The position numbers were made by a program, and so were the translations under genes. From assembly GCA_902727865.1 (NCBI GenBank), contig CACVAQ010000102.1, positions 1 through 40,218 on the forward strand: 40,218 nt of DNA, in the 5' to 3' direction. Position 1 is the first letter of the stretch. Every line of letters begins with the position of its first letter. Under the pieces are notes generated by a model. The model saw only the letters and a program-made list of their open reading frames with translations, made no database searches and was not told where the DNA came from. Positions 1 to 40,218 of this stretch are shown in pieces. Origin of the DNA: an uncultured Aureispira sp. GTDB lineage: Bacteria > Bacteroidota > Bacteroidia > Chitinophagales > Saprospiraceae.

Positions 1-179
1 ATGGTGTCAATTTTGGGATAACCTTGAGTTGTTGGGATTATATTTTTGGCACCAGTCATGTTCCGAACTCTGGGCGTGATATTCGCCTTGGATTTCCTGG
101 TATAGAGGAGTTTCCAGAAAATTTTGGCAGCCAATTTGTTCAGGGTTGGGGAGCAACTAAAAAAAACACAAAACAATAA
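1..179 (+). CDS. Fatty acid hydroxylase / sterol desaturase family protein, C-terminal fragment
   Basis: This is the 3' end of a gene that starts before the window; it is too short for the ORF track. Reading from base 3 gives an open frame of 58 codons ending at TAA 177-179. The peptide contains NFGITLSCWDYIFGT followed by a Pro-rich, Gly-rich stretch (GFPGIEEFPENFG). This matches the C-terminal region of the membrane-bound fatty acid hydroxylase/sterol desaturase superfamily, where a conserved N-x-G-x-x-x-x-x-W-D-x-x-F-G-T segment follows the last histidine cluster. The His boxes that bind the di-iron centre would lie upstream and cannot be seen. The substrate cannot be told from this fragment. 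The DUF1573 gene follows 26 bp later on the same strand. Confidence 0.72.
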   Translation, partial: GVNFGITLSCWDYIFGTSHVPNSGRDIRLGFPGIEEFPENFGSQFVQGWGATKKNTKQ

Positions 180-205
180 ACATTTTTAAATTTTAGCTTA
201 TTCAC

Positions 206-595
206 ATGAAACTACTTTTCTTTTTATGCGTATTATCATTTTCGTTCAGTAGTGCAGCTCAAACCATAGAGTTGGCAGAAATGGACATCAATGACGCAGG
301 ATATACCTTGTTAGACTTTGGGGTAATCAAAGCAAAAAAAACGACAAAACGAGAATTGATTTTAATCAATACAGGAGATAAAGATTTAATTATTTCTAGC
401 CTAGAAGAAGGCTGTCATTGTACGTCCATCAAAATTCAAAAAAAGGTTATAAAACCGAATCAGCGAATTAAAATTGTCCTCAAATGGCGGCCCATCAACG
501 ATAGTGAATTTAACTCTAGTGTTATGATTCACAGCAATGCAAGCAACTATCCACAGTTGTGGATACAGATAGAAGGCAATGTGGAAGAAGGTTAA
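206..595 (+). CDS. Secreted DUF1573 domain protein
   Basis: This 129-residue protein opens with a signal peptide (MKLLFFLCVLSFSFSSAAQ), with likely cleavage after SSA or AAQ. The rest is one DUF1573 domain, an Ig/ASH-like beta sandwich common in Bacteroidota. Visible family features are the early strand ending LLDFGVIKA, the segment LILINTGDKDLIISSLEEGC, the pair of cysteines in GCHC and the late SNASNYPQLWIQIEGNV strand. In longer relatives the motif is usually CGCT; here it is CHCT. No enzymatic role is known for the family; an envelope or extracellular structural role is likely. The ATG lies in a poor Shine-Dalgarno context, as usual for this phylum. It follows the desaturase-like gene closely and could be co-transcribed with it. 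Confidence 0.82.
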   Translation: MKLLFFLCVLSFSFSSAAQTIELAEMDINDAGYTLLDFGVIKAKKTTKRELILINTGDKDLIISSLEEGCHCTSIKIQKKVIKPNQRIKIVLKWRPINDSEFNSSVMIHSNASNYPQLWIQIEGNVEEG

Positions 596-851
596 ATTCA
601 AGCATTTTGGTGAATCAAGTATAGATTTGAAACTAAAATACTATATTCGCATTTTACTTAGCTACACGGCTATTTATTCCCCTTACTTAGGAGCTTTTTA
701 CTTGTAGTTCCTCCTCCTGGGGTTAGCGGTGCTACTACCCATGTTTCCTTGGGCATCAGAGCTTCTCTGAAGTTTTCGTTTTTTTAATAAAAAAAGATTC
801 TTTGATTACAAAAAATAGTCTTAGAACAACTATCAATCGTTAAGCATCAAC

Positions 852-1676
852 ATGAAATTCACAGGAACCGATAATTATATTGCAGCGCATGATTTGCAAT
901 TGGCCGTCAATGCCTCTATTGCAATGGAAAAACCTTTATTAATAAAAGGAGAACCAGGTACAGGCAAAACGTTGTTAGCGCATGAAATCGCCAAAGGATT
1001 GAATAAAAAATTATTCACTTGGCACATCAAATCAACCACCAAAGCGCAACAAGGTTTGTACGATTATGATGCGGTTTCTCGACTTAGAGATTCTCAATTA
1101 GGCGAGGAAAAAGTCCATGATATTTCCAATTACATTATCAAAGGCAAACTCTGGGAAGCCTTTGATGCAGACGAACGAGTGGTCTTATTGATTGACGAAA
1201 TTGACAAAGCAGATATTGAGTTTCCGAACGATCTTTTGCTAGAGTTAGATAAGATGGAATTCTTTTGTTATGAATTAAATAAAACCATCAAGGCAAAACA
1301 TCGCCCTATTATTATCATCTCGTCGAACAACGAAAAAGAATTACCAGATGCGTTCTTAAGACGTTGTTTTTTCCATTACATTTCGTTTCCTGATCGAGCC
1401 ACTTTAACTAAAATTATTGAGGTGCATTATCCTGATCTTGAACAGCGTTTGACGCAAGAAGCAATGGAGCAGTTCTATGCCATTCGCAACATCAGGGGAT
1501 TGAAAAAAAAGCCGTCTACCAGTGAATTATTAGACTGGATCAAACTATTGATGGTTGGTAAGATCAATGCCGATGGTTTGAAAGAAGCACAAGAACAAGG
1601 TAGGGTTCCTTTAGTTGGAGCCATTATTAAAAATGAGCAAGATTTGGCATTGTTGAAACATTTGCAAAAAAATTAA
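852..1676 (+). CDS. MoxR-type AAA+ ATPase (CoxD-like)
   Basis: This 274-residue AAA+ ATPase has a Walker A motif GEPGTGKT at residues 33-40, a Walker B LLIDEIDKAD near residue 118, a sensor-1 region IIIISSNNEKELPDAF and an arginine-finger region FLRRCFF. These are hallmarks of the MoxR/AAA_5 clade. Such ATPases work with a VWA-domain partner as chaperone-like machines that insert metals or mature protein complexes. The best known small examples with this architecture are CoxD and its VWA partner CoxE. The VWA gene starts one base after this stop, so translation is almost certainly coupled. No target complex, such as a dehydrogenase, lies nearby, so the client is unknown. Confidence 0.9.
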   Translation: MKFTGTDNYIAAHDLQLAVNASIAMEKPLLIKGEPGTGKTLLAHEIAKGLNKKLFTWHIKSTTKAQQGLYDYDAVSRLRDSQLGEEKVHDISNYIIKGKLWEAFDADERVVLLIDEIDKADIEFPNDLLLELDKMEFFCYELNKTIKAKHRPIIIISSNNEKELPDAFLRRCFFHYISFPDRATLTKIIEVHYPDLEQRLTQEAMEQFYAIRNIRGLKKKPSTSELLDWIKLLMVGKINADGLKEAQEQGRVPLVGAIIKNEQDLALLKHLQKN

Positions 1677-1677
1677 G

Positions 1678-2856
1678 ATGTTTTTAGACTTTTTCTTACT
1701 CCTAAAACATCAAGGAATTCCTGTTAGTTTGGTGGAGTATTTGTCCTTATTAGAGGCGCTAGACAAAGGTGTTATTCAAAAAAATATTGACGAGTTTTAT
1801 TACTTGTGTCGTATTTCCCTTATCAAAAACGAAAAGCATCTAGACGATTATGATCGTTTATTTGGATTGTATTTTAAAGGTATAGAAACCATTACAGATG
1901 AATCATTATTCGAAATCCCAGAAGGCTGGCTTACCAAAAATGGAGAACGCTTATTCTCAGAAGAAGAAATCAGCAAAATCAAAGCCATGGGTGGACTTCA
2001 AGAACTACTCGATCGCATCCAAGAACTCTTTAAGGAGCAAAACGAGCGGCATCAAGGAGGCAATAAATGGATAGGTACAGGTGGTACTTCTCCTTTTGGG
2101 GCCTATGGTTATAATCCTGAAGGTATTCGGATTGGGCAACACGAATCTAGACATCGACGTGCCATCAAAGTATGGGACAAAAGAGATTTTGAAAACCTAA
2201 AAGATGACGTAGAGCTCGAAACTCGCAATATGAAACTGGCCCTCAAACGATTGCGAAAAATCACTCGTGAAGGAACTGAAGAGGAACTAGACTTACAACA
2301 GACGATTAAAAAAACGTCTGAAAATGCAGGTATGTTGGAACTAAAAATGTTGCCAAAGAAAAAGAATAATGTCAAGATATTATTGCTCTTAGATATTGGC
2401 GGTTCTATGGACGATCATATTGCCTTGTGTTCTCAACTGTTTTCCGCTGCAAAGTATGAATTCAAGAATTTAGAGTTCTACTATTTTCATAATTGTGTTT
2501 ATGAAATGCTATGGCAAGACAGCACGAGACGTTGGGGCGAATTTATTTCTACCTACGATGTGTTGAACAAATACAACAGCGACTACAAAGTGATTTTTGT
2601 AGGCGATGCGGCGATGTCTCCCTATGAGATTATGATGAAACAGGGTAGCGTGGAGCATTACAATGAGGAAGCAGGCATTGTTTGGCTCAATCGTTTAAAA
2701 AACAAATTTTCCGATTTGGTTTGGCTCAATCCTCTAGCTAAAGAGGAGTGGAAATTTACTAGATCTGTACAAATGATCGAAGAATTTACAGAGAAACGTA
2801 TGTTCCCATTAACCATTCGTGGAATTGGAGAAGCTGTTGATGCTCTGAGACGTTAA
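1678..2856 (+). CDS. VWA domain protein (CoxE-like), partner of the MoxR ATPase
   Basis: This 392-residue cytoplasmic protein has no signal peptide or membrane segment. The N-terminal half is helical, followed by a Gly-rich loop (GGNKWIGTGGTSPFG) and a charged helical region. The VWA domain fills the C-terminal half and begins KILLLLDIGGSM. Its metal-site motif (usually D-x-S-x-S) reads D239-I-G-G-S, with Gly in place of the first Ser. The ATG lies one base after the stop of the MoxR ATPase, the classic two-gene arrangement in which the VWA protein acts as a substrate adaptor for the ATPase hexamer. The stop codon lies at the edge of a strong terminator hairpin shared with the convergent gene. 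Confidence 0.88.
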   Translation: MFLDFFLLLKHQGIPVSLVEYLSLLEALDKGVIQKNIDEFYYLCRISLIKNEKHLDDYDRLFGLYFKGIETITDESLFEIPEGWLTKNGERLFSEEEISKIKAMGGLQELLDRIQELFKEQNERHQGGNKWIGTGGTSPFGAYGYNPEGIRIGQHESRHRRAIKVWDKRDFENLKDDVELETRNMKLALKRLRKITREGTEEELDLQQTIKKTSENAGMLELKMLPKKKNNVKILLLLDIGGSMDDHIALCSQLFSAAKYEFKNLEFYYFHNCVYEMLWQDSTRRWGEFISTYDVLNKYNSDYKVIFVGDAAMSPYEIMMKQGSVEHYNEEAGIVWLNRLKNKFSDLVWLNPLAKEEWKFTRSVQMIEEFTEKRMFPLTIRGIGEAVDALRR

Positions 2857-2879
2857 AAAAGGCTTTTTAAGCCTTTTTT
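2855..2879. terminator. Bidirectional hairpin terminator overlapping two stop codons
   Basis: A perfect 11-bp stem (AAAAAAGGCTT/AAGCCTTTTTT) closes on a 3-nt loop. It has A and T runs on both sides, so it can terminate transcription from both directions. It overlaps the last bases of the VWA gene stop (+). The TAA of the six-repeat protein (-) lies inside the hairpin, an economical convergent arrangement. Confidence 0.85.
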
Positions 2880-3277
2880 ATGACGCCTTCTTCCATCAGG
2901 ACCACTATAATAATTGGAGCTGGAATATCACCGTCCCAATTGTATGTAATTTCCCCTTCTTCGTCCTCTCCCATTCGCAACACGCCATTAGGCCAATTAC
3001 AAATTACATCGTTTTTAGCAGCGCTTCCGTCAATCAATCTATTGTTATGAACATTATAAATAATGTTTCCTGATTTTTGGTTGCCTACACGCAAATTGGT
3101 TCCATCCCAATTGAACAAGACTTTGTTGTGTTTAGAATTGCCTTGTCGAATCGTTGTTCCATCAAAATTAAAAGCAACATCTCCATAAGAAGCATTTCCT
3201 ATGATCAATTTCTTTCCATTCCAATTATAGATTACTTCTGAGGTAGCCGCACTACCCTTTTTTATTTTTAAGTTCAT
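2867..3277 (-). CDS. Protein of six 19-residue repeats (beta-flower or solenoid-like), unknown function
   Basis: I do not recognise a named gene. The 136-residue protein is almost wholly six consecutive repeats with an exact 19-residue period; the repeat glycine falls at residues 8, 27, 46, 65, 84 and 103. The consensus is roughly G-[NS]-x4-[DE]-V-x-[YF]-N-W-[DN]-G-x2-L-R-x. Alternating hydrophobic residues and the NWDG turn suggest one beta strand pair per repeat, giving a small closed beta assembly or a short solenoid; similar short repeats occur in proteins described as 4-fold beta flower. The last repeat runs into a hydrophobic tail (IPAPIIIVVLM). There is no signal peptide, so it is probably cytoplasmic. 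Its stop lies inside the terminator it shares with the VWA gene. Confidence 0.7.
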   Translation of the reverse strand: MNLKIKKGSAATSEVIYNWNGKKLIIGNASYGDVAFNFDGTTIRQGNSKHNKVLFNWDGTNLRVGNQKSGNIIYNVHNNRLIDGSAAKNDVICNWPNGVLRMGEDEEGEITYNWDGDIPAPIIIVVLMEEGVIKKA

Positions 3278-3362
3278 TTTGAGAAATTTAATATTTTGCT
3301 TAAAATTAGCCCTTCTAAGCGGTCTAAAATAGTTTTGCTATCAACATTCCTATTTGTTAAGG

Positions 3363-4319
3363 CTAGTTACTTAAAGTAGCAAAATTGGCTCTAAATTGTG
3401 TAAACAGGTAGTCGTAGAAAACTTTTTTGTCAACATCTGTCACAATTTTTACTTTTCTGCTCTTCATCGAATGGCTCAATAGTGTTTGCCCCGCATTAGG
3501 AGGATGAATGGCTACTTCTGCTTGCACTTCTTCTACGACAAAATGTGCTTCCAAGGCAAGATAGCTTGTTGCCAAAATATCCCACATGTAATAAATATAG
3601 TGATAACTTGGGATATTATCAACTGTTAATGCCCAAAATTGCCCCGCAAGGTTCGACAACTCGTATGCTGCTTGTTGGGCAAAATTTGATAAAAAGGCTT
3701 TGTCAACAGGGACTTGATTCGTTACATCTAGCGGAATTAAAATTAAAGGCAATTCTAATTCAAAAAGCTGTTGTGCATGAATAGGGTCCCAGTAAACATT
3801 CCATTCTGCCGTTCCGTTGTGCTGATACGTTTGTACGTTTCCAGAAGTTCGGAAGGCTCCCCCCATCCAAATCACTTCTTTGATTTTGGATACAATAGAA
3901 GGGTCTTTTTTTATTGCCAACACAAGGTTGGAGCAAGGTCCTGTCATTATAATTTTAACAGGTCGATCCGCTTCTTTCAAACTGCTTATCATTAAGTCTA
4001 CTGCCGTCGGCAATTCATATGGATTGGGCGAAGCTGGTAAATTAATTAACATTGGCAAAGAATTCACAATTTCTGGTCTAGCACGCCACTCGCTCGGAAA
4101 AGCATTTACGCCATGAAAAGTTCCTCGACCAATCGGAATGTGTTCTTTTTGGGCTTTTTGTAATAATTTGTAGGTAGATTCTATCGCTGGTTCCAAATAA
4201 CAATCGGCTGGAGTGATCGTAATCGCAATCAACTCTATATTCGGCATGGTTAGCAATAACAAAACAGAAAGCAAGTCATCTATTCCACCATCGTGATCCA
4301 TTAATACTAATTCTTTCAT
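3363..4319 (-). CDS. Inosine-uridine preferring nucleoside hydrolase family protein
   Basis: This 318-residue protein is a full-length member of the nucleoside hydrolase (IUNH) family, which cleaves the N-glycosidic bond of ribonucleosides for salvage. The N-terminal calcium-binding signature appears as DHDGGIDD (residues 8-15), matching the family D-x-D-x-G-x-D-D. Further family features are IMTGPCSNLVLAI, the VIWMGGAF strand and EWNVYWDPIHAQQLF, the equivalent of the usual N-x-x-x-D-P-x-A-A segment that contacts the sugar. The preferred base cannot be deduced. There is no signal peptide, so it is cytoplasmic. It is flanked by unrelated genes and is probably transcribed alone. Confidence 0.87.
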   Translation of the reverse strand: MKELVLMDHDGGIDDLLSVLLLLTMPNIELIAITITPADCYLEPAIESTYKLLQKAQKEHIPIGRGTFHGVNAFPSEWRARPEIVNSLPMLINLPASPNPYELPTAVDLMISSLKEADRPVKIIMTGPCSNLVLAIKKDPSIVSKIKEVIWMGGAFRTSGNVQTYQHNGTAEWNVYWDPIHAQQLFELELPLILIPLDVTNQVPVDKAFLSNFAQQAAYELSNLAGQFWALTVDNIPSYHYIYYMWDILATSYLALEAHFVVEEVQAEVAIHPPNAGQTLLSHSMKSRKVKIVTDVDKKVFYDYLFTQFRANFATLSN

Positions 4320-4455
4320 TTACTTTTTAATTCTTTTATTGCATTACTTCGTTGTACGAAGAAGGCTTTCCTAGTAAGGAGTCCTTTTGTGGGCTCTTTT
4401 TAGAACAGAAAAACGTTGATTAAAATAAATAACTTATTACCCTGTACTGAATATA

Positions 4456-4492
4456 AAAATGCTCCATCAATATTTAATTGATGGAGCATTTT
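4456..4492 (-). terminator. Intrinsic terminator after the CpeT-like gene
   Basis: A perfect 16-bp inverted repeat (AAAATGCTCCATCAAT/ATTGATGGAGCATTTT) with a 5-nt loop lies 19 bp past the stop of the minus-strand gene at 4511. The T-rich end on the minus strand fits an intrinsic terminator for that gene. Confidence 0.8.
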
Positions 4493-4510
4493 AGGCTAGA
4501 AAAAGGAGCT

Positions 4511-5317
4511 TTAATTTTTCAACAAAAGATGTCCCATTTCGTCTTCTGTCAGACGCTTAAATTCTAGTCCATTTTCAGAACTTTGTTTTAAATGTTTTTT
4601 GGTAGACGTATAAAAATGAAACCACATTATATATTGATCGTCGCTCAACTCAAATTCTAAATCAACATATCGAGCAGGACCTTCTGCCGTCAACATTTCA
4701 CAATTAATTTCTTTTGGTGGCACCGTCTTAAATGTTCCTGGTTTGTCTTCTTGATGTGCAATAATTAAATCACAACGATCTCCTCTGACCAAGTCTGTTT
4801 TGATATTAAGATCTGGAAATTTAGAATTTTTCCAGGCATTAACATATTTTTCTGGATTTTTGAGGTAGTATACTTCCATTCTAAAAGAATCTCTCGTAAC
4901 CTGAACATATTGTTCTACTCGTTGATCCATCGGCTCTTTAATCAATGTTGGAGAGAAAAACTCCAAATACACCCAAAATTCTCCTGGGCGATCTGTCAAA
5001 ATAGGCATCACAATAAATTCTTGAAGTCGCTCTGTTGTTTTTTTTGCCAGTACTTGTTCTTTATTGCTAAAGTGTCCAAGCACTTGATATTTTAAGCGCT
5101 CAAATTTGTTATAAATTTCCGAAATTTCTTCTGCTGTTTTAACATTTTTTAGATACGGTAAGATGTGTTTTTTGTTTCGTTTCTTCTTTTGTCCATAAGA
5201 AGTTGTGTTTAATCCTAAACAAAAAATGGTAACTAAACCTAAGACCCAAAACTGTATATTTCCTAATTGGCGAAGATTAGAAAAACGTTTTTTTTGACTT
5301 GGTTGATAATGATTCAT
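4511..5317 (-). CDS. CpcT/CpeT-family protein with N-terminal signal or anchor segment
   Basis: This 268-residue protein has a basic N-terminus, a hydrophobic segment (FWVLGLVTIFCLGLNTTSYGQ, about residues 28-48) and a lysine-rich linker, then a domain that I match to the CpcT/CpeT family. Supporting features in order are GHFSNKEQV, a strand pair ending in VYLEFFSP, the MDQRVEQYVQV segment, EVYYLKNPEKYVNAWKN, the RGDRCDLIIAHQ cysteine turn and a final DLEFELSDDQYIMWFHFY hairpin. In cyanobacteria this fold attaches bilins to phycobiliproteins. No phycobiliproteins are expected here, so a chromophore-lyase name would be misleading; an extracytoplasmic lipocalin-like binding role is more likely. 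It lies 99 bp downstream of the SulP gene. Confidence 0.7.
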   Translation of the reverse strand: MNHYQPSQKKRFSNLRQLGNIQFWVLGLVTIFCLGLNTTSYGQKKKRNKKHILPYLKNVKTAEEISEIYNKFERLKYQVLGHFSNKEQVLAKKTTERLQEFIVMPILTDRPGEFWVYLEFFSPTLIKEPMDQRVEQYVQVTRDSFRMEVYYLKNPEKYVNAWKNSKFPDLNIKTDLVRGDRCDLIIAHQEDKPGTFKTVPPKEINCEMLTAEGPARYVDLEFELSDDQYIMWFHFYTSTKKHLKQSSENGLEFKRLTEDEMGHLLLKN

Positions 5318-5416
5318 AATGCTATTTTTTATGTGTAAATAATAGATCTCTTAGGGACAAGAGATTTTATTTTAGAGATATAAACTTAAGTTTTATAAAG
5401 CGTCTAGAAGAAAAAT

Positions 5417-7654
5417 CTATAACATAGCTTCTAAATCTAATGGTTGGGCTTTCCAACTCTCTAACAATATCTCTGCCAATTCATTGCTGAACTCATGCAA
5501 GCGAGTCATTGCTGAAGGAGTTGCAAACCGCATCTCTTTAAAAATTAGTAGCATTGTACCATTACATTCTATGTGGTAGTATGGGTTTTCATTTAAGTAA
5601 TTTATCAAGGGTTCATTAAAAAACTTACGTACAGCTTTTGTATTAGCGCCCTCCAATAAAAACTTATTTGAAAATTCAGGATATTCTTCCATGTTTATAT
5701 CCTCTTCTCTTAAAGCTAATTTCACGCCAATTTTATCAAGGAGGGCTTCTCGCTGTAATACAAATTTGGGCGCATTGAATGGTAAATGTAATATAGATAC
5801 ACTTGTATAACGTTCTTGGTTTGTAAAAACGCCACCTTCTTCGAAAGTAATATCACAAGTTTCCCATTCAAAAAACATCTTATAATTTCCTTTAGCAGTG
5901 TTAAAGGTGTATTCTATCGTTTTACTTTTAAAAAATTCAAAGTCTTTTAATTGTTGAAAATCCCAACGAACTTCTGGCCAAAAGGTACCATTATTTTTGG
6001 TTGACAATTCATGCAAACGTATTTGACGTTGATTGAGCTGTGGTTTTTTATCACTTGGTAATATTCTTGTAGCATTAGGATGACGAGAATAAGCATCGTG
6101 CGCCCCCAAACCGACCAACTCAAAATTCATTTCCTCAGGTAAATCATAGCGAGAAGCGTCGTCGTGCAAATATTCCAATACCGTATAATCAATCAACCGA
6201 GCATTGGACATATCGACAATGATATTTTTTTCTGTTTTACCACTAGCCTTTAAGACTTGTTTTAACTTAGGAATATTGATAAAATTAACAATTCCCTCTA
6301 ATCTAATATAAAGTTCATGTGTATTTTCAGTCCGAGTAGTTTGAATAGAAGGTTGTGTCAGATACTTTAGAAACTTTCGGCTCTTTAAATTTGATTTACC
6401 ATAATGGTTAAACAAGGTAATCACAATTCCGATAAGCAAGCCAATCAACAAACCATAAACTAAGGTGGCAAAAAAGGTTGTAAAAAAGATTAAAAACTGG
6501 TCATCCCCTTTTCGATAGGTATCGACCCAAAGCTTAGGCGTTGCTAATTTATATCCTGTATAAATCAACAATATGGCTAATGCAGCCAAAGGAATCATTC
6601 GAATAATTGGAGCACAAATTAAGACAAAAAGCCCTAAGATAACTCCATAATATAAATTAGACCATTTCGTTTTAGCCCCATTATAGACAGGAATTGCTGT
6701 AATGACTGGCAATCCGCCAATTCCCCCTGCAACAACAGAACTCAATCCAGCTGCAAAAAGCTCTTTATTTAAGTTTGTATTTCGTTCTAGAGGATCCAGT
6801 TTATCAACCGCTTTGGCACTGACCAATGTTTCGATGGTAGAAACAGCCAAGATACTCAGAGAAACCGTCCAAAATTCTAATTGGTCTATTTTTGAGAAAC
6901 TAGGATATATAATATAGTTTTTAATATCTACAGGAATATCAACCAAATACTCTGGTCCTACAGGAAAGGCAGTGTTAAACAAAGGAACGTAATGCGTATC
7001 GAAGAAGTTAAAATAATAGACAATAGGCAACGTAAATAAAATGATCCAAATCGGTGTCGGAAGCATTTTGGTTCCCTTGATAGATCCTTGTTTGTGTAAA
7101 AGTAAGACAACAATTGCAACAACGCCGATTAATAAAATAACTGGATTTAAGTTTTTTATACTATTCCCAATCATCCAAAAGCTATTGTATGCACTATCGC
7201 TTTCAACACTAACGCCAAAAACAAGATGGACCTGAGTAACAATAATGGTAAACCCTACCGCCGCTAACATTCCATTAATTGCTGCGGTGGGAATAATATC
7301 TCCACGCTCTCCTAACTGAAACAAGCCCAATAACATTTGTCCGATTCCTGCGACAATCGTAGCCGCCAAAAGGCATTGAAATCCAATTAACGATTCTCCA
7401 TCTCCCAAAGCAATTCCTCCAGACAACATAACAGCAATAAGCCCAGCGGAAGGACCATTAATTGTAATGTGACTCCCTCTAAAAAACGTAGCAACAATGC
7501 CTCCCACAACCGCAGACAAGACGCCTGCCATAGGTGGCGCACCAGAGGCCACGGCAATACCGAGCGCAATGGGTAATACAACTAGTGCCAAACCAAAGGC
7601 AGCAGTTATATCTTCTTTAAAATAGTGTTGTATGTTTCCTAACGTTTTTGTCAT
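5417..7654 (-). CDS. SulP (SLC26-type) anion transporter with STAS domain and extra C-terminal domain
   Basis: The first 410 or so residues of this 745-residue protein form the polytopic SulP transporter. They include the conserved entry DITAAFGLALVVLPIALGIA, the INGPSAGLIAV segment of the substrate site and about 12 to 14 hydrophobic helices. A STAS-like domain follows at about 430-540 (LYIRLEGIVNFINIPKLK, then IIVDMSNARLIDYTVLEYL). The family moves sulfate, bicarbonate, chloride or other anions; the substrate cannot be named, though bicarbonate is common in marine relatives. A further 200 residues or so (about 545-745) have no counterpart in ordinary SulP proteins. They contain KGNYKMFFEWETCDITFEEGG and a mixed alpha/beta end (EFSNKFLLEGANTKAVRKFF). 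It follows the RsbW-like gene on the same strand after a 136-bp gap. Confidence 0.9.
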   Translation of the reverse strand: MTKTLGNIQHYFKEDITAAFGLALVVLPIALGIAVASGAPPMAGVLSAVVGGIVATFFRGSHITINGPSAGLIAVMLSGGIALGDGESLIGFQCLLAATIVAGIGQMLLGLFQLGERGDIIPTAAINGMLAAVGFTIIVTQVHLVFGVSVESDSAYNSFWMIGNSIKNLNPVILLIGVVAIVVLLLHKQGSIKGTKMLPTPIWIILFTLPIVYYFNFFDTHYVPLFNTAFPVGPEYLVDIPVDIKNYIIYPSFSKIDQLEFWTVSLSILAVSTIETLVSAKAVDKLDPLERNTNLNKELFAAGLSSVVAGGIGGLPVITAIPVYNGAKTKWSNLYYGVILGLFVLICAPIIRMIPLAALAILLIYTGYKLATPKLWVDTYRKGDDQFLIFFTTFFATLVYGLLIGLLIGIVITLFNHYGKSNLKSRKFLKYLTQPSIQTTRTENTHELYIRLEGIVNFINIPKLKQVLKASGKTEKNIIVDMSNARLIDYTVLEYLHDDASRYDLPEEMNFELVGLGAHDAYSRHPNATRILPSDKKPQLNQRQIRLHELSTKNNGTFWPEVRWDFQQLKDFEFFKSKTIEYTFNTAKGNYKMFFEWETCDITFEEGGVFTNQERYTSVSILHLPFNAPKFVLQREALLDKIGVKLALREEDINMEEYPEFSNKFLLEGANTKAVRKFFNEPLINYLNENPYYHIECNGTMLLIFKEMRFATPSAMTRLHEFSNELAEILLESWKAQPLDLEAML

Positions 7655-7790
7655 TTATTTTTTCTCATTTGTTAAGTAGGTTAAAACGAAGAAGTAACAC
7701 TCTTCAGCAACGACCTAAGATAACATTATAATTTCATCTACCTAAAATAGAACGAGAACAGTTCCTATTTTTGGTATTCTTATTTGCTTA

Positions 7791-8219
7791 TTAACAATTA
7801 TTTTTAACCATTGACGTAACATTCAGATTTACCTGTCTTTTATAGCTGTAACCATCCATCAGTTTTTTAACCAAAAGAATGCCCAAGCCTCCAACCTCTC
7901 GATCTTCCAAAGGAATCGATATATCTGGTTCAGGCGTCTCAAAAGGATTAAACGGAATTCCTGCATCTGTCAATTGAATAATCAATTTTCCAGTTGTAAA
8001 TAATTCTATTGTAATATCAATTTCATACTCTTGCCCATCAGGAAAGCTATACTTAACGATATTGGATAACAGCTCGTCTAATACAACATTTACCTTTACC
8101 ATAATGGTATTCGGAATGGTGTACTGCGATGCAAAAGTCTCAAACGCACTAATCGCCCGTTGTACTTCCTTTATGGTATTCTTTATTACGATTTTTTTTG
8201 AATGTATTTTACCCATCAT
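7791..8219 (-). CDS. RsbW/SpoIIAB-like anti-sigma serine kinase (HATPase)
   Basis: This 142-residue protein is a single GHKL ATPase domain of the partner-switching type. Visible motifs are the N-box VVLDELLSNIVKYSF (about residues 45-59), the G1 box DAGIPFNPF and the G2 box VGGLGILLVKKLMD. These kinases bind a sigma factor or other target and phosphorylate a STAS partner. The ATG directly abuts the TAA of the SpoIIE phosphatase gene (TAAATGATG), so translation is probably coupled; a second ATG follows immediately. With the phosphatase and the STAS protein upstream it completes an RsbU/RsbV/RsbW-type module. No sigma factor gene lies nearby, so the target is unknown. Confidence 0.88.
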   Translation of the reverse strand: MMGKIHSKKIVIKNTIKEVQRAISAFETFASQYTIPNTIMVKVNVVLDELLSNIVKYSFPDGQEYEIDITIELFTTGKLIIQLTDAGIPFNPFETPEPDISIPLEDREVGGLGILLVKKLMDGYSYKRQVNLNVTSMVKNNC

Positions 8220-9047
8220 TTATTCTTTTATTTCAACACACAAAGCCGTTATATCATCAAATTGTTCTTCTCCACGTTCGAATAATAAAATATCCAAAAC
8301 AATCCTTTCCACGGTGTCTTTTACATTTTTAAACGGTCGTTTTAAAGAGTCAAACAATCGAGTTTCTGAAAACAACTCTAAAGCACTGTTGTGTGCCTCT
8401 GTAATACCATCTGTATACGCAAAAATAACATCTCCAACAGACAAAGAAACGACAGATTCTCCATAGACAATATCTTCCATTGCAGCGACGACGGGGCCAT
8501 GCAATGTAGACAACTTGACTAAGGTGCCATCTTTCTGAAGAATCAATGTTGGATTATGCCCTGCGTTGGTATACGTCATTTCTTTTTTAGCCAAATCAAT
8601 AATTCCCATGAATACCGTAGTAAACATATAGTCGGGATTATTGGCGGCCATCTCCTGATTCACATGGCTCATAATGCTTGCCGTTGAAAAATCAGTTGCG
8701 GCCCTTGATTTTAACAAGGCCTTGCCTACAGCCATCATAAACCCAGCTGCAACACCTTTTCCAGAAACATCGCCCACTACGATTGCCAATTTATTATCAT
8801 CTAATAAATAATAATCATAGAAATCCCCCCCTACTTCTCTAGCAGAAATCAACTTTGCATATAACTCCACGTCAGAACGTCCTCCAAAATCAGGATGACT
8901 GATAGGAATCATATTCAGTTGAATATCTTTTGCTAGATTCAGCTCCGCTTCCATGCGCACCATCTGCTCCTTCAAAAGCGCAATTTTTTGCACTTGTTGG
9001 GCTACAATATTGGCAGTATCCTTAGATTCGTTTGCTTCTTTACCCAT
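8220..9047 (-). CDS. SpoIIE/RsbU-type PP2C serine phosphatase
   Basis: This 275-residue protein has an N-terminal coiled coil (about residues 12-42, VQKIALLKEQMVRMEAELN) and then a SpoIIE-class PP2C domain. Metal-binding motifs are all present: EVGGDFYDY, VVGDVSGKGVAAGF, the YTNAGHNP turn, FAYTDGITEA and a final FDDITALCVEI. Enzymes of this class dephosphorylate the STAS anti-anti-sigma protein and so activate it. There is no PAS, GAF, REC or membrane input domain, only the coiled coil. Its input must therefore come from another protein, plausibly the chemosensory genes just upstream. It lies 30 bp after the STAS gene. Confidence 0.92.
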   Translation of the reverse strand: MGKEANESKDTANIVAQQVQKIALLKEQMVRMEAELNLAKDIQLNMIPISHPDFGGRSDVELYAKLISAREVGGDFYDYYLLDDNKLAIVVGDVSGKGVAAGFMMAVGKALLKSRAATDFSTASIMSHVNQEMAANNPDYMFTTVFMGIIDLAKKEMTYTNAGHNPTLILQKDGTLVKLSTLHGPVVAAMEDIVYGESVVSLSVGDVIFAYTDGITEAHNSALELFSETRLFDSLKRPFKNVKDTVERIVLDILLFERGEEQFDDITALCVEIKE

Positions 9048-9077
9048 TTTTTAATTTATAATATCAAATGATAATTT

Positions 9078-9410
9078 TTAGTTAAAATTTGTCACGGCTT
9101 CTTCCAAAGATTTTTTCACATCTAGAATTTGGCTAAAGCCAGAAATATCCAAAATTTCTTGAACCACCTCATTTGCATTACAAATTCGGAACAAGCCTCC
9201 TGATGCTTTAAGTTTTTTAGCCGTTCCCAAAAAAACACGTAACCCAGCACTACTAACAAAAACGGTCTTAGCTAAATTAAAAATAATTTTCTGATTACTT
9301 TCTAAATACTTATTTACTTCCATTTCTGCTCTAGGAGCAGTTCCCGTATCTAATTGACCAACAAAATCTAAAATCAACATATCTTCTTTTGTTGTACTTA
9401 CGATATCCAT
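9078..9410 (-). CDS. STAS-domain anti-anti-sigma factor (RsbV/SpoIIAA-like)
   Basis: This 110-residue protein is a complete single STAS domain. The sequence runs through DFVGQLDTGTAPRAEMEVNK, then IIFNLAKTVFVSSAGLRVFLG. The phosphorylatable serine is expected within VSSAGL (Ser53 or Ser54). In partner switching the unphosphorylated form binds the RsbW-like kinase and frees its target; the SpoIIE phosphatase restores that form. It lies between cheR and the phosphatase gene, so the chemosensory and partner-switch genes are contiguous on one strand. Confidence 0.92.
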   Translation of the reverse strand: MDIVSTTKEDMLILDFVGQLDTGTAPRAEMEVNKYLESNQKIIFNLAKTVFVSSAGLRVFLGTAKKLKASGGLFRICNANEVVQEILDISGFSQILDVKKSLEEAVTNFN

Positions 9411-9498
9411 TTCTTATGTATTATTTTATAAATTAATAGTTTATTGACCCCTTACGATGGTCCTAGCTTTTATAGAATCTACCGCCTATTATAACAAA

Positions 9499-10341
9499 CT
9501 ATTTATAATTCAAATTTTTCCTGTAAATTCTAGTTTTTGAACAATGCAAGGTAAACATTTCTTTAGATTTATAAGGCAGCATATCATAATAACCTATTAT
9601 AAAGAAGCCATCATCCGCCAATGCGTCATAAAAAAGCTTTAAAACCTTCATTTTTAAAACTCGATCGAAATAAAGCATCACATTTCTACAGAAAATAATT
9701 TTAAAGCGTTCTCCCATTTCATCCTGCACCAAATTATGGCGTTCAAACCGAACATGTTTTTTTAGTTGTTTAATCACCTCAAAGCTCTGCTCCTGTTTAG
9801 AAAAATAACGGTCTACATTCCCTTCGGGATTGTACAAAGCATACGATTTGGCACATTTGTCCCAGATAATATTATTGTAGCGTCCTGCCTTTGCTTGAGC
9901 AAGTGCTTTCGTACTTAAATCGGTTGCAAGTATCCTTGACTTATGCAACAGAAAACGTTCTTTCAAGACTATACCCATGGTATAAATTTCTTCTCCAGTA
10001 GAACAGCCTGCATGCCAAATCGTTAATTCATTCTGATAACCGACTTGTTTAAGAACATCTTCTTTTATTTTTTGCCACAAATCATAATTCCTAAAAAACT
10101 CTGTCAAATTGACCAGAAGTTCATCTATATAAGATATGATTAGTGATTTGTCTCTCAACATTTGCGCCCATAAGCCAAGCATCGACTCCAAATCTTTTTT
10201 TGAAATCAGCCGCACCAAACCTCTTTTCAGCGACTTTTGTTCATAACGTGTAAAGTCCAACCCAAAACGAGTTTTTACGGCTGTCGTAAACGCATTTAGC
10301 TCCTCATCGGTTATTTGTAATCGTCCAGGTTTTTGTAGCAT
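9499..10341 (-). CDS. cheR: CheR chemoreceptor glutamate methyltransferase
   Basis: This 280-residue protein has the usual CheR order. An N-terminal helical domain (ITDEELNAFTTAVKTRFGLDF) is followed by LLVNLTEFFRNYDLW and a SAM-binding methyltransferase domain with the glycine motif HAGCSTGEEIYTMG and the late motif IIFCRNVMLYFDR. CheR adds methyl groups from S-adenosylmethionine to glutamates of chemoreceptors during adaptation. There is no TPR tail, so this is the minimal form. The ATG lies two bases after the stop of the CheX/CheC-like gene, so the two are translationally coupled. The receptor in this cluster is the obvious substrate. Confidence 0.94.
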   Translation of the reverse strand: MLQKPGRLQITDEELNAFTTAVKTRFGLDFTRYEQKSLKRGLVRLISKKDLESMLGLWAQMLRDKSLIISYIDELLVNLTEFFRNYDLWQKIKEDVLKQVGYQNELTIWHAGCSTGEEIYTMGIVLKERFLLHKSRILATDLSTKALAQAKAGRYNNIIWDKCAKSYALYNPEGNVDRYFSKQEQSFEVIKQLKKHVRFERHNLVQDEMGERFKIIFCRNVMLYFDRVLKMKVLKLFYDALADDGFFIIGYYDMLPYKSKEMFTLHCSKTRIYRKNLNYK

Positions 10342-10343
10342 GT

Positions 10344-10943
10344 TTAGACACTAACCCTTTTAATATCGTCAATAAAAGAGTTGTCCATAAACCATAAAAA
10401 CATAGGGCTAAATGATTTTTCTTTTGCCAAAAAGTTAGTCTTAAAATTAATAACATGCGACTGGTCGTCTAAACGATCCTGTATAAACCCCTCAAAATCA
10501 CCAGAATCAATAGTATCCAACTGAGGGACAGCACCGTGCATTTTTCGTTTTAATAAATTGGCAAATTGAGTAATCACTGCTGCTGCAATGATATTATCAA
10601 CCTCCAATAAAATAGCATCCTTCATCGTTTCAAACAAAACAGGATCGTTCGTTACTTCAGGAGGCAAGGCTGCTTTTTGTAACATTTCAGCTTCTTTATC
10701 TGTAAAGATCAAACAACAAAGCCCCTCTAATTCTCCGACCACTTCTGTTGTCAGCAAATGCACTTTCCCAGTACATCCTAATATTAAAGGCGTTTTATCT
10801 GCAATGCCCAAATTACTGACACCTATTTGGTCAACTACGATTGGTTCTTTCATAAAGAAAGAAAGTGTTTGCGCAGCACTACTCAAACCTTGATTTATAA
10901 TAGTTTTAGCGGTCTGCATTTCTGTTTTGTTAAAAACTTCCAT
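10344..10943 (-). CDS. CheX/CheC-like chemotaxis phosphatase
   Basis: This 199-residue protein resembles the CheC/CheX/FliY class that dephosphorylates CheY-P. One E-x-x-N catalytic motif is visible in AILLEVDNIIAAAV, preceded by strands such as LILGCTGKVHLLTTEVVGELEG that fit the alpha/beta fold. Only one motif is clear; CheC normally has two and CheX one, so I call it CheX/CheC-like. The C-terminal 60 residues or so (from GDFEGFIQDRLDD) look like a family-specific extension. Its position between cheA and cheR supports the role, since these enzymes replace CheZ in many bacteria. Confidence 0.7.
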   Translation of the reverse strand: MEVFNKTEMQTAKTIINQGLSSAAQTLSFFMKEPIVVDQIGVSNLGIADKTPLILGCTGKVHLLTTEVVGELEGLCCLIFTDKEAEMLQKAALPPEVTNDPVLFETMKDAILLEVDNIIAAAVITQFANLLKRKMHGAVPQLDTIDSGDFEGFIQDRLDDQSHVINFKTNFLAKEKSFSPMFLWFMDNSFIDDIKRVSV

Positions 10944-10972
10944 ATTATTCTGTTGTCTTATGTTGTCTTTTA

Positions 10973-12772
10973 TTAGCCCAATGTAGCGATGTTTGTCCCG
11001 ATTCGTTTTTCCTTAAATAAATGCGAAAGAATACTAACAATATCGAGTACCAAACACATTCTCCCTGTTCCTAAAATAGTTACGCCGCTAAACAGAGCGA
11101 CATTATCAATAGGTGAAGGCAATTTCTTTTCCACAATTTCCTTCTGCTGCATCAATTTATCTACCACCAAACCGACCAAGCGATTATTATAACTTACGAT
11201 AACAATATCTAAATTAGGGCTGTCTTCCATTTGGTCGAAATGTTTATGCAAACTTCCTTTTGCGTCTAAATCCTTCATAGACTCTAGGTCAAACAAATCT
11301 TTTAGAAATACAATAGAAATTGTTTTGCCCAAATAAGTAGCAATTAAGCCCGTATTAATTTTATGAATTTCTTCCTTAGGCATCGAAATCACGGCTTCGG
11401 TATGAGCCAAAGCGATCGCAAATTCTTGCTGATCCAGTTGAAATAGCAAGGCCGCTTTAACGGCCATAGAAGAAGGCAAACCCAATGTAAAGGTTGTCCC
11501 TTTCCCTAGTTCTGTTTCTACCGAAATTTTACCTCCAATAGATTCAACGGCCATTCTTACCACATCCAATCCAACACCTCGTCCCGATATTTCGGTCACG
11601 ACTTCAGCATTAGAAAATCCTGGTTCGAATAAGCACAATAAAATTTCTTCTCTTGAAATAATAGGTGCATATTCCTTTGGAATCAAACCTTTTGCGACTG
11701 CCTTTTTCTTAATTTTATCTACATCAACGCCATGTCCATCATCACTAATTTCAATATAAACCGTATCCTTCTCATTTCTAGCCCTCAAGGTCACTGTTCC
11801 TTGCTCAGGTTTCCCCAACTTCAGGCGTTCTTCTGGAGGCTCAATACCATGTCCAACAGAATTTCGAACTAGATGCACCAAAGAATCACTCATCGTCTTC
11901 AACACGTTTCGATCAATCTCACTCTCTGTCCCCTCTAAAACCAAATCAACTTTCTTATGCTCGATCACCGCTGCATCTCTCAACACTCGATGAAATTTGT
12001 TAAATAAGAAACCAACTTGTACCAAGCGGACATCCATGACACTATATTGTAAATCTGATGTCAAGCGATGCAAACGAGCCATATCACTATTCATTCCTTT
12101 TTCTGCCGCTCGCTGCGCAATCAAAGTATCTTTTTCTATAATCAGTTCTCCTACAATATTCAGCAATTCATCTAACTTTCGGACAGGAACTTGTACCATA
12201 TCCGAAAGGATAATTTTATGTCCTTTATTTTCCCCCTCCTCTTCCTCAAATACATTCGGTTCACTTAGAAGTAGATCTTCTGCTAGTTTTTTTTCAGCCT
12301 TATCTAAAGGATTTTCAGTAGCGTTGGTCTTGTTGGTTAACGCTTCTTCTGTTTTAACAGGATTTTTTTCATTTTCAGCCTCGTGATAAGCTTTCGCTTT
12401 GCGCAAAGCGACTTGGAGTTTGGTGCGAATTCCTTTATAGCGAACCTTCGTTCCTGTTTTAACCGCTTGAATCAAGTCTCCTAAAATATCATTCGCTCTA
12501 AACAAGGATTGAAACAAGACGCTATCTAAAGTCACCCGTCTTAATTTCACTTCATTAAAAATATCCTCCATTACATGACTCAACTCAGCAATGGCATCAA
12601 ATCCCATCCCCATAGCATTGCCTTTGAGCGTATGCGTTATTCTAAAAATGGCGTCAATAGCAGGTCGGCTTTCGTTATTTTTCTCCAATTCCGTAAACAG
12701 ACGATTCAGCTCTTCATAGCTCTCTTCTGCTTCTGCTAGAAACATTTCTTTATATTCCTCTTCTTTTGCCAT
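10973..12772 (-). CDS. cheA: CheA sensor histidine kinase
   Basis: This 599-residue CheA starts with an HPt domain holding the phosphorylated His47 in ITHTLKGNAMGMG. An acidic linker follows, with no recognisable P2 CheY-binding domain. Next come the dimerisation helices (PVRKLDELLNIVGELIIEKD), the HATPase domain with the N-box LVHLVRNSVGHGIEPPEERL, the G1 box EISDDGHGVD and the G2 box ISGRGVGLDVVRMAVESIGG, and a C-terminal CheW-like P5 domain. It autophosphorylates in receptor arrays and passes phosphate to the CheY and CheB encoded just upstream. The N-box residue after NSV is Gly rather than Asp (usually NSVDHGIE), which is worth noting. It lies 135 bp downstream of cheB. Confidence 0.94.
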   Translation of the reverse strand: MAKEEEYKEMFLAEAEESYEELNRLFTELEKNNESRPAIDAIFRITHTLKGNAMGMGFDAIAELSHVMEDIFNEVKLRRVTLDSVLFQSLFRANDILGDLIQAVKTGTKVRYKGIRTKLQVALRKAKAYHEAENEKNPVKTEEALTNKTNATENPLDKAEKKLAEDLLLSEPNVFEEEEGENKGHKIILSDMVQVPVRKLDELLNIVGELIIEKDTLIAQRAAEKGMNSDMARLHRLTSDLQYSVMDVRLVQVGFLFNKFHRVLRDAAVIEHKKVDLVLEGTESEIDRNVLKTMSDSLVHLVRNSVGHGIEPPEERLKLGKPEQGTVTLRARNEKDTVYIEISDDGHGVDVDKIKKKAVAKGLIPKEYAPIISREEILLCLFEPGFSNAEVVTEISGRGVGLDVVRMAVESIGGKISVETELGKGTTFTLGLPSSMAVKAALLFQLDQQEFAIALAHTEAVISMPKEEIHKINTGLIATYLGKTISIVFLKDLFDLESMKDLDAKGSLHKHFDQMEDSPNLDIVIVSYNNRLVGLVVDKLMQQKEIVEKKLPSPIDNVALFSGVTILGTGRMCLVLDIVSILSHLFKEKRIGTNIATLG

Positions 12773-12907
12773 TCTTAATGATTAAATAATATTATTCTAA
12801 ATACAATATAATAATACTTCGTAGGTTTTCTAGTTTTTCACAAAAAAACATAAGAACCATTTTATACAACTTAAAATATTCTGTACCTAGTTTTATTTCT
12901 TTTATTT

Positions 12908-13984
12908 TTACGCCAAACAACTCACTAAAAAAGCAGCAATTTCGTCCAAATGAACCACTTGCTTTACGGCCTCCATTTCAACAGCCGCTTTAGGCATTCC
13001 ATAAACGATACAAGACGCCTCACTTTGTGCAATCGTGTAACTTCCCGCAGCTTTCATTGCCTTCAAGCCTATTGCACCATCTTTGCCCATTCCCGAAAGA
13101 ACAACACCAATAGCCCTTTTTTTATACGTTTTTGCCACAGAAAGCATTAGGGCATCAATAGAAGGATTATTATATGCTACAAATTGTTCTTCAGTTACTG
13201 CAAAGACATAGCTTCCTTTTTTACGTTCTATCGTCAGATTTATATCCCCTGGTGCCAAATAAACATTCCCAGCGATCAATTTAGCTCCTTGCTCAGCGAT
13301 ACTAACCTGCAATGGCGTCAATTGATCCAAGCGACTTGCAAAAGCAGCCATAAAACTCGCTGGCATATGTTGTGCAATAACAACTGGAATCGTTAAGTTC
13401 TTAGGCAAGCGTGTCAATATTCGCTCTAAAGCACGTGGTCCTCCTGTAGAAGCCCCTAAGACAATGCAATCATAAGAAATGAATTTGTCAAAAGAATGTT
13501 CATGAATATTGGATGTGATAGGATTTTTTAGCACTTCTTCTAGATTAATCGTGCTAGCTACCTTTATTTTTTTAATTAAATCTTGTTTTACCTCATCCAT
13601 ATTCACCCGATTCTTAGCAGGTTTATTCAGGTAGTCAATTGCCCCCAACTTCAAACCTTCCAATATAGGGTCCATATCTACATTACCTATAGAAGATAAT
13701 ATAATAATGGGAGTAGGACAATGCTTCATAATCTCTATGACGCCATAAATACCATCATACTCTCCCATATTAACATCCATCAAAACAACATCAGGTTTCA
13801 ACTCTTCTGTTGACACATAAGCTGATTTACCATTATTGACTTGTCCTACAACATCAATATCGGGGTCCGTATTAATAATATCATTGATTAGAATACGCAT
13901 CAATGCAGAATCATCTGCGATGAGTACCCGAATCTGTTTTTTCTTGTTCACGGTACCTGATTTAATCTTGCATTTCTTTGTCAA
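12908..13984 (-). CDS. cheB: CheB receptor methylesterase (REC + catalytic domain)
   Basis: This 358-residue protein has a receiver domain (RVLIADDSALMR, phosphoacceptor in VVLMDVNMGEYDG) and a C-terminal methylesterase domain. The latter has the Ser nucleophile region LGASTGGPRALE, the QHMPASFMAAFASRL His segment and the VVLSGMGKDGAIGLKAM Asp segment. It removes methyl groups from receptor glutamates and competes with CheY for CheA phosphate. The annotated ATG overlaps the end of cheY by 23 bp. A GTG at codon 12 (GTVNKKKQIRV) is an alternative start that would avoid most of the overlap; the receiver domain begins after either. Confidence 0.95.
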   Translation of the reverse strand: MTKKCKIKSGTVNKKKQIRVLIADDSALMRILINDIINTDPDIDVVGQVNNGKSAYVSTEELKPDVVLMDVNMGEYDGIYGVIEIMKHCPTPIIILSSIGNVDMDPILEGLKLGAIDYLNKPAKNRVNMDEVKQDLIKKIKVASTINLEEVLKNPITSNIHEHSFDKFISYDCIVLGASTGGPRALERILTRLPKNLTIPVVIAQHMPASFMAAFASRLDQLTPLQVSIAEQGAKLIAGNVYLAPGDINLTIERKKGSYVFAVTEEQFVAYNNPSIDALMLSVAKTYKKRAIGVVLSGMGKDGAIGLKAMKAAGSYTIAQSEASCIVYGMPKAAVEMEAVKQVVHLDEIAAFLVSCLA

Positions 13985-14330
13985 TAACCTCTAATAAACT
14001 CTCTGTTGTAAAGGGTTTGACAATGTAAGCCGCAGCACCTAAACTCATGCCTTCTTGAATCACAGAATCTTGGCCAACGGCACTAATCATAATGACTTTA
14101 GATGGAATATTTTCATCCTCTTTTAATACCCTCAAAATATCTGTACCAATCATATCAGGTAAGATATTATCTAAGGTAATTAAATCTGGTAGTAAGTCCA
14201 AAGCCATGTCAATTGCCGATTCTCCATTGGCAGCCTGTCCGACTACTTCGTACCCAGCTGCTGTCAAAGCAGAATTAATCATTGTACGCATGTACAAGGA
14301 ATCATCTACAATTAAAACTCGTTTACTCAT
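13962..14330 (-). CDS. cheY: CheY-like single-domain response regulator
   Basis: This 122-residue stand-alone receiver has the acidic pair D9-D10 in LIVDDS, the phosphoacceptor Asp54 (LITLDNILPDM), the switch Thr/Ser region in MISAVGQ and the conserved Lys in YIVKPFT. It has no output domain, so it acts by protein-protein contact. The organism shows no flagellar genes here, so the target is not necessarily a flagellar motor; gliding control or the neighbouring partner switch are candidates. It overlaps cheB and follows the STAS-like array after a 134-bp gap. Confidence 0.9.
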   Translation of the reverse strand: MSKRVLIVDDSLYMRTMINSALTAAGYEVVGQAANGESAIDMALDLLPDLITLDNILPDMIGTDILRVLKEDENIPSKVIMISAVGQDSVIQEGMSLGAAAYIVKPFTTESLLEVIDKEMQD

Positions 14331-14464
14331 TTTATTTTTTATTTATACTTAATTTTTATAACGCTAGTTTTCTTTCTTATACTGTTATTGCCGAACGAAT
14401 GATTCTTCTAAAATAGCTAAAATTTTAACTTCTTCCCTAGATTAGCCCAATCAATATTCGCAAA

Positions 14465-14887
14465 CTACTTTTTATTCTCTTCTAGTTGCTCTAACAACCA
14501 TTTTATTCCCGCTTCTTTTTTTGTAAAAAGCTTAATCGGTACAGATCTTCCCATTTCATTTGGTTTTCCTCCAAAGAGTTTAAAATATAAATTCCCCATT
14601 ATTTTGGCCCCATATGAATTTAAAACCAACGCTCGGGCAACCTCACCTAATTCAATATTTTGATAAAAATCAAGTATATCTTTACTCGTATGTTTATCTG
14701 CGACTTCAATATAAAGCGCTTTGTCCTGTTTATTATCAATTAACTTTTTAAGTTTTTCGGTATCCCTTTTTACAATGTCTAGCGTATCTGCTTCATTCCA
14801 ATCTTCGTTATCTACTATTTCTATAATATTATCAGACCTTAATATATAGCTTACTATAGTTGCTTTAATAATTTGTACTGTTTCCAC
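14465..14887 (-). CDS. STAS/SEC14-like paralogue 1 of 4
   Basis: This 140-residue protein belongs to a tandem family of four in this cluster. The shared order is a beta N-terminus, an N-[ED]-D-W turn (IVDNEDWNEADTL), a helix, a strand with E-V-A-D-K-H, then LGEVARALVLNSYGAKIMGNLY, the invariant G-K-P-N-E-x-G-R, a PIKLFTKKEAG strand and a final helix IKWLLEQLEE. The fold pattern and the PxKLFTxxxxAxxWL ending resemble small SpoIIAA-like/STAS-SEC14 proteins of Bacteroidota. No DSxG-type phosphoserine motif is evident. It is the copy nearest cheY. I infer a regulatory or scaffold role. Confidence 0.72.
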   Translation of the reverse strand: METVQIIKATIVSYILRSDNIIEIVDNEDWNEADTLDIVKRDTEKLKKLIDNKQDKALYIEVADKHTSKDILDFYQNIELGEVARALVLNSYGAKIMGNLYFKLFGGKPNEMGRSVPIKLFTKKEAGIKWLLEQLEENKK

Positions 14888-15223
14888 GGAATGTATTTTT
14901 AGGCTACATTTAGTACTTCATCACAACCTAGTCTACATAATATAATATAGTAGTGTATTGAAGCCTATTGTTTGTTCTCTTTTTGTTCTTGAAGTTATTT
15001 AAGAATAAGCTACCATTTCACAGAAGGCATCTAATCTCAGCGAAATCCTTACCATTTCTAGTGTATGTACTTCCATTATAACACTTTTTTTCAAAAAAAA
15101 ATATTTCATCGACACAAAACGGTTCGCTTTTATTTTTTTCTATTTCTTGAAGAATGTCGTTTTAGCGAAAAAAATAGACTCTATTTTTTAACGACTAATT
15201 TTGTTCAACTATTTAAATAAAAT
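14888..15223. other. 336-bp spacer within the STAS-like array
   Basis: This spacer holds no convincing gene. It contains T-rich runs and, next to paralogue 2, a short perfect hairpin at 15169-15189. The size suggests that paralogue 1 has its own promoter or leader rather than being tightly coupled to paralogue 2. Confidence 0.6.
15169..15189 (-). terminator. Possible terminator or attenuator after STAS-like paralogue 2
   Basis: A 9-bp perfect stem (AAAAAATAG/CTATTTTTT) with a 3-nt loop lies 35 bp past the stop of paralogue 2. The stem is very AT-rich, so it may only attenuate. It splits the array into an upstream and a downstream transcript if active. Confidence 0.45.
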
Positions 15224-15646
15224 TTATTGTTTTGCTCTTTTTACTTCCTGCAACAACCATTTAATGGCTTCTTTTTTTTTCGTAAAAAGCTTAATCGGAA
15301 CGACTCGTCCTGCTTCATTTGGTTTTCCTCCAAATAATTTCAAATATAAATTCCCCATGATTCTCGATCCAAAGGAATTGATCAATAAAGCTCGGGCAAC
15401 TTCTCCAAATTCAACCGTTTGATAATAATGAATGAGCTCCTTGCTAAGGTGTTTATCTCCGACTTTAATAAAAACACCTTTACTTCTTTGTCCTTCAACA
15501 AGTTTTTTAAATAATAAAGTATCCTGTTTTGCAGCGTCCAAAGTATTGGGTTGATCCCAATCCTCATTATCAGATATTTCTACAATATCATCTAGTCTTG
15601 ATAGATAATTTACGATGTTTCCTGTTACTATTTTTTCTTTATCCAT
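15224..15646 (-). CDS. STAS/SEC14-like paralogue 2 of 4
   Basis: This 140-residue protein is the closest relative of paralogue 1. It shares ISDNEDWDQPNTLDAAK, the KVGDKHLSKELIHYYQ segment, FGEVARALLINSFGSRIMGNLYLKL, the invariant GGKPNEAGRVVPIKLFTKK and the terminal helix AIKWLLQEVKRAK. Differences are spread along the sequence, which points to old duplication with maintained function rather than a recent copy. As in the other copies there is no signal peptide or membrane segment, so it acts in the cytoplasm. Confidence 0.72.
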   Translation of the reverse strand: MDKEKIVTGNIVNYLSRLDDIVEISDNEDWDQPNTLDAAKQDTLLFKKLVEGQRSKGVFIKVGDKHLSKELIHYYQTVEFGEVARALLINSFGSRIMGNLYLKLFGGKPNEAGRVVPIKLFTKKKEAIKWLLQEVKRAKQ

Positions 15647-15849
15647 AGCGCCTATATATTCAATCCGTTTATACCATCAAGACTTCGTCAAGCTTCGTTT
15701 TAGATATAGCTGCTTAATTTTCAAGCGCATATAATTTAGCAACAGCACCTTCGTCAGTATCCTTAGATGCTCTCTGACTGCGTAATTGCTCCCATCATCT
15801 TCAAAGGATATCAAATCGGCCTACGACTAGGCGACGAATTAACCTTCTT

Positions 15850-16266
15850 TTATTTATTTTCAGCAGCGTCTATTTGTTCAAATAGCCAGGCTTCAGCCAC
15901 TTCTTTTTTGGTAAAAAGTTTCATTGGAACAATTCTTCCTGCTTCGTTTGGTTTTTCTTTTGATAATTTAAGGTATAAATTACCAATAACCTTAGCTCCA
16001 TAAGAAGTCAAGAGTAATGCTCTCGCAACTTCCCCCCACTCAGCAGCCTGATAACAATCCAACAGTTTTTTTTCTATATGTCTATTCGGTACTTCAAACA
16101 AAATAGCTCTATTCGGTTGACCACCAAAAACTTCTTTAATGGCTGCTATATCTTTTTTTATCGTTGTGAGGGTATCTGGGTCCGTCCAGTCTTCATTATT
16201 AGATGCATGGACAATACCATCTGGTCTTAAGGTAATCGTCAACGCACCTGTTTTGTACTCTTTCAT
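15850..16266 (-). CDS. STAS/SEC14-like paralogue 3 of 4
   Basis: This 138-residue member of the array has HASNNEDWTDPDTLTTIKKD, FEVPNRHIEKKLLDCYQ, WGEVARALLLTSYGAKVIGNLYLKL and the ending AGRIVPMKLFTKKEVAEAWLFEQ. It differs from copies 1, 2 and 4 in having SKEKPNE rather than FGGKPNE before the conserved turn. The gene lies 203 bp upstream of paralogue 2 and 44 bp after paralogue 4. The part of the spacer at 15647-15849 shows no gene. Confidence 0.72.
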   Translation of the reverse strand: MKEYKTGALTITLRPDGIVHASNNEDWTDPDTLTTIKKDIAAIKEVFGGQPNRAILFEVPNRHIEKKLLDCYQAAEWGEVARALLLTSYGAKVIGNLYLKLSKEKPNEAGRIVPMKLFTKKEVAEAWLFEQIDAAENK

Positions 16267-16310
16267 TGGGACATTTTTTAACTTTTATGCTTTCCTATTT
16301 CTTTCTATAA

Positions 16311-16691
16311 TCATTCCTCAGCTTCTTTGTTTTTTATAAAAAGTTTCACAGGAACGACCCTCCCCGTTTCATTTGGTTTTCCTCCAAATAATTTCAAATA
16401 TAAATTCCCCGTCACCTTTGCACCAAATGAGTTTAAAAGCAAGGCTTGTGCAACAAGGCCTGCTTTAGTAGACTGATAATAATTTAAGACCTCTTTAGAT
16501 GCATGTCTATTGGGTATTTCAATCCAACAAGCTCTCGCTGGATTTTCATCTGTAAGTGTTTTAATTATAGCCATAATTTTCTTTGCATTTTCCAAGGTTC
16601 CACCCCCCTTCCAATCGTCATTCGTAAGTAAGGCTATAATATCATCGTCTCTCAAGACAATCGTCATTTCATCTGTATGATACTCTTTCAT
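16311..16691 (-). CDS. STAS/SEC14-like paralogue 4 of 4, C-terminally short
   Basis: This 126-residue copy is the first of the four to be transcribed. It keeps LLTNDDWKGGGTLENAKK, EIPNRHASKEVLNYYQ, LVAQALLLNSFGAKVTGNLYLKL and FGGKPNETGRVVPVKLF but ends KNKEAEE. The terminal W-L-x-E-Q helix present in the other three is missing. Reading the following bases in the other two frames does not restore that helix, so this is a true truncation or a specialised short form, not a simple frameshift. It also has GLVAQAL where the others have GEVARAL. Confidence 0.7.
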   Translation of the reverse strand: MKEYHTDEMTIVLRDDDIIALLTNDDWKGGGTLENAKKIMAIIKTLTDENPARACWIEIPNRHASKEVLNYYQSTKAGLVAQALLLNSFGAKVTGNLYLKLFGGKPNETGRVVPVKLFIKNKEAEE

Positions 16692-16883
16692 TACATCCTA
16701 TGTAGGGTCTTATAGTACATTAACTCAGTAAAAAAAGCCTTACCCCCTTGAATTACAGTCAATTAACAATATATACTAAACAACTACAAATCAATCTAAT
16801 AATTTTTTTTTTAAAATTTCCGTCTAAAAATCAAAAAAACATCGAACGATCCGTATTAAGAACTTAAATAGTATCATTTCGGT

Positions 16884-17417
16884 CTAAGGATAAGCCGTTT
16901 TTACCCCCTCAGACTCAATTAGTTTTATCATATCAATCAGAATAATCATTCGGTCCCCTACATTTACCACCCCCATCAAACAACTTGCATCCAATGTAGA
17001 ATACTGAATTAAGGTAGACGCTTTATCAATATCATCTACTTCAATCGTCAAGGTATTGGGAACTTCTTTGACTAAAATACCGATCTTAAAATCAGCATTT
17101 TCGACAACTAAAGTATAATTCTGTGTCAATCCTTCTCCTAAACCTTCTCCCAAACCAAACTTCTGTTCTAGGTCCATAATAGCAATAATGCTCCCACGGA
17201 TATTGGCGACTCCCTTGATATAAGGAGGCGTTTGTGGCATTCTCGCAACTCTAGGAGTCAAGACAACTTCTTTGATTTGGTCAATCGAAAGTCCATACTC
17301 CTCTCCAGCCAATTTAAAAATAATCAACTGCATTAATTCCGATTGCTCTTTGCTTTTCTGATGGTTCTCGGCCTCCCGTTGAACATCTTCTATAGTATAT
17401 TCTGTTTTGTCAGACAT
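16884..17417 (-). CDS. cheW: CheW receptor-kinase coupling protein
   Basis: This 177-residue protein has a 28-residue polar N-terminus and then a full CheW domain. Typical features are MQLIIFKLAGEEYGLSIDQIKEVV, the PQTPPYIKGVANIRGSIIAIMDLEQKFG core with the N-x-R-G-x segment, and the final GVVNVGDRMIILIDMIKLI. CheW links the receptor signalling tip to CheA. The insertion LGEGLGEGL after the core helix is a small direct repeat. The gene starts 27 bp after the receptor gene ends, so the two are co-transcribed. Confidence 0.94.
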   Translation of the reverse strand: MSDKTEYTIEDVQREAENHQKSKEQSELMQLIIFKLAGEEYGLSIDQIKEVVLTPRVARMPQTPPYIKGVANIRGSIIAIMDLEQKFGLGEGLGEGLTQNYTLVVENADFKIGILVKEVPNTLTIEVDDIDKASTLIQYSTLDASCLMGVVNVGDRMIILIDMIKLIESEGVKTAYP

Positions 17418-17443
17418 CTCTTCTATTTTTAATCAAAGTAAAT

Positions 17444-19852
17444 CTATTGCAATTTAAACTTCGAAATACTCTCTTGAAGCTGATTCGCCACATTGGCCAA
17501 ATCCTCACTGGTTGCCGTGACTTCATTCATTCCTTGGCTCAAGACTTTACTAGAACTTGCAACTTGTTCTGTTCCAGAAGCGGTTTCTTCAGCCACCACA
17601 ACAATTTTCTCAATATTTTTAGCGGTTGCATGAATGGATTCTTTTTGTCCTTCTGTTGCTTCCACAATTTCTTTAGACAAATCAAGTGTTTCGTGACTTG
17701 CTTTTTCGATACTTTCAAATACAAACTGTGCTTCTTTAGAAGCTTTCATGCCACTTTTTACATTCGACTCCATGCTATCAATTGCCTTGGACGCCACGTT
17801 AATATCTTTTTGAATTTCTCGAATTACTTTTTCAATATCAACAGCAGATTTTTTAGAGCCTTCTGCTAACTTTCGGATTTCTTCTGCGACTACCGCAAAG
17901 CCTCGTCCAGCATCTCCAGCTCGAGCCGCTTCAATCGCAGCATTCAAAGCCAACAAATTGGTTTGTGCGGCAATATCAGTGATAACACTCAAAGCACTTG
18001 CAATTTCTTCAGAACGTTCCGACAGAATTTCAATCGAATCAGACGTACTAACCGCTGAATCTTGGATTTCATTCATACTATTCGCTACCAGCTTAATGGT
18101 AGACAAACCTTCCGAAGAGTTTTTCTGTCCTTCTACAGCCGATTCGTTAATCAAGCCAGCTTTTTGAGCCATGACCGTAACTGTTTTAAGCACATTATCC
18201 ATCATCTTACTAGCTTCGTCCGTCTGTTGTGCTTGTTGCTGAGCGCCCTCTGCCATTTGTTGTGTTGCAGAAGCGACTTCCTGCGTTGTATTTTTCATCT
18301 CCTCTCCCTTCACCAACATTTCTTCCGCAGAAGCTGCTACTAAATTTCCAATTTGTGAAATTTGCCCCATCAATACATTAATACTATCAATCGCTACATT
18401 TAGTTCATTTCCTAACTTCTTGATATCACCTTCTATAAATGAATCAAAACGCTCCGTCAAATCTCCGTTGGCCAAAGCCCCTACAATATCACTAATTTCC
18501 ATGATAGGCATCGCAACCGACTCTAACAATAAGTTAACCGAACTTGCCAATTCCTTCCAATCGCCAGTTGCTTGACTTGCATCCAAACGAGCGTCTAACT
18601 TCCCCTCTTCTCCTGCCGAAACAATGACTTTATTAATTTCGTATAAAAATTGTTTTTGAGGCGTAATGTCCGTCGCAATTTTGACGATTTTATCAACAAC
18701 TCCTTTGTCATTTTTAACAGGAGCATAAATTGCTTGAATCCATAATTCTTCGCCATTTCGTTTGAATCGTTTAAAATCCGCACTTTGGCTATTTCCCTTT
18801 CTTAATTCTTCCCAGAAGCTATTATACGTCTCCGAATCCGCATACCGATCCTCTAGAAACAGCCTATGTTTTTGTCCTATTAATTCTGAGGCATCAGTAT
18901 ATCCAAACAGATGCAAAAAATTGGTATTAACATCAAGAATTGTTGAGGAAGCATCAAATTCTATCCTCGCAAAAGAACCATCTATTGCTGTTTTTAGACT
19001 AGTAGCATTGATAGCGTCTTCCTTTTCTTTTGTAATATCTGTTGCTATTTTGATAATACGAATAACAGAACCATCCTTGTTTAATAAAGGAGTGTAGCTA
19101 GATTGAATCCAAACCTTTTCACCATCTTTCGCAAGTCGCTGAAAAACACCATCTTGCGTAATTCCATTTGCTAAATCTATCCAAAAGTGTTCGTACTCAT
19201 TAGATAGTTTAAATTCTTGTTCAACAAATATAGAATGATGTTTTCCAAGCAATTCATCGGCATTCTCATAGCCCATTATAGAGACAAAATTAGAATTGAC
19301 ATCTAATATTTTTCCATTAACATCAAATTCTATTCTTCCAAAAGAGCTGTCAATTGTCTGTTGCAATAAAGCTTCGTAATTATTTTCGTTTCCAGATGTC
19401 ATATTTTGACTGGGGTTTTCATCGACTGGGTCAGCCTGTTTATCAACTGGATCAGTCTCTTCAGTTACTGAGTCAGTCTGTTTAGTTACGTTATGTGAGG
19501 ATAAGATTTCTTCTTTGGTCTCCAATATTAAATCTATGATATCTTCAGTAATATCGTTCTCGATATCAGAAGCATCCAAAGCCATATCTAAATGACCTAT
19601 AAAAGCATTAAAGTGTGCGATTTGAATTCCTAGGTGGGCGTGCGCTTTATGGAGTTGTCCTTCCATTTTGTAGGCACCTTCTATCAATAGTGTCTCTAAA
19701 AAACTAACAATTTTTTGTTTGAGCCAATTAATGTCTGTTTTTTCAAAAAATGGACTTAATTCAATATCGTTTAAGATACGTTCATACCAATGATCTACGA
19801 TTCTGGTTAAGCTTGATTTGCCTCCAATTTTATCTAGCAGTGTCTTTTCCAT
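17444..19852 (-). CDS. Soluble chemoreceptor with truncated haemoglobin, two PAS domains, HAMP-like region and MCP signalling domain
   Basis: The track begins at a TTG (19873); I choose the ATG at 19852, which gives 802 residues and starts [11 protein letters not shown], exactly where truncated globins begin. Residues 1-115 align without gaps to the core of group 1 truncated haemoglobins: Tyr23 at B10, Leu44 at E7, Ile48 at E11, and the proximal F8 His71 in KAHAHLGI. A linker with repeated TD-x-V units follows. PAS1 (about 160-280) and PAS2 (about 285-405) are paralogous, each ending KIATDIT. A HAMP-like helical region (about 405-510) leads to the methyl-accepting domain, with the hairpin tip [21 protein letters not shown]. 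There is no transmembrane segment, so it senses inside the cell, plausibly O2, NO or redox. Confidence 0.92.
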
Positions 19853-20332
19853 AATAAGATAGAAGAAAAGCAACTGGTAAACCTATTTAGCATGATAGAA
19901 TGTCCTAAGTTCTAACATTACAAAAAACCCCCGTTCTTTTAAAAATAGACTATACCAGTTGCACTATTACATTCAAATATATAATATGTTATTTAATAAT
20001 ACAAATTAATGCTTTATAATATCGAAATGAATTAAAAAACATTTTTTTGATCAAATTTCATGTTTAATGCCTAGTGATAGGATTGTTTTGTGTTTTGGGT
20101 ATAAAATCGATTTAAAGCTAAATTCTAGGTGGATAATATATGTAAAGCACCTCATTATCATAGAGTAACCGACTTGCACTAAAACAATCCTTTTAAATAT
20201 AAATAAAATTCTGGCATTCTTACAACTTATTCTTACAAATTTAAGTTGACAGCTAAAAACAAGCCTTTCCTCTTTTTTGTTATATAAATTATTTCCTAAA
20301 CTTCCACTTAGCAAGTAGCTTATTTAAACCAA

Positions 20333-20549
20333 AATTGGTTCTTTGACAACTCAAAGACTCCCCGCAGCTATTTTTTGCCACAGCGGACTCTTTTTCTTTT
20401 TCATAACAGTAGGTATTGGGTTGCACCTTTTAAGTAAAAAGTCGTAAGCAACTGACTATTAATCTTTTCACTTAGACTTCCGACTTATAAAAAATAATAA
20501 AGCCTAAGCTATTTTTTGTGGACTGGTAAAAAGGGGCAAAGAACCAATT
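20333..20549. repeat. 217-bp segment bounded by 13-bp inverted repeats
   Basis: The ends are perfect 13-bp inverted repeats, AATTGGTTCTTTG at 20333-20345 and CAAAGAACCAATT at 20537-20549. The interior has no gene and contains the sequence GCTATTTTTTG twice. I see no clear target-site duplication. It could be a small non-autonomous element or a large structured leader. Confidence 0.5.
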
Positions 20550-20644
20550 ATTAAATCCATCTACTTAAAACAAACAGTTTTATTTATAATTCTTTTTTTT
20601 AATTCCCAATAATTAAAACCCTTTTGTACATTTGTATCCTAGTT

Positions 20645-20877
20645 CTGAGTACAGGGCAACTCTTCTCATAAGCAAAGCGAGCTAAACGTTTTTTTATCTA
20701 ATAAAATATCGAATCTACTTAATATTTTATTGAATTTTAGATCACTCCGCTTTTAGATAGTAGATTTCAGCCCCCATTAGAGCTCAATTGAGTCTAAAAT
20801 CTAACAGCGAAACAATCTAGAATTTAACAGTATGAACGAGCAGGCTTGGTGCTGTGCTGTACTTAGATCCTAGTTAA
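20645..20877. repeat. Diverged copy of the 282-bp mobile element
   Basis: This segment begins CTGAGTACAGGGCAA, nearly the terminal repeat of the element at 39726. It shares with it a long stretch starting TTTTTTTATCTAATAAAATA, the central hairpin region (CAATTGAGTCTAAAATCTAA) and CGAGCAGGCTTGGTGCTGTG. The right terminal repeat is not recognisable and about 30 bp are extra near the left end, so this copy looks decayed. It sits directly upstream of the aminotransferase gene. Confidence 0.72.
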
Positions 20878-20915
20878 GAAATAGCCTTTTTTTTTATACA
20901 GAAACTTTTTGGATC

Positions 20916-22142
20916 ATGCCAACAACATCAACCAGAGTAGCCAATACTCCTTCTTCCCCAATTCGTCGTTTAGTACCTTATGCAGAAGCTGCAAAAAAAA
21001 GAGGTGTCGGAGTTTTTCACCTTAACATTGGTCAACCAGATATCCTGACCCCAAAAACAGGCGTTAAAGCGCTGCAAGAAGCAGACTTAGCCGTAATCGC
21101 CTACTCACACTCTGCTGGAATGCTTTCTTACAGAGAAAAACTAGTTGAATTTTACAGTCGTTATGAGGTTTCAGTCACAACAGAACAAATGATTGTCACC
21201 AATGGAGGCTCTGAAGCTTTGTTGTTTGCGCTATTAGCCTCCGCAGATGCTGGTGACGAAGTTATCGTTCCCGAACCTTTTTATGCAAATTACAATGGCT
21301 TTGCCAAAAGTTTAGACATCAATATTGTTCCTATTACAGCACATATTGAGAATGGGTTTGCCTTGCCAGCAATGGAAGATTTTGAAAAAAAGATTAGCCC
21401 AAAAACAAAAGCGATTCTAATTTGTAACCCTAGTAATCCTACGGGTTATTTATATTCTGTCGAAGAACTTGAAAAGCTAAGGTCGATTGTTCAAAAGCAC
21501 GATTTGTTCTTAATTGCAGACGAGGTGTATCGAGACTTCTGTTATGAAGGTCAAAAGCATACTTCTATATTAGCAATAGAAGGAATGGACGAACATGCAA
21601 TTGTCATTGATTCTATCTCCAAACGTTATAGTGCTTGTGGTGCTCGTATGGGCGTGGTTCTTTCTAAGAATGAACATTTAATGACAGAAGCCATGAAACT
21701 AGCACAAGCTCGTTTGAGCCCTTCTTCTTTAGCACAAATCTTAGGAGAAGGACTAATTGATACGCCTCAAAGTTACTTTGCCGAAGTGACCGAAGAGTAT
21801 GACAAACGTCGCCAAACGGTTATAAAACGACTCCACGCAATGGAAGGCGTTGTTTGTCCAAATCCTAAAGGTGCTTTTTATGCCTTTGCTAAGTTTCCTG
21901 TTGATAATGCGGATACGTTTTGCCAGTGGTTATTAGAGGAATTTAGTCACAATGGAAAAACAGTTATGATGGCTCCTGGAGCTGGCTTTTACGATACCGA
22001 AGGATTAGGAACACAAGAAGCACGTATTGCTTATGTCTTAAACTCGGATGACCTAAATACAGCAATGGATTGTTTAGAAGCTGCCTTAAAGGTCTACCCT
22101 GGTCGTTTAAAAGTCAACGAAATTAATTTGGACGCCAATTAA
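20916..22142 (+). CDS. PLP-dependent class I/II aminotransferase
   Basis: This 408-residue fold-type I enzyme has the usual aspartate-aminotransferase-like features: HLNIGQPDILTPKTG near the start, MIVTNGGSEALLFALLA at the cofactor phosphate site, ICNPSNPTGYLYS, LIADEVYRDFCYEG and the Schiff-base Lys236 in SISKRYSACGARMG. The final domain includes GAFYAFAKFP and ARIAYVLN, with the substrate carboxylate-binding Arg. The substrate is an amino acid, most likely Asp, Ala or an aromatic one, but it cannot be assigned. A strong terminator follows 15 bp after the stop, so it is monocistronic. The next gene, PEP carboxykinase, fits a role in linking amino acids to C4 metabolism, by inference only. 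Confidence 0.9.
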   Translation: MPTTSTRVANTPSSPIRRLVPYAEAAKKRGVGVFHLNIGQPDILTPKTGVKALQEADLAVIAYSHSAGMLSYREKLVEFYSRYEVSVTTEQMIVTNGGSEALLFALLASADAGDEVIVPEPFYANYNGFAKSLDINIVPITAHIENGFALPAMEDFEKKISPKTKAILICNPSNPTGYLYSVEELEKLRSIVQKHDLFLIADEVYRDFCYEGQKHTSILAIEGMDEHAIVIDSISKRYSACGARMGVVLSKNEHLMTEAMKLAQARLSPSSLAQILGEGLIDTPQSYFAEVTEEYDKRRQTVIKRLHAMEGVVCPNPKGAFYAFAKFPVDNADTFCQWLLEEFSHNGKTVMMAPGAGFYDTEGLGTQEARIAYVLNSDDLNTAMDCLEAALKVYPGRLKVNEINLDAN

Positions 22143-22156
22143 AAAATAAGTACAAC

Positions 22157-22191
22157 AAAGCAGGATACGAGCAACCGTATGCTGCTTTTTT
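22157..22191 (+). terminator. Intrinsic terminator of the aminotransferase gene
   Basis: A 13-bp stem with one mismatch (AAAGCAGGATACG/CGTATGCTGCTTT) and a 6-nt loop ends in a run of T residues, 15 bp after the stop codon. Confidence 0.85.
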
Positions 22192-22530
22192 GGTTTTAGT
22201 AAGAAGATAATGAAGTTTTTTACCTATTAATTGACTTCGAGTCTTTAAACTTTTGTAAATTCGCCTATAATTTGGTATTTAATCTGAATAACAACACCTC
22301 CAATTCATTAAAAACCAACGCACTACCTAACAGGTAATGTTAAAAAAAATGAGTGTGCTAATGGAATAATATTAGTACATAAAAAAAGAAAAATTTTATT
22401 TTTAAATTACGATTGCTTTGTAGCATCAAAAAACTACTCTTTATAAAAAGACAACAGTAGATTTCAAATGAAATGTTCTGTTGTAAAAAAGTAGCAGCTA
22501 TAAAGCCTATCACAAAAAAAAACACGACTA
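22192..22530. other. Leader region of PEP carboxykinase
   Basis: This 339-bp stretch carries no gene. It includes TATAATTTG at about 22267, similar to the Bacteroidota -7 box, and a short palindrome ACCTAACAGGT. A long untranslated leader for pckA is likely, but I cannot place the start site. Confidence 0.4.
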
Positions 22531-24135
22531 ATGAAGAACGTAGGTCTTAAAAATCCCAATGCAGATTTAACTACGCTTGGTCTGAAAAACGTAACCGCTT
22601 ACTGGAATTTACCTGTCCCTAATTTAGTAGAACGCACAATTGCTATGGGAGAAGGTGTTTTGGCTGATTCGGGGGCACTTGTGATCCAGACAGGAGAGTT
22701 TACTGGGCGTTCACCAAAAGATCGCTTCATTGTAAAGGATGCCCTTACTGAAAATACGGTTGATTGGAATGATATCAATATGCCTTTCGATTCTGACAAA
22801 TTTGATGCTTTATATAATAAAGTAACAGCTTATTTAGAAAACAAAGATGTTTATGTACGTGATGCTTACGCTTGTGCAGATAAAAACTACCGTCTAACAC
22901 TTCGTTTGGTTGCTCAAAAACCATGGTCTGCAATGTTTGCTTGCAACATGTTTATGCGCCCAACCAATGAAGAAATTGAAGCAGCAGATCCAGAGTGGAC
23001 GATTCTATGTGCGCCTGAGTTTATGGCTGTTGCCGCAGAAGATGGTACTCGTCAACACAACTTTGCAGTAGTTAATTTTTCTCGCAAAGTAATTTTGATT
23101 GGTGGAACAGGCTATACTGGAGAAATTAAAAAAGGTATTTTCTCTGTTTTAAACTATGTATTGCCACACAACAGAAACGTATTGTCAATGCACTGTTCTT
23201 CTAATGTTGGAGAAAACGGCGATACGGCTGTATTCTTTGGCTTGTCTGGAACAGGAAAAACGACCCTTTCTGCCGACCCTAAACGAAATCTTATTGGCGA
23301 CGATGAGCACGGTTGGTCAGATACTGGTGTTTTCAATTTTGAAGGCGGCTGTTATGCAAAAACAATTGATTTATCAGCAGAAAAAGAGCCTGAAATTTTC
23401 AATGCGATTAAATTTGGTGCGATCCTAGAGAACATCAAATTCCACGAAGGGACTAGAACGCCTGATTACGAAAACACAGATATTACACAGAATACTCGTG
23501 TATCTTACCCTATTCATCACATTGATAATGCTCTGGAACCTTCTCGTGGAGGTATCCCTAAAAATATTTTCTTTTTGACTTGTGATGCTTTTGGTGTATT
23601 GCCTCCGCTTTCTAAATTGACTCCTGGCCAAGCAATGTATCACTTTATCTCTGGTTATACCGCTAAAGTTGCTGGTACAGAAGCTGGTATTACAGAACCT
23701 GTTACTGTATTTTCTGCTTGTTTTGGAGCACCATTTTTACCATTACATCCAACTCAATATGCAGAGATGTTAGGTAAAAAAATGAAAGCGCATAACGTAA
23801 ACGTATGGTTGATTAACACGGGTTGGTCTGGTGGTTCTTACGGTGTTGGTAATCGTATGAAACTAAAGTATACTCGTGCCATGATTACAGCCGTTTTAGA
23901 TGGCGAATTGAACAACATTGAGTTTTCTACCTTGCCTGTATTTGGCTTGAGTATGCCAATGACTTGTCCTAATGTTCCAGACGAGGTTCTTAATCCAAGA
24001 AACACTTGGGCAGACAAAAATGCTTATGATGCAAAAGCACAAGAATTAGCCTTAGGTTTTGTTCAAAACTTTAAACAATACCAAGCACAAGCTAATGAAG
24101 AAATCATGGCTGCTGCTCCTAAAAGTGACCAGTAG
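22531..24135 (+). CDS. pckA: Phosphoenolpyruvate carboxykinase (ATP)
   Basis: This 534-residue enzyme is full length for the ATP-dependent family. Oxaloacetate and ATP give PEP, CO2 and ADP, the first step of gluconeogenesis. Diagnostic segments are TGEFTGRSPKDRFIV near residue 55, GGTGYTGEIKKGIFSVLNY, the kinase loop GLSGTGKTTLSADPKR from residue 237, the metal site IGDDEHGWSDTGVFNFEGGCY and the adenine region NTRVSYPI. The C-terminal WLINTGWSGG and the Arg of GNRMKLKYTRAMI are also present. It is flanked by terminators on both sides and is thus a single-gene unit. Codon use is cleaner than in its neighbours, fitting a well-expressed central enzyme. Confidence 0.97.
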   Translation: MKNVGLKNPNADLTTLGLKNVTAYWNLPVPNLVERTIAMGEGVLADSGALVIQTGEFTGRSPKDRFIVKDALTENTVDWNDINMPFDSDKFDALYNKVTAYLENKDVYVRDAYACADKNYRLTLRLVAQKPWSAMFACNMFMRPTNEEIEAADPEWTILCAPEFMAVAAEDGTRQHNFAVVNFSRKVILIGGTGYTGEIKKGIFSVLNYVLPHNRNVLSMHCSSNVGENGDTAVFFGLSGTGKTTLSADPKRNLIGDDEHGWSDTGVFNFEGGCYAKTIDLSAEKEPEIFNAIKFGAILENIKFHEGTRTPDYENTDITQNTRVSYPIHHIDNALEPSRGGIPKNIFFLTCDAFGVLPPLSKLTPGQAMYHFISGYTAKVAGTEAGITEPVTVFSACFGAPFLPLHPTQYAEMLGKKMKAHNVNVWLINTGWSGGSYGVGNRMKLKYTRAMITAVLDGELNNIEFSTLPVFGLSMPMTCPNVPDEVLNPRNTWADKNAYDAKAQELALGFVQNFKQYQAQANEEIMAAAPKSDQ

Positions 24136-24234
24136 TCTTTAATAATAATACTTCGTTGATTTAATACAAAACATTACAGACAAGTAGAACATTTATTCTC
24201 GTTATAATAAAGTTTTTACTTGGTTAAAATAGTT

Positions 24235-24276
24235 AAAAAAAGACCATCTCGAACGTTCGTAGATGGCTTTTTTTTT
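24235..24276 (+). terminator. Intrinsic terminator of pckA
   Basis: An imperfect stem (AAAAAAGACCATCT/AGATGGCTTTTTT, one bulge) encloses CGAACGTTCG, itself a palindrome, and is followed by T residues. It lies about 100 bp after the pckA stop. Confidence 0.8.
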
Positions 24277-24415
24277 GCCCATTACTCTACCAAATAGCAC
24301 TTCGGCAAAAAATCTCTCAAATAATGTGTACATCTACAACATAATTTTATATATTGTAGTGTGTCCAAAAAAATAGGCACTGAAAATATACTTTCACTTT
24401 AACACCATTTATATT

Positions 24416-24655
24416 ATGCCAGAAATAGGAGAAGTTGTTCGTCTAAAATCAGGGGGTCCAGATATGGTAATTACTTATGTTTATCAAGAAACAGAAGGCT
24501 CTCGCGAAAAAATGGCGCTCATGAAAGGTTTTGGTCCTGGTGATCTTGCTTGTGAATGGCAACAAGTAATTAATGAGAATAATGTTCGAACAAAAAAGGA
24601 ATCATTCAAAGCTGCTTCTGTCGTTTATTTAGATGGTCGCCTTGTTGCAGACTAA
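24416..24655 (+). CDS. YodC-like (DUF2158) small protein
   Basis: This 79-residue protein matches the YodC/DUF2158 pattern. It starts with an SH3-like barrel strand GEVVRLKSGGPDMVITYVY and has a later CEWQ turn, equivalent to the usual C-x-W motif, and a final FKAASVVYL strand. The family is widespread and of unknown function. An insertion between the two halves (EGSREKMALMKGFGPGDL) makes it longer than E. coli YodC. It is followed 69 bp later by a second protein with the same domain and a long acidic tail; the two may be partners or paralogues. Confidence 0.75.
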   Translation: MPEIGEVVRLKSGGPDMVITYVYQETEGSREKMALMKGFGPGDLACEWQQVINENNVRTKKESFKAASVVYLDGRLVAD

Positions 24656-24724
24656 GCCTATATTTTGCAACAAATTATTACTTGGCAGCCTCTTCTACTT
24701 AACAAAAAAGAATAAACAATTAAT

Positions 24725-25531
24725 ATGGAAATCGGAGATTTAGTTCGACACAAAGTATCTATGAAAGAAATGACCGTTATGCGGTTGACTGGAGATGAAG
24801 AAAGTGCTGCTTTTGAGTCTATTGATAGACGAATGCAAACTAAAGGATTCAATATTGGCGATCCGACTTGTATGTGGTTCGAAGGAAGTATTCTCAATTA
24901 TAGTATCTACAAAGCAAGTGAACTTGATGTCTTGGTTTACAAAGGTGCTGCTGGTGCTGCTGCTGCTGACATTGCAACAGACGACGACGATGATGATTTA
25001 GATTTGGACGACCTTGATCTTGAATTGGATGACTTAGATTTGGACTTAGATGATCTTGACTTTGATGATGATTTAGATTTAGACCTTGACTTAGATTTTG
25101 ATGACGACGACTTGGACTTGGATCTTGACTTTGATGATGATTTAGATTTAGATGATTTAGATCTAGATGACCTTGATTTGGACTTGGACGCAGAGGATGA
25201 CTTGGACTTGGATCTCAATTTAGACGACGATTTTGATTTGGATGACTTAGATCTGGATGACGATGACGATTTAGATGATTTAGATATTGACTTTGGCGAT
25301 GATTTGGACTTAGACGACCTTGATTTGGACGATGACCTTAATTTGGACGATGATTTGGATCTAGACGAGGAAGAAGAGGATACGGAAGAAGAAACAGTAG
25401 AAATTGATGACGACCTTGATTTTGACTTGGGAGATGATTTAGATCTTGATTTAGATTTAGACCTAGACGATGGTACTGACGAGGAAGACGACGATTTAGG
25501 CTTGGACTTAGATGACGATGACGATCTTTAG
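24725..25531 (+). CDS. YodC-like domain fused to a long Asp/Leu repeat tail
   Basis: This 268-residue protein has two parts. Residues 1-75 form a YodC-like domain related to the preceding gene (MEIGDLVRHKVSMKEMTVMRL, with DPTCMWFEGS replacing the C-x-W turn). After an Ala-rich hinge (GAAGAAAADIATDDDDDD) about 185 residues are almost only Asp and Leu in a D-L-D-L-D-D pattern with occasional Phe, Glu and Ile. The charge is extreme, so the tail is probably disordered or calcium-binding. The DNA is a degenerate short repeat (GATTTGGAC/GACTTAGAT), prone to length change by slippage. Synonymous codons alternate, so the acidic protein sequence is probably selected. Confidence 0.85.
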   Translation: MEIGDLVRHKVSMKEMTVMRLTGDEESAAFESIDRRMQTKGFNIGDPTCMWFEGSILNYSIYKASELDVLVYKGAAGAAAADIATDDDDDDLDLDDLDLELDDLDLDLDDLDFDDDLDLDLDLDFDDDDLDLDLDFDDDLDLDDLDLDDLDLDLDAEDDLDLDLNLDDDFDLDDLDLDDDDDLDDLDIDFGDDLDLDDLDLDDDLNLDDDLDLDEEEEDTEEETVEIDDDLDFDLGDDLDLDLDLDLDDGTDEEDDDLGLDLDDDDDL

Positions 25532-25586
25532 AAATATCGTTCTTTGAACTCTATGACTAAAAGAAATAAACAGCAACGCTAAATTA

Positions 25587-25638
25587 AGCAGATGGACAAA
25601 AATGATTAACACTAAAATAGGGCATCTTTTGTCCATCT
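25587..25638. repeat. Dispersed repeat with AGATGGACAAAA hairpin
   Basis: A perfect 12-bp inverted repeat (AGATGGACAAAA at 25590-25601, TTTTGTCCATCT at 25627-25638) is separated by 25 nt. The left 32 bp match 40052-40083 in 29 of 32 positions, so this is not merely a terminator for the acidic protein gene but part of a family of dispersed sequences. It may still end transcription from 25531. Confidence 0.6.
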
Positions 25639-25762
25639 ACTTATATTCTAATAAATAGACTCAGGCTTTGAGATTAAAATCTAAAAATCCATTAAGTACT
25701 CTCTAGCGTTTTAAACACTACAGGATTTAGCTTTGGGACTGTCAAAGAACCAAAAATATTAA

Positions 25763-26488
25763 ATGTCTACTTTTAGATTTAAACAATTTGAAATACAACA
25801 AGATAAATGTGCTATGAAAATTGGCACAGATGGCGTATTATTGGGTGCTTGGGCAAATATTGCTCAAGCATCTTCTATTTTGGATATAGGGACAGGAACT
25901 GGTGTATTGGCTTTGATGAGTGCCCAACGAAATTCAAATGCCTTTGTTCATGCTTTAGAAATAGACCAGAACGCTTTTAGTCAAGCTAGTGACAACCTCA
26001 AAAATAGCCCTTGGCAAAACCGATTAACCGTTGCTCATCAATCCATACAACAATATATAGAACATTCCCCAATAGGCATTTTTGATAGTATTATATCCAA
26101 TCCTCCTTATTTCAAAATAGAAACAGGCACGGTTATACAAAATACGGCTCGAAGGCAAGCAAGAAGTACAGATGCCTTAACATTCACTACTTTATTAGAT
26201 TGTGTTGGGAAAATTTTACATCCTTTGGGAAATTTTTCTGTAATTCTACCGACCCAAGAAGGAACGGAATTCATGCAATTAGCTATAGAAAAAAAATTTA
26301 TTATAAAAAGATGTATAAAAGTTATACCTAGAGAAGGTAAGGCAAGTAATCGTTTTTTAATTGAACTTGTTTTCTATGACACTCCTATTCAAGAAGATAC
26401 ATTAATAATTAGAACCATTGAAAAAGGAAATCATCATTATACGGCAGAATTCAAACAATTACATAAAGATTTTTTATTAGCCTTTTGA
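25763..26488 (+). CDS. trmN6: tRNA1(Val) (adenine(37)-N6)-methyltransferase
   Basis: This 241-residue class I SAM methyltransferase matches the TrmN6 (YfiC) family, which methylates N6 of A37 in tRNA-Val. Family features are the N-terminal FKQFEIQQDKCAMKIGTDGVLLGAWA, the SAM motif ILDIGTGTGVLALM, an acidic residue ALEIDQNAFSQA, and the catalytic N-P-P-Y in ISNPPYF. The family signature K-I-G-T-D-[AG]-V-L-L-G is exact. There is no signal peptide. The gene stands alone, with a 230-bp upstream spacer holding a dispersed repeat. Confidence 0.93.
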   Translation: MSTFRFKQFEIQQDKCAMKIGTDGVLLGAWANIAQASSILDIGTGTGVLALMSAQRNSNAFVHALEIDQNAFSQASDNLKNSPWQNRLTVAHQSIQQYIEHSPIGIFDSIISNPPYFKIETGTVIQNTARRQARSTDALTFTTLLDCVGKILHPLGNFSVILPTQEGTEFMQLAIEKKFIIKRCIKVIPREGKASNRFLIELVFYDTPIQEDTLIIRTIEKGNHHYTAEFKQLHKDFLLAF

Positions 26489-26562
26489 GAAAAGTTAAAT
26501 AAAAAACGCTTACTTTTATGACTGTTGAAATAGCTAATTTAATTTGAAGAGAAAAAAAAAAG

Positions 26563-26603
26563 GCTAGCAGTCAAAATCTAGACGATAATTTGCGACTGCT
26601 AGC
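26563..26603 (+). terminator. Hairpin downstream of trmN6
   Basis: A perfect 10-bp stem (GCTAGCAGTC/GACTGCTAGC) with a 21-nt loop follows an A-rich run. It lies 75 bp after trmN6. It lacks a clean T tract, so it may be an RNA-stabilising hairpin rather than a true terminator. Confidence 0.4.
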
Positions 26604-26720
26604 TTAACAAGATCTTTCTATCCGAGTTTCGTCCCTTAAACTGTATGGATAGTTTTTTTGCCTTATTAGACAACTTATCAAATCCCCTTATTTGCTTTAG
26701 TTGTTGATACAAATATAGAG
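26595..26720. repeat. Left copy of the repeat flanking the secreted-protein array
   Basis: The ends of this segment are shared with 29006-29143 in the same orientation: ACTG[CT]TAGCTTAACAAGAT at one end and a 38-bp block (TCCCCTTATTTGCTTTAGTT, then GTTGATACAAATATAGAG) at the other. The middle parts differ. Confidence 0.65.
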
Positions 26721-26973
26721 CAGATTTCTACAGTATGCTAAAACAGGAGTGCAAACTTTTCCCGTTTTTTTTCAAGTTTTTAACCAAAAAACACCTCACA
26801 AAAAACTAAAAATCAATTAGTTAGCCCCTTTTAAATTTCCCGAAAAAATCTTATTTTTTTTCTGCAAAAAAAAGCAGCTTTTTGAATTTTAAATAAAAAA
26901 AACTACTCTTTTTCTACCAAACTGGCTGTTCTTGCTATTTTTTAGATGTATTTAATTAACTATTTTCGCAAAA

Positions 26974-27019
26974 AAAAACAGGAAATAGATTCCCATTAAG
27001 GATTCTATTTCCTGTTTTT
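26974..27019 (-). terminator. Strong hairpin, probable end of the secreted-protein array transcript
   Basis: A perfect 16-bp stem (AAAAACAGGAAATAGA/TCTATTTCCTGTTTTT) with a 14-nt loop has T or A runs on both sides. It lies about 240 bp beyond the last array gene (-) and 490 bp beyond trmN6 (+), so it could act for either. Confidence 0.65.
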
Positions 27020-27260
27020 GTCTAATTTATCACAAGCTACACACTATCGATCGAAAAACATTCAAGAGCCATCCTTACGTATAGGCTTTTCTCATGTGAT
27101 AATTACAAATACTTAAATAGCTTTATAATCATCTACATTTTTTTACGATATAAGCACCTTGTTTAAGTTCAACTACCCAACTCTAGCTTGTAAACATTGA
27201 GCGGCTTTGTCGATCATTATTAGTCCTTCTAGCTATACTATATATAGTATAATCAAATTC

Positions 27261-27575
27261 TTACTCAACTGTGATATCAAACTCTTGATAATCTCCGTTA
27301 TCATCTATCGTTTCTACCGTATAAGTACCCTCTGGCAATCCTGCTACAGAAATCACGGTACTCGCTTCTTCTGTATCCAGTTCTATGACTGCATTTCCTG
27401 ATGAGTTTACTATTTTCGTATTCAAATTAGTAGAGGTTGGTTGTTCTATAATAACCTCTGTCATTGCTTGAATTACGGTTCTTGGTCCTCCTTCTACACT
27501 TGCTGTTCCTGCATTGGCAGTCAATGAAAAAGTAAAGGCAATTAATACGGCGATAAAAAGATTTAAGTAGCTCAT
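27261..27575 (-). CDS. Small secreted tail-domain-like protein, array copy D
   Basis: The track starts this frame at 27641, but the three sister genes all begin MSYLNLF; the matching ATG is at 27575 and gives the same 104 residues. A signal peptide (MSYLNLFIAVLIAFTFSLTA, cleavage near NAG) precedes a mature part of about 80 residues. That part looks like the beta-sandwich of type IX secretion tail or DUF3244 domains: VIIEQPTSTNLNTKIVNSSG, then an AGLPEGTYTVETIDDNG strand pair and a terminal EFDITVE. It differs from the others by LNTKIVNSSG and LPEG. It is the last gene of the array. The function is unknown; export to the envelope is inferred. Confidence 0.82.
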   Translation of the reverse strand: MSYLNLFIAVLIAFTFSLTANAGTASVEGGPRTVIQAMTEVIIEQPTSTNLNTKIVNSSGNAVIELDTEEASTVISVAGLPEGTYTVETIDDNGDYQEFDITVE

Positions 27576-27647
27576 TGTGTGTGTGTGTTTGTGTTCGTTA
27601 TTATAATTAGATGAAACATAGGAAACCTTGGGGTGAATCAAAGATTC

Positions 27648-27962
27648 TTATTCAACTGTGATATCAAACTCTTGATAATCTCCGTTATCATCTATCGTTT
27701 CTACGGTATAAGTACCTTCTGCCAATCCTGCTACAGAAATTACAGTACTCGCTTCTTCTGTATCCAGTTCGATGACCGCATTCCCTGATGCGTTTACTAT
27801 TTTCGTATGCAAATTTGTAGCGGTTGGTTGTTCAATAATAACTTCTGTCATTGCTTGAATTACGGTTCTTGGTCCTCCTTCTACACTTGCTGTTCCTGCA
27901 TTGGCAGTCAATGAAAAAGTAAAGGCAATTAGTACTGCGATAAAAAGGTTTAAATAGCTCAT
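27648..27962 (-). CDS. Small secreted tail-domain-like protein, array copy C
   Basis: This 104-residue protein has a signal peptide identical to that of copy D and the same ending. It differs from copy B by only a few residues (for example TASVEGG, AMTEVIIEQPTATN and ELDTEEAS), which shows recent duplication. The mature protein is a single predicted beta-sandwich with no cysteines and a net negative charge. The spacer on its 3' side (27576-27647) is the uninterrupted version of the spacer that holds a mobile element after copy B's stop, upstream of this gene. Confidence 0.85.
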   Translation of the reverse strand: MSYLNLFIAVLIAFTFSLTANAGTASVEGGPRTVIQAMTEVIIEQPTATNLHTKIVNASGNAVIELDTEEASTVISVAGLAEGTYTVETIDDNGDYQEFDITVE

Positions 27963-28013
27963 ATTATTTGTGTTTGTCTGTTTGTTCGTTATTATTAATT
28001 AGATGCAACATAG

Positions 28014-28120
28014 CATTACTCCGTTGAAAACCCGAACTAAGCGTAGCGACCTCACGGATTAACAAAGGCTCAGCGCAGCTAAATCGTATTAGTTCGTAGT
28101 GAACTAATCAACGGAGTATT
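28014..28120. mobile_element. 107-bp non-autonomous (MITE-like) element with 7-bp target duplication
   Basis: The element carries the terminal inverted repeat TACTCCGTTGA (28017-28027) / TCAACGGAGTA (28108-28118) and is flanked by the direct repeat AACATAG (28007-28013 and 28121-28127). The spacer between copies C and D reads AACATAGGAAACCTTGGGGT with no insertion, so the empty site is preserved nearby. The interior holds a TTAGTTC/GAACTAA hairpin and no gene. Confidence 0.82.
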
Positions 28121-28153
28121 AACATAGGAAACCTTGGGGTAAATCAAAGATTC

Positions 28154-28468
28154 TTACTCAACTGTGATATCAAACTCTTGATAATCTCCGTTATCATCTA
28201 TCGTTTCTACGGTATAAGTACCTTCTGCCAATCCTGCTACAGAAATTACAGTGCTCGCTTCTTCTGTCTCCAGTTCGATGACCGCATTCCCTGATGCGTT
28301 TACTATTTTTGTATGCAAATTCGTAGAAGTTGGTTGTTCAATAATAACCGTTGTCATTGCTTGAATTACCGTTCTTGGTCCTCCTTCTACACTTGTTGTT
28401 CCTGCATTGGCAGTCAATGAAAAAGTAAAGGCAATTAGTACTGCGATAAAAAGGTTTAAATAGCTCAT
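28154..28468 (-). CDS. Small secreted tail-domain-like protein, array copy B
   Basis: This 104-residue protein shares the signal peptide of copies C and D. The mature part differs from copy A only at the very start (TTSVEGG versus TTNVEGG) and near the end (EFDITVE versus EFNITVE), so the mature proteins are almost identical. Both have AMTTVIIEQPTSTNLHTKIV and ELETEEAS, whereas C and D have AMTEVIIEQ and ELDTEEAS. The array thus splits into pairs A/B and C/D. The 107-bp mobile element lies between this gene and copy C. Confidence 0.85.
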   Translation of the reverse strand: MSYLNLFIAVLIAFTFSLTANAGTTSVEGGPRTVIQAMTTVIIEQPTSTNLHTKIVNASGNAVIELETEEASTVISVAGLAEGTYTVETIDDNGDYQEFDITVE

Positions 28469-28542
28469 ATTATGTGTTTGTCTGTTTATTTTTTATAATA
28501 TTAAAAAAAAAATATGAAATAGTGAAGCAAATCAAACAATTC

Positions 28543-28857
28543 TTATTCAACTGTGATGTTAAATTCTTGATAATCTCCATTATCATCTATCGTTTCTACG
28601 GTATAAGTACCTTCTGCCAATCCTGCTACAGAAATTACGGTGCTCGCTTCTTCTGTCTCCAGTTCGATGACCGCATTCCCTGATGCGTTCACTATTTTCG
28701 TATGCAAATTCGTAGAAGTTGGTTGTTCAATAATAACCGTTGTCATTGCTTGAATTACCGTTCTTGGTCCTCCTTCTACATTGGTCGTTCCTGCACTGGT
28801 CGTCGATGAAAAAGCAAGTGCAATTAATACTACAATAAAAAGATTTAAATAGCTCAT
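28543..28857 (-). CDS. Small secreted tail-domain-like protein, array copy A
   Basis: This is the first gene of the array in transcription order. It is 104 residues long with the most diverged signal peptide (MSYLNLFIVVLIALAFSSTTSAG) and a mature part almost equal to copy B. The pattern, with a varied leader and a nearly constant mature domain, suggests purifying selection or gene conversion on the mature part. Upstream 422 bp contain the right-hand copy of the flanking repeat and probably the promoter. Confidence 0.83.
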   Translation of the reverse strand: MSYLNLFIVVLIALAFSSTTSAGTTNVEGGPRTVIQAMTTVIIEQPTSTNLHTKIVNASGNAVIELETEEASTVISVAGLAEGTYTVETIDDNGDYQEFNITVE

Positions 28858-29279
28858 ATTATCTGTTTTTTTGCAAATAAAAAAGTTAAGTACTAATTTG
28901 CTTTTTACAATTTATAGTTGTAGGTTTACACTTTATTATATCAATAAGAAAAAAATACTTTCGGTTTGATAAAGGGCTAACCCATGAATAATAAACGATT
29001 CAAATACTGTTAGCTTAACAAGATAACGTTCTTAATTATGGAAGTATATTTGTCCCTTTTCATGCTTTCTTAGAATTTCAACCTCTTATTCGCCAGTTTT
29101 AATAAGTCCCCTTATTTGCTTGGTTGTTGATACAAATATAGAGTGACTTTTGTCCATTAACGAGGACAAAAGTCGGCTCATTTCCCCTTTAAAAAAAACT
29201 GGGGCTTCTCCTCAATTAACACAACTAACTAAAAATCAGCCTTTAATGCCATTTTTAATCTTTTAAATCTTACCCAAAA
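28858..29279. other. 422-bp divergent intergenic region
   Basis: No gene is seen. The stretch separates the secreted-protein array (-) from the 511-residue protein (+). It contains the repeat at 29006-29143. Its GATACAAATATAG reads CTATATTTGTATC on the minus strand, resembling a Bacteroidota -7 box (TAnnTTTG) pointing toward the array. A short GACAAAAGTC/GACTTTTGTC inverted repeat lies at about 29144-29174. Confidence 0.5.
29006..29143. repeat. Right copy of the repeat flanking the secreted-protein array
   Basis: This direct-orientation partner of 26595-26720 shares its first 19 bp (one mismatch) and its last 37 bp (one mismatch and one indel). The two copies lie 2.4 kb apart and bracket the four array genes. 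Confidence 0.65.
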
Positions 29280-30815
29280 ATGGAAAAGAAAAAAGTTGCG
29301 TTTTTTTTGATAAAAGCCCTATCAAATGTAGATAAAGGAATTTTCGTAAAAAAAATAAAATGCGGAAAAACGACGAAGAGTGCAGAACGTCATGAGAAAC
29401 TATTTGCTTACCTAGAGGGACTCAACTCTATTGATGAAATTAGTTCAACTCGATTAGTGAAAATGCTAAAATTATCTAGCTCTAAAAAACTAACGCCTTT
29501 ATATAGTGAATTAATTTCGAATATCAAACAACACTTAATTTATTCGGAGTTATTCAAAGATGAATTAGCACAAGAACTTTTATTACAAAAAGCACTTTGT
29601 GACCGAGAAGAAGTAGAGTACATCAAAATCTTACATGAAGAAGTTCGGTTTAAAATCAGTCAAAATACTGAAAAACCACTTCCTCCAGAAGCGTATCAAC
29701 AGTATGCTCAATTCTACAGAAATCTATATTCACATCCACACACCAATACAAGCAAAGAATCGGCTTCCATTTATCTGAGTTTCAGTGAAACCAACTTAGA
29801 TACATCTTATTGGATCAGTAAGCTAAGGTTACTTATTGAAAAAGCGAGTAGAGGTATTGCATTAGCAGACGAACGCTTTCTGCTCAATGAATTAAAAGAA
29901 CTACCCGATTTAACACAATATAGCCACAACAACGACAATCACATACTCAGTATTTATGCACGGGTTTATAAGTTTGCACTCGCTCCTTTTCAAAAAGAAG
30001 AGCTAGAACAAGTTTTAGCGATTATTAATAGCCATTCTTCTATTTTACCTAAAGAAGATAAAGAACGAATCTTTACTTTTTTAATGGGTATTGTAGATTA
30101 TTACTATAGAGGAAACCAAAACACCAACCTCAGTATTTATGAAACCTATAAAGTCTATAAAATGGGCTTTACCAACTTATGGTTGGTTCAGGATGATGGG
30201 CTCATCTATTTTGAAGATTTCATTAACATGCTTTTCTTAGCTTTTTATAATCAAGACTCTGACTTATTAGAATCAATAAGTTCGGATCATTATGCCCCAT
30301 ACATTCAAAAAGGCTATGATTCTTTTATCTTAATGCTTTCTAAGGCCTATAACTTTTTCTTGCATGGAGAATGGGAAGCGGTCTTAAAGTCATTTTCAAA
30401 CCAAGAACTCCCGACCAAGGAACATCGCCTTCACTTTATCATACAGCGTAATAACATAGAAATAAAGGCATTATTCGAAGCATTTGTACACAATAAGGTT
30501 GAAATACGTGAAATTTTAGTTTACCTAGAAAAGCATCACCGCTTTATACAACGAAGAACTACTTATTCTGATGAGCAAAAACTTCGAAACTTTAATTTTA
30601 TCAAATTCCTAAGGAAACTGTATACGTATCTCACCAGACGCATTACGTTCAACTTTAATAAAGATACGGCAAGAAAAGAAATCACAGCATGGATTTCTGA
30701 AATAGAAAAAACAGGCACAAATACGATTGACCAGCCTTGGCTTAAATCTATTGGGGAAACGCTTTTAGAAGAACTAAAACCGAGTGACTCTCATTCGCAA
30801 CAGAATACATTCTAA
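29280..30815 (+). CDS. Uncharacterised 511-residue helical protein
   Basis: I do not recognise this gene. It has no signal peptide or membrane segment and looks almost entirely alpha-helical, rich in Lys, Glu, Leu and Tyr. The N-terminus is basic (MEKKKVAFFLIKALSNVDKG) and is followed by FAYLEGLNSIDEISSTRLVKMLKLSSSKKL, which could be a small helical adaptor domain. The middle has repeated helix pairs with aromatic residues, such as DYYYRGNQNTNLSIYETYKVYKM, that recall TPR-like solenoids without a clear repeat. The C-terminal part is more basic. The long open frame, regular composition and position in a co-directional series support a real gene. The next gene starts 68 bp later. Confidence 0.7.
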   Translation: MEKKKVAFFLIKALSNVDKGIFVKKIKCGKTTKSAERHEKLFAYLEGLNSIDEISSTRLVKMLKLSSSKKLTPLYSELISNIKQHLIYSELFKDELAQELLLQKALCDREEVEYIKILHEEVRFKISQNTEKPLPPEAYQQYAQFYRNLYSHPHTNTSKESASIYLSFSETNLDTSYWISKLRLLIEKASRGIALADERFLLNELKELPDLTQYSHNNDNHILSIYARVYKFALAPFQKEELEQVLAIINSHSSILPKEDKERIFTFLMGIVDYYYRGNQNTNLSIYETYKVYKMGFTNLWLVQDDGLIYFEDFINMLFLAFYNQDSDLLESISSDHYAPYIQKGYDSFILMLSKAYNFFLHGEWEAVLKSFSNQELPTKEHRLHFIIQRNNIEIKALFEAFVHNKVEIREILVYLEKHHRFIQRRTTYSDEQKLRNFNFIKFLRKLYTYLTRRITFNFNKDTARKEITAWISEIEKTGTNTIDQPWLKSIGETLLEELKPSDSHSQQNTF

Positions 30816-30883
30816 GAACTTGTCTAGGTTGAGTCTATTGTCCGTATTAAATAAGCAGCTGATAATCAGATAAAAACAAGTTC

Positions 30884-31912
30884 ATGAAATACCTTTTGGT
30901 TTTAATCCTATTCAGTTTTTCTACTTCAGTGTCTGCACAAGCTAAAACGAAAAAAAAAGCCATTCGTGTAGAAACGCAGCCACAATATACCAAATCGCAA
31001 AAAAATTATTCTATTTCAAAAATCAGTTTCTTTCAAAAACGAATTGTTTTAGATTTAGAATTTGTGTTTGAACGAGGAACGAAAGAATGGACGAAGTCCG
31101 TCATTTTTACGCCGCCCAACACGCCTAATTCTTGGTGTCTTCAAGATCCTAAAAGCGATAAACGAGTTCACTTATTAAAAATTACAAACATTACACGCAA
31201 TGGGATAGAAATCAAAGCACGGATAAAATCACCGAAGGACAAAATTGAAATTCAACTGCCGCTTCAAGGTATTCCTAAAGAAGTTTTCACCTGTAAAGCG
31301 CATTTTTCTAAACTCCCCAACAACCTTAAAACAATTGAATTACTAGAAGGAGTTGGAAATAAATACAAAGCAGGGCATTGGAATTTTTTCGCCATTCAGC
31401 TAAAACCAACACTTGTTCCAAAACCTAAAGCACAAACGACTACGCCCAATCTTGAAGAAGAAAAAGAAGAAGACCATTTAAATCTATCCTCCAAAGACAC
31501 TACGCTAAGACCCAAAATGCGGCCTTCTTTGCTTGCCATAGAAGACATTGAGTGTAATAAAATATTGGAGCTTAGAGAAATTATCTTTCAGGACAATTCC
31601 ATCAAATTCCAAAGCCTCATCAAAGCCGAAAGGGCCTTATCTATCTTACGCACTTACCTACAGCAATATCCCAATAGTACGATTGAGCTGTATGGGCACA
31701 CCGATATTTATGGTACGCCTCAACGAAATTTGGATTTGTCTCGACAACGGGTCAATAAGCTAAAAGAATGGTTTGTCGAGCATCAAATAAACTTCAATAG
31801 AATCAAGAACCATGCACTCGGAGATCTTCAACCTCTATTTCCTGAAGGAAATGCAAAAAATAGACGCGTAGAGGTTAAGATTCTTTGTACGGTAGCTTCT
31901 AAGGGACAGTAA
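30884..31912 (+). CDS. OmpA-family outer membrane/peptidoglycan-binding protein
   Basis: This 342-residue protein has a signal peptide (MKYLLVLILFSFSTSVSA, then QAKTKKK), a unique N-terminal domain of about 170 residues, a Pro/Glu-rich linker (about 180-215) and a C-terminal OmpA domain. The OmpA signature is clear: TIELYGHTDIYGTPQRNLDLSRQRVNKLKEW and the final AKNRRVEVKI. In this family Asp and Arg of the NLDLSRQRV region bind diaminopimelate of peptidoglycan. The N-terminal domain, with strands such as KISFFQKRIVLDLEFVFERG, is not recognised; it may face the periplasm or contact surface machinery. The protein therefore probably anchors an envelope structure to the cell wall. Confidence 0.87.
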   Translation: MKYLLVLILFSFSTSVSAQAKTKKKAIRVETQPQYTKSQKNYSISKISFFQKRIVLDLEFVFERGTKEWTKSVIFTPPNTPNSWCLQDPKSDKRVHLLKITNITRNGIEIKARIKSPKDKIEIQLPLQGIPKEVFTCKAHFSKLPNNLKTIELLEGVGNKYKAGHWNFFAIQLKPTLVPKPKAQTTTPNLEEEKEEDHLNLSSKDTTLRPKMRPSLLAIEDIECNKILELREIIFQDNSIKFQSLIKAERALSILRTYLQQYPNSTIELYGHTDIYGTPQRNLDLSRQRVNKLKEWFVEHQINFNRIKNHALGDLQPLFPEGNAKNRRVEVKILCTVASKGQ

Positions 31913-31994
31913 AAAAATAAGCTGAACATTTGAAATTCTATTAAGTAAGTCGAGGGACAAAATTAGTAGCTCGCTGCTTTTCCAAATAAATTTA

Positions 31995-32002
31995 TATATT
32001 TG
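31995..32002 (+). promoter_or_regulatory. Possible -7 promoter box (TATATTTG)
   Basis: TATATTTG matches the Bacteroidota -7 consensus TAnnTTTG and lies about 70 bp before the membrane-protein start. I do not see a good -33 TTG-type box at the usual spacing, so this is tentative. Confidence 0.35.
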
Positions 32003-32072
32003 TAGTCTATTCCCAAACGAATAGCATAGCATCTCACACATTTTAGAGTCCAAGCACGCCTTAATCTATTTT

Positions 32073-33902
32073 ATGCGCCAATTTATACAAAACAAGCCTT
32101 TCCTAAGTAGTTTGCTTATCAACTTGGTGCTTTTTATCGCCTTTTTAAGTATTTTTTATACTCGTTTTGGAACGACAGACGATATTGAAATGCAAATGGT
32201 TTTGGCTGGAACAGGAATTATTCAAGAAGCATCCGCAAATTTACGCTGGACGCATATTTTTATTGGCGAAATCTTATCCAAGCTCTACACCTTCTTCCCT
32301 AGCCTACCTTGGTATGGCTTGTATTTAACTTTTGCCCATCTTCTAGGAATGTCTGCGATACTATATAGTATCCTAATTTTAAAATCAAGTTTATTTAGAA
32401 TAGCCGTCTTCGTGGCTTGTTTTCTTTTGGGGGAAACGGCTTTGTTACAAGAATTACAATTTACTTCTTCTGCCTTAGTCTTGGGGATCGGAGCTGTATT
32501 TTTACTATTTACGGCTATTTCTAACCCAGAAGATAAACGTCAAAAATATTGGTTTTTATTCAGTTTCTTAATGCTCGTATTGGTAGAAATGATTCGTTGG
32601 AATTCGTTTCAGTTGATGGTTATTTTAGCCCTGCCTTTGTTGCTTTATGCTATTTTTCAGCAAAAAGAAAAGCGGATGGCAAATCTCTTGATTTGTACCG
32701 CAATGATTGCTGGCGCTTGGGTCGTTGAACAGAGTCATTATTTCATTCAAAACCAAGACCCTGTCTGGGAAGCCTATAACGAATACAAACACTCTTTATC
32801 GGCACATGATATTTTAGATTACCACAAACCACAATACGAATGGACGCCTTCTACGGCTGACGACTATTTTTATAAAGTAGGTTGGGAATATGAAGATTTA
32901 ATGCTTTTTAAGCATTGGTTTTTTGCAGATTCGACCGTTTATGGTGTGCAGCAATTCAAAGCACTTCAAGAAACTTTTCAAAACTGCCCCTACCCTGAAG
33001 AACACATAGAGCAGCGTTTATGGCAGTTCTGGATTGAATTTCCCATTCAAGATTATGTCTTTTATGGCTTTTTGTTAGTGGGCTTGTCTTTTATATTAAT
33101 AAAAGGAAATCGCTGGCTTTATTTATCGCTAGGAAGTAGCATTCTCTTGATTTTCTCCTTACTCTGTGCTTTGTTTGTATACAAACATCTCCCCGCTCGT
33201 GTCAGTTATCCGATGGCATTTTATCTGATGGCATTAGCCACTTTATTTATCACTTATGATCGAGAATTACAACGAAAAACAAAGGTCTTCAGTTTAATGT
33301 TTATTGGGTTGATGATCCTCTCGAACCTAAAAATGGTGACACTAGAAAGTAGCAAAACGGCTTTTAGCAAAATGCATTGGTCTGCGGCCTTAGATAGTCT
33401 GAATCCACAACCTGAGCACTTGTACATTGGCGGAGGTGATTTTTATATGCAAGCAACGATGACGCCTTATCAGGCCTGTAATGATTCTATGTTTTTGAAC
33501 TTTAATATGCTTGATTTAGGGCACTTTGCCAACTCTCCTAATCATTATAAACAACTAGAAAACTTTGGCATTCAGAATCTTCACACAGAAGTGCATTTAG
33601 ATACGAATATCTACATCATTCATCGCTATAATGCTTCTTTTTTAAATTGGTATGCTAATTTTATTATGCGTCATTATGACCTACACGTCCAATATGAATT
33701 GGTCCGAAAGGAGAAAGAGGTTAATATAGCGGTTTATAGAATTAAAGAACAAATCCGAGACGAGCCTAATTCTCAGGGAATTAGTTTGTCGAATAGGGAT
33801 CAATTGGGTTTTAAGAAAAAAAAGCCGCCCTTGTCTCCAGAAGATGCTAAAAAACCAAGTAGTAACTATGTAGAACAAGATAATTTTAATCTTCCTAAAT
33901 AA
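32073..33902 (+). CDS. Polytopic membrane protein, unknown function
   Basis: This 609-residue protein has about 10 to 11 hydrophobic helices in residues 1-430 and a soluble C-terminal part of about 170 residues. The first helix is followed by a loop with TRFGTTDDIEMQMVLAG; an acidic pair after helix 1 is typical of GT-C-type membrane glycosyltransferases, where Asp residues bind the lipid-linked donor. I cannot confirm this, and no other GT-C motif is obvious, so I leave the function open. The soluble part contains YIGGGDFYMQATMTPYQACND and ends in a charged, Pro-rich, possibly disordered tail (KKKKPPLSPEDAKKPSSN). It lies in the co-directional series but 160 bp after the OmpA gene. Confidence 0.75.
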   Translation: MRQFIQNKPFLSSLLINLVLFIAFLSIFYTRFGTTDDIEMQMVLAGTGIIQEASANLRWTHIFIGEILSKLYTFFPSLPWYGLYLTFAHLLGMSAILYSILILKSSLFRIAVFVACFLLGETALLQELQFTSSALVLGIGAVFLLFTAISNPEDKRQKYWFLFSFLMLVLVEMIRWNSFQLMVILALPLLLYAIFQQKEKRMANLLICTAMIAGAWVVEQSHYFIQNQDPVWEAYNEYKHSLSAHDILDYHKPQYEWTPSTADDYFYKVGWEYEDLMLFKHWFFADSTVYGVQQFKALQETFQNCPYPEEHIEQRLWQFWIEFPIQDYVFYGFLLVGLSFILIKGNRWLYLSLGSSILLIFSLLCALFVYKHLPARVSYPMAFYLMALATLFITYDRELQRKTKVFSLMFIGLMILSNLKMVTLESSKTAFSKMHWSAALDSLNPQPEHLYIGGGDFYMQATMTPYQACNDSMFLNFNMLDLGHFANSPNHYKQLENFGIQNLHTEVHLDTNIYIIHRYNASFLNWYANFIMRHYDLHVQYELVRKEKEVNIAVYRIKEQIRDEPNSQGISLSNRDQLGFKKKKPPLSPEDAKKPSSNYVEQDNFNLPK

Positions 33903-34054
33903 ATAGGTATCCATGACACAATTATTGGGCAGAATGTAATTAATTGATTAAATTAGTTGCCTGTTGATAATTTTTGGACGAGTACTTAAGTACCGAGTAT
34001 CAAATAACGACAACACCGCAAAGCCTTCGCAACGTAAATCGATAACACCACCCC

Positions 34055-36754
34055 ATGAGTCTAAGTGTTTATACAAAAAAGAGCAAAGAAAAGCTACTGC
34101 TTTCTAAAAAGCCATTTGCTAGTGGTGGCGAAGGCTATTTATACAAAATTATTGCCCCATACGCTTTTACCAATTCTGTGGTTAAGATTTATCACCCTCA
34201 TAAATTAACACCAACCAGAGAAGCTAAAATTGAATATCTCCTAGAACACCCTCCCAAAGAGGCACACAAAACGGCTATTGTTTGGGTTCAAGATAGTGTT
34301 AGAGATACGCAAGGCAATTTTTTAGGGTTCATCATGCCTTTCATAAAAGGAGAAAAATTAGAAATTTTATGTACGTCTAAATTGCCCAAAAAATTAGCCA
34401 ACACTTGGTATCGTTTTCATAAAGACGCAGCCGATTCCTTAGATTTAAGATTAAAAGTTTGTTATAATTTAGCCGCAGCAATCCATCAAATCCATGCTTC
34501 TGGACGCTATATTTTAGTTGATTTAAAACCAGATAATGTCATTATTACCTTAGATGGCTTGGTCTCTTTGGTTGATCTGGATTCTGTTGAAGTAGTTGAA
34601 AATGGTCAAAAGCTCTTTGATGCTCCCGTTGCAACGCCAGAATATACACCACCAGAATATTATAAAAAAGACAATCCAAACGACCCGACACAGCAACAAG
34701 CTTGGGATCGTTTCAGCTTAGCCGTTATTTTCTATAAGCTACTCATGGGCATTCACCCTTTTGCAGGCTCTTTTAAGGCCCCCTACGATCTGGCCAATAG
34801 TTTGTCACAAAAAATAGAACAGCACCTTTTTGTACACAATCAAAATATGAGTGCTTACAAAAAGAGTATTCCACCGCCACATCAAGCTTTTTATGCGTTG
34901 GGGAATAGCTTACAAGATTTATTCTTAGAAGCCTTCGTTGAAGGCAGCCTACAGCCAGCCTTGCGCCCAACAGCACAGGTTTGGTGTTCTGCTATTATGC
35001 AACATCTAGACATTCATCGTTTTAGAGTCCTTCCTTCTAAGTTAATTGAGTTGCCCGATCATCAAAGGCTATTCAGTGGATTTTATCAACCCAGTCTTTC
35101 TCCTAGTGCGGTAATAGCATCACTAGATCAAAAAACGACAAGGCCTCTAAGCGTAGATTCTACGGCTCCAAAAGTGTTTGAATTGGACTTATTGCGTACC
35201 CTTCGAAAAATCAACCTTGCGGTTTTAGCTTTTGGGCTTACCTATGGTTTTTCGAATATATTTTTTAGTAAGAATCTATCCATAGGATCTTTGGTTTTAT
35301 TAATTGCTTTTTGTAGTTCTATTTTAATTCTATTGTTCAGCTTTTTTAATCGTCAACAGAATCGAAAACGCTATTTAAAAAAGATTTCATATGCTGAGGC
35401 AGTCCAATTCTTCCAACAACAACAACACTTGTTTAAAGGTATCAAGGAGCATTTAGAACAGTTCTGGAAACAACTCAATAAAGAACATCGCAAATTCTTT
35501 CCGAATCTATCCATAGACAAAAGTAACAATATTCAACAAGCCATACAGGAGGAATCTAATCGACTCCAAGAAGATTTAAAACTACGAGACAAGACAGCCA
35601 AAGACCTCATTCAAACCGAGATTTTTGAGTATACTAGCTTAAAAGATAAATACAATCGTGCGCTGCGAACAAACCCTGATTTTGTCGCCGCTGTTTCTTT
35701 AGATGCCGAACGGTCTGCCATTGACTTTGCCTTGCAAGAAAGTATGGAAGATTTGCAAAAAACATTGGGCAAAGAACTAAAAAGCAAACAATTGGATTAC
35801 GATCATTTGTTTGAAAAAGAGGAGCGCACTCTTCGAAACTTAGAGCGTTCGCTTCAGCGAAAAATTGGGCAGTATAGAAAAAAAATGACACAGGCAAAAA
35901 AGCAAGAGAAACATAAAACCCTTCTTCAAATGCAACGCCAAATTCAAAAAGAGCTGTCAAATATTCCTAACAATATAGCGACTAAAATCACGTTATTTAA
36001 GGAGGAGATTGAAGCTTTTTTGCAACAACACAACATCCAAAATATTAACCAGATCAAAGACATCCAAACACCTGGGATTCTTACGCTAGAAGATGGGAAA
36101 AAAATCTCTATTGCTCCGCTAAAATATTACCAAATACACGAATTGTTAGAATGGTGGCTGTCTGCTAAATTAGAACATATTGAGTTGAGTCAAACGCTAA
36201 AAGATCAAATTGACAACCGTTATGACAAACAATTTTTAGACTACAAACAGGAACTCAAAACAGCCTTTCATACGGCTCAAAAAGATACGCTTAAACGCAA
36301 AGAATCGGTTCAAAAAGAAGTTGCCTTGATTCTAAAAACACTACGAAACAGGAACGAACCACAAATTTTAGCTCTAAAAGAAAAGTACCGTCAACAAAAA
36401 GAATTTCTAAACCGACTTTTTGACGAGCGGAATGTCGAAGAATCTGAAATTCACGAACGGTATCAAGCTAAATTTGATGCTTTGTTGGAAGCAGCACAAA
36501 CAAGAGCTAACGCCACTCAGAAATTCATACAAGAAGTGTATCAAATCAATACGATTGATCCTAAAAACATGGCTACGTACAAAAAAAATCAAGCAAAATA
36601 TGACTTGGGTTTAGAACGATTATTAGAGGAGTACAAACGTTTAAACATTAGTCATGTTCGTTATAAAAATGCAAAAACAAAAGCAGCAGAACAGCGTGAA
36701 ATTGACTTCATGCTTCACCTAAAACAAATGCTTTTTATGGCTCCTATTTCTTGA
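34055..36754 (+). CDS. Protein kinase-like, transmembrane and coiled-coil protein (YegI/COG4248-like)
   Basis: This 899-residue protein starts with a Ser/Thr kinase-like domain (1-330): a glycine loop FASGGEGYLYKI, Lys44 in VVKIYHP, a catalytic loop LVDLKPDNVII with Asp156, and a DFG equivalent DLD at 174-176. The HRD motif reads LVD and DFG reads DLD, but the catalytic Lys, Asp and Asn are kept, so activity is possible. Two hydrophobic segments follow at about 385-430, then a long coiled coil rich in Lys, Gln and Glu (about 440-880). A short stretch at about 655-700 (HNIQNINQIKDIQTPGI) recalls the helix-hairpin-helix in YegI-type kinases. Those often sit with a PP2C and a VWA gene; neither is adjacent here. 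Confidence 0.82.
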   Translation: MSLSVYTKKSKEKLLLSKKPFASGGEGYLYKIIAPYAFTNSVVKIYHPHKLTPTREAKIEYLLEHPPKEAHKTAIVWVQDSVRDTQGNFLGFIMPFIKGEKLEILCTSKLPKKLANTWYRFHKDAADSLDLRLKVCYNLAAAIHQIHASGRYILVDLKPDNVIITLDGLVSLVDLDSVEVVENGQKLFDAPVATPEYTPPEYYKKDNPNDPTQQQAWDRFSLAVIFYKLLMGIHPFAGSFKAPYDLANSLSQKIEQHLFVHNQNMSAYKKSIPPPHQAFYALGNSLQDLFLEAFVEGSLQPALRPTAQVWCSAIMQHLDIHRFRVLPSKLIELPDHQRLFSGFYQPSLSPSAVIASLDQKTTRPLSVDSTAPKVFELDLLRTLRKINLAVLAFGLTYGFSNIFFSKNLSIGSLVLLIAFCSSILILLFSFFNRQQNRKRYLKKISYAEAVQFFQQQQHLFKGIKEHLEQFWKQLNKEHRKFFPNLSIDKSNNIQQAIQEESNRLQEDLKLRDKTAKDLIQTEIFEYTSLKDKYNRALRTNPDFVAAVSLDAERSAIDFALQESMEDLQKTLGKELKSKQLDYDHLFEKEERTLRNLERSLQRKIGQYRKKMTQAKKQEKHKTLLQMQRQIQKELSNIPNNIATKITLFKEEIEAFLQQHNIQNINQIKDIQTPGILTLEDGKKISIAPLKYYQIHELLEWWLSAKLEHIELSQTLKDQIDNRYDKQFLDYKQELKTAFHTAQKDTLKRKESVQKEVALILKTLRNRNEPQILALKEKYRQQKEFLNRLFDERNVEESEIHERYQAKFDALLEAAQTRANATQKFIQEVYQINTIDPKNMATYKKNQAKYDLGLERLLEEYKRLNISHVRYKNAKTKAAEQREIDFMLHLKQMLFMAPIS

Positions 36755-36880
36755 GCCGATAAAAGCTAGCCTGTAATCTTGTTCGTGGTCCTTATGTTCC
36801 TGAACATGTTGCTTTTTTTGGGGCAATTATTTGCCTCCTAAGACCAAATCAAGTTTCTTTTAAGATAAACACACCTTCAA

Positions 36881-37522
36881 ATGACTAAAAAAACAGCTTT
36901 AATTATCGGTGCTTCTGGCATGGTTGGAAAACAATTGGTTCAACAATTATTACAAGACCAACGCTACGAAAAAATTACTGCACTCGTTCGAACACCTTTA
37001 GAAATTAGACACGAAAAATTGATTCAAGTTCGCTATGATTTTGATTGGCCTGATGCTGATTTGGCAATCGGGGATGAACTTTTTTGCTGTGTGGGAACGA
37101 CCATTAAAAAAGCAGGTTCACAAGCGGCTTTCCGAAAGGTGGATTATGATTGTATTGTGGAAACTGCTAAAATTGCTTTAGGCAATGGCACAAAAAAAAT
37201 AGCCATCATTTCTTCTATCGGAGCAGATAAGGATTCTAGTATTTTTTATAATAAAGTCAAAGGCGAGACAGAAGAAGCCCTTCGAAAGTTAGATTATGAG
37301 GCTTGTTATATTCTACGACCTTCTTTATTAATGGGGGCACGAGATGAGTTGAGAATGGGCGAATTGGTCGGCAAATTAGCCATGACGGCTTTCTCTTTTG
37401 CGGTTCCTAAAAAGTATAAAGGAATTGAAAGCAAGCAAGTTGCCAAAGCAATGATTGCAGTCATGCATTCCACTAGAACGGGCTTTAATATTTTAGAATC
37501 AGATGAATTAAGCGCATTTTAA
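36881..37522 (+). CDS. SDR-type NAD(P)-binding oxidoreductase (HTATIP2/YraR-like)
   Basis: This 213-residue protein is an atypical short-chain dehydrogenase with a Rossmann glycine motif ALIIGASGMVGKQLVQQLL and Arg in ALVRTP, which favours NADP. Later segments are ELFCCVGTTIKKAGSQAAFRKVDYD, IAIISSIGAD and the YNKVKGETEEALR helix that carries the Y-x-x-x-K active-site pair, followed by CYILRPSLLMG. This matches the HTATIP2/YraR-like subgroup, whose substrates are unknown. It ends 84 bp before a convergent peptidase, with a shared terminator between. Confidence 0.86.
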   Translation: MTKKTALIIGASGMVGKQLVQQLLQDQRYEKITALVRTPLEIRHEKLIQVRYDFDWPDADLAIGDELFCCVGTTIKKAGSQAAFRKVDYDCIVETAKIALGNGTKKIAIISSIGADKDSSIFYNKVKGETEEALRKLDYEACYILRPSLLMGARDELRMGELVGKLAMTAFSFAVPKKYKGIESKQVAKAMIAVMHSTRTGFNILESDELSAF

Positions 37523-37548
37523 AGAGTTTTCAGATCAGTTTTTAAATT

Positions 37549-37585
37549 AAAAAGGAGACAATTTTTTGAAAATTGTCTCCTTTTT
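37549..37585. terminator. Bidirectional terminator between SDR and peptidase genes
   Basis: A perfect 17-bp stem (AAAAAGGAGACAATTTT/AAAATTGTCTCCTTTTT) with a 3-nt loop lies between two convergent genes. A and T tracts at both ends allow it to end transcripts from both strands. Confidence 0.92.
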
Positions 37586-37605
37586 AATACTTCAATTCAG
37601 TTAGT

Positions 37606-39387
37606 CTAGCCGATCGTTTCACATTTGCTCCACAACCAAGCTTTTTCTTCGCCATTCAACGAAGGAGACAGCGCCGCATAAACCCGTTGGTGGTATTTGT
37701 TCAACCAAGCAATATCCAGCGGAGACATCAAGGACAAATCAATCAATTTTGTTTCTATTGGAAACAAGGTAATCGACTCAAATGCCAAGAAATCTTTATT
37801 TTTAGAAGAAGGCACACAAAGCATTAAGTTTTCGATCCGAATGCCATAAGCGCCTGTTTTATAAAACCCTGGTTCATTCGAGGTAATCATTCCTTCCTCC
37901 ATAGCAGTAGAGCCACGTAGCGTGACCATACTATCTGCAAAACCTTGAGGCGGTTCGTGTACTCTCAAAAAGAAGCCAACACCATGTCCCGTTCCATGAC
38001 CATAATTTAAGCCTTCGTTCCAAAGATTCATTCGCGCTAAAACATCTAGTTGCACGCCAGTCGTTCCTTTAGGAAAATGTACGTTTTGCAACGCAATATT
38101 CCCTTTTAAGACTAAGGTATAATGTCTTTTTTGTTCTTCTGTAGGCGTTCCAAAACAAATCGTTCTTGTAATATCTGTTGTGCCATCCAAATACTGACCA
38201 CCACTATCAATCAACAACATTCCCTCATTTTCAATTGTAGCACAAGTGGCTTCTTCTGCATGATAATGGACAATTGCTCCATTCGATTTATAGCCAACAA
38301 TCGCTGCAAAACTATCTCCTTTGTACAAATCTTGCTGACTTCTAAAACCACTCAATTTTTTAGAAACATCGGTTTCTTTTAGTGTTTTATTCTCAATGGT
38401 TTTTTCCAACCACTTAAAGAAGCGTGTCAACGCAATACCGTCCTTCACCATAACCGAACGAGAATGCTTAATTTCTGTCTCATTCTTAATTGCCATCATA
38501 GGCATAACAAGAGACATCCCCTTGATTAAGGTAGCTTTTATAGAAGGCACAAAAGACCAACTAAAGTTGTTTTTATCTACAAAAATAGTCTCGCTTTTAG
38601 GAATAATTTTTAATGCGGTACTCACTCCAATGTAATCCTTTAAAGAGACAGCAGATGCTTTTAGTTTATCTTTCAACACTTGAGGCACTTTATAATCCTT
38701 GATAAACAAGGTCACTTTTTCGGTACTCACCAACAAATAAGACAAGACTACAGGCGTATAATCTATATCCCAAGCTCTGATATTTAACATCCAAGCTATT
38801 TCATCCAAACCGCTAATAAGATAATGCTGTGCTCCTTTTTTCTTCATTTCAGCACGTAAATTAGCTATTTTTTCATCTCTATGCATGCCATTGTACTGCA
38901 CATCATGTTCATAAGCAATCGTATCGGGCAAGGCTGGGCGATCTTTCCATACTCTGCCACTTATGCGTTGTACATCTTTGATTTGAATACCTTTAGGATT
39001 AGAATAAGATTCCAAATAGGCAACCTGTTCTAATGAAAACAAACGCCCCTCTATTCCTATCGTCGCATTTTCTGGCAATAAATCGCAAAGCCATTCAACG
39101 TGCTCTGGAGCATGTTGTACCTGTTGTTTGTGTAATACAATTCCAGTTCCCTCTAACTCGGTTTCTGCTTGTAAGAAGTACCTAAAATCGGTCCACAAAG
39201 CAGCATAATCTGCCAAAACAACCAATAATCCAGCAGAACCAGTAAAGCCTGAAAAATAAGTTCTGACCTTCCAATGTTCTGCCACATACTCGCTCTGATG
39301 CGGATCATTTGCAGGGATAATAAAGGCATCAATGCCTTCCGATTTCATCGCAACACGTAGTGCTTCTAAACGTTTTTTTATTGACAT
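37606..39387 (-). CDS. Aminopeptidase P family (M24B) Xaa-Pro peptidase
   Basis: This 593-residue enzyme has the three-part layout of the long eukaryote-like aminopeptidase P: two creatinase-like N-terminal domains (entry IDAFIIPANDPHQSEYVAEHW, GSAGLLVVLADYAALWTDFRY) and a C-terminal pita-bread peptidase domain. The dinuclear metal ligands are visible: two Asp in LLIDSGGQYLDGTTDITRT, His in GHGTGHGVGFFLRVHEPP, Glu in ITSNEPGFYKTG and Glu in GIRIENLML. It removes the N-terminal residue from peptides with Pro in second position. There is no signal peptide, so it is cytoplasmic. The C-terminal extension (PLDIAWLNKYHQRVYAALSP) is typical of the long form. Confidence 0.93.
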   Translation of the reverse strand: MSIKKRLEALRVAMKSEGIDAFIIPANDPHQSEYVAEHWKVRTYFSGFTGSAGLLVVLADYAALWTDFRYFLQAETELEGTGIVLHKQQVQHAPEHVEWLCDLLPENATIGIEGRLFSLEQVAYLESYSNPKGIQIKDVQRISGRVWKDRPALPDTIAYEHDVQYNGMHRDEKIANLRAEMKKKGAQHYLISGLDEIAWMLNIRAWDIDYTPVVLSYLLVSTEKVTLFIKDYKVPQVLKDKLKASAVSLKDYIGVSTALKIIPKSETIFVDKNNFSWSFVPSIKATLIKGMSLVMPMMAIKNETEIKHSRSVMVKDGIALTRFFKWLEKTIENKTLKETDVSKKLSGFRSQQDLYKGDSFAAIVGYKSNGAIVHYHAEEATCATIENEGMLLIDSGGQYLDGTTDITRTICFGTPTEEQKRHYTLVLKGNIALQNVHFPKGTTGVQLDVLARMNLWNEGLNYGHGTGHGVGFFLRVHEPPQGFADSMVTLRGSTAMEEGMITSNEPGFYKTGAYGIRIENLMLCVPSSKNKDFLAFESITLFPIETKLIDLSLMSPLDIAWLNKYHQRVYAALSPSLNGEEKAWLWSKCETIG

Positions 39388-39725
39388 TCTATTCTTAAAT
39401 TTTAAATTCTTACTACGATGTAAGCTTGTTGAAAAAACGTATTTTAGTATTTACTAAGGTCACCCACCCTTTATAATTAAAACATTAAAATACTGATAGT
39501 CAACAAAATGCAAAGTAGTTCTGTGTGTTTTTTTTTGTAATAAACTTCTAACTGAAGTTGAATTCGAGGACTAATGTAGTTACATTAGTAGAATAAAAGT
39601 AAAAACAAGCTTAAATTATTTTGAATAAGTACATTTTCTCTCCCCAAAGAGCTGCCCTACAAATTGTTATTCCTTCTATTAACTGGTTAACAATCAGTGC
39701 TTATTTTTACTCTTTTAAAAAATGA
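39388..39725. other. 338-bp region upstream of the peptidase gene
   Basis: No gene is seen. It contains a perfect palindrome ACTAATGTAGTTACATTAGT (39570-39589; two 9-bp arms around GT), about 180 bp upstream of the peptidase start, which could be an operator. The rest is AT-rich. It ends at the target duplication of the 282-bp element. Confidence 0.5.
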
Positions 39726-40007
39726 CTGAGTACAGGACAAAAGTTTTTTTATCTAATAAAATATCGAATCTACTTAGCATTTTATTAGATGTTAGATCGC
39801 TCCGCTTTTAGATATTAGATTTTAGACCCAATTAGGGCTCAATTGGGTCTAAAATCTAACAGCGAAGCGATCTAGGATCTAAAAGCATGAGCGGAGAGAA
39901 CGAGCAGGCTTGGTGCTGTGCACCAAAAGATAAGCTCGATCTAATCCTAGTTTTGGGTAGATTTAAGCTGTAAAATAGTAATTAATTATTTTTTGTCCTG
40001 TACTCAG
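39726..40007. mobile_element. 282-bp non-autonomous (MITE-like) element with 17-bp terminal repeats
   Basis: The ends are perfect 17-bp inverted repeats (CTGAGTACAGGACAAAA at 39726-39742, TTTTGTCCTGTACTCAG at 39991-40007). A 9-bp direct repeat AAAAAATGA flanks them (39717-39725 and 40008-40016), fitting a target-site duplication. The interior has a perfect 17-bp hairpin (39817-39833 / 39841-39857) and no open frame. A decayed relative lies at 20645-20877. The transposase must be supplied in trans. Confidence 0.85.
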
Positions 40008-40051
40008 AAAAAATGATTCTTTGACACCTTCTGTGTTAATATTTAAAACTT

Positions 40052-40083
40052 AGCAGATGGACAAAAATAATTAACCTTAAAAT
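40052..40083. repeat. Second copy of the AGATGGACAAAA dispersed repeat
   Basis: These 32 bp match 25587-25618 at 29 positions. Downstream sequence to the window end (40084-40218) is unlike that of the first copy and has no recognisable gene. It may be the edge of a larger repeat cut by the window. Confidence 0.6.
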
Positions 40084-40218
40084 TAAGCCGATTTTTCGGG
40101 CGATCTTCCTTAAAAATCCTCGCTTTAGCCCGCTACCACGAAAATAACTGAAACGCTCCTAACCAAAGGCTATAAGTAGCAGCAGACTAAAAGCGCAGCC
40201 ACTCCCTTTGTTTCCAAA

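Follow-up and report, generated by a model that had tools for sequence, protein, structure and literature searches.

The window analyzed here is a stretch of 40,218 nucleotides from an uncultured Aureispira sp., a marine bacterium (GenBank assembly GCA_902727865.1, contig CACVAQ010000102.1). Its minus strand carries a chemotaxis (che) cluster in the order MCP, cheW, four genes of the DUF7793 family, cheY, cheB, cheA, CheC/CheX-like, cheR, STAS, RsbU-like, RsbW-like, and SulP transporter (Table 1). The four DUF7793 genes are tandem paralogues that span positions 14465 to 16691 and are bounded by cheW and cheY; open reading frames and alignment uphold in position, number, and motifs the first-pass annotation of this DNA, which had described four related small proteins at this place. 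The chemoreceptor at the head of the cluster has no predicted membrane segment by hydropathy. It resembles a soluble oxygen or redox receptor. At the other end, the STAS, RsbU-like, and RsbW-like genes (7791 to 9410) extend the che operon, with SulP next, in an order that is the same in other Aureispira che genomes.

Table 1. Genes of the che cluster in the window, with strand and the evidence for each or its condition
Feature	Position	Strand	Evidence or condition
Chemoreceptor (MCP)	17444..19873	(-)	Truncated globin (PF01152), two PAS, HAMP_2, MCP signaling domain (Pfam)
cheW	16884..17417	(-)	Pfam
DUF7793 copy 1	16311..16691	(-)	126 aa; adjoins cheW; truncated at conserved Trp codon (TGA, then TAG)
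DUF7793 copy 2	15850..16266	(-)	138 aa, intact
DUF7793 copy 3	15224..15646	(-)	140 aa, intact; above Pfam cut-off; modeled (pLDDT 72, pTM 0.70)
DUF7793 copy 4	14465..14887	(-)	140 aa, GTG start, intact; closest sister is copy 3
cheY	13962..14330	(-)	REC profile match; 96-98% identical in four other Aureispira genomes
cheB	12908..13984	(-)	Open reading frame and Aureispira genome comparison
cheA	10973..12772	(-)	Open reading frame and Aureispira genome comparison
CheC/CheX-like phosphatase	10344..10943	(-)	Weak family match
cheR	9499..10341	(-)	Open reading frame and Aureispira genome comparison
STAS protein, anti-anti-sigma type	9078..9410	(-)	Pfam; opposite end of cluster
SpoIIE/RsbU-like PP2C phosphatase	8220..9047	(-)	Pfam
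RsbW-like HATPase_c_2 kinase	7791..8219	(-)	Pfam

Relative to the first sequence aligned, the four window proteins are 44 to 55% identical. Three C-terminal residues are near-invariant in the family alignment (F in 79/83 sequences, A in 76/83, and W in 72/81), and copy 1 has its TGA precisely at the position of this tryptophan, with a TAG two codons on. Truncation at the Trp codon leaves most of the last helix missing, and copy 1 may be decaying or working in a shortened form. The motifs [GE]KPNExGR and LxxSxGxxxxGNLYxKL, which the first reading had reported for every copy, are present in all four, with the refinement that KPNExGR is restricted to the clade of che-locus genes (6/7 che copies against 0/76 other members examined) and is not a feature of the family. 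Such restriction fits a che-specific contact. The intergenic gaps were checked for decayed DUF7793 copies and held none, and a promoter scan gave a result no better than shuffled sequence.

All four window copies match Pfam DUF7793 (PF25056) with E values of 5e-6 to 1e-3; copy 3 scores 26.9 and the other three 23.4, 23.9, and 19.2, the curated cut-off being 26. A family profile built with these copies included matches them at E = 1e-33 to 1e-38. Judged by the linked family alignment and tree, the window copies belong to DUF7793 without doubt. Of 395 genomes sampled from the class, 179 contain the family, with up to 11 or more copies per genome; DUF7793 has a solved member (PDB 3bl4), and tandem copies are common in it, as in the window. 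The window proteins are thus ordinary as members of a large known DUF family in which genes frequently stand in tandem, and what distinguishes the Aureispira che clade from DUF7793 at large is its location in a che operon and its KPNExGR motif. NCBIfam and PHROGs searches returned nothing meaningful, a scan of viral contigs yielded no DUF7793 relatives, a search of genome contigs recovered only two Aureispira che copies, both already known, and no paper naming DUF7793 turned up among the literature searched.

A profile of 48 relatives matches chain 3bl4, itself a DUF7793 protein, at E = 1.3e-18 over most of the chain length; a profile from the Aureispira copies alone matched no solved structure, and only the broader profile reached 3bl4. 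The SpoIIAA-like family PF11964, to which the Shewanella structures 2ook and 2q3l belong, shares its fold class with DUF7793 and is matched weakly by 25 of the 48 members (E <= 0.01, one of them above the curated cut-off), but by none of the four window copies themselves at E <= 1. In Shewanella SpoIIAA-like structures, Phe114, Ala120, Trp123, and Leu124 form a conserved cluster (PMC2954212), and the C-terminal F-x5-A-x2-W-L of DUF7793 has the same spacing. An AlphaFold2 model of copy 3, of moderate confidence (pLDDT 72), has the topology E-E-E-H-E-H-E-H-E-H and is least confident in the loop after alpha-3, which bears KPNExGR; Foldseek ranked 2ook first and a Sec14 domain second for this model, both weakly, with no hit at E <= 0.001. 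The model of the copy from another Aureispira che cluster (G008) is poor (pLDDT 56), and its Foldseek list contains stressosome, SpoIIAA, MlaB, and SiaC chains with no significant E value. In profile-profile comparison, SpoIIAA-like and STAS families scored above REC, HATPase, and CheW, with weak scores near the level seen between SpoIIAA-like and STAS themselves. The first-pass annotation had suggested a STAS/SEC14-like fold and named profile-profile comparison and single-copy structure prediction as checks; the 3bl4 and PF11964 matches and the weak 2ook/Sec14 ranking point the same way, as do the order of the profile scores and the alternating topology of the copy 3 model. We therefore regard as well supported the assignment of DUF7793 to the SpoIIAA-like (STAS/CRAL-TRIO) fold class, with alternating alpha/beta structure and STAS-like topology.

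This kinship does not make DUF7793 a classical STAS switch protein. In SpoIIAA the phosphorylated serine lies at the start of alpha-2. At the corresponding DUF7793 position, 68, Ser is found in 31 of 83 members, and the rest have Lys, Pro, Thr, or another residue; of the window copies, three have Ser and copy 2 has Glu. The STAS anti-anti-sigma proteins SpoIIAA and RsbV (PF01740) share a fold superfamily and weak profile-profile similarity with DUF7793, but no window copy matches PF01740 in the Pfam search, the gene context is different, and the copies have no DSSG-type motif, as had been anticipated from their lack of a clear phosphoserine motif.

The history of the genes was reconstructed from nine congeneric genomes, five of which have the che cluster. 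Gene order is conserved over these five clusters, which hold 4, 1, 1, 1, and 0 DUF7793 genes between cheW and cheY, at the same spot in four of the five. All seven che-locus copies form a single clade (support, 95/86), so that the window's four descend from one ancestral che-locus gene; two of them are a sister pair (support, 100/97). On this tree, the four genes are an amplification of one ancestral che-locus DUF7793 gene in the window's lineage. Core Che proteins of the other clusters are about 70 to 98% identical to those of the window and the DUF7793 copies only 42 to 52%, and across the Aureispira clusters the DUF7793 gene diverges far faster than either the Che or the Rsb proteins. Two clusters, those of genomes G003 and G008, are 99.3 to 99.7% identical, yet G008 has the DUF7793 gene and G003 has 72 bp in its place. 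A cluster without the gene at such close identity marks the gene as accessory; it was probably lost recently from G003, and DUF7793 is dispensable for keeping the che cluster. Nor is it a core che component in the wider sense: among che clusters it was seen in Aureispira only, and there it is missing from one of five. DUF7793 is an uncharacterized family, and the window copies are an expendable, fast-changing local expansion of it.

The window's genome holds 25 DUF7793 copies, distributed over nine places. Of these, 21 lie outside the che locus; they stand singly or in groups of up to six on eight further contigs, with no che genes near. Locus L012 (1430 to 4510), away from che, contains six tandem, closely similar DUF7793 genes, an amplification more recent than that at che. 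The tree shows the Aureispira radiation as monophyletic, with nearest outgroups that are for the most part members linked to HAMP proteins. That the che location is incidental, given the 21 copies elsewhere, was considered and was overturned by comparison across the genus. A related reading makes the che copies chance passengers of a gene family that spreads and multiplies in these genomes, one member having ended up in the che operon with no functional link. The scatter of copies over the genome agrees with it, as do the presence/absence polymorphism, the truncated copy, and the rapid divergence, but passengers would hardly be expected to keep their position in four of five che clusters at so low a protein identity, to form a single che clade with KPNExGR invariant in six of its seven copies, or to co-occur with the che cluster over the nine genomes (five have both and four neither, though the che-less four may be one subclade). 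The kept position, the single clade, and the che-specific motif together argue for a retained local role, and we consider passengers an unlikely account.

Outside the genus, the neighborhoods of DUF7793 genes suggest what such a role might be. The first-pass annotation had proposed surveying the surroundings of homologues for che or partner-switch genes; the che link is real within Aureispira, where it holds in four of five clusters and one clade, and does not reach beyond, none of 35 loci from other genera lying in a che cluster. Instead, the neighbor that recurs in other genera lies immediately downstream in the same orientation and encodes a soluble protein whose first ~60 residues are HAMP-like. 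Such a HAMP-first gene follows 16 of 34 DUF7793 genes but just 1 of the 304 other genes that these loci contain (Fisher p = 4e-17), a count made with an N-HAMP profile seeded from some of these very loci. Because of that seeding, 26 new loci were examined as a held-out set, which alone is independent: 14 have a HAMP-first gene downstream on the same strand and a fifteenth has one on the other strand, with several of the 26 being close relatives of each other, so that their effective number is smaller. Pfam identifies the neighbors in the held-out loci as kinases with PAS and, in part, HAMP domains. The effectors are varied, comprising HisKA kinases, PAS/GAF kinases, HisKA_3 kinases ahead of a response regulator, hybrid HK-REC-Hpt proteins, and an AraC-type regulator, and in several loci the DUF7793 and HAMP-first genes overlap by 4 to 50 bp, which suggests coupled translation. 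In loci L110 to L117, which make up one family (f25), the gene after DUF7793 encodes no kinase but an AraC-type regulator that has a HAMP-like segment at its N terminus. Another locus, L130 (6677 to 8437), reads RsbW-like ATPase, two overlapping DUF7793 genes, a 170-residue protein, and then a HAMP kinase and a response regulator; the 170-residue protein has no Pfam match and resembles the DUF7793 pair by eye. In about half of the family's loci no HAMP partner adjoins the DUF7793 gene; among them are an entire clade of 11 rows and, in the window's genome, 21 of the 25 copies. No DUF7793-HAMP fusion was seen, the N-HAMP profile found no HAMP-first protein in Aureispira genomes with DUF7793, and searching the literature for STAS or SEC14 in combination with Bacteroidetes HAMP kinases gave no result. 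Of the Aureispira loci that were read, only the che-operon copies adjoin a HAMP-containing sensor, the globin-PAS-PAS-HAMP_2 MCP.

Frequent placement, in various Bacteroidota, directly before a HAMP-first signaling gene suggests that DUF7793 proteins are clip-on regulators of such sensors. We propose that they are small soluble proteins working in trans on cytoplasmic HAMP-first proteins, to which they would supply a separable input or regulatory subunit, possibly by binding the HAMP domain or helical stalk and so shifting effector activity. One ancestral gene would have entered the Aureispira che operon between cheW and cheY and then multiplied locally, and the che copies would now most likely serve as optional accessories that tune the soluble globin-PAS-HAMP receptor or the complex it forms with CheA and CheW. 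Because the HAMP_2 of the window MCP goes unrecognized by the HAMP-first profile, extending the partnership from kinases to a receptor is our inference, the soluble globin-PAS-HAMP receptor being the likeliest che-locus target. The combination of local amplification at che, trans regulation of HAMP-first proteins, and che copies tuning this receptor is our preferred reading, held tentatively and with a chance of being right that we put at not quite even. The broader generalization is more doubtful, namely, that this is a two-gene module undescribed so far, in which a SpoIIAA/Sec14-fold protein supplies in trans the sensor domain that soluble HAMP proteins throughout the Bacteroidota lack, be they kinases, hybrid kinases, or AraC factors, and that a cytoplasmic chemoreceptor array in Aureispira has taken it up as an exchangeable subunit that multiplies.

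Ordinarily a HAMP domain passes on the signal of a sensor to which it is covalently joined; if the proposal is true, an N-terminal HAMP and a separate SpoIIAA-like protein would make a detachable input. A precedent is SiaC of Pseudomonas aeruginosa (DUF1987), a small STAS-like protein encoded, as DUF7793 is, beside a signaling enzyme; by attaching to the helical stalk of SiaD, a diguanylate cyclase, it promotes the active dimer of that enzyme (PMC8457831). SiaC belongs to a different protein family and is switched by SiaA/SiaB, whereas the partners of DUF7793 have HAMP at their start and comprise kinases, transcription factors, and possibly an MCP. H-NOX is a heme protein with a fold unrelated to that of DUF7793. 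Its pairing with the histidine kinase HahK offers another case of a separate sensor protein controlling a kinase (PMC12369376). For DUF7793, a widespread family of unknown function, a fold, a solved structure, and one specific kind of partner can now be named, and the Aureispira che clusters present a natural series with 0, 1, and 4 copies.

Two further readings start from the fold. Like CRAL-TRIO proteins, they could carry or sense a hydrophobic ligand or a membrane surface, their loaded state being read by a nearby receptor or kinase, a role compatible with our preferred one. Besides the fold class shared with Sec14/CRAL-TRIO, such carriers would recall the Shewanella SpoIIAA-like proteins, which have open and closed forms and a nonpolar cavity (PMC2954212), and the che-specific KPNExGR would sit in the loop after alpha-3, adjoining the lid region; model confidence is lowest exactly in that loop, and we think the carrier reading improbable. 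Alternatively, DUF7793 could bind the cluster's RsbW-like kinase as an extra antagonist or decoy and so link chemotaxis to a stress or sigma switch. A SpoIIAA-like fold would suit this task, and the STAS, RsbU-like, and RsbW-like genes share the operon in each of the four che clusters sequenced far enough to include them, but no phosphorylatable serine is conserved in the family and the G003 cluster keeps STAS, RsbU, and RsbW intact without any DUF7793. The reading gains from outgroup locus L130, where the two DUF7793 genes directly follow the RsbW-like ATPase with a STAS gene near; outside Aureispira, however, this is the only locus with an RsbW-like gene near DUF7793, and the chance that such a partner switch operates seems slim to us. 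As essential functions, the multisubunit relay, titration of the RsbW-like kinase, and scaffold raised at first pass find little support, given the absence of the gene from G003, copy numbers of 0 to 4, fast divergence, and a truncated copy.

Two other features of the window lie apart from the che cluster. Positions 27261 to 28857 contain four near-identical tandem genes for proteins of ~104 residues with a signal-like N terminus, and positions 24725 to 25531 encode a 268-residue protein whose C-terminal two thirds consist largely of Asp and Leu repeats.
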